A stretch of DNA of 64,000 nucleotides from Rossellomorea marisflavi (GTDB taxonomy: Bacteria > Bacillota > Bacilli > Bacillales > Bacillaceae_B), in NCBI RefSeq assembly GCF_022170785.1, contig NZ_CP081870.1, positions 4,216,001 through 4,280,000 on the forward strand. The letters are read 5' to 3'. The notes below the pieces were generated by a model, which saw only the letters and a list, made by a program, of their open reading frames with translations, was not told the DNA's origin and ran no database searches. Shown piece after piece: positions 1 to 64,000 of this stretch. Numbering within the stretch: the first letter of the stretch is position 1; every line of letters starts with the position of its first letter. The position numbers and the translations under genes were made by a program.

Positions 1-1
1 C

Positions 2-421
2 ACCAGAAGCGCAGAAGAACTTATTCGTCACAACAAAAAAGGGATGCAACACTCGTTCCTTCTCTTTGATGTCGATCATTTTAAACAGATCAACGATACA
101 TATGGTCACTTGGCAGGGGATCAAGTCCTTCAAGATATGACCACAACGATACAGGGTCAATTAACGGATAAGGACCTGTTTGGACGATATGGTGGAGATG
201 AATTTGCCATCTTGCTTGTTGATAAAGGGATAGAGGCCTCAAATCGCTTCACTGAACAATTGATTTCTTCTCTCCACTCAACCAAGAGCACCGTCCCATA
301 TCAAGTCAGTATAGGCATCACCACCTTCAAGACCTCAACTTTGGAAGAGCTTTATGCCTGTTGTGATGAAGCCTTGTATGAAGCAAAAAAAGCGGGTCGT
401 AATCAATTCAAGAGATGGTGA
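2..421 (+). CDS. Diguanylate cyclase, GGDEF domain (C-terminal part, clipped by window start)
   Basis: The frame is open from base 2, so the gene begins before the window; the ATG at 44 is internal. What remains is most of a GGDEF domain, which makes cyclic di-GMP from two GTP. Visible motifs are FDVDHFKQINDTYGHLAGD (metal- and substrate-binding part) and an intact RYGGDEF signature, so the active site looks functional. The protein ends soon after the domain with AGRNQFKRW, a usual GGDEF end. Any sensor domain lies outside the window. It is followed by the promoter of the next gene and is probably an independent unit. Confidence 0.9.
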   Translation, partial: TRSAEELIRHNKKGMQHSFLLFDVDHFKQINDTYGHLAGDQVLQDMTTTIQGQLTDKDLFGRYGGDEFAILLVDKGIEASNRFTEQLISSLHSTKSTVPYQVSIGITTFKTSTLEELYACCDEALYEAKKAGRNQFKRW

Positions 422-438
422 CCGGCGGATACCTCCTC

Positions 439-467
439 GTGACATCAGTACCCAGGTGTGACATAAT
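439..467 (+). promoter_or_regulatory. Candidate sigma-A promoter of the PrpR-like regulator gene
   Basis: GTGACA (439-444) and CATAAT (462-467) are separated by 17 bases, close to the sigma-A consensus. The predicted start point near 474 leaves a leader of about 30 bases before the ATG at 506. A TGCAACAG word at 480-487 repeats the core of the operator upstream of the permease gene, which suggests the regulator also controls itself. Confidence 0.5.
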
Positions 468-505
468 AGTGTTTAAATATGCAACAGATTAGGAGTATGT
501 CGGAC

Positions 506-2182
506 ATGAAAGTTCTCTTAATAGCACCTTATAGTGGGATGGCTGAAGTCAGCAAGCAGCTTGACCTCCCTCCAGACGTGAAGATGGACGTCACTGTCGC
601 CAACCTCGAGGAGGGGGCTGACTTTGCACGTCAAACGATGCTGGAGGAGTACGATATCATCATCAGTCGCGGAGGCACGGCACTGGCAATCGAACAGGTG
701 GCTTCCCTACCGGTGATCCATATTCAAATATCAGGCTACGATATGCTACGCGTCTTTACGCTGATTAAAAACATCGGAAAGAAAGTCGCGCTAGTCGGAT
801 TTGCGTCTGTTACACAAGGGGCCGCAACTCTATGCAATATCCTTGAATACGACATTGAAGTAAAGACCATTGCCAACAGGACGGAAGTGAAGGCCCTCCT
901 CGAATCCCTCAAGGAAGCCGGTTATGAATCCATCATAGGCGATGTGGTAACCGTGCAAGCTGCCGAATCCATGGGCCTTCATGGAGTGCTTATCACTTCA
1001 GGAAAAGAGGCATTGATCCAAGCAATTGAGGAAGGAAGACGTGCTTTCCAGCTTTCCAAAAAGGTAAGGCATAATTACGATATCTTCCATCAGCTTTTCC
1101 ATGAATTCCCTTACCCAACTGCCGTAATCGGAAAAGACCTTCTGATTCATGAGCAAAATGCGGCTTACCGTGCGTACCTTGATGACAACGCGTTAACCCA
1201 ATCAACCATTAAACGTCCACTGGAAGAAGTGTTGAGTACAGGAAAGAACCAGTGGTTGAAACTTGAACACGGGAACCAGTTTTTAGTGGTTCAACTTTTC
1301 AAACTCACGGATACGAAGGCCGGAATGATGTGCTTTGTCAGAGGGAACCCATCCGACAGGAAGCCGATATCGATTGATATTGGACCGAAGGCCTCTCCAA
1401 TAATAGGAGAAAGCCTCTATTCACGGAATCTGGCTAGACAATTGACACGACTGGGCTCAATGCCACTCTCCATCATCGGTGATAAAGGAACAGGGAAATC
1501 GACGGTGGCAGAAAACATTCACCACCAACGATTTGGGCATGCTGCTCCTCTAATCAGCATCGACGCCGCTTTGCTCGATGAACATGCTTTGAGCGAATTG
1601 AAACAAATCCTTTTGCCCATCCAGGCAGGGAGCATTGTGGTTCTAAACCAGGATAAAAGCCAGCACGTGGAAGAATTCACAAGTTTGTTGACATCCTATT
1701 CTCATCGTGTGCAGATCATATTTATCCAGGAAAATGCCGGGCAGGATGTAACGATTGAAACGCAAAGTATCCACTTAGCCCCATTATCAAGACGAAAAGA
1801 GGACATCCCGGTCTTCGCCCATTATTTCTTAACGGCCTTACATGCTCAAAACGGAAGTGAAACCGTAGGGATAAAGCCGGAAGCCATGACCTTGTTGAAG
1901 GAATATGATTGGCCCGGGAATCTCCATGAACTGAAGCAAGCGATCCATGAATTGGCACAGAAAGCAGACGGATATTATATAGAAAAAGCACAAACAGAAA
2001 TGTTGCTCTCATGCAAAAAAGCATCGATTCCTTCCACATCAGTCGATGGGACACTCAGACAGATCGAAAAAAGGATCATTGAAACGGTTTTGGCTGAGGA
2101 AAACGGGAATCAATCCCGTGCTTCAAAGCGTCTGGGTATTAATCGATCTACATTGTGGAGAAAACTGAATGAAGAGAATTGA
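506..2182 (+). CDS. PrpR_N / AAA+ / Fis-type transcriptional regulator without the sigma-54 contact loop
   Basis: The N-terminal 180 residues match the PrpR_N ligand-sensing domain of propionate regulators (starts MKVLLIAPYSGM). A short PAS-like part follows (FHEFPYPTAVIGKDLL), then a reduced AAA+ domain with a Walker A-like GDKGTGKST, and a C-terminal Fis-type helix-turn-helix (ASKRLGINRSTLWRKL). In sigma-54 activators a GAFTGA loop should lie between Walker A and Walker B; none is present and the segment is shortened. It therefore probably works at a sigma-A promoter. The start at 506 is chosen because AGGAG at 491-495 has proper spacing to it; ATGs at 479 and 497 do not. The gene directly precedes the acid-sugar operon it likely controls. 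Domain calls are firm; the mechanism is inferred. Confidence 0.8.
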   Translation: MKVLLIAPYSGMAEVSKQLDLPPDVKMDVTVANLEEGADFARQTMLEEYDIIISRGGTALAIEQVASLPVIHIQISGYDMLRVFTLIKNIGKKVALVGFASVTQGAATLCNILEYDIEVKTIANRTEVKALLESLKEAGYESIIGDVVTVQAAESMGLHGVLITSGKEALIQAIEEGRRAFQLSKKVRHNYDIFHQLFHEFPYPTAVIGKDLLIHEQNAAYRAYLDDNALTQSTIKRPLEEVLSTGKNQWLKLEHGNQFLVVQLFKLTDTKAGMMCFVRGNPSDRKPISIDIGPKASPIIGESLYSRNLARQLTRLGSMPLSIIGDKGTGKSTVAENIHHQRFGHAAPLISIDAALLDEHALSELKQILLPIQAGSIVVLNQDKSQHVEEFTSLLTSYSHRVQIIFIQENAGQDVTIETQSIHLAPLSRRKEDIPVFAHYFLTALHAQNGSETVGIKPEAMTLLKEYDWPGNLHELKQAIHELAQKADGYYIEKAQTEMLLSCKKASIPSTSVDGTLRQIEKRIIETVLAEENGNQSRASKRLGINRSTLWRKLNEEN

Positions 2183-2207
2183 AGAGCCATTGGGGCTCTT
2201 CTTTTTT
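2181..2207 (+). terminator. Rho-independent terminator of the regulator gene
   Basis: GAAGAGCC (2181-2188) pairs with GGCTCTTC (2194-2201), followed by six T. The stem begins inside the stop codon. Confidence 0.85.
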
Positions 2208-2210
2208 GTT

Positions 2211-2269
2211 TAATTTTGCAACAGTTATGATTAAATAAAATTAAATATATTATTAGTGTTGCAAAATTA
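2211..2269 (+). promoter_or_regulatory. Perfect 13-bp inverted repeat, candidate operator
   Basis: TAATTTTGCAACA (2211-2223) and its exact reverse complement TGTTGCAAAATTA (2257-2269) lie 46 bases apart centre to centre. The right half overlaps the -35 of the permease promoter. The same TGCAACAG core recurs at 480-487 in front of the regulator. This is the likely binding site of the PrpR-like protein; the assignment is inference from position and symmetry. Confidence 0.65.
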
Positions 2270-2287
2270 GATACAAAGTTCTATTAT
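2259..2287 (+). promoter_or_regulatory. Sigma-A promoter of the acid-sugar operon
   Basis: TTGCAA (2259-2264), 17 bases, then TATTAT (2282-2287). The -35 is part of the right operator arm. No sigma-54 type GG/GC pair at -24/-12 was found in this gap. Confidence 0.6.
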
Positions 2288-2293
2288 GTAAAT

Positions 2294-2307
2294 TGTAAGC
2301 GGTTTAC
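2294..2307 (+). promoter_or_regulatory. Candidate CcpA cre site
   Basis: TGTAAGCGGTTTAC agrees with the cre consensus TGNAARCGNWWWCA at 12 of 14 positions and covers the predicted transcription start. Binding there would block initiation, as expected for catabolite repression of a sugar-acid operon. Confidence 0.55.
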
Positions 2308-2347
2308 CGAGGGGTTATTCACGACATACACATAAGGGGATGTTAAA

Positions 2348-3346
2348 ATGAAGATCAAATCAACCTTAAACCGAATCCCAGGCGGGATGATGGTTGTACC
2401 TTTGTTGCTTTCTGCAACAATCAACACCATTGCTCCAGATCTGCTGAGGATCGGGAACTTCACACAGGCATTGTTCGTAGACGGTGCCGGTACGCTTATC
2501 GCATTATTTCTATTATGTACCGGCGCACAGATCAACGTCAGGAATGTAGGGGTCAGTCTTGGCAAAGGAGCAGTGCTGCTATCCGTAAAATGGCTAGTAG
2601 GAGCGGCAGTTGGATTGTTAGCCTATATGTTTGCTGGTGAGAATGGACTTTGGCTGGGGTTGGCACCTATTGCCGTCATTGCCTCCATGACGAATAGTAA
2701 CGGTGGACTTTATATGGCGCTTGTTGGCCAATACGGAGATAAAACAGACAGGGCGGCATACTCATTACTTGCGTTGAATGACGGACCCTTCCTTACAATG
2801 GTAGCGCTCTCTATCTTCGGAGCCATGGGCTTTGTGGACGGATTATTCTCTGTCACTGCATTCATTTCGGTCCTGCTTCCCATCATCATCGGAATGATCT
2901 TGGGTAATCTCGATGGAGAAATGAGAGATTTCCTTAATACCGGTAGCTCTATGCTGATTCCGTTCTTCGCCTTTGCATTAGGGATGGGAATCAACTTCAA
3001 GGCTATTGTGGAAGGCGGATTATCAGGTGTTGCACTCGGGCTCATGACGGTATTCATAACAGGGACTGCCGGATACCTCGTGTTCAAAGCGTTGAAGTGG
3101 AATCCAATCGCAGGAGCTGCTGAAGGGTCTACTGCGGGTAACGCCGTTGCAACGCCGGCGGCCATAGCAGCCGCCAGTGCAGGATTTGCAGCCAATGTGG
3201 AAATCGCCACCGTGCAAGTCGCAGCTTCTGTCGTGACGACAGCTGTCCTCCTGCCACTTTATATAGCGTTCCTAGTGAAACGACTGGAGAAAAAAGGAGT
3301 CCGGTTACCAGAGGACTACTCAACAGATGAAAAAGCAGCATCGTAG
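2348..3346 (+). CDS. KdgT-family 2-keto-3-deoxygluconate-type permease
   Basis: A membrane protein of 332 residues with about ten hydrophobic spans. It starts MKIKSTLNRIPGGMMVVPLL and contains the glycine/alanine-rich segment GSTAGNAVATPAAIAAAS typical of the 2-keto-3-deoxygluconate permease family. It presumably brings a sugar acid in by ion symport. AAGGGGA at 2335-2341 is the ribosome site. It is first in an operon with a DUF1537 kinase and a PdxA2-type dehydrogenase, so the substrate is more likely a four-carbon acid sugar such as D-threonate than ketodeoxygluconate. Family is secure; substrate is inferred. Confidence 0.85.
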   Translation: MKIKSTLNRIPGGMMVVPLLLSATINTIAPDLLRIGNFTQALFVDGAGTLIALFLLCTGAQINVRNVGVSLGKGAVLLSVKWLVGAAVGLLAYMFAGENGLWLGLAPIAVIASMTNSNGGLYMALVGQYGDKTDRAAYSLLALNDGPFLTMVALSIFGAMGFVDGLFSVTAFISVLLPIIIGMILGNLDGEMRDFLNTGSSMLIPFFAFALGMGINFKAIVEGGLSGVALGLMTVFITGTAGYLVFKALKWNPIAGAAEGSTAGNAVATPAAIAAASAGFAANVEIATVQVAASVVTTAVLLPLYIAFLVKRLEKKGVRLPEDYSTDEKAAS

Positions 3347-3375
3347 AAAATGAGATTCAAATGAGGGATTACACT

Positions 3376-4674
3376 ATGGAAAAATGGATTGCAATCGTAG
3401 CAGATGATCTGACGGGGGCAAACGACAGCGGGGTTCAGTTGACGGAAAAAGGGGTACCTACCTCCGTCCTGTTTGACCTTCCGGATCATTCTCAAACGCT
3501 TGACCAAGGTATTGTCATTGACACGAACGGACGCGCACTTCTTAGAGAAGAAGCCTATAAAAAAACAAAAGAGGCAGCGCAATTTATTAAAGAAGCAGGA
3601 TATCAGACGATCTATAAAAAAATGGATTCTACTTTACGCGGACATATCGGTACGGAATTAAAGGCCATGAAAGACGTCTTTCAACCGGAATTCGTATTCA
3701 TATCCCCGGCTTTCCCAGCCCTTCACCGCACAACAAAGGATGGAATCCATTACATCAAAGATCAGCGAGTATCAGACACTGAAATCTCACGGGACCCTAA
3801 GCATCCCGTGAAAGAATCTTCCATTCCTACATTGATTGAAAACGAGATTGGAGAAAAAGTCGGCCTACTAAAGAAATCAGCGCTAATAAATAGAGAAACG
3901 TTTGAACAAATCGTCAGGTCCTTTCAATCTCAAGGGATATGCTACTTGGTTTGTGATGCGGAAACGGAAGAAGACCTCAAACTGTTCTCCAAATGGATGC
4001 TGCAGCTATCATCAAAGGTGATCTGGGCAGGTTCAGCAGGACTGGCAGAGGTATTACCAGACGTACTTCAATTACATTCTATACCGGCAGAACGGACGAT
4101 CACTCCTTCTGAACAAGTGGTCATCGTATGCGGAAGCCTATCGCTCACCACGCAAAAACAGGTGCGGACAGCTGCTGCCAAAGATGATGTGATCGGCGTA
4201 GAAGTAGATACACTGAAAATCTTCTCACCTCTTTGGGTGGAGGCTAAACAAGTCTATCTCAATCTTTGCAAGTCAGCCATTGAAGAGGGTAAGCACGTTG
4301 CAATCTATGTGCCTTCGAACGTTGAAATCCGGGAGAAGGTCAAGCAGGCTGGAGAATCCCTCGGATTTTCTTCCTATCAAATAGGAGAAGAGATCTCCAA
4401 CGCCCTGGCCGAGATCGTCCGGACCCTTGCAAGCACCTATCACCACCTAAACAGCTTTGTCTTAACTGGAGGAGATACGGCGAAAGAAACGGCGAAACAA
4501 TTAGGGGGCAATGGAATAAGGCTGATCAAGCAGCTTGAACCCGGAATCCCGGTGGGTCAGTTAATCGGGGCGTCAAGGCCTTTGACTGTCGTAACAAAAG
4601 CAGGGGCATTCGGAGATGATGATTCAATCTACCGAGCTGCCTGTGAATTGAAGGGGGATATCGTATATGAGTAA
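3376..4674 (+). CDS. dtnK: DUF1537 four-carbon acid sugar kinase (D-threonate kinase type)
   Basis: DUF1537 proteins phosphorylate acid sugars such as D-threonate, L-threonate and D-erythronate. The N-terminal substrate domain shows ADDLTGANDSGVQL and KKMDSTLRGH; the C-terminal nucleotide domain shows the GGDTAKE loop and the PGIPVGQ element. The length of about 432 residues is normal. The start at 3376 is preferred because GAGGG at 3363-3367 precedes it by eight bases; the ATG at 3361 lacks a ribosome site. It ends overlapping the next gene by eight bases, so the two are translationally coupled. The partner PdxA2-type enzyme points to D-threonate, but D-erythronate cannot be excluded. Confidence 0.8.
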   Translation: MEKWIAIVADDLTGANDSGVQLTEKGVPTSVLFDLPDHSQTLDQGIVIDTNGRALLREEAYKKTKEAAQFIKEAGYQTIYKKMDSTLRGHIGTELKAMKDVFQPEFVFISPAFPALHRTTKDGIHYIKDQRVSDTEISRDPKHPVKESSIPTLIENEIGEKVGLLKKSALINRETFEQIVRSFQSQGICYLVCDAETEEDLKLFSKWMLQLSSKVIWAGSAGLAEVLPDVLQLHSIPAERTITPSEQVVIVCGSLSLTTQKQVRTAAAKDDVIGVEVDTLKIFSPLWVEAKQVYLNLCKSAIEEGKHVAIYVPSNVEIREKVKQAGESLGFSSYQIGEEISNALAEIVRTLASTYHHLNSFVLTGGDTAKETAKQLGGNGIRLIKQLEPGIPVGQLIGASRPLTVVTKAGAFGDDDSIYRAACELKGDIVYE

Positions 4675-5662
4675 GAAACCAATCGTCGGCATCACAATGG
4701 GGGATGGAGCTGGTGTGGGCCCGGAAATTATCATGAAGAGCCTCCAGCACCAACATCTATATGAGCAGGCACATCCCATCGTCATCGGGGATGCTTTAAG
4801 ACTGGATAAAGCGAATGACATCCTCGGCAATAAAGTCAAAATCGTACGCTTGAAAGATACAGACGCGTTCGATGTAACGGAGTACGGAACCGTTCATTGC
4901 CTGGATCTGCACCTGTTGCCTGAGGATCTTCCATTTGGGAAAGTGTCGGCTGAAGCCGGAAACGCAGCTTTCCATTATCTAAAAAAAGCAATCGAACTGG
5001 CCAACCAGCAGAAAATCAGTGCAATCTGCACGGCACCATTGAATAAAGAAGCCCTCCATAAAGGAGGACATCAGTATCCTGGCCATACAGAGATTCTAGC
5101 TGAGCTGACAGGTACAGCCGATTTCTCTATGATGCTATCGTCACCTAAACTGAAAGTGATCCATGTGACCACTCATGTAGGCCTATTGGATGCAATCAAT
5201 ATGATTGAACCAGAAAGGGTACTGAGGGTTATCAAACTCGCTCATGACACCCTTTCTAAATCGGGTGTGACAGCTCCGAAAATCGGCGTGTGCGGAATCA
5301 ACCCTCATGCTGGCGAAAATGGACTATTCGGTTATGGGGAAGAAGAAGAGAAAATCATTCCCGCAATCGAACGTGCCCAAGGAGACGGGATTAACGTAGA
5401 AGGCCCTCTCCCAGCGGACACACTTTTCTTCCGTGCCCAAAGGGGCGACTTTGATATCGTCGTCGCCATGTATCATGACCAGGGCCACGGACCGATCAAA
5501 GTTCTCGGATTAGAATCAGGTGTCAACATTACCGTCGGACTCCCGATCATCCGGACAAGCGTTGATCACGGAACGGCGTTTGATATTGCCGGCAAAGGTA
5601 TCGCAGACGAAGGCAGCATGTTGGAAGCCCTTCGTCAGGCAATTGAACTTGCACCTAAATAA
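4667..5662 (+). CDS. pdxA2: PdxA2-type 4-phospho-D-threonate dehydrogenase
   Basis: A PdxA-family enzyme of 331 residues. The metal-binding histidines are visible in GHTEIL, NPHAGE and YHDQGHGPIK. PdxA of vitamin B6 synthesis oxidises 4-phospho-hydroxythreonine, but Bacillaceae usually make B6 by PdxS/PdxT, and this copy sits behind a DUF1537 kinase. That pairing is known for D-threonate breakdown, in which the phosphorylated acid is oxidised and decarboxylated to dihydroxyacetone phosphate. The ATG overlaps the kinase stop region. Assignment rests on family plus neighbourhood. Confidence 0.8.
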   Translation: MSKKPIVGITMGDGAGVGPEIIMKSLQHQHLYEQAHPIVIGDALRLDKANDILGNKVKIVRLKDTDAFDVTEYGTVHCLDLHLLPEDLPFGKVSAEAGNAAFHYLKKAIELANQQKISAICTAPLNKEALHKGGHQYPGHTEILAELTGTADFSMMLSSPKLKVIHVTTHVGLLDAINMIEPERVLRVIKLAHDTLSKSGVTAPKIGVCGINPHAGENGLFGYGEEEEKIIPAIERAQGDGINVEGPLPADTLFFRAQRGDFDIVVAMYHDQGHGPIKVLGLESGVNITVGLPIIRTSVDHGTAFDIAGKGIADEGSMLEALRQAIELAPK

Positions 5663-5672
5663 ACAGTAGTGT

Positions 5673-5701
5673 TGGCCCTCGATATTCTCGAGGGCCATTT
5701 T
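5673..5701 (+). terminator. Terminator of the acid-sugar operon
   Basis: TGGCCCTCGA (5673-5682) pairs exactly with TCGAGGGCCA (5688-5697), loop of five, followed by T residues. Confidence 0.85.
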
Positions 5702-5781
5702 ATATACAGAGCAGACAGTTTATTCGCTTCATCTCCTAAAGTTCGATACAATAAAAAAATCTGAACCAAAGGAGTGGTACC

Positions 5782-6498
5782 ATGCAATCGATTAAAGGAA
5801 AAGTAGCGTTGATCACAGGAGCTGGTCGCGGTATCGGCCGCGCCACGGCGGAGGCCTTCGCCAAAGAAGGTGTCCATGTAGGACTTGTGGGACGTACTAT
5901 TGAGAACCTCGAGAAAGCAGCAGACGAATTGAAGCAGTATGATGTCAATGTGGCCATTGCGGCTGCTGACGTGGCGGATCTCGATGCCATCACAAAAGCA
6001 GTGGAATCGATCCGCGGTGAACTCGGCCCCATCGATATCCTCGTAAACAATGCGGGAATCTCGAAATTCGGTGGCTTCATGGAGCTCACACCGGAGGAAT
6101 GGACGAACATCATTGATGTCAACGTCAAAGGCGTATACTATACGACCCGTGCCGTCCTGCCGGAAATGATCGAGCGCAACACCGGCGACATCATCAATAT
6201 TTCCTCTACAGCAGGCCAAAAAGGGGCTCCGGTCACAAGCGCCTACTCTGCTTCCAAAGCGGCCGTCATCGGATTGAGCGAATCCCTCATGATGGAAGTA
6301 CGCAAAAAGAATATCCGCGTGACGACCCTGACACCTAGCACCGTGGCAACCGATATGGCAGTGGATCTGAAGCTGACTGACGGAAACCCGGATAAGGTCA
6401 TGCAAGCAGAAGATATGGCCGACCTCATGGTGGCACAGCTCAAACTCCATCCTCGCGTGGTATTGAAGCATGCCGGCCTGTGGTCGAATAATCCTTAA
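5782..6498 (+). CDS. Short-chain dehydrogenase/reductase, FabG-like
   Basis: A classical SDR of 238 residues. It has the NAD(P) loop TGAGRGIG near residue 12, the NNAG motif, and the catalytic set with Ser in NISSTAGQ and YSASK (Tyr and Lys). The arginine in VGRT after strand two suggests NADPH. Annotated relatives are usually called 3-oxoacyl-ACP reductase, but nothing nearby belongs to fatty acid synthesis, so the substrate is unknown. AAAGGAGTGG at 5769-5778 is a strong ribosome site. It is monocistronic, with terminators on both sides. Confidence 0.85.
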
Positions 6499-6517
6499 AC
6501 TCATTCCTACTGAAATA

Positions 6518-6552
6518 CAGGATCCGCTGAGTAAAACGGCGGATCCTGTTTC
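6518..6552 (+). terminator. Terminator after the SDR gene
   Basis: CAGGATCCGC (6518-6527) pairs with GCGGATCCTG (6539-6548); the T tract after it is short (TTTCTAT). Confidence 0.75.
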
Positions 6553-6607
6553 TATATAACCCCTAAAACCCTTCTTTCATCCATTAATTCCAATAAGAGG
6601 ACCCTTC

Positions 6608-6667
6608 GTCACAGAACTGTCCACATTCCTTTACAATTGCATCAAATCCCTTAAAACTTCCTCAACA
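6608..6667 (+). promoter_or_regulatory. Pho-box-like hexamer ladder before phoX
   Basis: Hexamers resembling the PhoP repeat TTNACA occur at roughly 11-base steps: GTCACA (6608), TCCACA (6620), TTTACA (6630), ATCAAA (6641), TTAAAA (6651) and TCAACA (6662). Several are weak, but the spacing fits a PhoP-binding region for a phosphate-starvation gene. Confidence 0.45.
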
Positions 6668-6714
6668 TTCCGATGGTTAAATGAAGCTAAGCTTACATTG
6701 GGAGGTAGTCAACC

Positions 6715-8610
6715 ATGAAAAAACGTGTGTCCATTGGCCTAACCATCACTCTTCTTGCTTCAGGTACAACATCTGCTTTTGCTTCAGAGCATCACCCACA
6801 TCCGAAACAGATCAAGAATGTCGAGTTCCAATCTATGAACGCACCGACCACCATCGAAGATATGATCAAAACCTATACCAATGCTTCCGTTAAGGTAACC
6901 TATAAAGATGGCAGCGTGAAAGAAACGCCGCTTAAATACAATCAGCTATTCCTCTCAAAAGATAAAATCGTTGATAACAAAGGGGAAATGATCGATGCCG
7001 GTACACCCATTGATGTCAACGGAGACCCGATCATCGACCGGAGCGTACCGGACCAACCGACCCCTTACGTCTCAGACGCACCCGATTCCAATAGCTTCAT
7101 CACCATCAACGGGAAGTCTTATATCATCTCCCATTATGAATATGAGTCCATTGATAACGCAGGAGAAGAGCTTGGCGGACTCCCTGCATCCATGACCCTG
7201 ACTCAAGTGGACCGCAATGATGAAACCGGTGAACTGACCGTCAATCATGCGAAAAAAATCGACTTTGCAAACGTGAACGGCCTTTGGACACCATGTAATG
7301 GTTCCACGACCGAATGGGGAACCCACCTTGGTTCCGAAGAGTACGAGCCTGACGCCAGGGCATTTGAAGAAGATCCTTCATCAGACGCTTACAAAGACGT
7401 CAACAGCTTCGCTGAGCGATACTTCGGCGATGCATCAAAAGCCAATCCTTATTTCTACGGCTGGATCCCGGAAATTTCCGTGGATGACAACGGTGACGCT
7501 TCAGTCGTGAAGCACTACAGCACGGGTCGCTTCTCTCATGAAATGATGCAGGTCCTTCCTGATAACAAGACCGCCCTCTTCGGAGATGACGGAAACAACA
7601 CCATGATGTTCATGTATGTCGCAGACAAAGAGAAGGATTTCTCTGCCGGAACGCTTTATGCAGCCAAGTTCAAGCAAAAAAGCGGTGAAAACGGTGGTAA
7701 AGGGGATCTTCAATGGATCAAGCTCGGACACTCCACAGATGATGAGGTCAAATCCATCATCGACAAAGGCGTGACATTCAGCGACATCTTTGAAACATCC
7801 GATGAGCCTAAAGAAGGATTCACAGCCGTGAAGACGGCAGCAAGCAAGAAAGTCGAATACCTGAAAGTGAAACCAGGCATGGAAAAAGCAGCGGCATTCC
7901 TTGAGTCCCGCCGTTACGGGGCCATCCTAGGTGCCACAAGCGAGTTCAACAAGATGGAAGGCCTGAGCGTGAACAAGAAGGACAAGAAAGCCTATATGGC
8001 CATCTCATACCAAAACAGTGCCATGCTGAAACAACCGGATGCCGTCCAGGATGACATCCAGCTGCCTCACCTTGAGTCCGGAGTCACTTACCAACTCAAT
8101 ATGGCTGCCGGCCAAAAAGACCAGTCCAAAGGGAAGATCGACAGTCGCTATGTGCCTGCCAGCATGGAAGGTCTCGTCATCGGTGAAGACCTTGAACGAG
8201 CGGATGCCTATGGAAATACGGCTAACCCTGATAAAATCGCCAATCCGGACAACCTGACGTACTCAGAAGATATGAATACCCTCTTCATCGGTGAAGATAG
8301 TGACATGCATACGAATAACTTCGTCTGGGCGTACAACGTGAAGACGAAGAAACTATCCCGCATCCTATTCGTTCCGGTTGGAGCTGAAGCAACAGGCCTG
8401 CGTGCCGTCGAAAACATCGAGAACTCCCGCTACCTGCTGAGCAACTACCAGCACCCAGGGGAGAAACTCGGTAAGAAAGACATCACAGCCGTTGATCGCG
8501 ACGCTCTGGAAAAAGCCATGCGCGACAGCATCGGAATCCAGGAAACAGGTGGAGTCGGCTATGTATCCGGCCTTCCTTCCAATGAAGGACCACAGCATAA
8601 GAAACAATAA
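6715..8610 (+). CDS. phoX: PhoX-family alkaline phosphatase (DUF839), secreted
   Basis: A 631-residue exported protein of the PhoX/DUF839 family, calcium- and iron-dependent phosphatases that release phosphate outside the cell. The family signature is visible as TPCNGSTTEWGTHLGSEE near residue 190, with later blade motifs such as MEGLSVNKKDKKAYMA and LTYSEDMNTLFIGEDSD. The N-terminus is a signal peptide (MKKRVSIGLTITLLASG) without the twin-arginine pair usual for PhoX, so export by Sec is predicted. GGAGG at 6701-6705 is the ribosome site. The Pho-like repeats upstream and a second phosphatase 3 kb away support a role in phosphate starvation. Confidence 0.8.
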   Translation: MKKRVSIGLTITLLASGTTSAFASEHHPHPKQIKNVEFQSMNAPTTIEDMIKTYTNASVKVTYKDGSVKETPLKYNQLFLSKDKIVDNKGEMIDAGTPIDVNGDPIIDRSVPDQPTPYVSDAPDSNSFITINGKSYIISHYEYESIDNAGEELGGLPASMTLTQVDRNDETGELTVNHAKKIDFANVNGLWTPCNGSTTEWGTHLGSEEYEPDARAFEEDPSSDAYKDVNSFAERYFGDASKANPYFYGWIPEISVDDNGDASVVKHYSTGRFSHEMMQVLPDNKTALFGDDGNNTMMFMYVADKEKDFSAGTLYAAKFKQKSGENGGKGDLQWIKLGHSTDDEVKSIIDKGVTFSDIFETSDEPKEGFTAVKTAASKKVEYLKVKPGMEKAAAFLESRRYGAILGATSEFNKMEGLSVNKKDKKAYMAISYQNSAMLKQPDAVQDDIQLPHLESGVTYQLNMAAGQKDQSKGKIDSRYVPASMEGLVIGEDLERADAYGNTANPDKIANPDNLTYSEDMNTLFIGEDSDMHTNNFVWAYNVKTKKLSRILFVPVGAEATGLRAVENIENSRYLLSNYQHPGEKLGKKDITAVDRDALEKAMRDSIGIQETGGVGYVSGLPSNEGPQHKKQ

Positions 8611-8617
8611 ACAGAAG

Positions 8618-8656
8618 AAAATCCGAACGATGATTCAAATCGTTCGGATTTTTTCT
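8618..8656 (+). terminator. Terminator after phoX
   Basis: AAAATCCGAACGAT (8618-8631) pairs with ATCGTTCGGATTTT (8639-8652), then further T. Confidence 0.9.
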
Positions 8657-8659
8657 CTC

Positions 8660-8940
8660 TATTCCCAATGGTAAGCATGACTCTATCCCGTTAACCGACA
8701 GCGGTAAAGATTCAAGGGTTGGTTGCAAGCAAGCATTCTCAATCATCCCCTGCTAATTTTCAAATTGGCCAGGGACCCTTTCGTTTTGCAGATAAGCGGA
8801 TTCCCAGATTATACAATCGTATCATTAGAAATCCCGTGCCGTGTAATGCTAAAATATAAAGAGTCATCCCGTATAAAACCCTTCGATTTAGGCAAAATCA
8901 GAAGATGGGGAGATTTTTTCACCGGAAGTGCCACTTTTCC
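8660..8940. other. Intergenic stretch without a recognised gene
   Basis: About 280 bases between the phoX terminator and the ahpC promoter. An open frame runs through it on plus but has no ribosome site and reads into ahpC out of frame. No hairpin, repeat or RNA gene was recognised. Confidence 0.4.
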
Positions 8941-8941
8941 T

Positions 8942-8995
8942 TTGACAAATAACCCAATGTATATAATAATGAGTATTGAATTAGAATTATTACAA
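8942..8995 (+). promoter_or_regulatory. ahpCF promoter with PerR box
   Basis: TTGACA (8942-8947), 17 bases, AATAAT (8965-8970) form a sigma-A promoter. TTAGAATTATTACAA (8981-8995) matches the PerR box TTATAATNATTATAA at 12 of 14 defined positions and lies just after the start point. This is the known peroxide-sensing arrangement: PerR represses until oxidised by hydrogen peroxide. Confidence 0.8.
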
Positions 8996-9017
8996 TTAAC
9001 CAAGGAGGAATTTCGAT

Positions 9018-9581
9018 ATGTCATTAATCGGAACTGAAGTTCTACCATTTACTGCACAAGCTTACCACAAAGGTGATTTCGTAGAGGTCACTGAAGAAAA
9101 CTTCAAAGGTAAATGGAGCGTAGTCTGCTTCTACCCTGCAGATTTCACATTTGTATGCCCTACTGAACTTGGCGACCTTCAAGATCAATATGCTACGCTT
9201 AAAGATTTAGGCGTTGAAGTATACTCCGTTTCTACAGATACACATTTCACTCATAAAGCATGGCACGACCATTCAGATACAATCAACAAAATCGAGTACG
9301 TGATGATCGGTGACCCTTCACAAAAAATCTCACGCAACTTCGACGTGTTGGACGAAGAAGAAGGACTTGCTGACCGCGGTACATTCATCATCGATCCAGA
9401 CGGCGTGATCCAAACAGTTGAAATCAATGCCGGCGGTATCGGACGTGACGCAAGCTCACTCGTAAACAAAATCAAAGCAGCACAATATGTGCGCAAAAAC
9501 CCAGGTGAAGTTTGCCCGGCTAAATGGGAAGAAGGAAGCGAAACCCTTACACCAGGACTTGACCTAGTAGGTAAAATCTAA
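9018..9581 (+). CDS. ahpC: Alkyl hydroperoxide reductase peroxiredoxin subunit
   Basis: A typical two-cysteine peroxiredoxin of 187 residues that reduces hydrogen peroxide and organic peroxides in the cytoplasm. The peroxidatic cysteine is Cys47 in FTFVCPTE and the resolving cysteine is Cys166 in [10 protein letters not shown]. Its oxidised disulfide is reduced by AhpF, encoded 13 bases downstream. AAGGAGGAATT precedes the ATG. Expression should follow the PerR box. Confidence 0.98.
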
Positions 9582-9594
9582 GGAGTTCGATTAC

Positions 9595-11121
9595 ATGTTG
9601 GATGCAAATATCAAAGCACAGCTAGAACAGTATCTTCAAATGTTAGAGAGCGATATTTTGCTCAAGGTAAGTGCTGGAGACGACAAGGTATCGCATGACA
9701 TGCTTTCATTGGTGGACCAGCTTGCGACCATGTCTCCCCGCATCAAAGTGGAGAACACTGAATTGGAACGCACACCAAGCTTCAGCGTCAATCGCATCGG
9801 CGAAGACACCGGCATCACATTTGCCGGCGTCCCGCTGGGGCACGAGTTCACTTCATTGGTCCTTGCTTTGCTGCAAGTGAGCGGCAGGGCACCGAAAGTC
9901 GATCAAACCGTGATCGACCAGATCAAAAATGTGAAGGGTGAATACCACTTCGAGTCGTATATCAGCCTCACATGCCACAACTGCCCTGATGTCGTACAAG
10001 CCCTGAACATCATGAGTCTCCTCAATGACGGAATCTCTCATACGATGATCGACGGCGCTGCGTTCAAAGACGAAGTCGAAAGCAAAGAAATCATGGCGGT
10101 CCCGACTGTATTCCTTAACGGTGAAGAGTTCGGAAGCGGTCGTATGACCCTTGAAGAAATGCTGAACAAAATGGGCAGCGGCCCTGATGCAGCTGAATTC
10201 GCCGATAAAGATCCATATGATGTCCTCGTAGTCGGTGGCGGTCCCGCTGGTGCAAGTGCTGCGATCTACGCTGCGCGTAAAGGTATTCGCACCGGACTTG
10301 TAGCCGAACGCTTTGGTGGACAGGTGATGGACACCCTCGGCATCGAGAACTTCATCAGCATGACCAAGACGGAAGGTCCGAAACTTGTCGCAAGCCTCGA
10401 AGAACACGTGAAAGATTACAACATCGATGTGATGAATCTTCAGCGTGCGAAGAGCCTCGAGAAGAAAGACCTCGTCGAATTGGAACTTGAAAACGGAGCG
10501 GTCCTGAAGAGTAAGACCGTCATCCTTTCAACAGGTGCCCGCTGGCGCAACGTCGGCGTCCCTGGCGAAGCAGAATTCAAGAACAAAGGAGTCGCTTATT
10601 GCCCTCACTGTGACGGACCATTGTTCGAAGGGAAAGATGTAGCGGTCATCGGCGGAGGAAACTCCGGCGTGGAAGCAGCCATCGACCTTGCAGGGATCGT
10701 CAAGCATGTGACTGTCCTTGAATTCATGCCTGAGCTGAAAGCCGATGCTGTACTGCAGGAACGCCTTAACAGCCTTCCGAACGTTACGGTCGTGAAAAAC
10801 GCACAAACGAAAGAGATCACGGGAACCGATAAGGTGAACGGAATCACTTACATCGATCGTGCGACAGAGGAAGAACATCACGTGGAACTTGCCGGCGTAT
10901 TCGTTCAAATCGGTCTCGTGCCGAACACGGAATGGCTCGGTGACTCCCTTGAGAAAACACGCATGGGTGAGCTCGTTGTCGATAAGCATGGTGCAACCAG
11001 TATGCCTGGTGTCTTCGCTGCCGGAGACTGCACGGACAGTGCCTACAAGCAGATCATCATCTCCATGGGATCAGGTGCAACCGCATCACTTGGTGCGTTT
11101 GATTACATGATCCGGAACTAA
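9595..11121 (+). CDS. ahpF: Alkyl hydroperoxide reductase flavoprotein subunit
   Basis: A 508-residue NADH:peroxiredoxin oxidoreductase. The N-terminal tandem thioredoxin folds carry one CxxC (Cys127/Cys130 in LTCHNCPD); the FAD loop is GGGPAG at 214-219; the redox-active pair is Cys336/Cys339 in CPHCDG; the NADH loop is GGGNSG. Electrons pass from NADH through FAD and the two CxxC centres to AhpC. It is co-transcribed with ahpC. AAGGAG precedes the ATG. Confidence 0.98.
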
Positions 11122-11159
11122 CAACAATAAGGGCTGGGACAAACGTGTTTTAGTCATAG

Positions 11160-11208
11160 AAAAACCCGAATTAATTGCCGACGATCAGGCAAAATAATTC
11201 GGGTTTTT
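11160..11208 (+). terminator. Terminator of ahpCF
   Basis: AAAAACCCGAATTA (11160-11173) pairs with TAATTCGGGTTTTT (11195-11208). The preceding GGGCTGGGACAAA text is a common downstream sequence in Bacillaceae. Confidence 0.85.
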
Positions 11209-11242
11209 CATTTATTTCATGACCATTACTATTTACTTGTTT

Positions 11243-11366
11243 CTAGCGGTTGATTGGAGTGCAAGACGAAGACTCCTGCGGGAAGTGTAGCTGATGTGAG
11301 ACCCCGCAGGCTTGCCGAGGAGGCTCACGGGCTACCCGCGGAAAGCGAAGTCTTGCACGGAAATCA
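11243..11366. repeat. Bacillaceae palindromic repeat, copy 1
   Basis: A G/C-rich structured repeat of about 120 bases. Outer stem GTGCAAGAC (11259-11267) with GTCTTGCAC (11350-11358); inner stem GTGAG (11296-11300) with CTCAC (11324-11328). The core has GACCCCGCAGGC (11300-11311) and GAGGAGGCTC (11317-11326), both found unchanged in copy 2 near 44.3 kb. The type, with CTCCTGCGGG near the 5' side and GCGGAAAGCG near the 3' side, is familiar from many Bacillaceae intergenic regions. Open frames through it are artefacts. Confidence 0.75.
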
Positions 11367-11430
11367 TAAGCGGTATAAAGAGCCTATACTGATAGTGTGC
11401 GCCAGTTTATTGTGGATTTTGAAAAGGGAG

Positions 11431-13077
11431 CTATTTCGCTTCCTTCAACGCTTTCTCCGACACATAGAAGTCTTTTCCGTTATACACCGTTACCCCATCG
11501 AGGGTCTTCGTTTTAGACTTTTTCTTATCCGTCACCGTGACGATATTCTTATTCGCGGGCACTTCAATTTTCTTCTTATTCTTCTCGGCCACGAATACCG
11601 GATTGTTCTCATCCGTTACATCAATACGGGTTTTGTAGCCTTTTTTCTCAAAGGATTCCCTTGCATTGACGAATAATTTGTCCGTTGTCTTCTCCAGGTT
11701 CACACCCATGAAATCAGCCATCTTCTTCGGCAGGTCGGTGTTCTCTACCATTCCGTATGGTCTGGACGGTCCATAGGCGTACAGGAATACATCCTCACCC
11801 GTGTGCCCGCCTGTGGTGAAGCCAAGGTTCGCACGGCTTGCAAGCATTTTGGAAAGGTCTCCGTTCAGGTTCTTCGATGCCTTCAGGGCTTCAATCTCTT
11901 CCTTCGTGAGGTTATCCAGCCCATAGAGAGCGGCGACCTGCTTCATATTCGAGCGATCGGCTTTGAGCTTACCTGTCGCTCCTTCAAGGGTCATGCTCGC
12001 CTTTTTCAAAGGATCGATATAAGCTGAAACCGGTGTGCTTGGGTAACTTGCGTTCGTGTTGACATTCCCCATGGTGACCCCGCTGTTCCCGTGATCGGAT
12101 ACGGCAATGACCATGGTGTTGCCATCTTTTTTGGCAAATTCCAGCGCTTCATTGACCGCATCATCGAATGCGAGTACATCCCCGATCATACCGATTGGAT
12201 CGTTGGCGTGGGCCGCCCAGTCGACCTTGCTTCCCTCTACGAATAGGAAGAATCCTTCTTTATTCTTGGAAAGGGTATCGATCCCTTTCTTCGTCATCTC
12301 GGCAAGCGTCGGTTCGTTTTTGCGCGTCTTCTCACGGTCGATATCATACGCCATGGCAGAAGGGGCAAACGCTCCCCAAAGCTTCTTGGAGTTCGACTTC
12401 ATGAGGTCTTTGCGTGTTTCCACGACGTCATAGCCTTTGGAATCGATCACATCGAGGAGATTTTCCCCATCTTTTCTACCTGCTGGAGTGAGGGATTCCT
12501 TCCCACCGCCTAGAACGACATCGATCCCTTGATACACCTGCTGTTCGGCAATGTCATTGTAGTTGCTGCGATGTGGTGCGTGAGAAGAGAAACCGGCCGG
12601 AGTGGCGTGCTGGATCTCGGATGTAGAAATGATTCCCGTGGATTTCCCTTTAAGTTTGGCTGCTTCGAGTACATTGGCCACAGGCCGTAATTGGTCTTCC
12701 TCTTTGATCTGTTCCACTCCCGGAGAACTGACCACTTTAGGAAGAAGGCCAACGACCTTATCATTGCTTTTGTTCCCTGTTGCAAGAGCGGTGGCTGCGG
12801 GTGCTGAATCCGTAATCGCCGACTCTGCTGAATATGTACGGACGCCGCCGATGGCGATCTCATCCATAGCCAAGTCCTCCCCCTTGTACCAACGGGCGAG
12901 TGATGTTGCCCCGGCACTTGTCCCATCCATGACCATCATGATCACGTTGGTCGGTTCCTTCTTCTTGTCCTTAGCTTCCACCTCAGTCTTCACTGATCCT
13001 GCAAAGCCCAGTGATGAAAAAGCCAGAGCGGCGGCCAATGATAGGCCGGTCACCTTTTTCGTACTCATTCGTCCCAT
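11431..13077 (-). CDS. phoA: PhoA-type alkaline phosphatase, secreted
   Basis: A 548-residue alkaline phosphatase that hydrolyses phosphate monoesters outside the cell. A metal-binding Asp is seen at residue 51 (VMDGTSAG) and the nucleophile Ser91 in TDSAPAATALATG; later metal ligands occur in SDHGNS and in the TGGHTGED element. A signal peptide spans the first 35 residues. The start at 13077 is preferred to 13098 because GGAGGAG lies just upstream of it. The last 100 residues form a tail beyond the catalytic core. The Pho-box ladder upstream predicts PhoPR control. Confidence 0.9.
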   Translation of the reverse strand: MGRMSTKKVTGLSLAAALAFSSLGFAGSVKTEVEAKDKKKEPTNVIMMVMDGTSAGATSLARWYKGEDLAMDEIAIGGVRTYSAESAITDSAPAATALATGNKSNDKVVGLLPKVVSSPGVEQIKEEDQLRPVANVLEAAKLKGKSTGIISTSEIQHATPAGFSSHAPHRSNYNDIAEQQVYQGIDVVLGGGKESLTPAGRKDGENLLDVIDSKGYDVVETRKDLMKSNSKKLWGAFAPSAMAYDIDREKTRKNEPTLAEMTKKGIDTLSKNKEGFFLFVEGSKVDWAAHANDPIGMIGDVLAFDDAVNEALEFAKKDGNTMVIAVSDHGNSGVTMGNVNTNASYPSTPVSAYIDPLKKASMTLEGATGKLKADRSNMKQVAALYGLDNLTKEEIEALKASKNLNGDLSKMLASRANLGFTTGGHTGEDVFLYAYGPSRPYGMVENTDLPKKMADFMGVNLEKTTDKLFVNARESFEKKGYKTRIDVTDENNPVFVAEKNKKKIEVPANKNIVTVTDKKKSKTKTLDGVTVYNGKDFYVSEKALKEAK

Positions 13078-13127
13078 TCCAATCTCCTCCTCTGTCATCC
13101 ATCTTCATCTCCATACTAGAAGGCTTT

Positions 13128-13166
13128 TGTAAAAAGGAACAAGTGTATATGTAATTATTTTGTAAA
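13128..13166 (-). promoter_or_regulatory. Pho-box ladder before phoA
   Basis: On the minus strand, TTTACA (13161-13166), ATTACA (13150-13155), ACTTGT (13139-13144) and TTTACA (13128-13133) stand at exact 11-base steps. Three of four match the PhoP repeat TTNACA well. This is the classical arrangement of PhoP-activated promoters. Confidence 0.7.
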
Positions 13167-13230
13167 TGTGTTTAGCTGACCCAATTCCCCTCGTATTACC
13201 TATGGCATAGATTCAGGTTTTACCATTCAT

Positions 13231-13266
13231 AAAACAACCCCGCACAAACGTGTACGGGGTTGTTTT
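13231..13266 (-). terminator. Terminator of the CycA-type permease gene (possibly bidirectional)
   Basis: AAAACAACCCCG (13231-13242) pairs with CGGGGTTGTTTT (13255-13266). The hairpin lies directly at the permease stop codon. Confidence 0.8.
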
Positions 13267-14618
13267 TATGATGAAAGTGAAGCTTTTTGCCTGATCCGAT
13301 AGACTGCAAACAGGATGACGAACCATAGTGGTGTCAATAACAGTGCCGGCCTTGTCTCATCGGCAAACAGCATAATGACGAGTATCGCAGCGAAAAGCAC
13401 CAGTACAAGATAATTCACCAACGGGGTGAACGGTGCTTTGAAGCTCGACTTCTCATGGAGGTCAGGACGCTTCCTCCGGTATAAAATATGGCAAACGAGG
13501 ATGATCCCCCACACCCAGATGAAGCAGATGGCACTGATCGTCGTGACGATCCCAAAGGCTTGATCCGGGATGAGCTTGCTTAGCAACGCACCGACCGATA
13601 CGACCACCGTGGAGACCAATAGGGCAGAACTGGGGACATGGTTCCGGTTTAATCTTCCCAGTCTGGCCGGCGCCTGTTTACCTTTACTAAGATTGAAAAG
13701 AATCCGGCTCGTGGAGAACATTCCACTGTTGCAGGCGGACGCCGCCGATGTGAGAACCACGAAGTTGATGATTCCGGCAGCCACGGGAACCCCGATCAGA
13801 CCGAATGTTTTCACAAATGGGCTCTCTGCTGCCGTCAGCTCCATCCAAGGATTGATGCACAGCAGAACGATGATAGCCCCTACATAAAAGAAGAGGATAC
13901 GCAACGGTATCTTATTGATGGCAGAAGGGATATTCTTCTGGGGATTGGACGTTTCCGCCGCCGACACCCCGATGAGTTCCACACCGACGTAGGCGAAGAT
14001 CACCATCTGCAGGGAGAGAAGGAAGCCACTCATCCCATTGGGGAAGAAGCCGCCATTCTCCCATAAGTTCGTCACGGTCACCGGTCCTGCATCCGTATTG
14101 AACCCGATGGCAAGCAGGACCACGCCCACTGCAATGAGGGCGAGGATCGTAATCACCTTGATCAGGGCGAACCAAAATTCCAGTTCACCGAACAGCTTGA
14201 CCGTCAGAAGATTGAACCCAAGAAGAATGACCAGACAGATCAGGGCCGGAATCCACTGGGGAATGTCAAACCAATAATTCACATACACCCCGACTGCGAT
14301 CACATCGGCCATTGCCGTCATGATCCAGCAGAACCAATACGTCCAGCCCGTGACAAACGAAGCCCATGACCCGAGATAGTCCTCCGCTATATCGGTGATG
14401 GATTGATACCCTGCTTTCGAAAGCAATAGTTCGCCGAGTGCCCTCATGACGAAAAACAGTGCGATTCCAACGAGTAAATACGCAAAGATGATGGAAGGAC
14501 CCGCCGATTGTATCGCCTTACCGGACCCAAGGAACAGCCCGGTCCCGATCGTACCCCCGATGGCAATCAGCTGTACATGGCGATTGGAAAGATCCCTCTT
14601 TAACTCTTGTTGTGCCAA
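13266..14618 (-). CDS. cycA: CycA/AapA-type amino acid permease (glycine/alanine), behind a glycine riboswitch
   Basis: An amino acid permease of 450 residues with twelve predicted spans, closely like the D-serine/D-alanine/glycine transporter CycA. Visible are the first-helix motif IGGTIGTGLFLGSG, GELLLSKAGY, GWTYWFCWIMTAMADV, INFVVLTSAASACNSGMFS and the late RPDLHEKSSF. The open frame extends far upstream to 14909, but that part is the riboswitch leader read as protein. Translation most likely starts at the TTG at 14618, preceded by GAGGAGGAG. The riboswitch upstream indicates that glycine is the sensed ligand and a probable substrate. Confidence 0.85.
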   Translation of the reverse strand: MAQQELKRDLSNRHVQLIAIGGTIGTGLFLGSGKAIQSAGPSIIFAYLLVGIALFFVMRALGELLLSKAGYQSITDIAEDYLGSWASFVTGWTYWFCWIMTAMADVIAVGVYVNYWFDIPQWIPALICLVILLGFNLLTVKLFGELEFWFALIKVITILALIAVGVVLLAIGFNTDAGPVTVTNLWENGGFFPNGMSGFLLSLQMVIFAYVGVELIGVSAAETSNPQKNIPSAINKIPLRILFFYVGAIIVLLCINPWMELTAAESPFVKTFGLIGVPVAAGIINFVVLTSAASACNSGMFSTSRILFNLSKGKQAPARLGRLNRNHVPSSALLVSTVVVSVGALLSKLIPDQAFGIVTTISAICFIWVWGIILVCHILYRRKRPDLHEKSSFKAPFTPLVNYLVLVLFAAILVIMLFADETRPALLLTPLWFVILFAVYRIRQKASLSS

Positions 14619-14652
14619 AACAAACTCCTCCTCAACATGTTCCACGTGAAAC

Positions 14653-14689
14653 GAAAATAAAAAAAAGAGATTGGAAGCATCCAATCTCT
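14653..14689 (-). terminator. Riboswitch expression-platform terminator
   Basis: On the minus strand AGAGATTGG pairs with CCAATCTCT (plus positions 14681-14689 and 14666-14674), followed by a U tract (the A run at 14659-14666). It lies between the glycine aptamer and the permease start, as in a transcriptional on-switch. Confidence 0.85.
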
Positions 14690-14709
14690 GAGTCGAAAAG
14701 AATATCAAA

Positions 14710-14835
14710 TATAGATCTCCCCTCGTTCGGAAAATCCATACCCGGTACCCTTCTGTCCTTTTGCCTGAGATTGTGAACCCTTCGGCGCCGCTTGAATAGC
14801 GGTCTCTCCAGAAGCTGCTCCTGCTGTAGTGTGAC
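14710..14835 (-). ncRNA. Glycine riboswitch
   Basis: Read on minus, conserved glycine-aptamer blocks appear in order: CTGGAGAGACCG, GGCGCCGAAGG, and AATCTCAGGCAAAAGGACAG. These are the hallmark words of the gcvT-type aptamer. Only one full aptamer is seen; flanking bases may form the ghost aptamer of a singlet switch. The edges are approximate. With the terminator downstream, glycine binding should allow transcription of the permease. Confidence 0.9.
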
Positions 14836-15014
14836 CCACAGCGATCGTAGCTTGATATTGTTATGTTTGAATAGTTATATATTGTAGACCCGTTGAATGG
14901 ATTTGTCAAAGGAAGATCCTCCTTGTGCAGAAGCCACGCAACTGATTCCTCCAGATGATGTCAGTTACTTGGTTGAGCTCTCCAGATCGACCAAATCTTT
15001 TTTTATTTTTTGCA

Positions 15015-15043
15015 TTGACAGTGATAATCATTCTCATTATTAT
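15015..15043 (+). promoter_or_regulatory. Promoter with Fur box for the FTR1 permease
   Basis: TTGACA (15015-15020), 17 bases, TATTAT (15038-15043). In the spacer TGATAATCATTCTCA (15022-15036) matches the 7-1-7 Fur box TGATAATNATTATCA at all but one position, so iron-bound Fur would block polymerase. Confidence 0.85.
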
Positions 15044-15083
15044 AAAGCTTAGAAACGCACTCATACCATACGGGGGAATACAT

Positions 15084-15773
15084 ATGTTGGATTCGCTTTT
15101 TCTTTCATTTCGTGAAGGCCTGGAAGCGGCCTTGATCATCGGCATTATTTTGGCAACGCTCTCACAGCTGAACCGGAAGCATCTTGCCAAGGTTGTCGGA
15201 TTCGGTACCATTGCAGGCGTCATCAGCAGTTTGATCCTGGGCTGGGGTCTATTCACGTTTGCACAAAGCATTTCCCATGAAGCAGAAGAAATCATGGAGG
15301 CCGTCATGAGGATCGTGGCCGCAGGCTTGATTGCCTACTTCATCCTTTGGCTCCACCGCAATCAGCAGGTTGCCGGCAAAATCAAAGGGCAAACGGAGAA
15401 GTCTTCTACATCCAAAATCGGCTTATTCTTATTGGCCTTCCTGTCTGTCATCCGCGAAGGCATGGAGCTTATGGTATTTAATATGACCAAGATCTCAGAA
15501 AGCGCCGGTACCGTGGCTCTCGGTAGCATCATCGGAATCGTAGCGGCTGCACTCGTTGCCTATGTGATCTTCAAAACGACGATCAAGCTTAACCTTTCAC
15601 TGATCTTCAAAGCACTGGGCCTCATCCTCGTCTTCCTTGGCGGAGAAATGTTTGCCGAAGGAATCGTAGAGCTTCTGGAAACGCACTCTGAAGCGATGGA
15701 AATCCTATTCCTGGCCGTCTTCATCGTTCCGGCATTGTTTATCCTCCTGAAGGATGATGTAGCGAGATTCTGA
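15084..15773 (+). CDS. FTR1-family iron permease
   Basis: A membrane protein of 229 residues with seven likely spans and the two iron-coordinating motifs of the FTR1/EfeU family, REGLEA near residue 10 and REGMEL in the middle. It should carry iron across the membrane. The start at 15084 follows GGGGGAA; the longer open frame reads through the promoter. No EfeO or EfeB partner is adjacent, which is unusual for the tripartite EfeUOB system, so it acts alone or with proteins encoded elsewhere. The Fur box supports an iron role. Confidence 0.85.
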   Translation: MLDSLFLSFREGLEAALIIGIILATLSQLNRKHLAKVVGFGTIAGVISSLILGWGLFTFAQSISHEAEEIMEAVMRIVAAGLIAYFILWLHRNQQVAGKIKGQTEKSSTSKIGLFLLAFLSVIREGMELMVFNMTKISESAGTVALGSIIGIVAAALVAYVIFKTTIKLNLSLIFKALGLILVFLGGEMFAEGIVELLETHSEAMEILFLAVFIVPALFILLKDDVARF

Positions 15774-15793
15774 CGAGCGGCATAACAAAAAGA

Positions 15794-15822
15794 ATCCCAT
15801 CTCAATCGAGATGGGATCTTTT
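15794..15822 (+). terminator. Terminator between FTR1 and DUF3899 genes
   Basis: ATCCCATCTC (15794-15803) pairs with GAGATGGGAT (15808-15817), then five T; it can serve both converging genes. Confidence 0.85.
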
Positions 15823-16193
15823 TATTGCTTGATGATCAGTATTCCAACCGAAATCAGAATGGAGCAAGCCCCCATGATGAATGTACTCTGGGTGATCCGC
15901 GTGGAAAGAGTGGATTTGAATGCCTGGAAATCATGATCTCCCTTGATCAGGTCATCCGTTCGCTCCATGGATCGCGACCTCCGGATCATCCGCTCGCCAA
16001 TGATCTTAAACCCCTCTGCGACAGGTGTCAGGAACCCTGTCTTCATGATCAACGAGCTGACACCCAGGATCAAAAGGCAGAGACCGATCAGAAAGGCAGA
16101 GTCGGCTAAATCAGCTTTGGATCCAAGCTTCAACCCGATAGCAGCCACCCATCCGGAAACGGTGACCATCGCAAGACCCATCTTCCATTTCAT
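15822..16193 (-). CDS. DUF3899-like small membrane protein
   Basis: A protein of 123 residues with three hydrophobic spans (near residues 5-20, 30-48 and 103-121) and a charged middle with ERMIRRSRSMERTDD. It resembles short DUF3899 membrane proteins of Bacillaceae, with no known function. The start at 16193 is chosen because GGGGGG lies eight bases ahead. It begins 64 bases after the dpp operon with no clear terminator between, so it could be read from that operon. Confidence 0.6.
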   Translation of the reverse strand: MKWKMGLAMVTVSGWVAAIGLKLGSKADLADSAFLIGLCLLILGVSSLIMKTGFLTPVAEGFKIIGERMIRRSRSMERTDDLIKGDHDFQAFKSTLSTRITQSTFIMGACSILISVGILIIKQ

Positions 16194-16257
16194 CAAGAAT
16201 CCCCCCTTTTTTATCCTTACGCTCTCCATCCACCAAATGACTTGAAAACAGGCTTTG

Positions 16258-17871
16258 TTATTCCGATACTTTCTCCGCCCACTTCAAGTACGGATAGCGG
16301 TTGACCGGATACACAATGTCCTTGAAGTTCTGTGCGGTCATATAGTTGTTGGTATAGTGATAGATCGGGTTGAACGGCAGGTCTTCCATTAGTACTTCTT
16401 CTGCCTGATGAAGGAGATCGTAGCGTTTCGCTGTATCCTGCTCCACTTTGGCGTCTGCCATCAGCTTGTCGTACTTATCATTTACCCAGTTTGTTCGGTT
16501 GTTCGGGCTGTCTCCGAGGTAGTAGTCAAGGATGACGACCGGATCCACCAGGACCCCGATCCATCCCATACGGGCCATCTGGAAGTTCTTTTGCTGGGTC
16601 GTATCAAGATAGGTCTTCCATTCCTGATTGGAAAGCTTGATATCGACGCCAAGGTTCTTCTTGTACATGGACTGGACGGCTTCTGCGATCTTCTTGTGGT
16701 TCTCGGATGTGTTATACGTGAGGGTCACAGCCGGCAGCTCGCTCCAGCCTTCCTCTTTCATGCCTTCTTCCAAGAGCTTTTTCGCTTCTTCGGCATTCGA
16801 TTCGAAATAGGCTCCGCCCTGTTCACGGAAGTCGCCATCGCCTGTATCCACCCCGCCTGGTACAAAGGCATAAGCAGGTGTTTCACCGGCTTTCGTGACG
16901 TTTTTGGTGAGGGACTCGCGGTCAACGGCTAAAGTGAACGCACGACGGATTTTTTCATTGGTAAACGGTTCCTTGTCGACATTGAACATGTACATATATG
17001 TTCCGAAGTATGGCACTTCACTATATTCCTTGGAGTCCTTCTCCTGGGCTACCACATCAGATGGAAGGGTCTGGATCAAATCCAATTCCTTTGTCTTGAA
17101 CATCTGATAGTAGGTGGTAGCATCATTGACCATCTTGTAGGTGACTTTATCAAGATTGACGACTTTGTTATCCCAGTATTCCTTATTCTTCTCAATGACC
17201 ACTTCACTATCATGCTTCCAGTTCGTGAGCTTGAACGGCCCGTTGCTCACATACGTGTCTGCGCCTGCCGCCCAGTTTTTATTTTCTTCGACCGTATCCT
17301 TCTTCACAGGATAGAACGTCCACATGGTCAATAGTTCATCGAAGTAGCTGAGGGGAGCTTCGAGGTCCACAACAAGCGTTTTTTCATCTTTCGCTGTTAC
17401 GCCTACATCTTCCACTTTTCCTTTGCCTTTGTTATAATCCTCGGCGCCTTTTAGGTAATAAAGGTAGAATGCGAACGAACTTCCTGTATCAGGGTTCAGC
17501 ACACGTTTCCATGCATATTCGAAATCTTCTGCCGTGACATTGCTGCCGTCGGACCATTTGGCATCGTCACGGATCGTGAAGGTATAGGTTTTCCCATCTT
17601 CTGATACATCGGCCTTACTTGCCGTTCCAAGGACCGGTTTTCCTTCTTTGTCCTTCGTATACAGTCCTTCGAATACATGATCCATCACCCATCCGGATGT
17701 GGTATCGGTGGCAAGAGCCGGGTCGAGATCAGGCGGCTCACTCATGGCATTGACCGTAATTTCCTGTGCCACCTTTCCATCGGCTCCGCTTCCTGACTCC
17801 TTACTGCTGCATCCTGCGGCCACAAGGGCGAGGGATGTGACCAAAAGCAAACTCTGTGTCCATTTTTTCAT
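16258..17871 (-). CDS. dppE: Peptide ABC transporter substrate-binding lipoprotein
   Basis: A family 5 extracellular solute-binding protein of 537 residues. The lipobox LALVAAGCSS marks it as a membrane-anchored lipoprotein. Family landmarks are EPPDLDPALATDTTSG at the N-terminus and GPFKLTNWKHDSEVVIEKN in the middle. It captures peptides for the permease encoded upstream. GAAGGAGG precedes the ATG at 17871. It is last in the operon, after the two ATPases, unlike B. subtilis, where dppE follows dppD directly. Oligopeptide (OppA-like) specificity is equally possible. Confidence 0.9.
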   Translation of the reverse strand: MKKWTQSLLLVTSLALVAAGCSSKESGSGADGKVAQEITVNAMSEPPDLDPALATDTTSGWVMDHVFEGLYTKDKEGKPVLGTASKADVSEDGKTYTFTIRDDAKWSDGSNVTAEDFEYAWKRVLNPDTGSSFAFYLYYLKGAEDYNKGKGKVEDVGVTAKDEKTLVVDLEAPLSYFDELLTMWTFYPVKKDTVEENKNWAAGADTYVSNGPFKLTNWKHDSEVVIEKNKEYWDNKVVNLDKVTYKMVNDATTYYQMFKTKELDLIQTLPSDVVAQEKDSKEYSEVPYFGTYMYMFNVDKEPFTNEKIRRAFTLAVDRESLTKNVTKAGETPAYAFVPGGVDTGDGDFREQGGAYFESNAEEAKKLLEEGMKEEGWSELPAVTLTYNTSENHKKIAEAVQSMYKKNLGVDIKLSNQEWKTYLDTTQQKNFQMARMGWIGVLVDPVVILDYYLGDSPNNRTNWVNDKYDKLMADAKVEQDTAKRYDLLHQAEEVLMEDLPFNPIYHYTNNYMTAQNFKDIVYPVNRYPYLKWAEKVSE

Positions 17872-17892
17872 CGGGGTTCCTCCTTCAATCAT

Positions 17893-18840
17893 TTAATATA
17901 GATGACACGCTGTCCAGTGGTTCGTTTCTACTTCTTTCCACTCCGGTACCTGCTGTGCGCAAATCTCCGTCGCATAGGGGCAACGGGTCCTGAACCGGCA
18001 GCCGCTCGGCGGGTTCACAGGGCTCGGGGGATCCCCTTCAATGACAATCTTCTCTCTTTTCGCTGCAGTGGGATTCGCAACGGGGATGGCTGAAAGCAGA
18101 GCTTTCGTATACGGGTGAAGAGGGTTGCGAAACAGTTCATCACTGTCTGCAAGCTCCATCATCCGACCGAGATACATGACTCCGATACGGTCGCTGATAT
18201 GCTTCACCATTCCCAGATCATGGGCAATGAAGAGATAGGTGAGCTCCTCTTCCTGCTTCAGATCCTCCAAGAGGTTGATCACCTGGGCCTGGATGGAAAC
18301 ATCGAGGGCGGAAATCGGTTCATCGGCGACGATGAATTTCGGTTCCACCGCCAGGGCGCGGGCAATCCCGATCCGCTGACGTTGTCCACCACTGAATTCA
18401 TGGGGGTATCGCTTGGCGTGCTCCGGCTTCAAGCCGACCTTTTCAAGGAGCTCATACACCCTTTCCTGTCGGGCTTTTCCCCTTGCCAATCGATGAGCAT
18501 CAATTCCTTCAGCAATGATATCCCCTACCCTCATGCGGGGGTTCAGGGATGCGTGGGGATCCTGAAAGATCACCTGGATCTCCCGGTTGGCCCGCTTCTT
18601 CTCTTTCTTATCGAGTTTGGTCATATCGCGACCGTTATAATGAATCGTTCCTGACGTCGGCCCCTCTAAACCTACGATCGTCTTCCCGAGGGTGGACTTC
18701 CCGCTTCCACTTTCCCCGACGAGTCCAAACGTTTCACCTTTCTTGATCTGGATGGAGATATCATCGACCGATTTGACGACGGCTCCTTTTCCGATCGGAT
18801 AATGCTTCTTCAGCTTGTCTACTTCTATGATGTGGGTCAT
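17893..18840 (-). CDS. dppF: Peptide ABC transporter ATPase, DppF/OppF type
   Basis: A 315-residue ATPase that drives peptide import. Walker [10 protein letters not shown], the signature FSGGQRQRIGIARAL, Walker B FIVADEP and the C-terminal oligopeptide element with CRFRTRCPYATEIC are present; in this family the cysteines can bind an iron-sulfur cluster. The ATG shares a base with the stop codon of dppD (TGATG), so translation is coupled. It pairs with DppD as a heterodimer. Confidence 0.92.
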   Translation of the reverse strand: MTHIIEVDKLKKHYPIGKGAVVKSVDDISIQIKKGETFGLVGESGSGKSTLGKTIVGLEGPTSGTIHYNGRDMTKLDKKEKKRANREIQVIFQDPHASLNPRMRVGDIIAEGIDAHRLARGKARQERVYELLEKVGLKPEHAKRYPHEFSGGQRQRIGIARALAVEPKFIVADEPISALDVSIQAQVINLLEDLKQEEELTYLFIAHDLGMVKHISDRIGVMYLGRMMELADSDELFRNPLHPYTKALLSAIPVANPTAAKREKIVIEGDPPSPVNPPSGCRFRTRCPYATEICAQQVPEWKEVETNHWTACHLY

Positions 18841-19856
18841 CACTCTTCCCTCCCTGCGCTGACAAGTTCCGTGAGTGCCGGGGTCCTTGGATCGTTCAGC
18901 CAGCACTTCGCTTCGTGACCTTCCCCGATGGCAAAGGCAGGCGGCATCTCTTCGACACATACTTCCATGGCGTACTTGCAGCGGGGAGCAAACGGACATC
19001 CCTTCGGCGGAGAGAATAGGTCAGGCGGTGTACCTTCAATCGGGACAAGTCGCTCCTTTTCTGCTGCCTCAATATCCGGGATCGACTCCAGCAGCCCCCA
19101 GGTGTAGGGATGCTTCGGACGATGGAACAGCTCTTCGACAGTGGCCGTCTCTACGATCAGCCCACCGTACATGACGGCTACACGCTCGGCCGTTTCGGCC
19201 ACGACGCCGAGATCATGGGTGATGAGGATGATCGACGTACCCATCTCATCCTTCAGTCCCTTCATAAGATCAAGAACCTGGGCCTGGATGGTCACATCAA
19301 GGGCCGTGGTCGGTTCATCGGCAATCAGGATTTCAGGATGACAGGCAAGGGCGATGGCAATCATGATCCGCTGCCTCATCCCACCGCTGAATTCGTGGGG
19401 ATACTGTTCGTAGCGTTCGGAAGGGTTCGGGATCCCGACCTTCCTGATCATCTCGACAGCCCGCTTCTTCGCTTCATCCCGTTTGACGCTCTGATGGGTG
19501 ATGATGCTTTCTTCGATCTGCTTCCCGACCTTCATCGTCGGATTCAGGGACGTCATGGGATCCTGGAAGACCATGCTGATCCTGGATCCTTTGACCTTCT
19601 GCATCTCCCGTTTGGAAAGCTTCAGGAGGTCCCTCCCGTCAAACAACACTTCTCCTTGCTTAATCCGTCCCGGAGGGGTTGGGATGAGCCCCATGACGGC
19701 TTGCACCGTCACACTCTTCCCGCTTCCGCTCTCCCCGACGATGGCGAGGATCTCTCCTTTATTCACATGGAAGGATACGTCCCGTACTGCCTGGACCTCG
19801 CCTCCGTATGTTTTAAAACCGACTTCCAGATGGTTGACTTCAAGTAGACGTTCCAT
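18840..19856 (-). CDS. dppD: Peptide ABC transporter ATPase, DppD type
   Basis: A 338-residue ATPase with Walker [10 protein letters not shown], signature [15 protein letters not shown] and Walker B ILIADEP, plus the C-terminal [14 protein letters not shown] element. The start at 19856 follows AAGGAGGTGAAC; the longer frame lacks such a site. It stands between the permease gene dppC and dppF. Confidence 0.92.
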
Positions 19857-19869
19857 CCTGTTCACCTCC

Positions 19870-20811
19870 TTATTTATTCGATTTAGGATCCAGTGCGTCT
19901 TGAAGACCGTCGCCAAACGCATTGAATGCGAACATGGTGAGGGAAATCATCAAGCCTGGGAAGAATAGACGCCACCACTGGCCGCTTAGGATGACACCAA
20001 GTGAATCATTTGCCATTGTCCCCCAGCTGGCAAAAGGAGCCTGGACACCGAGTCCAAGGAAGCTCAGGAACGATTCGGCAAAAATGGCCTGTGGGATCGT
20101 GAACGTCAAGTTGACGATGATGATCCCGGCTGTGTTCGGGATCAGATGCCGCCAGATGATCTTCGAATGGGAGGTGCCCAGTTTTTCTGCCGCGAGTACA
20201 TATTCCTGCGACTTCAGCTGCAGGATCTGTCCCCGGATGATCCTCGCCATCCCTACCCAGCCCGTGACGGAAAGGGCAATGATGATGGACGTGATGCCTG
20301 GTTCCATGATGACCATGAGGAGGATGACGATGAGCAGATAAGGGATTCCGTATAAGATCTCCACGATCCGCATCAGGATGCTGTCGATGCGGTCACCGAC
20401 CTTGCCGCGGCCTGCCATGTAGCCGGAAATCCCGCCTATGGTCACACCGAGGATGATATCAATGGCAGCAGCAATGAGACCGATGGTAAGGGAGACTCGC
20501 GCTCCGTACCAGGTTCGTGACCACACATCCCGTCCGAGGTCATCCGTACCGAACCAGTGATCCCCGTTCGGCGCAATATTCGTTTTCTCAAGATCCTGCC
20601 CTGCTGGGTCATACGGTACAAGATGGGGTCCGAAGATACCTAATAGAATGATGACGAATAGCAGTGATAGCCCCAAAATGGACATCTTGTTCTTGATCAC
20701 ATTCAGGAGCATTTCCTTCCATACGCCCATGCTTGGGCGTTCGGCTGCTTCCTGTTCTGTTTTGTTGGCTAATGGACGGAATAGGGAGTCGTCGACTCGT
20801 TTGGCTTCCAT
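19870..20811 (-). CDS. dppC: Peptide ABC transporter permease, DppC type
   Basis: A membrane permease of 313 residues with an N-terminal extension, one early span, the HWFGTDDLGRDVWSR signature of the DppC/OppC family, and five further spans. The cytoplasmic coupling motif is seen around EYVLAAEKLGTSHSKIIWRH. The ATG at 20811 starts one base after the dppB stop, behind GGAGGGGAG. The GTG 15 bases upstream lies before that ribosome site and is not used. Confidence 0.92.
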   Translation of the reverse strand: MEAKRVDDSLFRPLANKTEQEAAERPSMGVWKEMLLNVIKNKMSILGLSLLFVIILLGIFGPHLVPYDPAGQDLEKTNIAPNGDHWFGTDDLGRDVWSRTWYGARVSLTIGLIAAAIDIILGVTIGGISGYMAGRGKVGDRIDSILMRIVEILYGIPYLLIVILLMVIMEPGITSIIIALSVTGWVGMARIIRGQILQLKSQEYVLAAEKLGTSHSKIIWRHLIPNTAGIIIVNLTFTIPQAIFAESFLSFLGLGVQAPFASWGTMANDSLGVILSGQWWRLFFPGLMISLTMFAFNAFGDGLQDALDPKSNK

Positions 20812-20812
20812 G

Positions 20813-21739
20813 TTACTCCCCTCCACTCGTAAGTTTTATTCTCGGGTCGATGAATCGGTAGGAAATGTCGATCAAGAACAGGGTAACCACCAAAAGGGTG
20901 CTGAAGAAAATCGTCGTCCCCATGATGACGGGATAATCCCTGTTGAAGATGCTGTCGACGAAGTAGCGGCCGATACCCGGTATGGCAAAAATCTTCTCGA
21001 TGACGAAGGTACCGGTGATCAAGGCGACGAACAGCGGTCCGATGAAGGAAATCACGGGAAGGATGGCATTCCGGATCCCGTGCCTGATGACAAGCTTGGT
21101 CGTCGATAACCCTTTGGCATCGGCGGTCCGGATGTAGTTCTGGTTCAGCACCTCGAGCATGCTTGAGCGCATGAAGCGTGCGATGACGGCGAGTGGTGTC
21201 GCAGCCAGGGCCAGTGACGGGAGGATGGAGTGCTGCCATGTTCCCCAAGAAGCGACGGGGAAAATACCCCATTCTACTGCGAAATACTTAATCAGGAGCG
21301 GCGCCAGGATGAAGCTCGGAACCGATATCCCGATGATGGCGACGAACATGGACAGATAATCCAGTGCCCGATTATGATGGAGCGCAGCCACAATGCCGAG
21401 CAGCAGACCGAACGCCAAGGCGATGACAAGCGCCTGCAGTCCCAAGAGGGCCGATGCCGGTGCTCCTTCTGCAATGATCGTATTGACCGAACGCGTCTCC
21501 GACTGGATGGAAATGCCGAGGTCAAAAGTGGCCAAGTCCTTCATATATAGAAGATACTGAACGGCAATCGGCTCATCGAGATTGTATTTCGCCCGCATAT
21601 TCTGCAGCACTTCAGGCGGCAGGACATCGGCATCCGAAGCAAACGGATCCCCCGGGATCATCTTCATGATCAGGAACGTCAAGCTGGCAATGACCCAGAT
21701 GGTCATCAGCATGGTGAACAATCGTTTAACTATGTACAT
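20813..21739 (-). CDS. dppB: Peptide ABC transporter permease, DppB type
   Basis: A 308-residue inner-membrane permease with six spans. It begins MYIVKRLFTMLMTIWVIASL, has the PGDPF motif near residue 30, and the EAA-like coupling loop around NYIRTADAKGLSTTKLVIRH. It forms the channel together with DppC. GGAGGTGAG is the ribosome site. It starts 31 bases after dppA. Confidence 0.93.
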   Translation of the reverse strand: MYIVKRLFTMLMTIWVIASLTFLIMKMIPGDPFASDADVLPPEVLQNMRAKYNLDEPIAVQYLLYMKDLATFDLGISIQSETRSVNTIIAEGAPASALLGLQALVIALAFGLLLGIVAALHHNRALDYLSMFVAIIGISVPSFILAPLLIKYFAVEWGIFPVASWGTWQHSILPSLALAATPLAVIARFMRSSMLEVLNQNYIRTADAKGLSTTKLVIRHGIRNAILPVISFIGPLFVALITGTFVIEKIFAIPGIGRYFVDSIFNRDYPVIMGTTIFFSTLLVVTLFLIDISYRFIDPRIKLTSGGE

Positions 21740-21770
21740 CCACTCACCTCCAAGGTTTTTTTGTTCTGTA

Positions 21771-22619
21771 TCAGGCGTTCACACTGCCGAGCACACCATT
21801 GGTCGCCGACATGGCAATGATCACACATCCCCACATATGCTTGTACGCCGTAACCATATCATCACAGGTGAAACGGATGCTCCTCGGCCCGGTCAGTTCC
21901 ACCGTCGGAAGCGTCGTAGTCATCATCGCCTGCTGTGATCCCTTCAGTACAAGGTCGAAGGTGACGGGCCCCTCGGTTTGCAGTGGTACGCCCTGTTTGG
22001 TTTCTTTCACGGCTTCTTCCGCTTTTTCCCGGATTTCCTTCCGTGCCACTTCAGGGTGGAGAAGCTCGGCTGCGAATCGGTCCACGGCACGTTTTGTGAC
22101 GGCTGCTTTCACTGAAGGCAACGTTTCCTTCACTTCAGCGACGTACGCATCGTCACCCGAGATGAAGATGGCCGGTACTCCGAAGCTTCCTGCCACGAGA
22201 GAATTCATCTCTGTTTCCCCGACAACCTGTCCATTGATCTTCATTTCGTTTACACAAATGCCGGCAAGGGTGTGACTGATGACCGCCCGTTCCGATCCCG
22301 CTTCACGACCGTGATGGCCGACGAACATGATGCCGTCGAAGCTTTCATCCAGTCCCTCGAGCTGACACATGACGCGGTTGTTGCCGGATACGAGAGTGGC
22401 ACGGGGATCCAGTTCTTCAATCAATAGATTCGACATATTCCCGTGCCCATCGGCTACGACAACGGCCGTTGCCCCGCCGTTATATGCTCCTTCAATGGCC
22501 GCATTCACATCGGCGGTCATCAGGTGCCGGAAGCGCTGATATTCAGAAGGCGTCTTCAGCTGCTGATTGGTTGCCACTCCTGATATTCCTTCCATGTCTG
22601 CAGAGATAAAGATTTTCAT
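21771..22619 (-). CDS. dppA: D-aminopeptidase DppA, M55 family
   Basis: A 282-residue zinc peptidase that removes N-terminal D-amino acids from peptides. The metal ligands are visible in SADMEG (Asp8, Glu10), ADGHGNM (His near 60) and VGHHGRE (His near 104). In B. subtilis DppA opens the dpp operon, as here, and is thought to help use D-Ala peptides from cell walls. It lies 22 bases after the Lrp-type gene, so the two are probably co-transcribed. Confidence 0.93.
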   Translation of the reverse strand: MKIFISADMEGISGVATNQQLKTPSEYQRFRHLMTADVNAAIEGAYNGGATAVVVADGHGNMSNLLIEELDPRATLVSGNNRVMCQLEGLDESFDGIMFVGHHGREAGSERAVISHTLAGICVNEMKINGQVVGETEMNSLVAGSFGVPAIFISGDDAYVAEVKETLPSVKAAVTKRAVDRFAAELLHPEVARKEIREKAEEAVKETKQGVPLQTEGPVTFDLVLKGSQQAMMTTTLPTVELTGPRSIRFTCDDMVTAYKHMWGCVIIAMSATNGVLGSVNA

Positions 22620-22641
22620 AGGAAACCCTCATTTCATTTTT

Positions 22642-23133
22642 TTATAAGTATTCAAACGTATTCTTATAGTTTTCGAGCTGGATGATGGTGTTGTAGGAAA
22701 TGACCCCTTCGATCTTATCCAGCTTGAAGATGAAATCCCTGATGTCTTCCTGATTCTGGACGTTGATCTGGATCAGGAGGGGATACTCCCCGGAAGTGAT
22801 TGTAATATAGCGTACCTCCCGGATCTGGCTGAGGGAGTTTTTCACCTTCTCGATCATCCCCTGTCCCACCTTCAGCTGTATAATCGCGCCTGCCTTTAAC
22901 CCCAAGGCAATCGGATTGACGACACCAACGACTTCAATGATTTCGTTTTGCACAAGATTTTTATACCTGAGCCGGATGGTCTTTTCTGTTACTTCCAGTT
23001 CATTTGCTATTTCAGAAAAGGGAATTCTCCCATCCCTCGATAGCATTTTGATAATTCCACGATCTAATTCATCGATCTGATAGTCCACTTGCTTCCCTAC
23101 TCCCCGAACGTATTTCTCAAACTTATTACCCAT
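22642..23133 (-). CDS. Lrp/AsnC-family transcriptional regulator
   Basis: A regulator with an N-terminal helix-turn-helix (IDELDRGIIKML, then IPFSEIANELEVTEKTIRL) and a C-terminal RAM ligand domain (VRYITITSGEYPLLIQINVQ). Such proteins sense amino acids. The start is unclear: 23133 (MGNKFEKY) is taken, but no good ribosome site precedes it, and 23163 is also possible. It heads the dpp operon and faces a second peptide-degradation operon, so it likely controls both in response to an amino acid. Confidence 0.8.
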   Translation of the reverse strand: MGNKFEKYVRGVGKQVDYQIDELDRGIIKMLSRDGRIPFSEIANELEVTEKTIRLRYKNLVQNEIIEVVGVVNPIALGLKAGAIIQLKVGQGMIEKVKNSLSQIREVRYITITSGEYPLLIQINVQNQEDIRDFIFKLDKIEGVISYNTIIQLENYKNTFEYL

Positions 23134-23234
23134 ATCAGTACACAATCTGAAATTAACGAACATTTACAATACTAAATTTTTCAATTACTATCGTTATAAG
23201 GAAATTTTGAGTATAGAGGGTATTATATAAAATT

Positions 23235-23249
23235 AATTTTCAGAAAGCA
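23235..23249. promoter_or_regulatory. Candidate CodY box in the divergent peptide promoter region
   Basis: AATTTTCAGAAAGCA matches the CodY consensus AATTTTCWGAAAATT at 12 of 15 positions. It lies between the Lrp-type gene and the amidohydrolase gene. CodY is known to repress dpp in B. subtilis under rich conditions, so the site makes sense here. Confidence 0.55.
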
Positions 23250-23284
23250 ATGATAATTCTGGATAATAGGAGGGAATTTATTTC

Positions 23285-24421
23285 ATGATAGCTTTAACGA
23301 ACGTAACAGGTGTAGATGGGACGGGGAGAGAACTGAAAGATTCGATCATTCTTATTAAAGAGGGGAAGTTCGTATCGGTGGATGCGGATTCCGTACCAGA
23401 AGGATATGAAGTAATTGATGCCGCGGGCAAGTATTTCACACCGGGGTTGATTGACGTGCACACCCATCTCGGGGTCCACGAAGAGGGACTTGGAAAGGAA
23501 GGGCAGGATTTCAACGAAACGAGCTCCGCCACCACCCCGGGAGTCAGGGCGATTGATGGGATCAATCCAAAGGACCGAGGATTTGAAGACGCAAGACGGG
23601 CAGGGGTAACCACGGTTCAGGTTATGCCGGGAAGCGCCAATGTGATCGGCGGGGAAATGTGCGTACTGAAGACGGTGGGGGACATCGTCGATGAGATGGT
23701 CATCCGGAATCCATCGGGTCTGAAAGCAGCTACGGGAGAAAATCCGAAGCGATTCCACGGGGAAAAGGGCCGGATGCCTACGACGCGTATGGGCGTGGCC
23801 GGCCTCCTGCGAAAGAAGTTCATCGAGGCGCAGAACTATAAGAAGAAAGTATCATCAGGGGAAACCGGCCGCGATGTGGAGCTCGAGCCTATTGTCAAAG
23901 TGCTGGATAAAGAGATCCCACTGCGGGTCCACGCACACCGCGCCGATGATATCGTGACGGTGCTGAGACTGAAAAGGGAGTTCGACTTCGATGTGACGAT
24001 CGAACACTGTACGGAAGGTCACCAGATCGCCCCGTTCATCGCGAAGCACGATGTTCGCGTATCCGTTGGACCAACCATGACGCCACGTTCAAAAGTAGAG
24101 CTCTCCGATAAGGGATGGAACACACTCCTCGCCCTTGCCGAAGCAGACGTACCGTTCTCGATTACGACCGATCACCCTGTCATTTCCATCGAGCACCTGA
24201 TGACGAGCGTGATTCTCTCCGTGAAATACGGACTGACCGAAGCGCAGGCCATGAAGGCCATCACATCCGATGCTGCTAAGCATCTCGGCGTGGACGACCG
24301 GGTAGGGACCGTGGAAGCCGGCAAGGATGCGGATTTTGTCCTGTGGAATGGGACGCCGTTCGACCTCAGGAACCAAGTGGAACATACCTATATCAACGGA
24401 GTGCGGGTTTTCGGCGAGTGA
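23285..24421 (+). CDS. Amidohydrolase, HutI/dipeptidase-like
   Basis: A metal-dependent amidohydrolase of 378 residues. The first metal motif is DVHTHLG, later His ligands appear in LRVHAHRADD and TIEHCTEG, and the catalytic Asp in FSITTDHPV. The C-terminal EAGKDADFVLW is the usual end of the family. It resembles imidazolonepropionase-like enzymes of unknown substrate; its place before two peptidases suggests it cleaves a cyclic or modified dipeptide, which is inference. AGGAGGGAA precedes the ATG. Confidence 0.8.
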   Translation: MIALTNVTGVDGTGRELKDSIILIKEGKFVSVDADSVPEGYEVIDAAGKYFTPGLIDVHTHLGVHEEGLGKEGQDFNETSSATTPGVRAIDGINPKDRGFEDARRAGVTTVQVMPGSANVIGGEMCVLKTVGDIVDEMVIRNPSGLKAATGENPKRFHGEKGRMPTTRMGVAGLLRKKFIEAQNYKKKVSSGETGRDVELEPIVKVLDKEIPLRVHAHRADDIVTVLRLKREFDFDVTIEHCTEGHQIAPFIAKHDVRVSVGPTMTPRSKVELSDKGWNTLLALAEADVPFSITTDHPVISIEHLMTSVILSVKYGLTEAQAMKAITSDAAKHLGVDDRVGTVEAGKDADFVLWNGTPFDLRNQVEHTYINGVRVFGE

Positions 24422-24452
24422 CCGTACCCGTCATTATAAGGAGGACTTCAAG

Positions 24453-26417
24453 ATGACCAAAGGACTTTCATCCAAGGATCTACTCGACTTTTCATTCATT
24501 TCCGATCCCCAGATTTCACCCGACGGCAAACGGGCCCTGTTTGTCAAAAGGACCGTGCTCAATGACGAACGTTACCGGTCCAATCTGTATCATATCAACC
24601 TCGTGACCGGAGAGATTTCTCCCTTCACCCACGGGGATGCTTCCGATACGCAGCCGAGGTGGTCTCCCGACGGAAAGAACATCGTATTCGTGTCAGATCG
24701 GTCAGGTAAACGCCAGCTTTGGCGCATGGCCACGGACGGAGGAGAAGCAAGAGAGGTTACCTCGTTCAAACATGGTGCTTCCCAGCCAGTCTGGTCGCCT
24801 GATGGAAAGAAGATCATCGTCACGGCCCCGTTACGTGAGAGAGAAGGATTGCGGAAAGCGGAAGAAAACAAAGAAGAATCAACGCTCAAGCCCTTTATCA
24901 CCACGAGCATGCAATATAAGTCCGATGCCGAAGGATTTTCCGATGGCACCTATCGCCAGCTTGTCCTTTTAGACCTTGAAACGGGGATGGAAACCGTGCT
25001 GACAGGCGGACCGTATGACCATGGAATTCCGGCCTTCTCACCCGACGGATCCACGGTAGCCTATTGTGCCAACCGCTCTGCCGATCATGAGAGGACCTTC
25101 TTCTCTGACGTTTATGAGCTCGACTTGGAAACCCTGAAGGCGGAAGTCCTCACCAGCGGCGACCTTCGTTTGCGCTTGCCGAACTATTCCCCGAAAGGCG
25201 ATACCCTTTCCCTTCTCGGAGATGATATGACATATGCCGGTTCAACGCTCACAAGGGTTTGGACGCTTGATCGAAAGACGAGGGAATTGACTTGTCTTAC
25301 TGAGGACTGGGACGTGGAATGCAGCGATGTGGCCATCAATGATATGGGGACGGGAACGGCCGTCGGTGCGGTATGGTCAAAGGATGGCCATGCGCTGTAC
25401 TTCGCTGCGAGCGACCGCGGTGCCACCAACCTTTACCGCATCACATTGGAGCGTGAGATCACCACGATCATCGATGGGAAGCGGCAGGTGTACGGCTTCA
25501 GCATGGACTCCGCTCAGGACAACATCCTGTTTGCCGTCAGCCAATATGATATTCCGGGAGATCTATTCCTCCTGGATTCTACTGGTGAGAAGAGACTTTC
25601 GTGGGAAAACGAGGATGCTTTAAAGGATATCGAGCTCTCCATCCCTCAAGAATTCCCGATTCAGGCAGAGGACGGAACGGTTCTTCAAGGATGGATCATG
25701 AAGCCTGTTGGCAGCAATGAAACATCCCACCCCCTTGTCGTGGAAATCCACGGTGGTCCCCATGCCATGTACAGCTACGGATTCATGCACGAGTTTCAGG
25801 TGCTTGCATCCAAGGGGTATGGCGTCCTTTATACAAATCCGAGGGGAAGCCACGGGTACGGTCAGACCTTCGTCGATGCCGTCCGGGGCCGGTACGGGGG
25901 GATTGATTATGAAGACATCATGACGACACTGGACCAGGCGCTCGAGACCTTCGACTGGATCGATCCGGATCGCCTCGGTGTCACCGGAGGAAGCTACGGC
26001 GGCTTCATGACAAACTGGATCGTAGGTCAGACTGACCGCTTCAAGGCAGCCGCCACCCAGCGCTCGATCAGCAACTGGATCTCCTTCTTCGGCGTCAGCG
26101 ATATCGGCTATTACTTTACGGAATGGGAGCATAAGACGACCATCCTCGAGGATCCCGATGAGCTTTGGCGCATCTCCCCTTTGCGCTATGTGAAGAACGT
26201 AGACACACCGCTCCTGATCCTTCACAGCGAGAACGACCTTCGCTGTCCAATCGAGCAGGCGGAACAGCTGTATATTGCACTGAAGCAACTGAAGAAGGAA
26301 ACGCGTTTCGTCCGGTTCCCTGAATCCAATCACGAGCTGTCACGAAGCGGCAAACCAGGTCTGAGACTCATCCGCCTCGATGAAATCACCGATTGGTTCG
26401 ATCAGTATCTGAAATAA
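24453..26417 (+). CDS. S9-family prolyl oligopeptidase / acylaminoacyl peptidase
   Basis: A 654-residue serine peptidase. The first two thirds form a beta-propeller with repeated WSPDGK-type motifs (for example PRWSPDGKNIVFVSDRSG), which screens substrates by size. The C-terminal alpha/beta-hydrolase has the nucleophile in GGSYGGFMTNW, an Asp in ENDLRCPIE and a His in SNHELS. It cleaves short peptides in the cytoplasm. AAGGAGG at 24438-24444 defines the start at 24453; the longer frame overlaps the previous gene. Confidence 0.92.
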   Translation: MTKGLSSKDLLDFSFISDPQISPDGKRALFVKRTVLNDERYRSNLYHINLVTGEISPFTHGDASDTQPRWSPDGKNIVFVSDRSGKRQLWRMATDGGEAREVTSFKHGASQPVWSPDGKKIIVTAPLREREGLRKAEENKEESTLKPFITTSMQYKSDAEGFSDGTYRQLVLLDLETGMETVLTGGPYDHGIPAFSPDGSTVAYCANRSADHERTFFSDVYELDLETLKAEVLTSGDLRLRLPNYSPKGDTLSLLGDDMTYAGSTLTRVWTLDRKTRELTCLTEDWDVECSDVAINDMGTGTAVGAVWSKDGHALYFAASDRGATNLYRITLEREITTIIDGKRQVYGFSMDSAQDNILFAVSQYDIPGDLFLLDSTGEKRLSWENEDALKDIELSIPQEFPIQAEDGTVLQGWIMKPVGSNETSHPLVVEIHGGPHAMYSYGFMHEFQVLASKGYGVLYTNPRGSHGYGQTFVDAVRGRYGGIDYEDIMTTLDQALETFDWIDPDRLGVTGGSYGGFMTNWIVGQTDRFKAAATQRSISNWISFFGVSDIGYYFTEWEHKTTILEDPDELWRISPLRYVKNVDTPLLILHSENDLRCPIEQAEQLYIALKQLKKETRFVRFPESNHELSRSGKPGLRLIRLDEITDWFDQYLK

Positions 26418-26431
26418 AGGAGAGATGCGAG

Positions 26432-27028
26432 ATGAACGTCTTACTCACAGGATTTGAAGCCTTCCTCGGCATGGAGTCCAACCCGACTGAGATCATCGTC
26501 CGTCAGCTGGACGGATCGACCGTGGCCGGGAACACCATCATCGGAAAAGTACTTCCCGTCGACTTCACCCAGTCGGCGGGCATCCTCCTCGACGCCATCA
26601 AGGAGCATGAACCTGACGTCGTCCTGTCCCTCGGACTTGCTGCAGGAAGGAACCGCATCACCCCAGAGAGGATCGCCATCAACTGTATGGACGGAGAGCC
26701 CGACAACGCAGGAAACCGCTATGACGGGCAAAAAATCATCGAAGATGCCCCCGATGCGTACTTCTCGACCCTGCCCATCAAGGAGTTTGAAATGGAGCTC
26801 CGCAGGCAATCACTGCCCGCCAGTATCTCCAATACGGCCGGGACCTATCTGTGCAACCAGATCATGTACGCCGCCAGGCATCATATCGAAACACATCAGC
26901 TGAAGATCCGCTCAGGATTCGTCCATATTCCGGCGCATCACGGACTTGCTTTGGATAATAAAAAGCTTCCATCTTGGTCTGTAGGGGATTTAGTAGAGAG
27001 TGTGCGGGTGATGGTGGGTATTTTGTAA
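26432..27028 (+). CDS. pcp: Pyroglutamyl-peptidase I
   Basis: A 198-residue cysteine peptidase that removes N-terminal pyroglutamate. The catalytic set is visible: Glu in ITPERIAINCMD, Cys in NTAGTYLCNQIMY and His in FVHIPAHHG. The start at 26432 is preceded by AAGGAGAG; an ATG at 26393 lies inside the S9 gene. It is third in the peptide-degradation operon, acting on blocked N-termini that the other peptidases leave. Confidence 0.95.
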   Translation: MNVLLTGFEAFLGMESNPTEIIVRQLDGSTVAGNTIIGKVLPVDFTQSAGILLDAIKEHEPDVVLSLGLAAGRNRITPERIAINCMDGEPDNAGNRYDGQKIIEDAPDAYFSTLPIKEFEMELRRQSLPASISNTAGTYLCNQIMYAARHHIETHQLKIRSGFVHIPAHHGLALDNKKLPSWSVGDLVESVRVMVGIL

Positions 27029-27042
27029 GATTCGTTAAACGA

Positions 27043-27077
27043 AAAGAGCGGGATGCTTATGTGCTCCCGCTCTTTTT
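27043..27077 (+). terminator. Terminator of the peptidase operon
   Basis: AAAGAGCGGGA (27043-27053) pairs with TCCCGCTCTTT (27065-27075), then T residues. The converging gene ends beside it. Confidence 0.85.
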
Positions 27078-27785
27078 TTATCTCATTCGTTCTTTTTTCG
27101 GCCGGCCAAAACCTGAATACATACTCTTCAATTGCTCCGGATTTTGGAGGATATACATGTATCGATGCAGGTATGTAGCTATGTACGCCATGATCAAGAT
27201 TAGTACAGAGTAAGCGCCAACCAATACCATCATCTTAAAGGATTTCGACACGGTTAAAGAGAGCAGGAATTGAGCCCCGATGTATCCCATACTTGATGCA
27301 GTAATGATCGGGGACAGATTGAGGCTTGAAGGATTCTCATCCAACCTGTCATAAGTCCCGGAATACAACATCCGGTAATTGAAGATTTGAAAAAATACGA
27401 GGGCAGCAACCAGAAGGACGGCACTGATCACACCATAAAGTGGCCCCTCCACTCCTACATGCACATACATTAATTTTTGGGAAACGATGAAATAAAGGTA
27501 AGCTACGGCGACACCCAACACACCCATGTACAAGAAATAGGATTTTTCAAACTTAAAGGGTGCCACAAGGTAGACGATCCCCCATATATGCATGAGTATG
27601 ACTGGGATCATGCCCGCCCAAAAGAATCCTCTATGAAAAGGGTCACTAAGGAGAGGGAGTACCCCGAGTAAGTCCATGAATAGTAGTAAGAATACAACTA
27701 CATTCTGCCGATTTTCCTTAGGGAATTGCATATGAGTCAGGTAAAAGTCGGGTAAATCTTTCTCTTGTTTTTTCGGTTTATTCAC
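27078..27785 (-). CDS. Integral membrane protein of unknown function
   Basis: A 235-residue protein with about six hydrophobic spans and a basic C-terminal end (GFGRPKKERMR). It begins with a GTG at 27785 behind AGAGGTGA. No known motif or family was recognised. It is alone between the peptidase operon and an FAD oxidase. Confidence 0.65.
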   Translation of the reverse strand: MNKPKKQEKDLPDFYLTHMQFPKENRQNVVVFLLLFMDLLGVLPLLSDPFHRGFFWAGMIPVILMHIWGIVYLVAPFKFEKSYFLYMGVLGVAVAYLYFIVSQKLMYVHVGVEGPLYGVISAVLLVAALVFFQIFNYRMLYSGTYDRLDENPSSLNLSPIITASSMGYIGAQFLLSLTVSKSFKMMVLVGAYSVLILIMAYIATYLHRYMYILQNPEQLKSMYSGFGRPKKERMR

Positions 27786-27933
27786 TCCAGGGTCACCTCT
27801 TATTTTGATAATCTTGTATGAAATAAATGCTTATTTCCAATTTTTTAACATCTTTATCATGATTGTATCGTTTTTGGTTTCTTTTTACCAAACGTTATTC
27901 CTCTTCCAAAACTCATAATCTACTCATAAAAAA

Positions 27934-27955
27934 GAAGCATAGAATCCTATGCTCC
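27934..27955 (-). terminator. Terminator of the FAD oxidase gene
   Basis: On minus, GAGCATAG pairs with CTATGCTTC (plus 27934-27942 with 27947-27955), followed by a T tract (A run at 27928-27933). Confidence 0.75.
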
Positions 27956-29311
27956 TCACTTCAACCCCTGCGGAAACGTAAACACATTGAACGGGTCATA
28001 TTTTCGATTGATCCGGTTGAGCGCCGGGGCGTTCCCTCCAAAATACTCCCTCTCATAGTTCGGTAGATTGCTAATGGGAAAATTAACAAACGATCCCCTC
28101 GTAATGGGTTTGATGGATCGGAAACGTTCCTGGACCCATTCGCGGTTGACCTTGGCGACACAGTCGTCCGTCCAGACGGATTGAATGCCGAGGATATAGC
28201 GGGCGTCCCGGAAGAAGAAGGCGGTGTCCCGTTTTCCGACGCTTTCAATGGCACCGCCCAGGGCATAGAACGAAACGGCGGCGTAGACGGATCCTTCTGC
28301 GGGATGTTGGACAAGGTCAGCGATTTTTGAGAGTTCCTTCTCTGAGTAGTCCCTCTGTACGAATCGACCTGTGGACTTGAACTTTTCTGATGGAGGATAG
28401 GTCGCCTCCACCTTCTTCACGGCTTCCAGGAAAGAGGATTCTTCCAGCTCTTCCCGGTATCCTTCCACCGCCCGGAACGGTTGGAGGAGTGCACTTGCTT
28501 CTGCCGGTGTCCCGTAGAAGAACCCCCGCGCGAATATGCCGAGTCCTTCCCCTTCGGCGTTGTAGAAGCTTGCTACGACGGTCATACGGGGATCGAGGTC
28601 CGGAAGCCACTTCTGCCAGATATCCATGACGTTTGCCTGTTTGTCCTTCGTGGTGCCGACATAGAAAAACTGAACCAATGTAACGGTTGGATTGGTCGGT
28701 TCCGGCAACTGGAACGTCATGCCCACCACGACACCGAAGTTCCCGCTCCCTGCCCCACGGCACGCCCAGAACAGGTCGGCATTCGTGTCCTTATTCGCCT
28801 TGATCAGCTTTCCCTGATCGTTAACCAGTTCCAATTCAAGTAAGCTATCGCACCCGAGTCCTAGGAGCCTGCTCGAGTATCCCCAGCCTCCCCCGAGGGT
28901 GAATCCCGACACCCCCACCGTCGGGCATGTCCCACCGGGAAACGCATAACCGTTGGACCCGACAAAATCATACACGGCCGTGTTCTTTGCACCGGCCTCC
29001 ATCCTGAGGAGATTCTTCTCACGATCAAGCTCGAGCCTGTACAGACGGCTGATATCGATGACGAGGACGCAGTTCCCGGTGGAATATCCCTCATAGTGAT
29101 GCCCGCCCGACCGGATACGGATTGGCACACACCGCTTCCTTGCCCAGCGCACCGCGTTCGCTACATCCTGCTTGTCCCCGCAGTAGACGATGACAAGTGG
29201 GAATTTATTGATTGCCCGGTTCCACTCCTGGCGGGACTCTTCATATTCTGGCGATTTCGGGGTCACAATTTCACCCGTCAGTCCTTCAAAAAACCATGAT
29301 TCTAACTTCAT
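27956..29311 (-). CDS. Berberine-bridge-type FAD oxidase
   Basis: A 451-residue FAD-linked oxidase. The N-terminal FAD_binding_4 domain has RSGGHHYEGYSTG, whose first His is the usual covalent FAD anchor, and GGTCPTVGVSGFTLGGGWG, whose Cys fits the second anchor, so bicovalent FAD is predicted. The C-terminal BBE motif reads NYEREYFGGNAPALNRI followed by KYDPFNVF. Family members oxidise sugars or alcohols with oxygen; the substrate here is unknown. The start at 29311 follows AGAGGTGA. Confidence 0.88.
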   Translation of the reverse strand: MKLESWFFEGLTGEIVTPKSPEYEESRQEWNRAINKFPLVIVYCGDKQDVANAVRWARKRCVPIRIRSGGHHYEGYSTGNCVLVIDISRLYRLELDREKNLLRMEAGAKNTAVYDFVGSNGYAFPGGTCPTVGVSGFTLGGGWGYSSRLLGLGCDSLLELELVNDQGKLIKANKDTNADLFWACRGAGSGNFGVVVGMTFQLPEPTNPTVTLVQFFYVGTTKDKQANVMDIWQKWLPDLDPRMTVVASFYNAEGEGLGIFARGFFYGTPAEASALLQPFRAVEGYREELEESSFLEAVKKVEATYPPSEKFKSTGRFVQRDYSEKELSKIADLVQHPAEGSVYAAVSFYALGGAIESVGKRDTAFFFRDARYILGIQSVWTDDCVAKVNREWVQERFRSIKPITRGSFVNFPISNLPNYEREYFGGNAPALNRINRKYDPFNVFTFPQGLK

Positions 29312-29410
29312 ACCTTTCACCTCTATGAATACTTATAACTACTAGTATCGTATTCATGGCTGGTAGAAAGGTGCGGGGAAGTCCGGTACTATGAGGTGAA
29401 AATTACCTTC

Positions 29411-29439
29411 TTGTCAAGACGGGAACCCTGTGCTATAGT
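29411..29439 (+). promoter_or_regulatory. Promoter of the beta-glucoside operon
   Basis: TTGTCA (29411-29416), 17 bases, TATAGT (29434-29439), with a TGC extended -10 directly before it. Confidence 0.7.
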
Positions 29440-29442
29440 ACC

Positions 29443-29456
29443 TGTAAGCGTTTTAA
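29443..29456 (+). promoter_or_regulatory. CcpA cre site of the beta-glucoside operon
   Basis: TGTAAGCGTTTTAA agrees with the cre consensus TGNAARCGNWWWCA at 13 of 14 positions and covers the start point, predicting glucose repression. Confidence 0.75.
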
Positions 29457-29472
29457 ACAAATACTATTAATT

Positions 29473-29559
29473 GGCGTGTTACTGGTAAAGCAGGCAAGAC
29501 CAAAATAATTTGCTCCATTCCATCCGTGGAATCGGTGCACATTGTTTTGGTCTTTTTTT
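29473..29559 (+). promoter_or_regulatory. LicT-type RAT antiterminator with overlapping terminator
   Basis: Bases 29473-29501 form the ribonucleic antiterminator of BglG/LicT proteins; the characteristic GTTACTGGTAAAGCAGGCAA is present. Its 3' end overlaps the left arm of a terminator, AAGACCAAAATAAT (29496-29509) with ATTGTTTTGGTCTT (29541-29554), followed by a T run. When LicT binds, the terminator cannot form. Confidence 0.92.
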
Positions 29560-29594
29560 ATTGTCCTACCAGGCCGCTTCAAGGGGATGAAAAC

Positions 29595-32872
<3,278 letters not shown>

Positions 32873-32892
32873 GACTGCGATAGAAGATGGTG

Positions 32893-33741
32893 ATGAAAGT
32901 GAAAGTAGTGAAAATCTTGAATAACAGCCTCGTTCTTTCAAAAGATGACCACGGACAAGAAATCATCGTGATGGGCAAGGGACTCGGGTTTAAGAGCAAA
33001 GAAGGCGATACGATTCCGGAGGCGGCCATCGAAAAGGTCTTCGTCCCCAATGATCGTCATTCGAGACAGGAATATATCCACTTACTCCAAAGCATACCGA
33101 AAGAACATCTGGAGGCTATCAATGATTCACTAGAACGCATGAAGGCATACTGGACATACGAACTCGATCAACATGCCACGCTCATGCTCTTCGACCATCT
33201 CGCCTTTGCCATCGAGCGTAACGAAAAGGGAATCATCTTACAAAATAAATTACTGAACGAGATTCGCTTGCACTACCCGGAAGAGTTCACCGCTGCCATG
33301 GTGCTCCTCTCCGATCTAAATAAGCTGTTACCTATGGAGCTTCCTGAAGAAGAAGCGGGTAATATCGCCTTTCACCTCGTCAATGCGAGAAATGAAGAGG
33401 CTCACTTCGAGAATACGATATTAGCGGTCTCCATGCTCAAGGACATTCAAAACATCGTCCGCTATCAGCTGAATATCACGCTGGATCCAACCTCTACACG
33501 ATATAACCGGTTCATCACCCACCTGCAGTACTACATCCGGCGTTTGATGGAAGACCAACAGCTCAATTCAAAGGATGTTCTATTATTCGATCGATATCGA
33601 AGTGAATATCCCGAAGAATATCAATGTGCACAGTCCATATCAACGTACGGAGAAAAAATGACCGGTAAACCCAGCACGGATGAAGAAGTCTTTTATCTCC
33701 TCATCCACCTCATCCGCTTCACGAATTACCAGGATCAATAG
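32893..33741 (+). CDS. licT: BglG-family antiterminator LicT
   Basis: A 282-residue RNA-binding antiterminator. The N-terminal CAT domain binds the RAT hairpin (KVVKILNNSLVLSKD, then IVMGKGLGF); two PRDs follow with regulatory histidines, for example FDHLAF and NIAFHLVNAR in PRD1 and LIHLIRF at the end. Phosphate from the PTS switches it on when substrate is present and glucose absent. Start choice between 32887 and 32893 is uncertain since the ribosome site is weak. It feeds back on the RAT before bglP. Confidence 0.92.
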   Translation: MKVKVVKILNNSLVLSKDDHGQEIIVMGKGLGFKSKEGDTIPEAAIEKVFVPNDRHSRQEYIHLLQSIPKEHLEAINDSLERMKAYWTYELDQHATLMLFDHLAFAIERNEKGIILQNKLLNEIRLHYPEEFTAAMVLLSDLNKLLPMELPEEEAGNIAFHLVNARNEEAHFENTILAVSMLKDIQNIVRYQLNITLDPTSTRYNRFITHLQYYIRRLMEDQQLNSKDVLLFDRYRSEYPEEYQCAQSISTYGEKMTGKPSTDEEVFYLLIHLIRFTNYQDQ

Positions 33742-33748
33742 AAGAAAG

Positions 33749-33774
33749 ACCAGCGGTTATCGCTGGTTTTTTTT
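33749..33774 (+). terminator. Terminator of the beta-glucoside operon
   Basis: ACCAGCG (33749-33755) pairs with CGCTGGT (33761-33767), followed by seven more T. Confidence 0.88.
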
Positions 33775-33814
33775 CATGAAAAAAGCCGGCACTCCATTGA
33801 GTACCAGCTTCCCA

Positions 33815-34285
33815 TCAATCCCGGTCCCTTGCCTGCTGGGTATCCCGGATATTCTTCTGGATCGTGATGGCTGAGAACAGGCTCAGCACGAAGGACATGG
33901 CATAGAAGCCTTTTTCGCTGAGGATGATGCTTCCCGCGTTGTAAAGGCCGATTCCGACGAGGGCGATGGCAATGATCATCGCGACCCAGCTGAGACCGTA
34001 GTAGATGCCCGATACGGGAATGTCTTCTTCTTTATCGCGCACCGCTTTTTGCAGGGATACTGCAGAGTACAGGCCGAAGATGAGGACAGCGAAGTAGTAA
34101 CCTTTCTCATTGAGCTCCATACCGGCGTTGAAAAGGCCGATCAGGTAAGCGCCCAATCCGATGATGAGGGCCGCCCAGCTTGCGCCTTTAAACGCAGCAG
34201 TAGGTTCCCCTTCCTTGCGTTCCACCTTTGGTTTCGGCTTCTTCTCCTCGTTCTGTACAAACGGGTTATCATTCAAGTCTGCCAT
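33815..34285 (-). CDS. YiaA/YiaB-family membrane protein
   Basis: A 156-residue protein made of a charged, lysine-rich N-terminus and two copies of the YiaA/B two-helix domain (FKGASWAALIIGLGAYLIGL and GLSWVAMIIAIALVGIGLYN, each with NAG and EKGYY/EKGFY). Function is unknown in all species. Monocistronic; GGAGAG precedes the ATG. Confidence 0.75.
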   Translation of the reverse strand: MADLNDNPFVQNEEKKPKPKVERKEGEPTAAFKGASWAALIIGLGAYLIGLFNAGMELNEKGYYFAVLIFGLYSAVSLQKAVRDKEEDIPVSGIYYGLSWVAMIIAIALVGIGLYNAGSIILSEKGFYAMSFVLSLFSAITIQKNIRDTQQARDRD

Positions 34286-34470
34286 TCGTTTCTCTCCTTT
34301 TATAAAAGCATGATAAATGCGTATTCCAGAACATATTATAGCAATTATTTTACATAAATTGTTTAAACAGGGGACAATTCGTGACTTTTGATGTGCCCTT
34401 ATTTAGGATATTCTCTTGCTTCCTTGTTCTAGTACCTTATTTTAGCAATTGGTAAACCTTTACTTGATTC

Positions 34471-34512
34471 AAAAGTCCCCCTGATTCCGTAATAGGATTC
34501 AGGGGGACTTTT
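34471..34512 (-). terminator. Terminator of the alpha/beta-hydrolase gene
   Basis: AAAAGTCCCCCTGA (34471-34484) pairs exactly with TCAGGGGGACTTTT (34499-34512); T-rich on both ends. Confidence 0.9.
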
Positions 34513-34521
34513 GTGTGGACC

Positions 34522-36537
34522 TTATAAAATGGTATACAGCGTCGTATTGGCCACCGTGATCAAGGTGATAAGCACGGTATTGAGGAACGCCCCGACATAG
34601 ACGTTACCGGTCTTACGGTAGAAGTAGCGATTGAAGATCGATGCCACAAGCAGGACGGGTACGAGTCCGATCACGATGATGGAAGACAGTGATTCAGACG
34701 GGTATCCGGCTGTTCCTGTGGTAAACAACAATCCGTATTGATACACAAGGTACAAGATTAATCCTCCGATGAAGTGGAGCGCAGAAATCACATACCCTTT
34801 GAATCCATCGTACTTGGTGGTTGCCGTATTCATATTCACCGACAAACCGACGATGAAGTAATAAATGAAGAAGAGCGGCGCATACTTGAGCAGGGCGAAG
34901 AGATGATGCCCTTCAAACGTCTTCACGGCCACCGTCCAGATACGGAAGTCGACCTTGAAGATCCCGTCGATAAGGTAAAGGATCCCGTAGCCGATCCCGA
35001 CTGCGATAAGGACGGTCACAAGGGAAGCCACGACCGATTTCACACTAGCCTTCACGCCATAGCTTGAGATGGTAGCGCCCTCGGGTTTTTTCGAAATATA
35101 GTGATACCCTATCATCATCATAAGGGTGATTAATGCCACATTGATGGCCCAGTAGAGGATCGGATTCACAGTCGGTGCGCCGAAGAACTGCGTCGTTTCC
35201 GTTAACTTACCTTGATAGCGGAGGAAGACGTATTGGATGATGCTCAACATCAGCATAATTGGTGCCAGCACCCCGATGTTGCGGTCGGTCTTTTTCATGA
35301 CGGAGGCAATGACCCCGATGGCAGACAGGGCAATGAGGACCATGCTGATCTGCCTTAACAGCCTCATACCGGATACATCACCGCTATAGAGAGCCGAGAA
35401 GAAGAGGGCCGGGAATAGACCGCCGATCACCACTAGGATCAATCCGGCGACCTTTGCCCCGTTCGACGTTGGACCAGGCAGCGGTTCCGGGAATTTCGTC
35501 CTCACATTCTTCAGGAACGGAAGACGTGAAAGGAGCGAAATGAGCGGCACGAATAATAGGAAGAATCCGACCAGGGCGACGAAAGAGAACCACTCTTTGT
35601 ACATCCAGCTTTGCCCTGACGTGTCGTTAAGCGTATCGCTATAGTCTGCGAATGCCTGGCTGTAGAAATCAATGGCATATCCCGTTGAGGTCTTGGAGAA
35701 GTGATTCCACGGATGGGTCTCATTCGGTTCATAGATGACCCTTTTGCCACCGTTCACATCGTAGATCTTCCCTGCCTTTGGAGCGCTTAGATCACCGACG
35801 AAGCTTTTTCCTTCCTCTGTGTTGATATAATCCTTCTTCACAACGGATGCCCCGGCAGCAGTCGCATCGGCATCAAAGAAGAACTCATCATACTTTCCGG
35901 CAATCTTCCCTGAGAATCTCGGGCCATACGACTGATTGATGGCCTCAAGGCTGTACTCCATCGTTTTCAGCCACTGATAATCAGACCCCATGGTCAGGGA
36001 ACTGAAGATCTTCCTGACCCCTGTCTTCTGGAAGTCGGCTTCATCGAGCATCACGGCATGCGTAGAGGAGAATCCACCCATGGAGTGCCCGGACACGGCG
36101 ATGATCCCATTGCCTTCACCGTCCTTCAGCACGAAGTCCTGATCATACATATATTGCACGGCATCATACATGGAAAACGGCCAGAACGAGAAGAACGGAA
36201 CCGGCTTTTCCATCGTACCCGTCGAATGCCCGTGATCATACTGATCGAGGGCAAGGACCACATAGCCCCGCTTCGACATTTCAATGGCCTGGGCATCCTG
36301 CATCTCGGCAGAGTTCAGGTACCCATGGGTCGCGACGATGGCGGGCCTTGGATTTTCATCGGCCCCGTCAGGTTTATAGAGCAGCCCCGACAGTTCCCCC
36401 CTTGGAGTGTCAAAGTAGATGCGTGATACATCGACCTTGCCGTTTGAGTTATTGAAGCGGGATGCTCCCACGCTTCCAACGAGAATCAACACCAGTGACA
36501 CGAGCAACAGAACGACGGTTTTCTTTGATTTTCCCAT
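34522..36537 (-). CDS. Alpha/beta-hydrolase fused to a polytopic membrane domain
   Basis: A 671-residue protein. A first span (residues 8-28) is followed by an alpha/beta-hydrolase of about 280 residues with the nucleophile elbow GHSMGG and an oxyanion element ATHGYLN. About ten further spans fill residues 315-671. With the first helix inserted in the usual way the hydrolase would face outside. The hydrolase part resembles acyl-ester or lipid hydrolases, but the substrate is unknown. AGGGGGAT precedes the ATG. A promoter-hairpin-terminator unit about 70 bases upstream may be its leader or a separate RNA. Confidence 0.75.
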   Translation of the reverse strand: MGKSKKTVVLLLVSLVLILVGSVGASRFNNSNGKVDVSRIYFDTPRGELSGLLYKPDGADENPRPAIVATHGYLNSAEMQDAQAIEMSKRGYVVLALDQYDHGHSTGTMEKPVPFFSFWPFSMYDAVQYMYDQDFVLKDGEGNGIIAVSGHSMGGFSSTHAVMLDEADFQKTGVRKIFSSLTMGSDYQWLKTMEYSLEAINQSYGPRFSGKIAGKYDEFFFDADATAAGASVVKKDYINTEEGKSFVGDLSAPKAGKIYDVNGGKRVIYEPNETHPWNHFSKTSTGYAIDFYSQAFADYSDTLNDTSGQSWMYKEWFSFVALVGFFLLFVPLISLLSRLPFLKNVRTKFPEPLPGPTSNGAKVAGLILVVIGGLFPALFFSALYSGDVSGMRLLRQISMVLIALSAIGVIASVMKKTDRNIGVLAPIMLMLSIIQYVFLRYQGKLTETTQFFGAPTVNPILYWAINVALITLMMMIGYHYISKKPEGATISSYGVKASVKSVVASLVTVLIAVGIGYGILYLIDGIFKVDFRIWTVAVKTFEGHHLFALLKYAPLFFIYYFIVGLSVNMNTATTKYDGFKGYVISALHFIGGLILYLVYQYGLLFTTGTAGYPSESLSSIIVIGLVPVLLVASIFNRYFYRKTGNVYVGAFLNTVLITLITVANTTLYTIL

Positions 36538-36603
36538 CTTATCCCCCTGTGACGTTTTATTTCTATATTTATTCCGATATACGAAATATTAGCCCATACC
36601 CAG

Positions 36604-36723
36604 CGAAAAAAAGACACACCAAGCCCCTTGAATAAGGAATTCAAGGTCATGAATGTGTCTCACGGTCTCCTCACGGCGTATCAACTTGAAATTAATTCTA
36701 TACTCGAAAGAAAACGCTGTCAA
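36604..36723 (-). ncRNA. Candidate small RNA (about 85 nt) with own promoter and terminator, or attenuated leader
   Basis: On minus, TTGACA (36718-36723), 17 bases, TAGAAT (36695-36700) form a near-consensus sigma-A promoter; transcription would start near 36688. The RNA ends in a long stem: outer AGACACA/TGTGTCT (36612-36618 with 36654-36660) and inner CCTTGAA/TTCAAGG (36626-36632 with 36640-36646), then a run of seven U. The 5' part holds a direct repeat of CCGTGAG and is G/A rich. No coding sequence fits. Similarity to a known RNA family was not recognised. Confidence 0.5.
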
Positions 36724-36946
36724 TAAAAATGGTAACTTTTAACCCATTACGTTTCACCTGCAAACCTGTTAAAATGCACACTAACTGGATCCAAATGGGG
36801 TCAAAGAAAGGGCCAGAGCGCCCGGTTCCCTTGCACTTTTCCTGTAGAACCATTAAAGTATATACTGGTTGGATTTTGACCATTAGCATGTTACTTTTTA
36901 ATTTTGGGAAATGCGATTTCCCTCAAGGAAAGGGTTTAACGATACA

Positions 36947-37945
36947 ATGAAAGATAATTTTTGGCATGAGTTACCTCGGCCGTTTTTTATACTGGCACCA
37001 ATGGAAGCCGTGACCGATGTGGTATTCCGCCACGTCGTAAGTGAAGCGGCACGACCTGATGTATTTTTCACAGAGTTTACGAATACAGAAAGCTACTGTC
37101 ACCCGAAGGGCAAGGACAGCGTTCGCGGCCGTCTCACGTTCACCGATGACGAGCAGCCGCTTGTCGCCCATATCTGGGGAGACAAGCCTGAATACTTCCG
37201 TCAGATGAGCATCGGAATGGCGGAAATGGGCTTCAGTGGCATCGACATCAATATGGGATGTCCCGTGCAGAATGTGGCCGCCAATGGGAAAGGATCCGGC
37301 CTCATCCGCCGTCCCGACACAGCAGCCGAACTGATCCAAGCTGCAAAAGCCGGCGGACTTCCCGTGAGCGTGAAGACCCGCCTCGGCTACACTGAAGTGG
37401 ACGAATGGCATGACTGGCTCAAGCATCTCCTTGAGCAGGATATCGTCAACCTATCCATCCACCTCAGGACGAAAAAAGAAATGAGCAACGTGGACGCCCA
37501 CTGGGAACTGATCCCCGAGATCAAGAAGCTGCGCGACGAAATTGCACCAAACACGCTTCTGACAATCAACGGAGACATTGCCGACCGTCAACAAGGGCTT
37601 GAGCTCGCCGAAAAATACGGAGTCGACGGCATCATGATCGGACGCGGAATCTTCCAAAACCCGTTCGCCTTCGAAACCGAGAAGAAAGAGCACAGCAGCC
37701 AGGAGCTCCTTGAACTCCTCCGCCTCCAGCTCGACCTTCACGACAAATACAACGACGAACTCGAACCACGCCCATTCAAACCGCTCCGCCGCTTCTTCAA
37801 AATCTACGTCCGCGGCTTCAAAGGCGCAAGCGAACTCCGCAACCGCCTCATGGAAACCGAATCGACAGATGAAGTACGTGCGTTATTGGATGAATATGCA
37901 GAGAAAATCGGGATTCAGGAAGAGAAGGGATTCTCGGTCACCTGA
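36947..37945 (+). CDS. tRNA-dihydrouridine synthase family protein
   Basis: A 332-residue flavoenzyme that reduces uridine in tRNA to dihydrouridine. It shows the FMN-barrel start [15 protein letters not shown], the catalytic Cys in [16 protein letters not shown], and the phosphate-binding end [11 protein letters not shown] with [14 protein letters not shown]. The start at 36947 follows AAGGAAAGGG; an upstream ATG is less likely. Which tRNA position is modified cannot be told. Monocistronic with a strong terminator. Confidence 0.9.
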
Positions 37946-37953
37946 TTGGATGA

Positions 37954-37981
37954 AGAAGAGCCCACGGGCTCTTCTTTTTTT
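37954..37981 (+). terminator. Terminator of the dus gene
   Basis: AGAAGAGCCC (37954-37963) pairs with GGGCTCTTCT (37966-37975), then T residues. Confidence 0.85.
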
Positions 37982-38069
37982 CATTGACTTTATCCCCTTT
38001 TTTCACTACTATTCCAAATAGTTACATAGATTTGGTTGAATGCATCCAACCAGTGAAGGAGGCGGAACG

Positions 38070-38651
38070 ATGGAACTGATTAACCACTTCATCAAAGGAT
38101 TACAAGAGCATCTATTGCCAGAAGAATTGGAAGAACTCCAAAAATCACACGGTGCCAGCCCACAAGACCTTGAGGAGCTTAGACGACTCTACCCAGACTG
38201 TCCCGAATCCCTCCTGTCCCTGCTTGAAAACATCGACGGGACGTTCTGGAGACAATACGGCGAAGAAAAGATCGCCGTCTGCATCCTCGGTTCCGATGTG
38301 GAAGATGGCAGATATCCCTATTACCTCCTCTCCACCCAGCAGATGATCGACAGCTCAAAAGAAGAAGTAGACACCTCTTATCTCTCCGAGTACGAAGAAG
38401 AAGACGTCGATCCCAGGGTCAATCAAGACGGCCTATATCCCGGCACGTACATCCACTTCTCCGACTGTATGAATAACGGAGGCACCTCGAGCCTATTCAT
38501 CGATTTCAACCCGACCGACCAAGGCGTTTCCGGGCAGATTGTCCGCTTTTTGCATGATCCGGATGAGTTTAAAGTGATTGCTAACAGTTTTGATGAGTAT
38601 GTGCAGGGGTTGATTGATGGCGGGTTTGTGTTTTTGGAGGAGGAAGAGTGA
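38070..38651 (+). CDS. SMI1/KNR4 (SUKH) family protein
   Basis: A 193-residue acidic protein with SMI1/KNR4-like features: LEELRRLYPDCPESLLSLL at the start of the fold and the core GLYPGTYIHFSDC with SSLFIDFNP. Many SUKH proteins are immunity proteins against polymorphic toxins, others are of housekeeping type. No toxin gene is nearby, so its role is open. AAGGAGGCGG precedes the ATG at 38070. It runs with the following MazG-like gene 52 bases downstream. Confidence 0.75.
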   Translation: MELINHFIKGLQEHLLPEELEELQKSHGASPQDLEELRRLYPDCPESLLSLLENIDGTFWRQYGEEKIAVCILGSDVEDGRYPYYLLSTQQMIDSSKEEVDTSYLSEYEEEDVDPRVNQDGLYPGTYIHFSDCMNNGGTSSLFIDFNPTDQGVSGQIVRFLHDPDEFKVIANSFDEYVQGLIDGGFVFLEEEE

Positions 38652-38703
38652 TCGAGAACGATGTGCCCCGCAGAAAAACAACCAGCAAAAGGAGACAACA
38701 ACC

Positions 38704-39006
38704 ATGAGTGATATCCAACAATTAATGAACAAGATCGACCAGTTCCGGGACGACCGAAACTGGAGACCGAACCACAATCCAAAAGATCTCGCCATCTCCA
38801 TTTCCATCGAAGCCGCCGAGCTGCTCGAAGACTTCCAGTGGGTCACAAGTGAAGAAGCGCTGGAAGAAAACACTGAAAATATCCGCGAAGAGATTGCCGA
38901 TATCCTGATTTATTCCCTTACCCTGTGCTCAGAGCTCGGATTTGATGTGAAGGAGATCGTGGAAGAAAAGATTGTGAAGAATGGGTTGAAGTACCCTGTA
39001 AAATGA
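38704..39006 (+). CDS. MazG-like nucleotide pyrophosphohydrolase
   Basis: A 100-residue all-alpha NTP pyrophosphatase of the MazG/RS21-C6 type. The metal-binding pattern is intact: EAAELLEDFQW (E-x2-E) and REEIADILIYSL (E-x2-D). Such enzymes remove non-canonical or excess nucleotides. AAAGGAG precedes the ATG at 38704. It is likely co-transcribed with the SMI1-type gene. Confidence 0.88.
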   Translation: MSDIQQLMNKIDQFRDDRNWRPNHNPKDLAISISIEAAELLEDFQWVTSEEALEENTENIREEIADILIYSLTLCSELGFDVKEIVEEKIVKNGLKYPVK

Positions 39007-39020
39007 ATAGAGTACCATCA

Positions 39021-39055
39021 GAAATACCCCTCCTCATAGCGAGAAGGGGTATTTC
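39021..39055. terminator. Bidirectional terminator between mazG-like gene and cutC
   Basis: GAAATACCCCT (39021-39031) pairs with AGGGGTATTTC (39045-39055). Confidence 0.8.
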
Positions 39056-39070
39056 CGTTATTTTATCCCA

Positions 39071-39703
39071 TCAATCAACGATTTTTGTACCGTGAGCTTC
39101 CCTGACGCCTAACGAATATGTAATTTCCTCCAGATTTCGTGAGGTCACCCCTCCACCAGGAAGGATCGCAATCCTACCATTTGCATGGGTAATATACGTT
39201 TTCAACCGGTCCAGATTATCTTCAATCTTCGTATCAGACGGACCGCCATGGGTCAGAATGCGGTGGACACCATGCTCCACGAGCCAATCGATGGCCTTCA
39301 CCTGAGAATCAGCCGTAATCGCATCAAACGCCATGTGAAAGACAACTTCAAGACCACTGGCTGCTTCAAGCAGTGTGCTCATGGCTTCCTCATCAATCCA
39401 ACCGTTTTGAGTCAGGCAGCCGAAGACGACGCCATCGGTTCCAATCTCTTTCAGATGGATGATATCCTGCTTCATGATCTCGATTTCATCGACATTGTAG
39501 ACGAAATCGCCGCCTCTAGGGCGGATCATACTCATGACCTTCACGTTCCGACTGCGGCAGTAATCCATCGTGACCTGTGCCACACCGGGACTGACCGTCG
39601 TTCCACCAACAGCAAGATTATCGCATAACTCCACGCGCTGGGCACCTTTTTCAATGGCTTCAGAGACCTTCGTGAAATTCTCAACACAGACTTCCTTCAA
39701 CAT
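39071..39703 (-). CDS. cutC: CutC family protein
   Basis: A 210-residue TIM-barrel protein of the CutC family, named for copper homeostasis in E. coli though that role is disputed. Signature segments are RVELCDNLAVGGTTVS, MIRPRGGDFVYN and RILTHGGPSD. Slightly short compared with the E. coli protein of about 248 residues, as usual in Firmicutes. AAGGTGA precedes the ATG. It starts 18 bases after the lipoprotein gene, so they likely share a transcript. Confidence 0.9.
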   Translation of the reverse strand: MLKEVCVENFTKVSEAIEKGAQRVELCDNLAVGGTTVSPGVAQVTMDYCRSRNVKVMSMIRPRGGDFVYNVDEIEIMKQDIIHLKEIGTDGVVFGCLTQNGWIDEEAMSTLLEAASGLEVVFHMAFDAITADSQVKAIDWLVEHGVHRILTHGGPSDTKIEDNLDRLKTYITHANGRIAILPGGGVTSRNLEEITYSLGVREAHGTKIVD

Positions 39704-39721
39704 GCTAGTTCACCTTACTTC

Positions 39722-40825
39722 TTATTGATAGTTTACAAAAGCCGGTGCAGGGTCCAGTTCCAGGACGTCTTCAGGCGTCATGACCGGTTCATCCTTCTTG
39801 TAGAATACTTTGAACCCGCCGTACTGGATCGGCTGATTATGAACGAGCTGATGGTAGCCTGCCCGCTTCAATCCAGCGATTCCGTGGCCGTCATTATTCA
39901 GCACCACTTCCACATTCTCTGTAGGCTGGATCGCTTCTTTATTGTTCAGGATGATATCGGCAAATTGGTGCACAACCACCATCTTGTCTGGAAGATCATT
40001 CTCGGCAGTCAGCTTGGAAATATACTCAATCGCCTCTTGCACTTCCCTTCCATCTACATGCCCCAGATCTTCACCGGGAACCTGTCCGTCTGTCACATGG
40101 AATTCGGTATCAATGGCCAAGTGAACATTCGGGCGCTTCAAATACTTCTCTACCAGTTTCACCTGATGCATGATCGTGTCTTTTCCCAATTGGATATCCA
40201 GGATCAACAACGCATCATTTTCCTCTGCGAGCTTCGCATACGTCTCGATATCTTCTTCCGATGTCGGAACCATATACAGACCATCATCCCCGGGACTCCG
40301 CTGCGCCACGGTTGCGATCAGTTCAATCGCAGGAATGGCCGGACGATCGGGATCCAGCTCAGAATAGGCCTTCGTCTGTTCCTTCAATTTGGTCATTAAC
40401 TCATCCGGACTGTACTCACCGAGGATCCCCATGTTTTTGGAACGGGGAGTTCCATAGTAGGAAACGATCCTGTTCCCTTTAAGTGGACCATCCGTCTGAT
40501 CTTCCTTATCCTTAGCCAATGTCTGCCCAAGTGGCACACTTCTCTTCGTGTCATCACCATGCGCCTCGGAAGTCGGCATATCCGACTGTTGCTCACTCGT
40601 ATAATGGCTCTCAATCGGCTCTGCACCCTCAGATGGCTTGATCGCTTCATAGCTCGCCTCAGGTTCCTTCTTCGCAGCTTCCTCTTTCTTCTTCTCATTC
40701 TCTTTCTTTGAGGTTTGCTCAGTCTTCGGCTCTTTCTTCTCCGTACTTGCTTCCTCAGAGCAGCCCGCTAACAGCAAACCCGGGACCACACCAAAGAAAG
40801 CTCCTGCCATCACTAGTTTTTTCAC
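39722..40825 (-). CDS. Lipoprotein with Lys/Glu-rich linker and putative TIM-barrel domain
   Basis: A 367-residue lipoprotein: the lipobox LLLAGC is followed by about 75 residues rich in Lys and Glu, a flexible wall-spanning linker. The folded part begins RIVSYYGTPRSKNMGILGEY and contains strand-like motifs such as PAIPAIELIATVA, ALLILDIQLGKD and VHLAIDTEFHV, compatible with a TIM barrel of glycosidase-like type. No catalytic pair could be assigned. Function unknown; it precedes cutC. Confidence 0.7.
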   Translation of the reverse strand: MKKLVMAGAFFGVVPGLLLAGCSEEASTEKKEPKTEQTSKKENEKKKEEAAKKEPEASYEAIKPSEGAEPIESHYTSEQQSDMPTSEAHGDDTKRSVPLGQTLAKDKEDQTDGPLKGNRIVSYYGTPRSKNMGILGEYSPDELMTKLKEQTKAYSELDPDRPAIPAIELIATVAQRSPGDDGLYMVPTSEEDIETYAKLAEENDALLILDIQLGKDTIMHQVKLVEKYLKRPNVHLAIDTEFHVTDGQVPGEDLGHVDGREVQEAIEYISKLTAENDLPDKMVVVHQFADIILNNKEAIQPTENVEVVLNNDGHGIAGLKRAGYHQLVHNQPIQYGGFKVFYKKDEPVMTPEDVLELDPAPAFVNYQ

Positions 40826-41158
40826 ATTATCCCACCTGTTTCAACACGTATTTCATATGTATGATGATCCGTCCACACCACAAATGATTTCTTTACCATT
40901 TTTACTATAATTCTATCAGAATATCAAATGTATCTAGTTTGTAGAGACCTTACCATTTACCATACCACGTGAGAAAAGGGATAATCATCTCTCTTAGATT
41001 TTTCACATATTTTTGATTATTTTAGTTATCTATGCTTAAACCAATACTGAAAACCACCGGTGAAATGTAAATGAATCCCTTTTACCTAAAAACATTTTGT
41101 GATTCCTCAAAAATATATTAGTATTTAAGATAACAATCGGATTAAAAGAGGTGCTACC
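40826..41158. other. Divergent intergenic region without recognised gene
   Basis: This 333-base A/T-rich gap separates the lipoprotein (minus) from rluF (plus) and must hold both promoters. No convincing -35/-10 pair, repeat or structured RNA was found in it. Confidence 0.4.
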
Positions 41159-41866
41159 ATGCGTATTAATAAATATATAAGCGAAGCCGGAAAAGCGTCC
41201 CGGCGCGGTGCGGACAAACTCATCGAAGACGGAAGGGTCACCATCAACGGAAAACGCGCCACGATCGGCGACCAAGTGAACCCCGGAGATAACGTCGTCG
41301 TAGACGGAAACCCAATCTGGGTCGCACGAAACAACGTCTACATCGCCCTGAACAAACCAGTAGGCATCACAAGCACAACAGAAAAAGGCGTAAAAGGAAA
41401 CATCGTCGACCTAGTCAACCATCCCTTGAGGATCTTCAACATTGGACGACTCGACAAAGACTCAGAGGGACTCATCCTCATGACCAACGACGGTGACATC
41501 GTAAACGAAATCCTGCGCTCAGAAAATCAACACGAAAAAGAATACATCGTCTCAGTCGACAAGCCCATTACACCCGAATTCGTCAAAAAGATGTCAGAGG
41601 GCGTCAAAATCCTAGGGACCACAACGCTCCCATGTAAAGTCGAGCAACTATCAAAATTCGACTTCCAAATTACACTGACACAGGGATTGAACCGCCAGAT
41701 CCGGCGTATGTGTGAGGTATTGGGATATAACGTATATCGCTTGCAGCGGACAAGGATTATGAATATCCAATTGGGGAAACTTCCTCCTGGGCAGTGGAGG
41801 GATCTGTCTAAGAAAGAGAAGACTCAGTTGTTTAGGGATTTGGATTATGAGGCTCGGGAGTGGTGA
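41159..41866 (+). CDS. rluF: 23S rRNA pseudouridine synthase RluF
   Basis: A 235-residue pseudouridine synthase of the RsuA group. An S4 RNA-binding domain ([19 protein letters not shown]) leads into the catalytic domain with [10 protein letters not shown] (catalytic Asp) and the late [14 protein letters not shown]. It is very like E. coli RluF, which modifies U2604 of 23S rRNA, but lacks the basic C-terminal tail. AGAGGTG precedes the ATG. Confidence 0.9.
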
Positions 41867-41897
41867 GTGTAATATTTACTTCTTTCTTTTGAAAAAG

Positions 41898-41937
41898 AAG
41901 AGCCACGTTCCTTTATCTTGGAACGTGGCTCTTTTAT
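41898..41937 (+). terminator. Terminator after rluF, facing rlmH
   Basis: AAGAGCCACGTTCC (41898-41911) pairs with GGAACGTGGCTCTT (41920-41933), then T. Confidence 0.9.
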
Positions 41938-41947
41938 TTTTTGTGTT

Positions 41948-42427
41948 TTATTTATGATACGGTTCCCCCCGATTTATCCGAAAAGCCCGATAAACCTGCT
42001 CCACCAGCACCAATCGCATCAGCTGATGAGGAAACGTCATCTTTGAAAACGACAGTTTCTCATCGGCACGTTTCAATACATCATCACTGAGTCCGAGCGA
42101 TCCACCGATGATGAAGGCGACTTTGCTTTTGCCGTAGGTGGCGAGTTTATCGAGGGTGTCTGCTAGTTCCTCGGAGGATTTCATTTTGCCCTGGATGGCG
42201 AGGGCGATGACGTGGTGGTCCGGGGAGATCTTGGAGAGGATGCGCTCGCCTTCTTTGTTTTTGACCTGCTGCATTTCGGAGTCGCTGAGGACTTCGGGTG
42301 CTTTTTCATCGGCGAGCTCGACGATCTCAATTTTGGCATAGGCACCGAGTCGTTTCGTGTATTCGGCGATTCCTTGCTTCAGGTATTTTTCTTTCAGTTT
42401 ACCGACGGTGATGATGGTGATGTTCAT
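41948..42427 (-). CDS. rlmH: 23S rRNA pseudouridine-1915 N3-methyltransferase RlmH
   Basis: A 159-residue SPOUT methyltransferase that methylates pseudouridine 1915 of 23S rRNA. The knot region is visible in [18 protein letters not shown] and the conserved end in [19 protein letters not shown]. In B. subtilis the orthologue (yydA) also stands beside htrC, as here. The upstream side carries a cluster of DnaA boxes. Confidence 0.97.
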
Positions 42428-42430
42428 GGC

Positions 42431-42793
42431 TTATCCACACTCTCTTTACAAACAGATTACAAACAGATTATCCACAGAAATTATCCACATATCCACAAAA
42501 CCCATCCATATGTCGTGGGGGAATATTAGTTCGCCACTACATATATTGCGTTATTCCCACAATATTCACAGGTTGTGGATAACTGTTTTTCCTTTGAAAG
42601 CTCTTCCAGTTTAGGCGCGATCTCATGCTCATCGACGGCGATGTCGAGTGCGAGTTCCACGTGTTCCAGGCAGCAGTTTATCATGCTGAATCGACTCCTT
42701 TTACTATGTTTTTATACTTATCCACAGGTTATCATAACACGTAAAGAAAAAGCAGGAAAGGGAAGCCCTTTTCCTTCTTTTTCTTTATCCACA
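42431..42793. promoter_or_regulatory. Cluster of six exact DnaA boxes
   Basis: TTATCCACA occurs exactly at 42431-42439, 42468-42476, 42481-42489, 42718-42726 and 42785-42793 on plus and at 42574-42582 on minus; near-matches lie at 42489-42497 and 42562-42570. The cluster runs from rlmH to the end of htrC and includes the small CxxH/CxxC gene. DnaA-box clusters outside oriC, one beside this gene, are known in B. subtilis and restrain initiation. Confidence 0.88.
42526..42684 (-). CDS. CxxH/CxxC small protein
   Basis: A 52-residue protein that starts MINCCLEHVELALDIA, ends CEYCGNNAIYVVAN, and so has a CxxH and a CxxC pair, suitable for one zinc ion. This matches the small CxxH/CxxC family of Bacillaceae, whose function is unknown. 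AAAAGGAG precedes the ATG at 42684. Its coding region contains one exact DnaA box (42574-42582). It lies between htrC and rlmH. Confidence 0.85.
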   Translation of the reverse strand: MINCCLEHVELALDIAVDEHEIAPKLEELSKEKQLSTTCEYCGNNAIYVVAN

Positions 42794-42795
42794 AA

Positions 42796-44034
42796 TTACA
42801 ATTGTGATTCATCCGTTAATTTCATGGTAACTTCCTGGAGTTTTCCATCCCGGTAGAATTTCACCTTCATGGAGTCACCGACTTTTTTCTTGGTGTAAAG
42901 ATGTTTACGCAAGTCGACTGTGCTTTCGACTTTTTCACCATCAAGCTCAACGATGACATCAAGCTCTTGCAGCTTCGCTTGTGCTGCCGGTGAATTCGGC
43001 ATTACCTGACGAACCAACACGCCTGATTTCACATCTTTAGGAAGCTTCAACGTTTCTTGTTGGTGATACGATGATACTTCGCTCACATCTTGAAGTGTGA
43101 TTCCCATTGAAGGACGTTTCACTTCTCCATGCTGCTCAAGGTCTTCTATGATTGGTTGAGCCGAGTTGATCGGGATGGCAAGGCCGATTCCTTCAACGGC
43201 GTCCTGAGCAATCTTCATGGAGTTGATTCCGACAAGCTGTCCGGAAATATTGACGAGGGCCCCACCGCTGTTACCAGGGTTGATGGCCGCATCCGTCTGG
43301 ATGACTTCGGTGTTCCAGTCTTCCACGCCGTCCTGGTTGATATCAACCGGAATGGTACGGTTCACACCTGACACAATTCCTTGTGTTACGGAACCAGAGA
43401 ATTGAAGACCAAGGGGGTTTCCGATGGCGATGACCGGTTCACCCTGTTTCAATTTATCAGAGTCACCGAATTTCGCGATGGCACTGTCTTTAACATTGCT
43501 GCCATCGATTTCAATGACGGCTAGATCCGTCCACTGATCGGCACCGCGAGCGTTCGCTTTTACTTTGGACCCATCTGAAAGGGTGACTTCAAGCTGATCG
43601 GCCCCTTCAATGACGTGGTTGTTCGTGACGATGAGGACCTTGTCCCCTTCACGCTTGTAGATGACACCTGAACCCGATCCCGCTTCCTGGGTTTGAGATC
43701 CGTCATTACCGGATTGACCCCAGAAGCTCTGAGACTGGATGTTGCTGATCCCGACAACGGAATCCCCGGCTTTTTCAACGGCTTTCGTGACATCCGACGA
43801 GACATCAACGGCCACATTCTCCGTTTTTGCACTGTCCACTTTATTCTCAGTGGTCACACCGTTCGCATTATTATTCGAACCGAACAAATCGGTCCCGGTC
43901 AACTGAGGCACCGCCACCAGCACCAAAAGCGCACCGACAATCACACCAATCAAACCCGAGAAGAAAATCCCACCGCCTCCTCGTCTCCTTCTTTCCCTAT
44001 TCTCCGAAGAGGGGCCCTGATCATAATATCCCAT
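42796..44034 (-). CDS. htrC: HtrA-like membrane-anchored serine protease with PDZ domain
   Basis: A 412-residue protease. A short cytoplasmic, Arg/Gly-rich head and one span (residues 22-45) anchor it; the trypsin-like domain has His in VTNNHVIEG, Asp in TDLAVIEID and Ser in PGNSGGALVN; a PDZ domain ends the protein (KSGVLVRQVMPNSPAA). It degrades or refolds damaged proteins at the outer face of the membrane. The position next to the wal operon equals htrC (yyxA) of B. subtilis. AAAGGATGA precedes the ATG. Confidence 0.93.
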   Translation of the reverse strand: MGYYDQGPSSENRERRRRGGGGIFFSGLIGVIVGALLVLVAVPQLTGTDLFGSNNNANGVTTENKVDSAKTENVAVDVSSDVTKAVEKAGDSVVGISNIQSQSFWGQSGNDGSQTQEAGSGSGVIYKREGDKVLIVTNNHVIEGADQLEVTLSDGSKVKANARGADQWTDLAVIEIDGSNVKDSAIAKFGDSDKLKQGEPVIAIGNPLGLQFSGSVTQGIVSGVNRTIPVDINQDGVEDWNTEVIQTDAAINPGNSGGALVNISGQLVGINSMKIAQDAVEGIGLAIPINSAQPIIEDLEQHGEVKRPSMGITLQDVSEVSSYHQQETLKLPKDVKSGVLVRQVMPNSPAAQAKLQELDVIVELDGEKVESTVDLRKHLYTKKKVGDSMKVKFYRDGKLQEVTMKLTDESQL

Positions 44035-44274
44035 CTATTCTTCATCCTTTCTCCATTATTAGTCCATTCGTTAGTTTTTCTTTACTACCCTCATTATAGT
44101 CAGATTAAATTAGAAACTGATGAAAAAAAAGTAAGAAAACCATGATGATATAGAGGCAATTTTGTGAACATTCAAGGTGCAAAAACCCATATTTTCTATT
44201 CAACACACAACTAAGATTGGGGGAAAGAGGATTGATCAATACACTAACACCTCATATCAACCACTAGTGCAGTG

Positions 44275-44387
44275 CAGCGAAGGCCGACCGACTCCCGCGG
44301 AAACCAGAGGAAAGGTCGAGACCCCGCAGGCACGAGGAGGCTCGACTTCCTCTCCGCAGGAAAGCGGTCGGCCGAAGCGGAACGAAA
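44275..44387. repeat. Bacillaceae palindromic repeat, copy 2
   Basis: The same type as at 11.3 kb. Outer stem GGCCGACCG (44282-44290) with CGGTCGGCC (44365-44373); inner stem GTCGAG (44315-44320) with CTCGAC (44341-44346); shared core GACCCCGCAGGC (44320-44331) and GAGGAGGCTC (44334-44343). Stem sequences differ from copy 1 but remain paired. Confidence 0.75.
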
Positions 44388-44434
44388 CATCCCATCTCAA
44401 AACGCTCTCTATCAGCTATACCTGATTAAAATAC

Positions 44435-44466
44435 AAAAAAGGATGAAGACCCGAAAGCCTCCACCC
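44435..44466 (-). terminator. Terminator of the wal operon
   Basis: On minus, GGGTGGAGGC pairs, with some G-U, to a downstream arm ending TCTTCATCC, followed by six T (plus A run 44435-44440). It lies 40-70 bases after walJ. Confidence 0.7.
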
Positions 44467-44504
44467 TTACTCTACCCCTTGCCAAACAAAGGATAAACCT
44501 TCCA

Positions 44505-45299
44505 TCACACAGCCACAAGCGGCGTAGGAACCTTTGGATCCGTATCCAACAAATCAAACTGCTCCCCAACAAGAATGCCCTTCGTCTCCAACGTCTGCGA
44601 AACGCTCATCCTTGCCAGATCCTTCATATTATTATCCAAGCTCAAATGCGCCAAATAAAAATTCTTCGTCCGGTCGCCAGCCACCTCGGCCATGGCAACC
44701 GCCGCATCTTCATTCGACACATGCCCCACATCGCTCAGGATGCGTCGCTTGATGTTCCACGGGTAACGTCCCATACGGAGCATCCCCACGTCATGATTGC
44801 TCTCGAACACATACGTATCGGCATTCGCAATGATGCCCTTCATACGGTCGCTCACGTAGCCTGTATCCGTCATGAGGACGAGTTTCTTCTCCCCTTGATG
44901 GAACACATAGAACATCGGCTCCGCTGCATCATGGGACACACCGAATGACTCGATGCTTATGCCACCGAAATGCTTGGCCGTTTCCATGTCAAAGGTGAAT
45001 TTCTGCTCGGTGTCGATATTCCCCACTAGACCGTCCATGGCGTTCCACGTCTTCTGATTCGCATAGATGGGAAGCTTGTACTTCCGTGCAAGGACGCCGA
45101 GTCCCTTGATGTGATCGCTATGCTCATGGGTGACGAGGATGCCGGACAGGTCTTCGATCTTCCGTCCGATCTGGCTGAACAATCCTTCCATCTGCTTGCC
45201 GCTGAAGCCGGCATCGACGAGGAAGGAGTGCTCTTCGTTCTCAACGAATATGGCATTTCCTGTACTGCCGGAAGCAAGTACACTAAAATGCATGCTCAT
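44505..45299 (-). CDS. walJ: WalJ (YycJ) metallo-beta-lactamase-fold hydrolase
   Basis: A 264-residue MBL-fold protein with the zinc motif [10 protein letters not shown], later ligands in TDTGYVSD and YLAHLSLDN. In B. subtilis and relatives YycJ is a nuclease-like protein linked to coordination of wall growth with division and to mismatch-type repair. The start at 45299 follows GGAGTGAGAG; the longer frame overlaps walI. Last gene of the wal operon. Confidence 0.93.
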
Positions 45300-45306
45300 G
45301 TTTCTC

Positions 45307-46119
45307 TCACTCCAATGGTTTGTCTTTATCTGTCGTGCTCGTCTCCAAGAATTGACCTTCGAAGGCGTTCTGATAGTAATCCTCTTCCTCATCCCCGTTC
45401 TTCACGACAAAATGCCATGTGGGGGCCAGCACCTGGGACTCCTCCCAAGGGACAAAGGTGGAGTAGCCGAGGACCGGCCGTTCCACTGTGCTGCCAGCAG
45501 GAATGCGCTGGGTGTTATAGAGGTTGCTGAACGCCGAAAACGGGGTAATGATCGGTTTTTGCTCGTCGCTCAGTTCCTTGATGCTATCGAACATCGTCTG
45601 GGTGTACGAGACGATTTCATTGTTCTGATTGAGCTGGAACACGATCATCCCGTTCGTATTATTGTAGATCTTCCTATCCTTGTACGTCTGGAAATAGGTG
45701 ATCGTTCCTTTTTCTTTATCGAAATCCCAGTAGCTGTACTTGTCCCCATCGATCATGTTCACCTTCATGAATTCATTGAGTTCTTCGGGCTTGAATTTCT
45801 CACTGATCGGTAAAGGATCCTTCAATACTGAGTTTATCGTATTCTCGTTCATAATTCGAGCATCCTGATTTTTCAAGTCCTTCAGATCCTCTGATTTGAA
45901 CTTCTTCGCCACCGCTTCGATATACGGTTCCCTCACGACTTCATTGGAGAGGTCCTTCGGATACTTGATATTCTCAGACTTCAGCTGTTCATCAATTGTC
46001 CACTGACCGAGGGTATCAAGGTTGCTTTCAGAAACCTTTCTGATGAACGTGGAGACCAGGAAGACGTTCAAGATGAGAAATACGACGATGAAGATCGTTT
46101 TCGTCTTACTCCAATCCAT
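45307..46119 (-). CDS. walI: WalI (YycI), regulator of WalK
   Basis: A 270-residue protein with one N-terminal membrane helix ([18 protein letters not shown]) and an extracytoplasmic YycH/YycI-type domain. With WalH it contacts WalK in the membrane and modulates its activity. Overlaps the end of walH by 14 bases. Confidence 0.93.
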
Positions 46120-47467
46120 TCAAGACATCCTCCTTTTGCTCCGTATCCAACCTGATCCAATTACCGTCGTACTTATAATACCAGGAAGGCTCAAAGTTCA
46201 ACTTCCGGCTATCCTCCGGGTTTCGGGTCATCTTGTACCCGACCACGATATCCTGCACGGAATCCAGATCGATACTCTTCGCGTCTTGGAGCATCGTGAT
46301 GACAGAAGATCCGCTCGGAAGCTTCTCTTTTGACACCGCACTTGAAGAGAAGTCGCTGGATGAGAAGTCCAGGGTGAAATACGGCCGACTGTACTTGCTG
46401 ACTGAAGAATTCCCCACCGTTTCGGTGATTTCCGCCATCCCTTGGTCATTGAATACCGGGAGATTCTGAACGAAGAGTCGATAAGTGACTTTATTCTGAT
46501 CCGGATTGATGGAGAAATATTGGAAGTTCTTATCCGTCCATCCGCCGTGATCATTGACGAAGCTCATGGTTTCTGTCAGGAGGTAGGAAGACGGCCACGG
46601 ATCGGCTTTTTCCTCCGTCGGATACACGAAGGAGAGCGTGTTGTAATCTTTATTCACCGTCAACAGGTTGTACACCGAGATATACGTGTCAACGTTTCCG
46701 TTCGAGGACAGATTGATGCTCTTCCCGTCCACAAATAGGGCGTTCTTATAGTCCTCTATGGAATCAAGATCGGTGAAATATTGGTAGCTGATGTATTCAT
46801 CCTTGGCAAGCGGCAGATAGATCGTCCGGTCATCCGTCAATGGATATTCCATATACTCTGTATACTGAAGGGAAAGCTTTTTCAAGTATCGACTGGCGAA
46901 CGTATTGACACTGTTCTGATCGACACGGGCTGTGTAGACGCTTGCCCCCCCTTTATCCGCTTCCTTCGGTAGGAAGAAGACGGCACTGGAATCAAGGCCT
47001 TTATCATTCAAGTCGATGATGAGGCGATCAAAATCAGCTTTCGGAACAGACGAACTGTCCAGATTCAAGATCTGGCTGTAGACCGATAGAGGGACGTTAT
47101 CCGGGAAGATGATCTCGATGCGATTCTCTCCCTTGGACACCTCTTTCAAGTCCTGTTCATTCAATTGCACCTGGGAGAAATCGTAGACGTTCCACGTCCC
47201 GATATCCTCCATCACCTTATCGATCTCTTTTTGATTCGACGTACCTAGGGTCTTATCGGCCTGATGGTAAAGAAGCTTGAACGGCTTGATCAAGGAAGGC
47301 ACAAGCTCATCTTCCGGGCGCTTCTCCCCGACGGTCACTTTCACGGGGCTATCTTGGTCCTCGATCGTTTCGTAACGCGGTTGATACGTCCATAGGCTAT
47401 AGGTCAGGAAGATGCTGATCGCCACAAGGACGGTCAGCAGTATGGATTTAAATTTTTCGTAGTTCAT
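46106..47467 (-). CDS. walH: WalH (YycH), regulator of WalK
   Basis: A 453-residue protein with a single N-terminal span (ILLTVLVAISIFLTYSLW) and a large outer domain. It partners WalI and adjusts WalK kinase. The ATG at 47467 overlaps the walK stop as ATGA. Confidence 0.93.
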   Translation of the reverse strand: MNYEKFKSILLTVLVAISIFLTYSLWTYQPRYETIEDQDSPVKVTVGEKRPEDELVPSLIKPFKLLYHQADKTLGTSNQKEIDKVMEDIGTWNVYDFSQVQLNEQDLKEVSKGENRIEIIFPDNVPLSVYSQILNLDSSSVPKADFDRLIIDLNDKGLDSSAVFFLPKEADKGGASVYTARVDQNSVNTFASRYLKKLSLQYTEYMEYPLTDDRTIYLPLAKDEYISYQYFTDLDSIEDYKNALFVDGKSINLSSNGNVDTYISVYNLLTVNKDYNTLSFVYPTEEKADPWPSSYLLTETMSFVNDHGGWTDKNFQYFSINPDQNKVTYRLFVQNLPVFNDQGMAEITETVGNSSVSKYSRPYFTLDFSSSDFSSSAVSKEKLPSGSSVITMLQDAKSIDLDSVQDIVVGYKMTRNPEDSRKLNFEPSWYYKYDGNWIRLDTEQKEDVLNGLE

Positions 47468-49287
47468 GACCAATCATCCTCTTGAAGAGCGTCATACGGC
47501 AGGGTAAAGGTGATGGTCGTCCCTTTTCCTTCTACACTGTCCGCCCAGATATCGCCACCATGGGCAGTGATCATTTCCTTCGCGATGGCAAGACCAAGGC
47601 CGGTTCCACCCATTTGACGGGTCCGCGCTTTATCGACGCGATAGAACCGCTCGAAGATTTTACCGAGATTATCTTTCGGAATCCCGAGCCCCTGGTCGGA
47701 AATACTGATTTCAATGAACCCGTTCTTCTCCTCGACGATGAACGTGATCGTCCCGCCTTCCGGTGAGTACTTGAGGGCATTGGAAATAATATTATCCAGA
47801 ACCTGCGTGATTTTATCTTGATCGATCTCGACGAACATCGCCTGATCAGGAAGGATCCGCACAAATCGGACATCCTGATTCTTCGACATTTCGAAGCGAT
47901 CGATGATCTTATGGAAGAATCCGATGAAGTCCATCCAGTCCCGGTTGAACCGGTAGTCCTTGCTGTCCATCTTCGACAGCTGCAGCAGATCATTGACGAG
48001 GCGGATCATCCGCTCGGTTTCATTCTGGGTCACATCGAGGAATCGCGGTGCGATATTCTCATCCTGCCACGCTCCTTCTGCAAGGGCCTCCAGGTAGCTT
48101 CGCATCGTCGTGAGCGGCGTCCGCAGCTCGTGGGACACGTTCGCCACGAATTCACGGCGTTCCAGATCGATTTTCTCCTGCTCCGTAATATCATGAAGCA
48201 CGGTGATCAGACCGTTCACGAAGCCCGTCTCCTTCTGGATGATGGAGAAATTCGCGCGCAGGATATAAGGCTTTTCATTTGTACTATAGTCCAGGATGAT
48301 CGAATCCTGGGTATTGGAAAGGTCCTCGAAGCTATACTCTTCTTCGATCCCCAGGAGGGAAACGATCGGCTGCGACACCACCGTTTCACGTGAAACATTC
48401 AGCATATTCGCTGCGGGATCGTTGATGAGGATGACCCGGCCTTTCCGGTCGGTGGCAATGACCCCGTCCGTCATATAGGAAAGGACAGACGACAGCTTCC
48501 TTCGCTCCCCTTCCGTCGAGGCCTGGGAATCCTGGAGCCGCTTCGTCAGATTATTGAAGGTGATGGCGAGCTGACCGATTTCATCATACCCGTACACCTT
48601 GACCTTCCGGGAGAAATTCCCCTTCGACATGGCCAGGGCCTGCTTCCGCATATCGGATATCGGTCGCGTGATCGTCTGGGCGAGGAGCACCCCGAGGATC
48701 GCCGTGATGACAAGGGCGATGATCGTCCCCCTCGTGAAGATGGCATTGATTTCATTCATCTGATCATAGACCGTCTCGATCTGACCGACGACGAACATCG
48801 CTCCGATCACTTCGTTATTGCTCTCGATCGGTTCCGTGAACACCCAGATCCGATCGCCTGATTTTTTATCAAAATAAATATCATTATGGTTGATACCGAG
48901 GGCAAGGGCCCGTTTGACTTCCTTCTCCCCGGCTGCCTGGCCGATGAGGTTCTGCTCATTCTGTCCAGACGTCCCGATGACCCGGCTCTTCGAGTTGATC
49001 ACCCGGATTTCCGAGATATCGTTCGTTCTGCTATCCCGGAGGATCCGGTTCAGATCGTCCTCAAGCTTCGGATCTGTGTCGGTCCGGGTTTTGAGCATTT
49101 CTTCTTTCACCGTATACTGAAGGATCTCCACCCTATTCTGGATGGAGGTCTTGAAGTTATTCACAAACCGTTCCTCAAGGGAGCGGACAAAGTACACCCC
49201 GATGATCTGCATGGCGAGCAGGATCAGGAGTACATAGATCATCACGAACTTAAGATGGATGGAACGGGTCAATCCGACTTTCTTCAT
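47464..49287 (-). CDS. walK: Sensor histidine kinase WalK
   Basis: A 607-residue essential kinase that follows cell-wall turnover. Two spans (about 13-33 and 187-207) flank an outer PAS-like domain; a HAMP domain, a cytoplasmic PAS domain, a dimerisation domain with phosphorylated His386 in NVSHELRTP, and an ATPase domain (NIISNALKYSPEGG, GTGLGLAIAKEM) follow. It phosphorylates WalR, encoded four bases upstream. Confidence 0.97.
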   Translation of the reverse strand: MKKVGLTRSIHLKFVMIYVLLILLAMQIIGVYFVRSLEERFVNNFKTSIQNRVEILQYTVKEEMLKTRTDTDPKLEDDLNRILRDSRTNDISEIRVINSKSRVIGTSGQNEQNLIGQAAGEKEVKRALALGINHNDIYFDKKSGDRIWVFTEPIESNNEVIGAMFVVGQIETVYDQMNEINAIFTRGTIIALVITAILGVLLAQTITRPISDMRKQALAMSKGNFSRKVKVYGYDEIGQLAITFNNLTKRLQDSQASTEGERRKLSSVLSYMTDGVIATDRKGRVILINDPAANMLNVSRETVVSQPIVSLLGIEEEYSFEDLSNTQDSIILDYSTNEKPYILRANFSIIQKETGFVNGLITVLHDITEQEKIDLERREFVANVSHELRTPLTTMRSYLEALAEGAWQDENIAPRFLDVTQNETERMIRLVNDLLQLSKMDSKDYRFNRDWMDFIGFFHKIIDRFEMSKNQDVRFVRILPDQAMFVEIDQDKITQVLDNIISNALKYSPEGGTITFIVEEKNGFIEISISDQGLGIPKDNLGKIFERFYRVDKARTRQMGGTGLGLAIAKEMITAHGGDIWADSVEGKGTTITFTLPYDALQEDDWS

Positions 49288-49291
49288 CCGA

Positions 49292-49999
49292 TCAATCCTG
49301 TTCTGGGTTTCTCAAGTAGTACCCGACACCCCGTCGCGTCACGATCCACGTCGGATGGCTCGGATTATCCTCGATCTTCTCACGGAGCCTACGCACCGTT
49401 ACGTCGACCGTACGGACATCTCCGTAGTAGTCATAGCCCCACACCGTCTGCAAGAGATGCTCACGGGTCATGACTTGTCCGATATGCTTCGCAAGATAAT
49501 GAAGCAGCTCGAACTCACGATGAGTCAGCTCAATGGTATCTCCGCGCTTCGACACGACATACGCATCAGGGTGGATCGTGAGTGAACCAATCGTGATTTC
49601 GTTATTTTCATCCTCTTCCACCTGGGCAGCACCCTGCTGGTGACGACGAAGATTCGCCTTCACACGGGCAATCAGCTCGCGTGTACTGAATGGCTTGGTC
49701 ACATAATCATCCGCACCAAGCTCAAGACCGAGGACCTTGTCGATCTCTGAGTCCTTCGCCGTCAGCATGATGATCGGCATCTCATATTTTTTCCGGATTT
49801 CACGGCACACTTCCATGCCGTCACGGTTTGGAAGCATAATATCAAGAAGTACAAGGTCCGGCTTGATTTCCTCTGCCATACGCACGGCTTCATCTCCGTC
49901 ATACGCACAGTGAACCTCATATCCTTCCTTTTTCAAATTGAACTGCAGTATATCAGCAATGGGTTTTTCATCGTCAACGACTAGAATTTTCTTATCCAT
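49292..49999 (-). CDS. walR: Response regulator WalR
   Basis: A 235-residue OmpR/PhoB-type regulator. The receiver has Asp53 in [13 protein letters not shown] and the C-terminal winged helix ends with [16 protein letters not shown]. It controls wall hydrolase genes by binding TGTWAH-N5-TGTWAH. AAGGAGATC precedes the ATG. First gene of the wal operon. Confidence 0.97.
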
Positions 50000-50116
50000 A
50001 TGAATTGATCTCCTTATTTAAACGAATTTGATTCAGGATTCTCTCTTTAAATTTATCACTTTCTTCATATTAAATCATCTTTTACTCAGAAAACCCCTTT
50101 TTCCCAATATAACAAA

Positions 50117-50150
50117 GGGGACTGACATTGCAAAATGGATGTCAGTCCCC
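50117..50150 (-). terminator. Terminator of the M23 peptidase gene
   Basis: GGGGACTGACAT (50117-50128) pairs exactly with ATGTCAGTCCCC (50139-50150). It precedes the walR promoter region. Confidence 0.8.
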
Positions 50151-50162
50151 TCGTGATGAAAT

Positions 50163-51593
50163 CTATTGATGAAGTACGTCCAATGGATTCAGCATCTTTC
50201 CGTCCTTATACACTTCGATGTGCAGATGGACACCGGTTGATTGCCCCGTATCCCCCATCACGCCGATTTTCTGGCCCTGCTCGACCTTCTGACCCGCCTT
50301 CACAGACAGAGATGCCATATGTCCGTACACTGTCTTGTATCCGTTCTGGTGATCAATGACAATCTTGTTGCCATATCCGCCGTCATTCCAGCCGGCCGAC
50401 TCGACAACGCCGTTATCAACGGTTTTGATTGTGCGATCGGTCGGACGCGCGATGTCGATTCCCTTATGGAATTTACCCCAGCGCTCACCCTGCTTGGAAG
50501 AAATGTATCCACCGTTCGTCGGCCACATGAAGTCTCCGTTCCCACGGCCCGGGATCTCCTTCGTTCCTTTAAGGACGATGTAGTCCTCCGGCTTCTTCAG
50601 CGTTTCTTCATCCTTCACGTCCTTCGATTCAACCGCGCCGTTCTCCTCGGTCACCTCATAGGTCACGGATTTCTCGCCTTCTTTACCGGCCTGCTCGACC
50701 TTCGTATCGCCCTTCGTCATGGACGCATCGTCTTTTACTTTCTTCTCATAGTCGATTGCTTCAAGCTTGTTGACTTCCTTCTTCACCACCATATGAAGAA
50801 ATGGTTCAGAATCCTTGATCACAAGCTTCTCGCCGACCTTCAGCGCCTCGTCTGCCTTCACGTCCTTGTTCAAGTCAAGGATGTCATCCATGGAAAGGTC
50901 ATGCTCCTTGGCAATTTCCCCGAGGCTATCTCCTCGCTCCACTTTGTAATCCTTCTCTTCGACTTTACCAGACTCAAGATCCTTCGCAGCCTCTTTCACC
51001 GAAACCACTTCATCCGGATCGATCTTCGCTTCCTTCGTCTCTACCTGCTCCTTGAACGAAAGATCCAGGATCCTGGACTCATTCTCCCCGAGCTTCGGCA
51101 GGGACTCGTCGTCCTTACGATTCTCGTACTCTTTCAATTCATCCTTCGACACATGCTTGAGCTTGAACGCCTTGAGCACGTCCTCAGCGTCCTTCTCATC
51201 CTTCACATATGCAACCGGCTCACCGTCCACCTCCACGGCATAGGCATTCGCCTCGACAGAAACCGACTTCTGGATCGTATTCAACACGTCCTGATCCTGT
51301 GATTCAATCGTAAATACATCTTCAGGTATGTATGTTACTTCTTTATTAAAATCAAGATCGACATCCTTATGTTCTTCCATGGCGTTGGAAAGCTTCTTCT
51401 CAAGCACAGCATCTACTTCCCCTTTATCCGTCACGGCCCCCACATACTCAGAACCCATATATACATGATACACCGTCTTAAAATCCTCAGCGGCAGAAGC
51501 ACTCGACGCCGTCGTAAAAGCTCCCAACACAAGGGCAATCGCACCTGCTCTTTTTAGCGAGGGAAACGGTGATGATGGTAACCCGAATTTCAT
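50163..51593 (-). CDS. Secreted M23 endopeptidase with LysM and G5 domains
   Basis: A 476-residue exported cell-wall enzyme. A signal peptide (about 35 residues, ending ASSASAAED) is followed by a long acidic region, a LysM peptidoglycan-binding domain (YKVERGDSLGEIAKEHDLS), a G5 domain and a C-terminal M23 peptidase with HKGIDIA and HLHIEV metal ligands. It likely cuts peptide cross-links. TAGGAGG precedes the ATG at 51593. Its place beside walR and a WalR-like box upstream suggest control by WalRK. Confidence 0.9.
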   Translation of the reverse strand: MKFGLPSSPFPSLKRAGAIALVLGAFTTASSASAAEDFKTVYHVYMGSEYVGAVTDKGEVDAVLEKKLSNAMEEHKDVDLDFNKEVTYIPEDVFTIESQDQDVLNTIQKSVSVEANAYAVEVDGEPVAYVKDEKDAEDVLKAFKLKHVSKDELKEYENRKDDESLPKLGENESRILDLSFKEQVETKEAKIDPDEVVSVKEAAKDLESGKVEEKDYKVERGDSLGEIAKEHDLSMDDILDLNKDVKADEALKVGEKLVIKDSEPFLHMVVKKEVNKLEAIDYEKKVKDDASMTKGDTKVEQAGKEGEKSVTYEVTEENGAVESKDVKDEETLKKPEDYIVLKGTKEIPGRGNGDFMWPTNGGYISSKQGERWGKFHKGIDIARPTDRTIKTVDNGVVESAGWNDGGYGNKIVIDHQNGYKTVYGHMASLSVKAGQKVEQGQKIGVMGDTGQSTGVHLHIEVYKDGKMLNPLDVLHQ

Positions 51594-51703
51594 TGATTTT
51601 CCTCCTATTACAAGACATACATGTCTATCGTAGTAGTCTTTCAATCACTCATACCAACCCAATTTACCATATTTCAACGAATTCCGGGCTGATGTATCAT
51701 GAT

Positions 51704-51720
51704 TGTAAAAAAACTGTAGC
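51704..51720. promoter_or_regulatory. Candidate WalR box upstream of the M23 peptidase
   Basis: TGTAAA (51704-51709), five bases, TGTAGC (51715-51720) agree with TGTWAH-N5-TGTWAH at 11 of 12 positions. It is on the strand opposite to the gene, about 110 bases from its start. Confidence 0.4.
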
Positions 51721-51864
51721 AACGACTAGGACAATCGATTGATAGAAAGGTGTTGAAGCCTGTCATAGAGGGAATTGGGAATGTAAGGACATTGCAATAA
51801 ACATGGGGAAACATGGGTAAAACGAGCGGGGAATATTACAGAGGGATGACAAAAAAACATAATA

Positions 51865-51904
51865 AAAAAGTACTACGAGAGGCAACGTCGTCGCAGTACT
51901 TTTT
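51865..51904 (-). terminator. Terminator of the tRNA operon
   Basis: AAAAAGTACT (51865-51874) pairs with AGTACTTTTT (51895-51904); an inner ACGA/TCGT pair strengthens it. It follows tRNA-Phe on minus. Confidence 0.85.
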
Positions 51905-51909
51905 ATAAA

Positions 51910-51982
51910 TGGCTCAGGACAGAATCGAACTGCCGACACATGGATTTTCAGTCCATTGCTCTACCAACTGAGCTACTGAGCC
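51910..51982 (-). tRNA. tRNA-Phe (GAA)
   Basis: Acceptor stem GGCTCAG/CTGAGCC, TAGCTCAGTTGGTAGAGC D-arm, anticodon loop ACTGAAAATCC with GAA, and a T-arm with TTCGATTC. CCA is not encoded. Last of four tRNAs. Confidence 0.96.
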
Positions 51983-51997
51983 ACAATATGAAAATGG

Positions 51998-52071
51998 CGG
52001 TCCGGACGGGACTCGAACCCGCGACCTCCTGCGTGACAGGCAGGCATTCTAACCAACTGAACTACCGGACC
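51998..52071 (-). tRNA. tRNA-Asp (GTC)
   Basis: Acceptor GGTCCGG/CCGGACC with G discriminator, D-arm TAGTTCAGTTGGTTAGAA, anticodon loop CCTGTCACGC with GTC, T-loop TTCGAGTC. CCA is not encoded. Confidence 0.96.
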
Positions 52072-52073
52072 AG

Positions 52074-52190
52074 AGCTTTTTGCGATAGCAAAATAGCTAT
52101 CATTAGTATTCGCCTTAGCGAAGATAAAGGACATTAGCTTTGCTTCAGCAAAAGAGCTGTCATTGCCCTTTCGCGTTAGCGAGGAAAAAT
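52074..52190 (-). repeat. Four-unit hairpin array inside the tRNA cluster
   Basis: On minus, four units of about 30 bases follow each other, most beginning AATGA or AATGT and each holding a small stem-loop: CTCGCTAACGCGAAAG, TTTGCTGAAGCAAAG, TTCGCTAAGGCGAAT and TTTGCTATCGCAAAA. The arms switch together between TTTGC/GCAAA and TTCGC/GCGAA, so pairing is kept. An open frame through it reads repeated F-A-x-A-K, but has no ribosome site and crosses tRNA-Asp. Confidence 0.6.
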
Positions 52191-52351
52191 CTACTACACA
52201 TTCGTGAACCATACTCGACATGGATGCCATGCATCCCACATCAAACGCCGAAACCTTTTAATTCCGGAAAATTTCGACAAATCACGAATAAAAATTTGCG
52301 ACCCACATGGTGGATCGTCTATTTTTAAATCCCTATGAAGGAATGAAAAAA

Positions 52352-52423
52352 TGACCCGTACGGGATTCGAACCCGTGTTACCGCCGTGAAAGGGCGGTGT
52401 CTTAACCGCTTGACCAACGGGCC
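52352..52423 (-). tRNA. tRNA-Glu (TTC)
   Basis: Acceptor GGCCCGT with GACCCGT partner arm on plus at 52353-52359, anticodon loop CCTTTCACG with TTC, T-loop TTCGAATC, A discriminator. CCA is not encoded. Confidence 0.96.
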
Positions 52424-52436
52424 ACAAAAATAATGG

Positions 52437-52509
52437 TGAGCCATGAAGGATTCGAACCTTCGACCCTCTGATTAAAAGTCAGATGCTCTACCAACTGAGC
52501 TAATGGCTC
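52437..52509 (-). tRNA. tRNA-Lys (TTT)
   Basis: Acceptor GAGCCAT/ATGGCTC, D-arm TAGCTCAGTTGGTAGAGC, anticodon loop CTTTTAATC with TTT, T-loop TTCGAATC. First of the cluster Lys-Glu-Asp-Phe, which equals the order of trnY in B. subtilis. Confidence 0.96.
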
Positions 52510-52663
52510 TAAAAAAGGATATATATAAACACGATTCGGCCGTTTATATCTTACATCTATCAGGCCTCTTTCGTGACAACGAAATTAATATTATCACAGA
52601 GCAAAACACTACTGCAATAGTTTTTTGTCTTTTTTCGTCGAAAATTATTTCTCGGGGAATAAT

Positions 52664-53635
52664 TTAAAGGTTTATTTGCTCGGAAATGGTGTAGATCGTG
52701 CTTTTGTAGTGGCCGGATTTGGTTAGGTGGGGGGTGGATTGGAGGAGGCGTGTCGCAAGTTGATAAGAGTCAATCATCAGAAATTCTCTGAGTTGTTTAC
52801 TAGTTATGGTCTTTCCGAAGAGAAGGTAATAGTCTTTTAGAGCAGATAAATGGGCACTGGTCGATCGGCAGGAGCATCTGGGACATGTCCAGTATTTATA
52901 AATACGTCGCATTGGAAAGCTCTTGCACTCTGGACAAAAGACACCGTTGATGATATCGGTTATTTCAAGCCCGTAACGGTCTAATATGGGCCGTTCATCT
53001 AGCTCATGCTGGATGAGAATCTGTTTCGTTAGCTTCTTCAGTTCCTTCTGAGAGATAAAAGGCTTGTCGTATTGCTTCTTAATGGTATCGATGCTGGATA
53101 CGAGAGAAGGAGGCTTTACTATTAGATTATCTGCCTCATAATCTGTAGACGTTAAAACGGAATAAGGATTACTCATAACAATCATACCGTGCAGAGGAAC
53201 TTGTGGAAGTGAGCTTTTCTTTAACCAAGCTCTAAATTGGGTAATCTGCCGTTGTACTTGTAGCAGTGGATCCGGAAATGCCCTCTCTTGGCCATTCTTA
53301 GTTTGAATTAGTTGATTAAACTTCCCATCAAACGTGATATGACCTGAGAGATTTTTCACTTCAGCAATAACCGCAAAAAACGGGGAAATGATTAAAACGT
53401 CGATCTGAAAGAACCGCTCTCCATCATGTAAACGGACATCATGAAGAATATGATAGAGATCATCTTGTAAAAAAGTAAGATGAAACTCAAGGGATTTCTC
53501 TCCGTTGTATCCGGATAGGAATTTACTTAGGTCTGATTTCACATGAGGAAGTTTACTCGAGGAATCTTTCATTCTTTCGGAAAGGGCTTGTAACTTGTGG
53601 ACGATTACGGGGATTTCTAACTCTTTTATCTTCAT
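52664..53635 (-). CDS. NERD-domain protein with C-terminal zinc ribbon
   Basis: A 323-residue protein. Residues 40-160 form a nuclease-related NERD domain (GYNGEKSLEFHL, then FFQIDVLIISPFFAVIAEVKN, where Asp and Glu-Val-Lys match the nuclease-like core). The C-terminal part has two CxxC pairs, CPEC and CPRC, about 20 residues apart, forming a zinc ribbon, then a helical tail. Such proteins are thought to act on nucleic acids; the exact role is not known. AAAGGAG precedes the ATG at 53635. Confidence 0.82.
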   Translation of the reverse strand: MKIKELEIPVIVHKLQALSERMKDSSSKLPHVKSDLSKFLSGYNGEKSLEFHLTFLQDDLYHILHDVRLHDGERFFQIDVLIISPFFAVIAEVKNLSGHITFDGKFNQLIQTKNGQERAFPDPLLQVQRQITQFRAWLKKSSLPQVPLHGMIVMSNPYSVLTSTDYEADNLIVKPPSLVSSIDTIKKQYDKPFISQKELKKLTKQILIQHELDERPILDRYGLEITDIINGVFCPECKSFPMRRIYKYWTCPRCSCRSTSAHLSALKDYYLLFGKTITSKQLREFLMIDSYQLATRLLQSTPHLTKSGHYKSTIYTISEQINL

Positions 53636-53737
53636 AGCAACACTCTCCTTTAACAATATTCATACCTTTTTCGCTGAAATGTACCAAAATCCTCTTTATG
53701 GGCCCGAAATTTTTACTTTTTCAAGTTGGTGGTCTGA

Positions 53738-53923
53738 TTTTATTACCGACTTTTAAATTTTTTCTACCGACAATTGATTTTTTTCTACCGACAATTCAAA
53801 TTTTATTACCAACTCTTCTATTTGCCGAGAATATTATTACTAATCCTTAAAGGTTATTACCACTACTGTACGATACCTCCCAACTTCCACACTTTGTTAC
53901 CAACTACGACGCTATTTTGCCAA
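53738..53923. repeat. Array of TTTTATTACCGAC-like short repeats
   Basis: About eight degenerate copies with a T-rich lead occur at 53738, 53758, 53778, 53801, 53832, 53852, 53893 and 53915; the common form is TTTTATTACCGAC or TTTTATTACCAAC. Spacing varies from 20 to 40 bases. They fill the gap between the purA terminator and the NERD gene promoter. Confidence 0.6.
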
Positions 53924-53954
53924 CTCGACCCCACCGCGCCACACCCACACCAAT

Positions 53955-53986
53955 CAAAAAAAGACCCAACCCCAAAGGGCCAGGTC
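53955..53986 (-). terminator. Terminator of purA
   Basis: On minus, GACCTGGCCC pairs, with some G-U, to GGGGTTGGGTC, followed by a T run (A run at 53955-53961). Confidence 0.8.
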
Positions 53987-54003
53987 CATAAATCAAGCAA
54001 TTC

Positions 54004-55296
54004 TTATCGTACACTCCACACGCTGCGAACCACGTTCGTCTGTGAACGGTCTGGTCCGACAGAGAAGATGGATAGCGGGATACCTGTGAGCTGTGATACG
54101 CGCTCGAGGTAGTGACGTGCGTTGTCTGGAAGCTCTGTGAGCGTTTTGCAGCCGGTGATGTCTTCGGTCCAGCCTGGAAGCTCTTCATAGACAGGCTCGC
54201 ACTCGGCAAGGATGTTGAGGTTTGCCGGGAATTCTTCCATGATTTCGCCTTTGTACTTGTACGCGACACAGATTTTCAATGTTTCGATGCCGGTTAGGAC
54301 GTCGATGGAGTTCAATGAAAGATCAGTCAATCCGCTGACGCGGCGTGCGTGACGGACGACGACACTGTCGAACCAGCCTACGCGGCGGGCGCGGCCAGTG
54401 GTTGTGCCGTATTCGCGGCCGACTTCACGGATTTGGTTACCGATTTCGTCTGTCAGTTCAGTCGGGAACGGGCCATCTCCTACGCGGGTCGTGTACGCTT
54501 TTGATACACCGACAACGTGGTTGATCTTCGTCGGGCCGACACCTGAACCGATGGTTACTCCACCAGCTACCGGGTTGGATGAGGTAACGAACGGGTATGT
54601 ACCCTGATCGATATCGAGCATGACACCTTGTGCTCCTTCGAATAGGACGCGGCGTCCGTTGTCGATGGCATCGTTCAGAACGACAGATGTATCGACGACG
54701 TAATGCTTGATTTGTTGACCGTACTCATAGTACTCATCAAGGATGTCTTCGATCTTGAAGCCTTCTGTTTCGTAGAAGCGCTCAAGGAGACGGTTCTTTT
54801 CTTCAAGATTGCGTTCAAGCTTTTCTTCGAATGATTTGCGGTCAAGAAGGTCGGCGATACGGATTCCGATACGTGCTGCTTTATCCATGTATGCAGGGCC
54901 GATTCCTTTTTTCGTTGTACCGATCTTGTTGGCACCTTTACGCTCTTCTTCCACTTCGTCAAGCTTCAGGTGATATGGAAGGATGACGTGGGCGCGGTTG
55001 CTGATGCGCAGGCTGTCTGTTTTCACGTCACGGTCGTGAAGGTATTTCAATTCTTGTACGAGTGCCTTCGGATCCACGACCATACCGTTTCCGATGACAG
55101 AGATTTTTTCATTATAGAAGATTCCAGATGGGATCAAGTGTAATTTGTAAGTTTCGCCATCGAATTTGATGGTGTGTCCGGCATTGTTTCCGCCTTGGTA
55201 TCGTGCGATTACTTCTGCATGTTCAGAAAGGAAATCAGTGATCTTTCCTTTTCCTTCGTCTCCCCATTGTGTTCCAACTACTACTACTGAAGACAT
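54004..55296 (-). CDS. purA: Adenylosuccinate synthase
   Basis: A 430-residue enzyme that joins IMP and aspartate using GTP, the first step to AMP. The phosphate loop GDEGKGK (residues 12-18), [32 protein letters not shown] and the IMP-site arginines in [11 protein letters not shown] are present. The start at 55296 follows CGGAGGTG; the longer frame reads through the promoter. Confidence 0.98.
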
Positions 55297-55345
55297 GTGA
55301 GCACCTCCGACGGGAATCGTGATTCCCCTTTTTTCAAACAAGCTT

Positions 55346-55374
55346 ATTTTATCAATTCGCTGGAAGAAAGTCAA
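55346..55374 (-). promoter_or_regulatory. Sigma-A promoter of purA
   Basis: On minus TTGACT (55369-55374), 17 bases, TAAAAT (55346-55351). Confidence 0.75.
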
Positions 55375-55377
55375 CGA

Positions 55378-55422
55378 AAACACGAACATTTATTATTGCA
55401 ATCATCAAATACGTTCGTGAAA
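55378..55422. promoter_or_regulatory. Pair of PurBox-like sites upstream of purA
   Basis: CACGAAC (55381-55387) and its inverted copy GTTCGTG (55413-55419) match the CGAAC core of PurR boxes. The two are arranged as a divergent pair directly upstream of the -35, as in PurR-controlled promoters, but the gap between the 13-base boxes is about 19 rather than 16-17. Confidence 0.55.
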
Positions 55423-55508
55423 ATTGGTGAATCTTTTCTCCTCACCACACCGGAGCTATGGTAAAATTATCTTATGTTTTGTCTAATACATAAAGGTGGA
55501 GTGGTCCT

Positions 55509-57236
55509 ATGATCAAACGATTTTTCTCGTATTACCGTCCCCATCGACGGCTTTTTTATATTGATTTCTTCTGTGCCGTACTCGTCGGAGTCCTGGAACT
55601 TGGATTCCCTATGGCCGTATCATGGTTTATTGATTCCCTCCTTCCTGAAGGGAATTGGAGCACGATCGTATCGGTCAGCATCGGCCTCCTGCTCCTCTAT
55701 CTGATAAGCTCTTCCATGCAGTTCGTCGTGAACTACTGGGGGCATAAGCTCGGGATCAACATCGAGACGGACATGAGGCGGGAGCTGTTCCATCACGTGC
55801 AGCGCCAGTCATTCCGATTCTTCGATAATACGAAGACCGGGCATATCATGAGCCGCGTGACCAATGACCTCATGGATATCGGGGAACTTGCCCATCACGG
55901 ACCCGAGGACTTGTTCATTGCCGTCATGACCTTCTTTGGCGCATTCTGGATCATGATGACGATCAATGTGAAGCTTGCCCTCGTGGCAATCATCATCGTG
56001 CCGTTCCTCATCTGGCTGATTTCATACTCCAACATCAAGATGAACAAGGCATGGACCAAGATGTATGGGAATATCGCCGACGTCAACAGCCGCGTGGAAG
56101 ACAGCGTGTCGGGCTCACGTGTCGTTCAATCATTCACGAACGAGTCCTATGAGATGGAACGCTTCAACAAGAACAACTTGTTCTTCCGCAAATCAAAATT
56201 GAAGGCGTACAAAGTGATGAGCGTGAATCTGTCCGGGATCTACATCACTACAAGGCTCATGACGCTGGTCATCCTCGTGTACGGGGCATGGCTCACGTTC
56301 AGCGGCGCCCTTTCTTACGGGGAGCTCGTCGCCTTTATTCTATACATCAACGTACTGTTCAAACCGATTGATAAAATCTCTGCCCTTTTGGAGCTCTATC
56401 CGAAAGGAATGGCAGGCTTCAAGCGCTTCACGGAGCTCATGGATCAAGAGCCGGATATCGAAGACCGTCCGAATGCGGTGGAAGTGGAAAGTCTCGAAGG
56501 ACGCATCACCTTCCGTGATGTGACGTTCGGATATGAAGCGGAACGTCCGATTCTGAACGACCTCTCCTTCACGATCCAGCCGGGGCAGACCGTCGCATTC
56601 GTCGGACCATCCGGTGCAGGAAAAACGACGATCTGCTCCCTCATCCCGCGCTTCTATGATGTGCAGGACGGAGCGATCACCATCGATAGCATCGATGTTC
56701 GCAACATGACGAAATCGTCTCTACGGTCCCAGATCGGGATTGTACAGCAGGATGTCTTCCTGTTCGCCGGTACGCTGCGTGAAAACATCGCCTACGGACG
56801 TCTGGGAGCGACACAGGAAGAGATCGAGGAGGCGGCAAGACGCGCCCATCTGACGGATCTCATCGCCTCCCTGCCTGACGGATATGACACCGAGATCGGG
56901 GAGCGTGGACTCAAGCTCTCCGGCGGGCAGAAGCAGCGCCTGTCCATCGCGAGGATGTTCCTCAAGAATCCTCGCATTCTCATCCTCGATGAAGCGACGT
57001 CGGCCCTTGATACGGAGACAGAAGCAATCATCCAGGATGCCTTGAACGACCTGGCGAAGGACCGCACGACCCTGGTCATCGCCCACAGGCTCGCCACGAT
57101 CCGGAAAGTCGACCGAATCCTCGTCGTCACAGAAGACGGCATTGCTGAAGACGGGACCCACGAAGAGCTCCTTTCGGACGCAGGCGGGATCTTTACGAGG
57201 CTGCATTCCCATCAAAATGCGACGATCGGTTCATAA
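55509..57236 (+). CDS. ABC exporter, fused permease-ATPase (YwjA-like)
   Basis: A 575-residue half-transporter: six spans in the first 310 residues and an ATPase domain with Walker A GPSGAGKTT, signature LSGGQKQRLSIARMF, Walker B ILILDEATS and the switch His in VIAHRLAT. It works as a homodimer or with another half; likely a lipid or drug exporter resembling YwjA, substrate unknown. GGTGGAG precedes the ATG. It lies against replication between purA and dnaB. Confidence 0.88.
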   Translation: MIKRFFSYYRPHRRLFYIDFFCAVLVGVLELGFPMAVSWFIDSLLPEGNWSTIVSVSIGLLLLYLISSSMQFVVNYWGHKLGINIETDMRRELFHHVQRQSFRFFDNTKTGHIMSRVTNDLMDIGELAHHGPEDLFIAVMTFFGAFWIMMTINVKLALVAIIIVPFLIWLISYSNIKMNKAWTKMYGNIADVNSRVEDSVSGSRVVQSFTNESYEMERFNKNNLFFRKSKLKAYKVMSVNLSGIYITTRLMTLVILVYGAWLTFSGALSYGELVAFILYINVLFKPIDKISALLELYPKGMAGFKRFTELMDQEPDIEDRPNAVEVESLEGRITFRDVTFGYEAERPILNDLSFTIQPGQTVAFVGPSGAGKTTICSLIPRFYDVQDGAITIDSIDVRNMTKSSLRSQIGIVQQDVFLFAGTLRENIAYGRLGATQEEIEEAARRAHLTDLIASLPDGYDTEIGERGLKLSGGQKQRLSIARMFLKNPRILILDEATSALDTETEAIIQDALNDLAKDRTTLVIAHRLATIRKVDRILVVTEDGIAEDGTHEELLSDAGGIFTRLHSHQNATIGS

Positions 57237-57246
57237 ATGAAAGTAG

Positions 57247-57280
57247 AAAGGAGGAAGCCGTGTATGGCTTCCTCCTTTTT
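57247..57280 (+). terminator. Terminator of the ABC exporter gene
   Basis: AAAGGAGGAAGCC (57247-57259) pairs with GGCTTCCTCCTTT (57266-57278), then T. Confidence 0.9.
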
Positions 57281-57342
57281 GTCGTTTGATAGATGGTTCG
57301 TAGCGAGATTGAGTGGGGTCGGTTATGGATGGATGGTTGGTG

Positions 57343-57633
57343 TCTATTTGCGACTTTTTCCTTTTTCGAGTGAAAGGTATGGGATACTTTGAAAACAGGG
57401 TGATTTATCAGCGAGATACTGGATGTGATTTTCCAGTTGTACCTTCACCGCCAAATTCCGACTTATTTCGCGGGCTATTTTAGGGCGTTCGGACCCTATT
57501 GAGGACGCCCAGGGCCTAGAGTAGTGGATTTACTTGCGACTTTCAAAAAAATATTTGTGACTATTTGAATTTTATTTGTGAATCCAAACATTTTATTTGC
57601 GAACGGCGATTCTGCTCGAATGTTCATTTGCGA
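57343..57633. repeat. Array of TTTATTTGCGAC-like short repeats
   Basis: Copies occur near 57343, 57529, 57551, 57571, 57591 and 57623, with the common form TTTATTTGCGAC or TTTATTTGTGAA. They resemble the array near 53.8 kb: TTTTATT, then two variable bases, then CGAC. This is the convergent gap of about 600 bases between the exporter and dnaB; apart from the two terminators nothing else is seen in it. Confidence 0.6.
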
Positions 57634-57800
57634 GTGTGGCACGGTACATACGAATGGGTTTCCTTTTTTGCGAATCCCGTCGCCATGCTCCATTCAAACC
57701 AACTGCTCCAACCTCTACCTGGACCTTCTCTAAACACTCAACACTCTAACTCCATATCCACCGCGATCCTCCTGCCATCCCACCCCACTTTCACGATCAC

Positions 57801-57834
57801 AAAAAAAAAGAGACCCGGCCAAAACCGGATCTCT
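57801..57834 (-). terminator. Terminator of dnaB
   Basis: AGAGACCCGG (57809-57818) pairs with CCGGATCTCT (57825-57834); the T run on minus is the A run 57801-57809. Confidence 0.88.
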
Positions 57835-57838
57835 CCCT

Positions 57839-59191
57839 CTAAGCAGGAGCATCATCAAACCGACGCTCCAGATTCACGAACTTATTGTATTCTTTCACGA
57901 ACGCCAGTGAGACGGCGCCAACGGGACCGTTACGCTGTTTGGCGATGATGATTTCGATGATGTTCTTGTTCTCTGATTCTTTGTCATAGTAGTCTTCGCG
58001 GTACAGGAAGGCGACGATGTCGGCATCCTGCTCGATGCTTCCGGATTCACGGATGTCGGACATCATCGGGCGTTTGTCCTGACGTTGCTCGACTCCACGG
58101 GAGAGCTGGGAGAGGGCGATGACGGGTACCTGGAGCTCACGGGCGAGCCCTTTGAGGGCACGGGAGATTTCCGATACCTCTTGCTGACGGTTTTCGCCTG
58201 CGCGGCCGCTACCTTGGATGAGCTGAAGGTAGTCGATCATGATCATACCGAGTCCCTGGTCCTGAGCGAGGCGGCGACACTTGGAGCGGATCTCCCCGAC
58301 TTTGATACCAGGTGTATCATCGATGAAGATACCGGCGTTGGAGAGGCTTCCCATGGCCATGGTGAGCTTCCGCCAGTCCTCGTCGCTCAGGTCACCTGTA
58401 CGGAGGTTCTGGGCGTTGATGTTCCCTTCTGCACAGAGCATACGCATGACGAGCTGTTCTGCTCCCATCTCGAGACTGAAGATCGCGACGTTTTCCCGTG
58501 CCTTGACGGCGACGTTCTGGGCGATATTCAGGGCGAAGGCGGTCTTACCCATGGAAGGACGGGCACCGACGATGATGAGATCATTCCGCTGGAATCCGGC
58601 GGTCATGTGATCAAGATCGGCGAAGCCTGTCGGGATTCCGGTGACGTCCCCTTTGCGGTTCGTCAGGATCTCGATGTTGTCGTAGGTACGGACAAGGACG
58701 TCCTTGATGTTGTGGAAGGCTCCGGCGTTTTTCCGCTGGGCGACCTCCATGATGTTTTTCTCGGCTTCTCCCAAAAGGGCGTCGACTTCATCTTCGCGGG
58801 CATAGCCGTCTGAAGCGATGTCGGTGGCGGTGCGGATCAGCCTGCGGAGAAGCGACTTCTCTTCGACGATCTTGGCATAATATTCGATGTTGGCTGCCGT
58901 CGGGACGGAGCCGGCCAGTTCACTCAGGTAGGCTACTCCGCCCACATCTTCGAGTTCCTTGGCGGCAGCGAGTTCTTCCGTGACCGTGATCAGGTCGACG
59001 GCTTTCCCTCCGTCACCGAGCTTCAGCATCACATTGTAGATTTTTTGGTGGGAATGACGATAGAAGTCCTCCGGTATGAGGATCTCCGATGTGGTCGTCA
59101 GAGCACTTGGCTCCAGGAATACCGCACCCAGTACGGCCTGTTCGGCTTCGATGTTCTGAGGCGGGATCCGGTCCTGAAACATTTCGTTCAT
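57839..59191 (-). CDS. dnaB: Replicative DNA helicase
   Basis: A 450-residue hexameric helicase (called DnaC in B. subtilis). The N-terminal domain begins DRIPPQNIEAEQAVLGAVFL; the RecA-like core has Walker A GARPSMGKTA, MIMIDYLQLI (Walker B) and LSQLSRGVEQR with the arginine finger region. GGAGGTC precedes the ATG at 59191. Confidence 0.98.
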   Translation of the reverse strand: MNEMFQDRIPPQNIEAEQAVLGAVFLEPSALTTTSEILIPEDFYRHSHQKIYNVMLKLGDGGKAVDLITVTEELAAAKELEDVGGVAYLSELAGSVPTAANIEYYAKIVEEKSLLRRLIRTATDIASDGYAREDEVDALLGEAEKNIMEVAQRKNAGAFHNIKDVLVRTYDNIEILTNRKGDVTGIPTGFADLDHMTAGFQRNDLIIVGARPSMGKTAFALNIAQNVAVKARENVAIFSLEMGAEQLVMRMLCAEGNINAQNLRTGDLSDEDWRKLTMAMGSLSNAGIFIDDTPGIKVGEIRSKCRRLAQDQGLGMIMIDYLQLIQGSGRAGENRQQEVSEISRALKGLARELQVPVIALSQLSRGVEQRQDKRPMMSDIRESGSIEQDADIVAFLYREDYYDKESENKNIIEIIIAKQRNGPVGAVSLAFVKEYNKFVNLERRFDDAPA

Positions 59192-59270
59192 TGTATATGA
59201 CCTCCTGCACGAGGAATTCTTGGTTTCCACTATAGGCTGATGTTTGAGGCATGTATCGTTTACGGAAAAA

Positions 59271-59306
59271 AAGTGACCTGGACCGAATCCAAATCACCTT
59301 TTTTCA
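59271..59306 (-). terminator. Terminator after rplI
   Basis: AAGTGACCTGGA (59271-59282) pairs, with G-U, to TCCAAATCACCTT (59288-59300); T-rich on both sides. It separates gdpP-rplI from dnaB. Confidence 0.75.
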
Positions 59307-59356
59307 ATCTAGTACTATTTTAACATGTTTTCGTTGGAAATGAAGATGTCAATCTC

Positions 59357-59803
59357 TTACTCTTCTGTGACGTGGACCTTAAGGGTAGCTGACACATCGG
59401 TATGGAGCTTGACCGGTACGTTCGTGAAGCCAAGGGCGCGGATCGCGTCGTTCATCTCGATTTTGCGCTTGTCTACCTTGATGTCATGCTGCTTTTTAAG
59501 GGCATCGGCAATCTGCTTGCTCGTGATGGAACCGAACAGGCGGCCGCCTTCACCGGATTTCGCTTTCAGTTCGACCTGAAGCTCTTCCATGGCTGCTTTG
59601 AGCTTTTTCGCTTCTTCAAGTTCTTCCTGTGCGATTTGCTTTTCTTTGTTCTTTTGACCCTCAAGCTGGCTGATGTTGGCATTGCTTGCTTCTACCGCCA
59701 GGCCTTTTTTGAGAAGGAAGTTATGTGCGTAGCCATCTGCCACGTTTTTCACTTCGCCTTTTTTACCTTTACCTTTTACATCTTTTAAGAAAATGACTTT
59801 CAT
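59357..59803 (-). CDS. rplI: 50S ribosomal protein L9
   Basis: A 148-residue protein that binds 23S rRNA. It starts [20 protein letters not shown], has the L9 signature region [13 protein letters not shown], a long central helix and a C-terminal domain with [16 protein letters not shown]. Its ATG overlaps the gdpP stop (ATGA), so translation is coupled. Confidence 0.98.
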
Positions 59804-61773
59804 AGTTCTCTTCTCCCTTCGAAATAATCATCTAGTGCTTCTTTCAGAAGTTTTTCGGCTTCTTGGACCGTTTTATGTTTCAGCTGGGTGGCGGCATTGC
59901 TCAAGTGGCCTCCGCCTTCAAGATTCTCCATGATGATCTGGACGTTTACATCACCAAGGGATCTGGCACTGATACCAACCGTCTCCTCATCCCGCTTCGA
60001 GATGACGAAGGAGGCGATGACACCGTCCATGGTCAGGAGCGTATCGGCTGCCTGGGCGATGAGGACGGGATCGGAAACGACCTCGTCCGGCGCATGGGCT
60101 ATGGCGACACCATCCCGATAGAACTCCACGGTTTCAATGAGGCGGGCCCGTTTGATATATGTGGCCACGTCCTCCTTGAGGAACTTCTGGACAAGGACCG
60201 TATCGGCTCCCTGCGCCCGCAAATACGAGGCAGCATCGAACGTCCGGGACCCTGTCCGGAGAGTGAAGCTTTTCGTATCGACTATGATCCCTGCGAGAAG
60301 CGAAGTCGCTTCCAGCATGGAAATCTTCTCGTGCTTCGGCTGATACTCCAGGAGCTCTGTGACAAGCTCTGCCGTTGAAGAGGCATATGGCTCCATATAC
60401 ACAAGGAGAGGGTTCTGAATGAAGTCCTCGCCCCGTCTGTGATGGTCGATGACGACAACCTTGTCCACCTTGTTCAGGAGGCGCTCCTCGATGACAAGGG
60501 AAGGCTTGTGCGTATCGACGACGACGAGCAGCGTATCATCCGTCGCCATCTCTAGTGCTTCTTCAGGCGTGATGAAACGGCTGTGAAGATCGGCGTTGCC
60601 TTTGATCTCCTTCATGAGGCGCTTGACGCTGTTGTCGATTTCGTTGAAATTCAGCACCACATACCCGTCGCGCTGATTCATCTGGGCCACTTTGCGGATC
60701 CCAATGGCCGCTCCGATCGCATCCATATCGGGATGTTTATGCCCCATGATGATGACTTTGTCGCTTTCCACCATGATTTCCTTCAGGGCATGGGAGATGA
60801 CGCGGGCACGGACACGGGTCCGTTTTTCCATCGGGTTCGTTTTCCCGCCGTAGAACTTGACCTTCCCGTTCGTCTGCTTGATGGCGACCTGGTCTCCACC
60901 GCGCCCGAGGGCAAGATCAAGGCTCGACTGGGCGAGGGTACCGAGTTCCGGCAGGGATGATACGCCTGTCCCAACCCCGATGCTCAAGGTAAGGGGGACG
61001 TTATGCTTGGATGTGGAATCGCGGACATCATCGAGGATCCCGAATTTTTCTTTTTCAAGAATCTGAAGGACTTTATCGTTGATGACGGCGATGAACCGCT
61101 CGGACGATGTTCTCTTAAGGAAGACACCGTATTCCTGGGCCCACTTGTTGAGGTTGGATGTCACCAGGCTGTTGAGGCTGCTCCGGGTCTGGTCATCCAT
61201 CCCCTGGGTGAGCTCATCATAGTTATCCAGATAGATGATGGCGATATTTGTTCGTTCTTCATGATACTGCTTCTCGATCTCCTTCTGTTCGGTCACATCG
61301 AAGAAATACAGCAGTCGTTCTTTCAGTTTTAATACAACATGATATTTCCGTTCATTGATCGTCACGATTTCCGAGTCTACCTCTTGCTTGATCAAGGGGA
61401 CAAGTGAGTCCGCCACATCATAAAGGGATCTTCCGACGACGGTATCCTCGTTGAAACAAGAAGCGAGGAATGGATTGGTCCATTCTATGTAGTACTCGTC
61501 ATTGATCAGCATGATCCCAATCGGCATCTCCATGAGCGCTTCTTCACCGACGCGTTTGACCCTGTAGGAGAGGGTGGAGATGTACTCTTCCGTCTCATCG
61601 TGTGACCTACCTTCGAAATAGAAGGCAAGGAAGAAGACAAGTCCGAACACGAGGAGCCCCGCAAACGCAAGGATCCAGTTATAAAACACGATTGCTACCA
61701 GTAAGAGAAGCGTTAATGCAGCAAGACCGTACAGTGGGTAGCGGATCATTCGCTTATTGAAATAAGAAGGCAT
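59800..61773 (-). CDS. gdpP: Cyclic di-AMP phosphodiesterase GdpP
   Basis: A 657-residue membrane enzyme that cleaves cyclic di-AMP. Two spans in the first 55 residues, a PAS domain that can bind heme, a degenerate GGDEF domain (SSERF in place of GGDEF) and a DHH/DHHA1 catalytic part with [30 protein letters not shown] and the late GGHLSNAA follow. GGAG lies ten bases before the ATG. It is between yybS and rplI as in B. subtilis. Confidence 0.96.
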
Positions 61774-61800
61774 ACTGTCAGCTCCTGCAACAAATTTTTT

Positions 61801-62736
61801 CTATGACTTATTCTTTAAGCGTTCTCTGAGATCGAATCCTAAGTCAATTATACCTAAAATCCGGACGAGAGAAAGGAGTGGGATTGAAATAATGGTCACT
61901 ACTACCATTAAACCTTTCGACCAATTTTTCATGTGGCCGAAGAAATAGAGGAACGAAAGCCCTTGAATGGTGAACAGCATCCCAAGGATGATCTGTACGT
62001 TGATGATGGCGCTGAATGTAAACGATCCGCTCTCGGGCTGAATGACCAATGATAGCACAAACAATATGATGTAGTACCACAGGATGCTTTTTGGGAACTT
62101 CCAGTCCCGGAACCGGAGGAACGATGGGACATTCCTTCCGAGGCGCTTCATGATCGGGAAGCTGATCGCCAGGATGAGGAACGTGTATAGTGCAGCCCCG
62201 ATTGCAAATGCGGCTGGCGTGGTCACGTTCATCAATTTAAGCAAATTATCCATCTGCTCAAGCTTTTTGTCATCAGGCTGGATGAAACCAAGATCGGTCA
62301 TCGCTGCATAATTCTGATGCACCACAGTCTTCGCCATGTCCAGGCTCTCCTTGATGACATCCATTCCAAGCAGTTTAATGGAGATTACATAAGCGACTAC
62401 GGCATTGATGGTGGTCACCAAGGTTCCAAGCAAAAGGATGTGGGTTTTCTGTATATCCGATTTTATCGCCCAGCCGATAGCCGTCCCGAGGGAAGCGCCC
62501 AATACACCGAAGCCCAATCCGGGGAAACCACCGAACAAGAACGAGATCCCAATACCTACGAACAACATCACCATCGCATCACGATGGGCGAATTTTTGAC
62601 TGTAGAGCATGAACGGTAGCGGCAGGAAGAGCAAGCCTACTACGGATATAACCGGTGTATATAGCGTAAACAATAGAAACACAGTAAAGATGGCCACCGA
62701 TATGGCGCCTTCTGTGATGATGCGGGCATTTTTCAC
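61801..62736 (-). CDS. yybS: YybS-family membrane protein (DUF2232)
   Basis: A 311-residue protein with about eight spans, of the DUF2232 family, similar to substrate-binding subunits of vitamin ECF importers; function unknown. The start is taken as the GTG at 62736 (VKNARIITEGAISVA) because GAGGAG stands nine bases ahead; the open frame to 62802 lacks a ribosome site. It is the usual neighbour of gdpP. Confidence 0.85.
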   Translation of the reverse strand: MKNARIITEGAISVAIFTVFLLFTLYTPVISVVGLLFLPLPFMLYSQKFAHRDAMVMLFVGIGISFLFGGFPGLGFGVLGASLGTAIGWAIKSDIQKTHILLLGTLVTTINAVVAYVISIKLLGMDVIKESLDMAKTVVHQNYAAMTDLGFIQPDDKKLEQMDNLLKLMNVTTPAAFAIGAALYTFLILAISFPIMKRLGRNVPSFLRFRDWKFPKSILWYYIILFVLSLVIQPESGSFTFSAIINVQIILGMLFTIQGLSFLYFFGHMKNWSKGLMVVVTIISIPLLSLVRILGIIDLGFDLRERLKNKS

Positions 62737-62880
62737 TTCATTACTCTCCTCGCGAAATACATACAATAGTATTATCATATCAATTTTGGAAGGGAATTTC
62801 ATCTTATGGACTCTTCAGTCATTTCCCCTCTAAATAGGATGCGTATAAACCCGGGCTTTGAAACCTCTTTAGACAACAAA

Positions 62881-62920
62881 CAAAACGGCCGGACCACGGG
62901 AGCATCCCCATGTCCGGCCG
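62881..62920 (-). terminator. Terminator of the chemotaxis receptor gene
   Basis: CGGCCGGAC (62886-62894) pairs with GTCCGGCCG (62912-62920); the T run on minus corresponds to AAAA at 62882-62885. Confidence 0.85.
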
Positions 62921-62927
62921 ACATTGT

Positions 62928-64000
62928 TTATTCTGATTGGGCGATCTTGAAACGGTCGATGGCCGCCTGAAGTTCCTGGCTCAGGTCGGTGAGCTGTTCG
63001 GCCGCCGCCGTGATGGACTGGACGGCTTTCAGCTGCTCATCGGTGGACGCATTCATCTCTTCACATGACGCTGCCGTTTCTTCTGCCGCTTCCGCCATGG
63101 CCTTGATGACAGTGAATACCTGGTCTTTATCTCCATTGATTCCTTCGATCCCCTCATGCATATGACCAATTTCTTTATTAATGGCCCTCATGACCTCCGC
63201 ATTCCGGTCAAACACCTGATGGGTTTCATTCAACACGCCGAGCTGGGCGTCGAATGTATCTTTGGTCAGATTCATTTCTTTCACTGCCTGATCGGAACCC
63301 TCCTGGATCTCCTTGATCGTGCGCTTTACGCTCTCCGTCGCCTGGACGGATTGATCCGCAAGCTTCCGTACTTCTTCTGCCACGACGGCGAACCCTTTCC
63401 CATGCTCTCCTGCACGAGCAGCCTCGATGCTTGCGTTAAGGGCAAGAAGATTGGTCTGGGAGGAAATATCAGTGATGGTCGCCATCACGTTTTCGATATT
63501 CTTCACGTGCTCCCCGAATCCTAGAATCACCTGTTGCATCGAGTCCATATACTGCTGGGACGTATCATACGCCCCGCGAAGCTTGGAGATCTGATTCATA
63601 CCCTGTTCATTGCGTTCGCCTACCTCATCGGCAAGCTCCGACATTTTATGGGACTGCGCATAGATGTGGTTGATGCTGTCTCCAAGGCTCTCAGCACCAC
63701 TTTGGGCACGCTCGGAATCAGAAGCCGTTTCAGAGGCGGTCCTGGCGATACTCGAAATGGCCGTGGCCATCTCTTCACTTGACGCATGCGTCTCCTCTGA
63801 GACGGCGCTGAGGCCTTCAGCAGACTGTCTCACATGGAGGAAGGCGTGTTGTACAGTCTGAAGCGTCGTGAAAATCGAATCGATCATTTGGTTGAAATCA
63901 TGAGCAAGACGCCCTGTTTCATCCGTCGCTTTCACATCGGAACGCTTTGTCAGATCCCCAGTTGCTACATGTTTCACCGTTGCCTGAAGTGATTTTAGCG
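62928..64000 (-). CDS. Methyl-accepting chemotaxis protein (C-terminal part, clipped by window end)
   Basis: The frame stays open to the window edge; 63977 is an internal GTG. What is seen is a HAMP end ([19 protein letters not shown]) and the full cytoplasmic signalling domain, with the highly conserved hairpin tip [19 protein letters not shown] followed by [20 protein letters not shown]. It carries signals to CheA/CheW. The sensor domain is outside the window. Confidence 0.95.

Follow-up and report, generated by a model that had tools for sequence, protein, structure and literature searches.

The genome of Rossellomorea marisflavi contains, 33 kb apart in the window analysed here (64,000 nucleotides of contig NZ_CP081870.1, positions 4,216,001 to 4,280,000), two copies of a structured sequence, at 11243-11366 and 44275-44387. 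Both were found again as first described, sharing their core words exactly, with stems that have changed in sequence and kept their pairing. The original prediction saw in them a folded RNA or DNA of a type common in Bacillaceae. What kind of element is this repeat, is it as RNA or as DNA that its fold matters, and how did it reach its present sites? The reading that we consider probable, if well short of certain, is that of a small mobile DNA element, non-autonomous, with an imperfect hairpin core of about 120 bp that is maintained as DNA. In subfamily A, to which the 11.2-kb copy belongs, the core would lie within IS1182-type ends and be moved in trans; subfamily B (the 44-kb copy) would multiply by tandem duplication.

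A widespread repeat family in Bacillales

Both structured cores lie on the forward strand. The subfamily A core extends over 11249..11367 (covariance-model match 11241-11382, E 1.4e-33). Its outer stem P1 pairs the 5' arm GTGCAAGAC (11259..11267) with the 3' arm GTCTTGCAC (11350..11358), an assignment based on sequence and covariation, and encloses P4 with the conserved apical part, GTGAG-ACCCCGCAGG..GAGGAGG-CTCAC (11296..11328), defined from sequence and alignment; the invariance of this part is partly due to ascertainment, as the aligned copies were filtered by words. The subfamily B core, present here as a single copy, covers 44259..44402 (E 2.8e-37), and its P1, read from sequence, joins GGCCGACCG (44282..44290) to CGGTCGGCC (44365..44373).

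An exact-word pattern retrieved 52 copies in the 4.31-Mb source genome (hereafter G000; G044 and G045 are two close relatives and L-numbers designate loci), and the reversed pattern, used as a control, retrieved none. With a covariance model the count rises to at least 150 (150 of 1059 candidates were scored). Core words occurred in 29 of 41 genomes of a first set of relatives, G000 included, and control words in none. In an order-wide sample, the model matched 91 of 120 genomes (E <=1e-6) and 57 of 73 genera. In a separate scan, which gave at least 120 loci, carriers among the 80 loci named include Rossellomorea, Sutcliffiella, Neobacillus, Peribacillus, Sporosarcina, Planococcus and Halobacillus. 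The flank of one relative's copy (L077) is identical to that of R. vietnamensis L150. The repeat is thus common in Bacillaceae, as anticipated, and in their relatives too.

Rfam contained nothing at gathering score for either repeat place in the window. The supposition that the function of the repeat is not established agrees with the open-access papers that we searched, using sequence words, Bacillaceae REP/RAYT and palindromic repeats, MITEs in terminators, and IS1182: judged by title and beginning of abstract, none of those listed describes it. In the Bacillus cereus group, the bcr repeats are also interspersed, and some of them are said to fold; the likeness is one of general description.

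Outside chromosomes, the repeat matched no phage record. Two viral-contig matches (L206, L207) lacked the fold and did not differ from one another over the stretch compared, and a third (L208) lay too close to the contig end. Nineteen plasmid records carry the repeat. Among the three that were opened, those of B. subtilis and Paenibacillus urinalis contain the same zwf-gnd gene set, and for that reason look like one shared cassette and not like fresh insertions; in the third, a 1.6-kb Planococcus record, a metallo-hydrolase is the sole gene listed. Two matches, L097 and L151, from a Gemmatimonadales record did not pass the CTCC/GGAAA/edge filter and are apparently due to chance. A well-formed core copy occurs in a record titled Arthrobacter beigongshangensis (L152, 4539-4690). 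Some copies are chimeric, with another recurrent piece in place of the 5' arm (L090, L093, L103, L105, L125, L160, L173, L183); several of them contain CATTTTCTTCGTGCG and all contain GTCCTGCGGG or a similar word. The window also holds, at 14743-14821 and 51910-52509, a glycine riboswitch aptamer and four tRNA genes.

Subfamily A copies stand in place of terminator-like hairpins

A larger insertion with an IS1182-type end (GGGCTGGGACA) contains the 11.2-kb copy as its inner part, a point that the original prediction overlooked. This insertion of about 273 bp (11131..11404, forward strand, edges good to a few bases) is missing in G044 and G045, whose sequences match up to position 633 of the query and resume at 907, with 24 bp between and flanks 95-97% identical. 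The 24 bp, together with their flanks, form a 36-nt terminator-like hairpin between an AhpF-like gene (ahpF) and an alkaline phosphatase gene (phoA). The insertion has replaced this hairpin, which G044 and G045 have kept. The order of events at the window site, terminator first, was checked in further species: the model found nothing at the ahpF-phoA site in 26 further congener loci, nor in G044 or G045, and several of the 26 visibly keep a simple terminator. The terminator that follows ahpF in a number of congeners itself looks like a repeated hairpin, of the form AGAGGTCCGTCCCTC..GAGGGACGGACCTCT (L285, L288, L290, L292, L294, L295, L296, L297, L306, L307).

Twenty of the 24 other A copies have an orthologous site in the G045 stretches compared, and four have none. 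At these 20 sites, G045 lacks the element altogether in 11 cases, has an older A copy alone in one (L213) and has the element in some form in eight, among which L025 is inverted, L004 is interrupted and L219 lacks its core in G045. The insertion that interrupts L004 contains transposase-type ORFs with rve and HTH_Tnp_1 domains, and the G045 orthologue of L025 (L345) has its A element in the opposite orientation at the same site. Comparison of L213 (G000) with L351 (G045) reveals a nested insertion, in which a younger A element took the place of an older one's subterminal hairpin.

All 12 element-free sites (11 in G045 and the window site in G044) have a terminator-like hairpin, with stem scores of 8 to 18.5 and 11 of 12 at >=9.5; the least exact is L214, where G045 has 196 bp between the matched flanks. 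A score of 9 was reached by 35 of 600 random control segments. In a more stringent control, made of segments just after the stop codons of long open frames, 88 of 281 reached 9.5 (p 2e-5 for 11 of 12). When the relatives' hairpin was sought in the G000 locus, it was absent in 12 of 12 cases, with scores at the level of shuffled hairpins. A copies thus stand where relatives keep terminator-like hairpins.

The ends of subfamily A resemble those of IS1182-type elements

The insertion in the window begins with a left terminal repeat, GGGCTGGGACAAAC (11131..11144), the same word that ends PF13751 insertion sequences (ISs) of congeners, followed by an inverted repeat forming a subterminal terminator-like hairpin, GAAAAACCCGAATTAATT/AAATAATTCGGGTTTTTC (11159..11209). 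The right terminal repeat has been lost in the window copy and is present in sister A copies. Across 25 aligned A copies, the unit of about 270-300 bp consists of a left end AGAGGCTGGGACAA, the terminator-like hairpin, the core and a right end TTGTCCCAATCTCTTT. With at most one mismatch, 16 of 25 copies have the left end word, four have the right one and 16 have one or the other; with up to three mismatches, 15 of 25 have both.

PF13751 is the domain that we take to be the mark of the IS1182 family. Five full PF13751 ISs of the genus (L364, L368, L369, L371, L379) end in GAGGCTGGGACA, with GCTGGGACAAAA in L371, so that ends of the GAGGCTGGGACA type are common to them and to subfamily A. A terminator-like hairpin is also present in these ISs, in a position equivalent to that in the A element. 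They differ from it in length (about 1.8 kb for the five measured, against about 273 bp) and in content, as they carry a transposase where the A element carries the core. Indeed, the 273-bp insertion includes no transposase gene, all Pfam-matched genes lying outside it. Nor did we find a PF13751 gene in G000, G044 or G045, so that an IS1182 transposase as partner is inferred from the ends alone; the domain is present in 17 of 36 genomes of the genus.

Further afield, 9 of 49 PF13751 loci scanned across the order have IS1182-type ends. In Sporosarcina sp. P2 (L112), a unit of about 275 bp with both end words around a B-like core has the same composite build. Among 111 copies taken from named records, four have both IS1182 end words around the core, and none has them in inverted order; neither end word is present in 36 of 52 G000 copies and 105 of the 111. 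Core and PF13751 showed no association in a co-occurrence test on 111 of the 120 sampled genomes, nine without a match having been left out (53/91 vs 13/20, Fisher p 0.62). A second kind of PF13751 IS has inner ends CAGTTTGTAGACAAA or alike and CAGACTGTAGACAAA, with palindromes on its flanks, and looks inserted beside or between the arms of stem-loops (L445, L446, L451, L453, L457, L476, L479).

A precedent for such insertions exists in staphylococci. IS1272 and TnSha1, of the IS1182 family, target stem-loops including terminators, remove all or part of them and leave no target duplication, according to two articles (PMC5678879, PMC4923244). Subfamily A is similar in that a stem-loop is replaced and no target duplication is seen, the latter checked at the window copy, where a search over 11100-11460 found no direct repeats. 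Subfamily A differs in having no transposase and in containing a structured core, and the likeness concerns insertion mode, not the ends of IS1272; GGGACA has no match in the IS1272 paper. Family A would be a new and small version, lacking a transposase, of a known structure-targeting transposon type.

The sequence of events that we propose starts with an IS1182-family transposase, which G000 lacks and other species of the genus have, and which would have acted in trans on the GAGGCTGGGACA ends. By analogy with the staphylococcal elements, the enzyme may have picked a stem-loop as target and removed it, in an inverted-repeat-replacing transposition. The terminator-like hairpin brought by the A element would then spare the neighbouring genes.

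Cores within other ends and in arrays

The core seems to move about within ends of several kinds. Inverted outer repeats scoring >=12 flank 12 of 140 copies from relatives and named records, against 6 of 700 shuffled-flank controls. The recurrent outer words are GGCTGTGTTAA, GCCACTGAAAA, GGCT[GC]TTTTC and the IS1182 word; among the loci named, GGCTGTGTTAA is mostly found in Neobacillus and Bacillus and GCCACTGAAAA mostly in Sutcliffiella. These classes were in part defined on the loci in which they were then counted; an independent test is given only by the IS1182 word, which was taken from the ISs. Like bacterial MITEs such as the pneumococcal RUP (PMC3049150), the element is short, non-autonomous, base-paired and present in many copies with IS-like ends; it is distinguished by the recurrence of its inner core in several genera within different ends and by the compensated stems of that core.

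These observations allow a broader interpretation, which we regard as possible though somewhat doubtful: the core may be a Bacillales-wide DNA module selected as a hairpin or cruciform, repackaged in different IS ends (GAGGCTGGGACA, GGCTGTGTTAA, GCCACTGAAAA and others) as a passenger of unrelated MITE ends that is recognised by its shape, and also spreading alone in divergent arrays.

Subfamily B behaves differently from A. The 44-kb copy lies between a still-present walJ terminator hairpin and htrA, so that no terminator was replaced there. None of 27 B copies has both IS1182-type ends, even with up to three mismatches, and neither end word occurs in any of the 27 with at most one mismatch. 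Intact B copies at the 44-kb locus were found, among 29 congener loci, only in G045 (two in tandem) and G044 (four in tandem, 210 bp apart). Weak model matches occurred at L316 and L319 (E 2e-5 and 3e-4), L316 being an A-like, degenerate copy located in this intergenic region.

The 44-kb type also forms tandem, divergently ordered arrays, which had been overlooked. The 150 scored G000 copies fall into 86 groups, and 32 of these contain two or more copies. Among the 64 neighbouring pairs, 30 are minus-minus, 18 plus-plus, 16 minus-plus and none plus-minus (two-sided p 3e-5 for 16 vs 0); minus-then-plus neighbours are seen at 464, 564, 626, 677, 3548 and 3977 kb of G000 C1, and elsewhere. Matched array loci, compared apart from the orthologous sites L272 and L277, are largely common to G045, with different copy numbers. 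Subfamily B, having no IS1182-type ends, would multiply by tandem duplication of a unit of about 200-230 bp. Such duplication accounts for the direct repeats in arrays; the exclusively divergent order of opposite neighbours stays outside that explanation.

Covariation of the core stems suggests a DNA hairpin

In a first alignment restricted to G000 (51 of the 52 pattern copies, one truncated copy being omitted), covariation was blurred by a one-column shift of P1 between subfamilies, and a wider set was therefore used. Out of 207 candidate places, 140 were kept and 67 dropped (contig edge, no CTCC or no GGAAA); removal of near-duplicates left 76, and exclusion of L001 and L107 and addition of the window A copy gave 75. 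In this diverse set, both sides change in 29 of 37 pairs, with 341 cells against 101 in shuffles. The conserved fold with compensating stems is thereby borne out.

Covariation by itself does not distinguish RNA from DNA. Were the fold used as RNA, one-sided changes on the transcribed strand should give G.U more often than A.C. The ratio of G.T to A.C one-sided pairs was 30:43 in the 75 cross-species copies, 52:33 in 125 G000 copies (distinct rows from 141 matches) and 38:0 in 30 SAM riboswitches. With a looser cut it was 62:75 in the cross-species set, 77:94 in G000 copies and 47:1 in SAM riboswitches. The riboswitches, the 30 best-scoring loci from 13 genomes, have a predicted structure and a cleaner alignment, which makes them an imperfectly matched control; the structure of the repeat was drawn by hand and its alignment is noisier (108 other mismatches), and its G.T and A.C counts are about what noise from other mismatches would give. 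As the pairing is almost strictly Watson-Crick and G.T is no commoner than A.C, the core resembles a DNA hairpin and not an RNA. The DNA half of the original alternative, "folded RNA or DNA", is thus the better fit, and the RNA half is disfavoured by the missing excess of G.T.

The course of compensation provides a second line of evidence. Among G000 copies, the fully compensated share of changed stem pairs rises with divergence, from 7.5 through 18 and 37 to 47%; in the two most distant bins it is 44 and 41%, the sequence pairs counted being non-independent. This bears on the view that the stems covary without selection, through template switching during replication (palindrome correction) that rewrites one arm from the other. 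Nearly strict Watson-Crick compensation is what such rewriting would produce, but instant copying from arm to arm should yield double changes from the start, whereas close copies differ mainly on one side, the closest pairs being only 7.5% compensated, and double changes build up with divergence. The recurrence of loop words despite stem turnover, although ascertainment is partly behind their invariance, also argues against it, and we hold template switching to be unlikely. The simplest reading is slow selection for Watson-Crick pairs within a DNA hairpin, acting on those copies from which others descend: in these, the arms would have to pair as DNA, in a hairpin or cruciform, and single copies would decay one side at a time.

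A structured RNA, either a small RNA or a cis-element selected for its fold, appears slightly less probable still. Strong covariation and conserved internal loops are what one would look for in such an RNA, and tsr24 of S. aureus has a weak full-length similarity to two A loci, with E 0.03 and 0.13, under the gathering threshold. Identity with tsr24 was rejected, given the score below threshold and a literature search that returned nothing relevant. The structured RNA is opposed by the G.T to A.C ratio, so different from that of the SAM riboswitches and showing no particular tolerance of G.U, by the lack of an Rfam match at threshold in the window, and by the occurrence of arrays with changing copy numbers. 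In addition, no rule or favoured orientation relative to neighbouring genes was seen for the arrays in 20 clusters, on crude gene calls.

Host function and REP-like mobility

The repeat could instead be a DNA site of architectural or regulatory use to the host, of the gyrase/BIME kind or a terminator cassette, which spreads by selection and not selfishly. Its intergenic position in the clusters examined, the array loci held in common with G045 and the terminator-like hairpins that family A brings would suit such a role, to which lineage-specific gains and losses and variable array sizes are opposed; we grant it the same low likelihood as a structured RNA.

Less credible again is the remaining proposal, that of REP/REPIN sequences mobilised through a Y1 transposase of the RAYT type, to which the high copy number and the palindromic, intergenic copies with inverted pairs in arrays do lend a resemblance, but which is contradicted by the insertion of family A through terminator replacement and by the location of the sole Y1_Tnp match in the genome. 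The REP-associated transposase partner that the original prediction proposed to look for did not materialise: this match (C1:3594364, L051) is not flanked by the core repeat and adjoins its own 25-nt GTACCTGGCACC array. With no RAYT link found, a core of about 120 bp and inverted neighbours that are divergent only, the repeat differs from REP/REPIN sequences. The array beside Y1_Tnp (L051, 1030-1290; G000 C1 about 3593.9-3594.1 kb) is built of GTGCCTGGCACC/GTACCTGGCACC, further runs of which occur at about 1238.8, 3383.8 and 3879.1 kb, and this 25-nt repeat is possibly the true REP partner of Y1_Tnp.

Implications

The favoured reading, a mobile DNA element with a hairpin core, gives a testable identity to a repeat that is very common in Bacillus-like genomes and undescribed in the literature searched. 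It would mean that small elements lacking a transposase, too, can insert by targeting structures and replacing terminators. The less expected part is the DNA-like covariation of the core and its sharing between different ends; counting G.T against A.C changes, with riboswitches as a control, offers a simple way to separate covariation at the DNA level from that at the RNA level. Should the element rewrite the ends of genes across many genomes, this would affect the annotation of terminators and comparative studies of expression.
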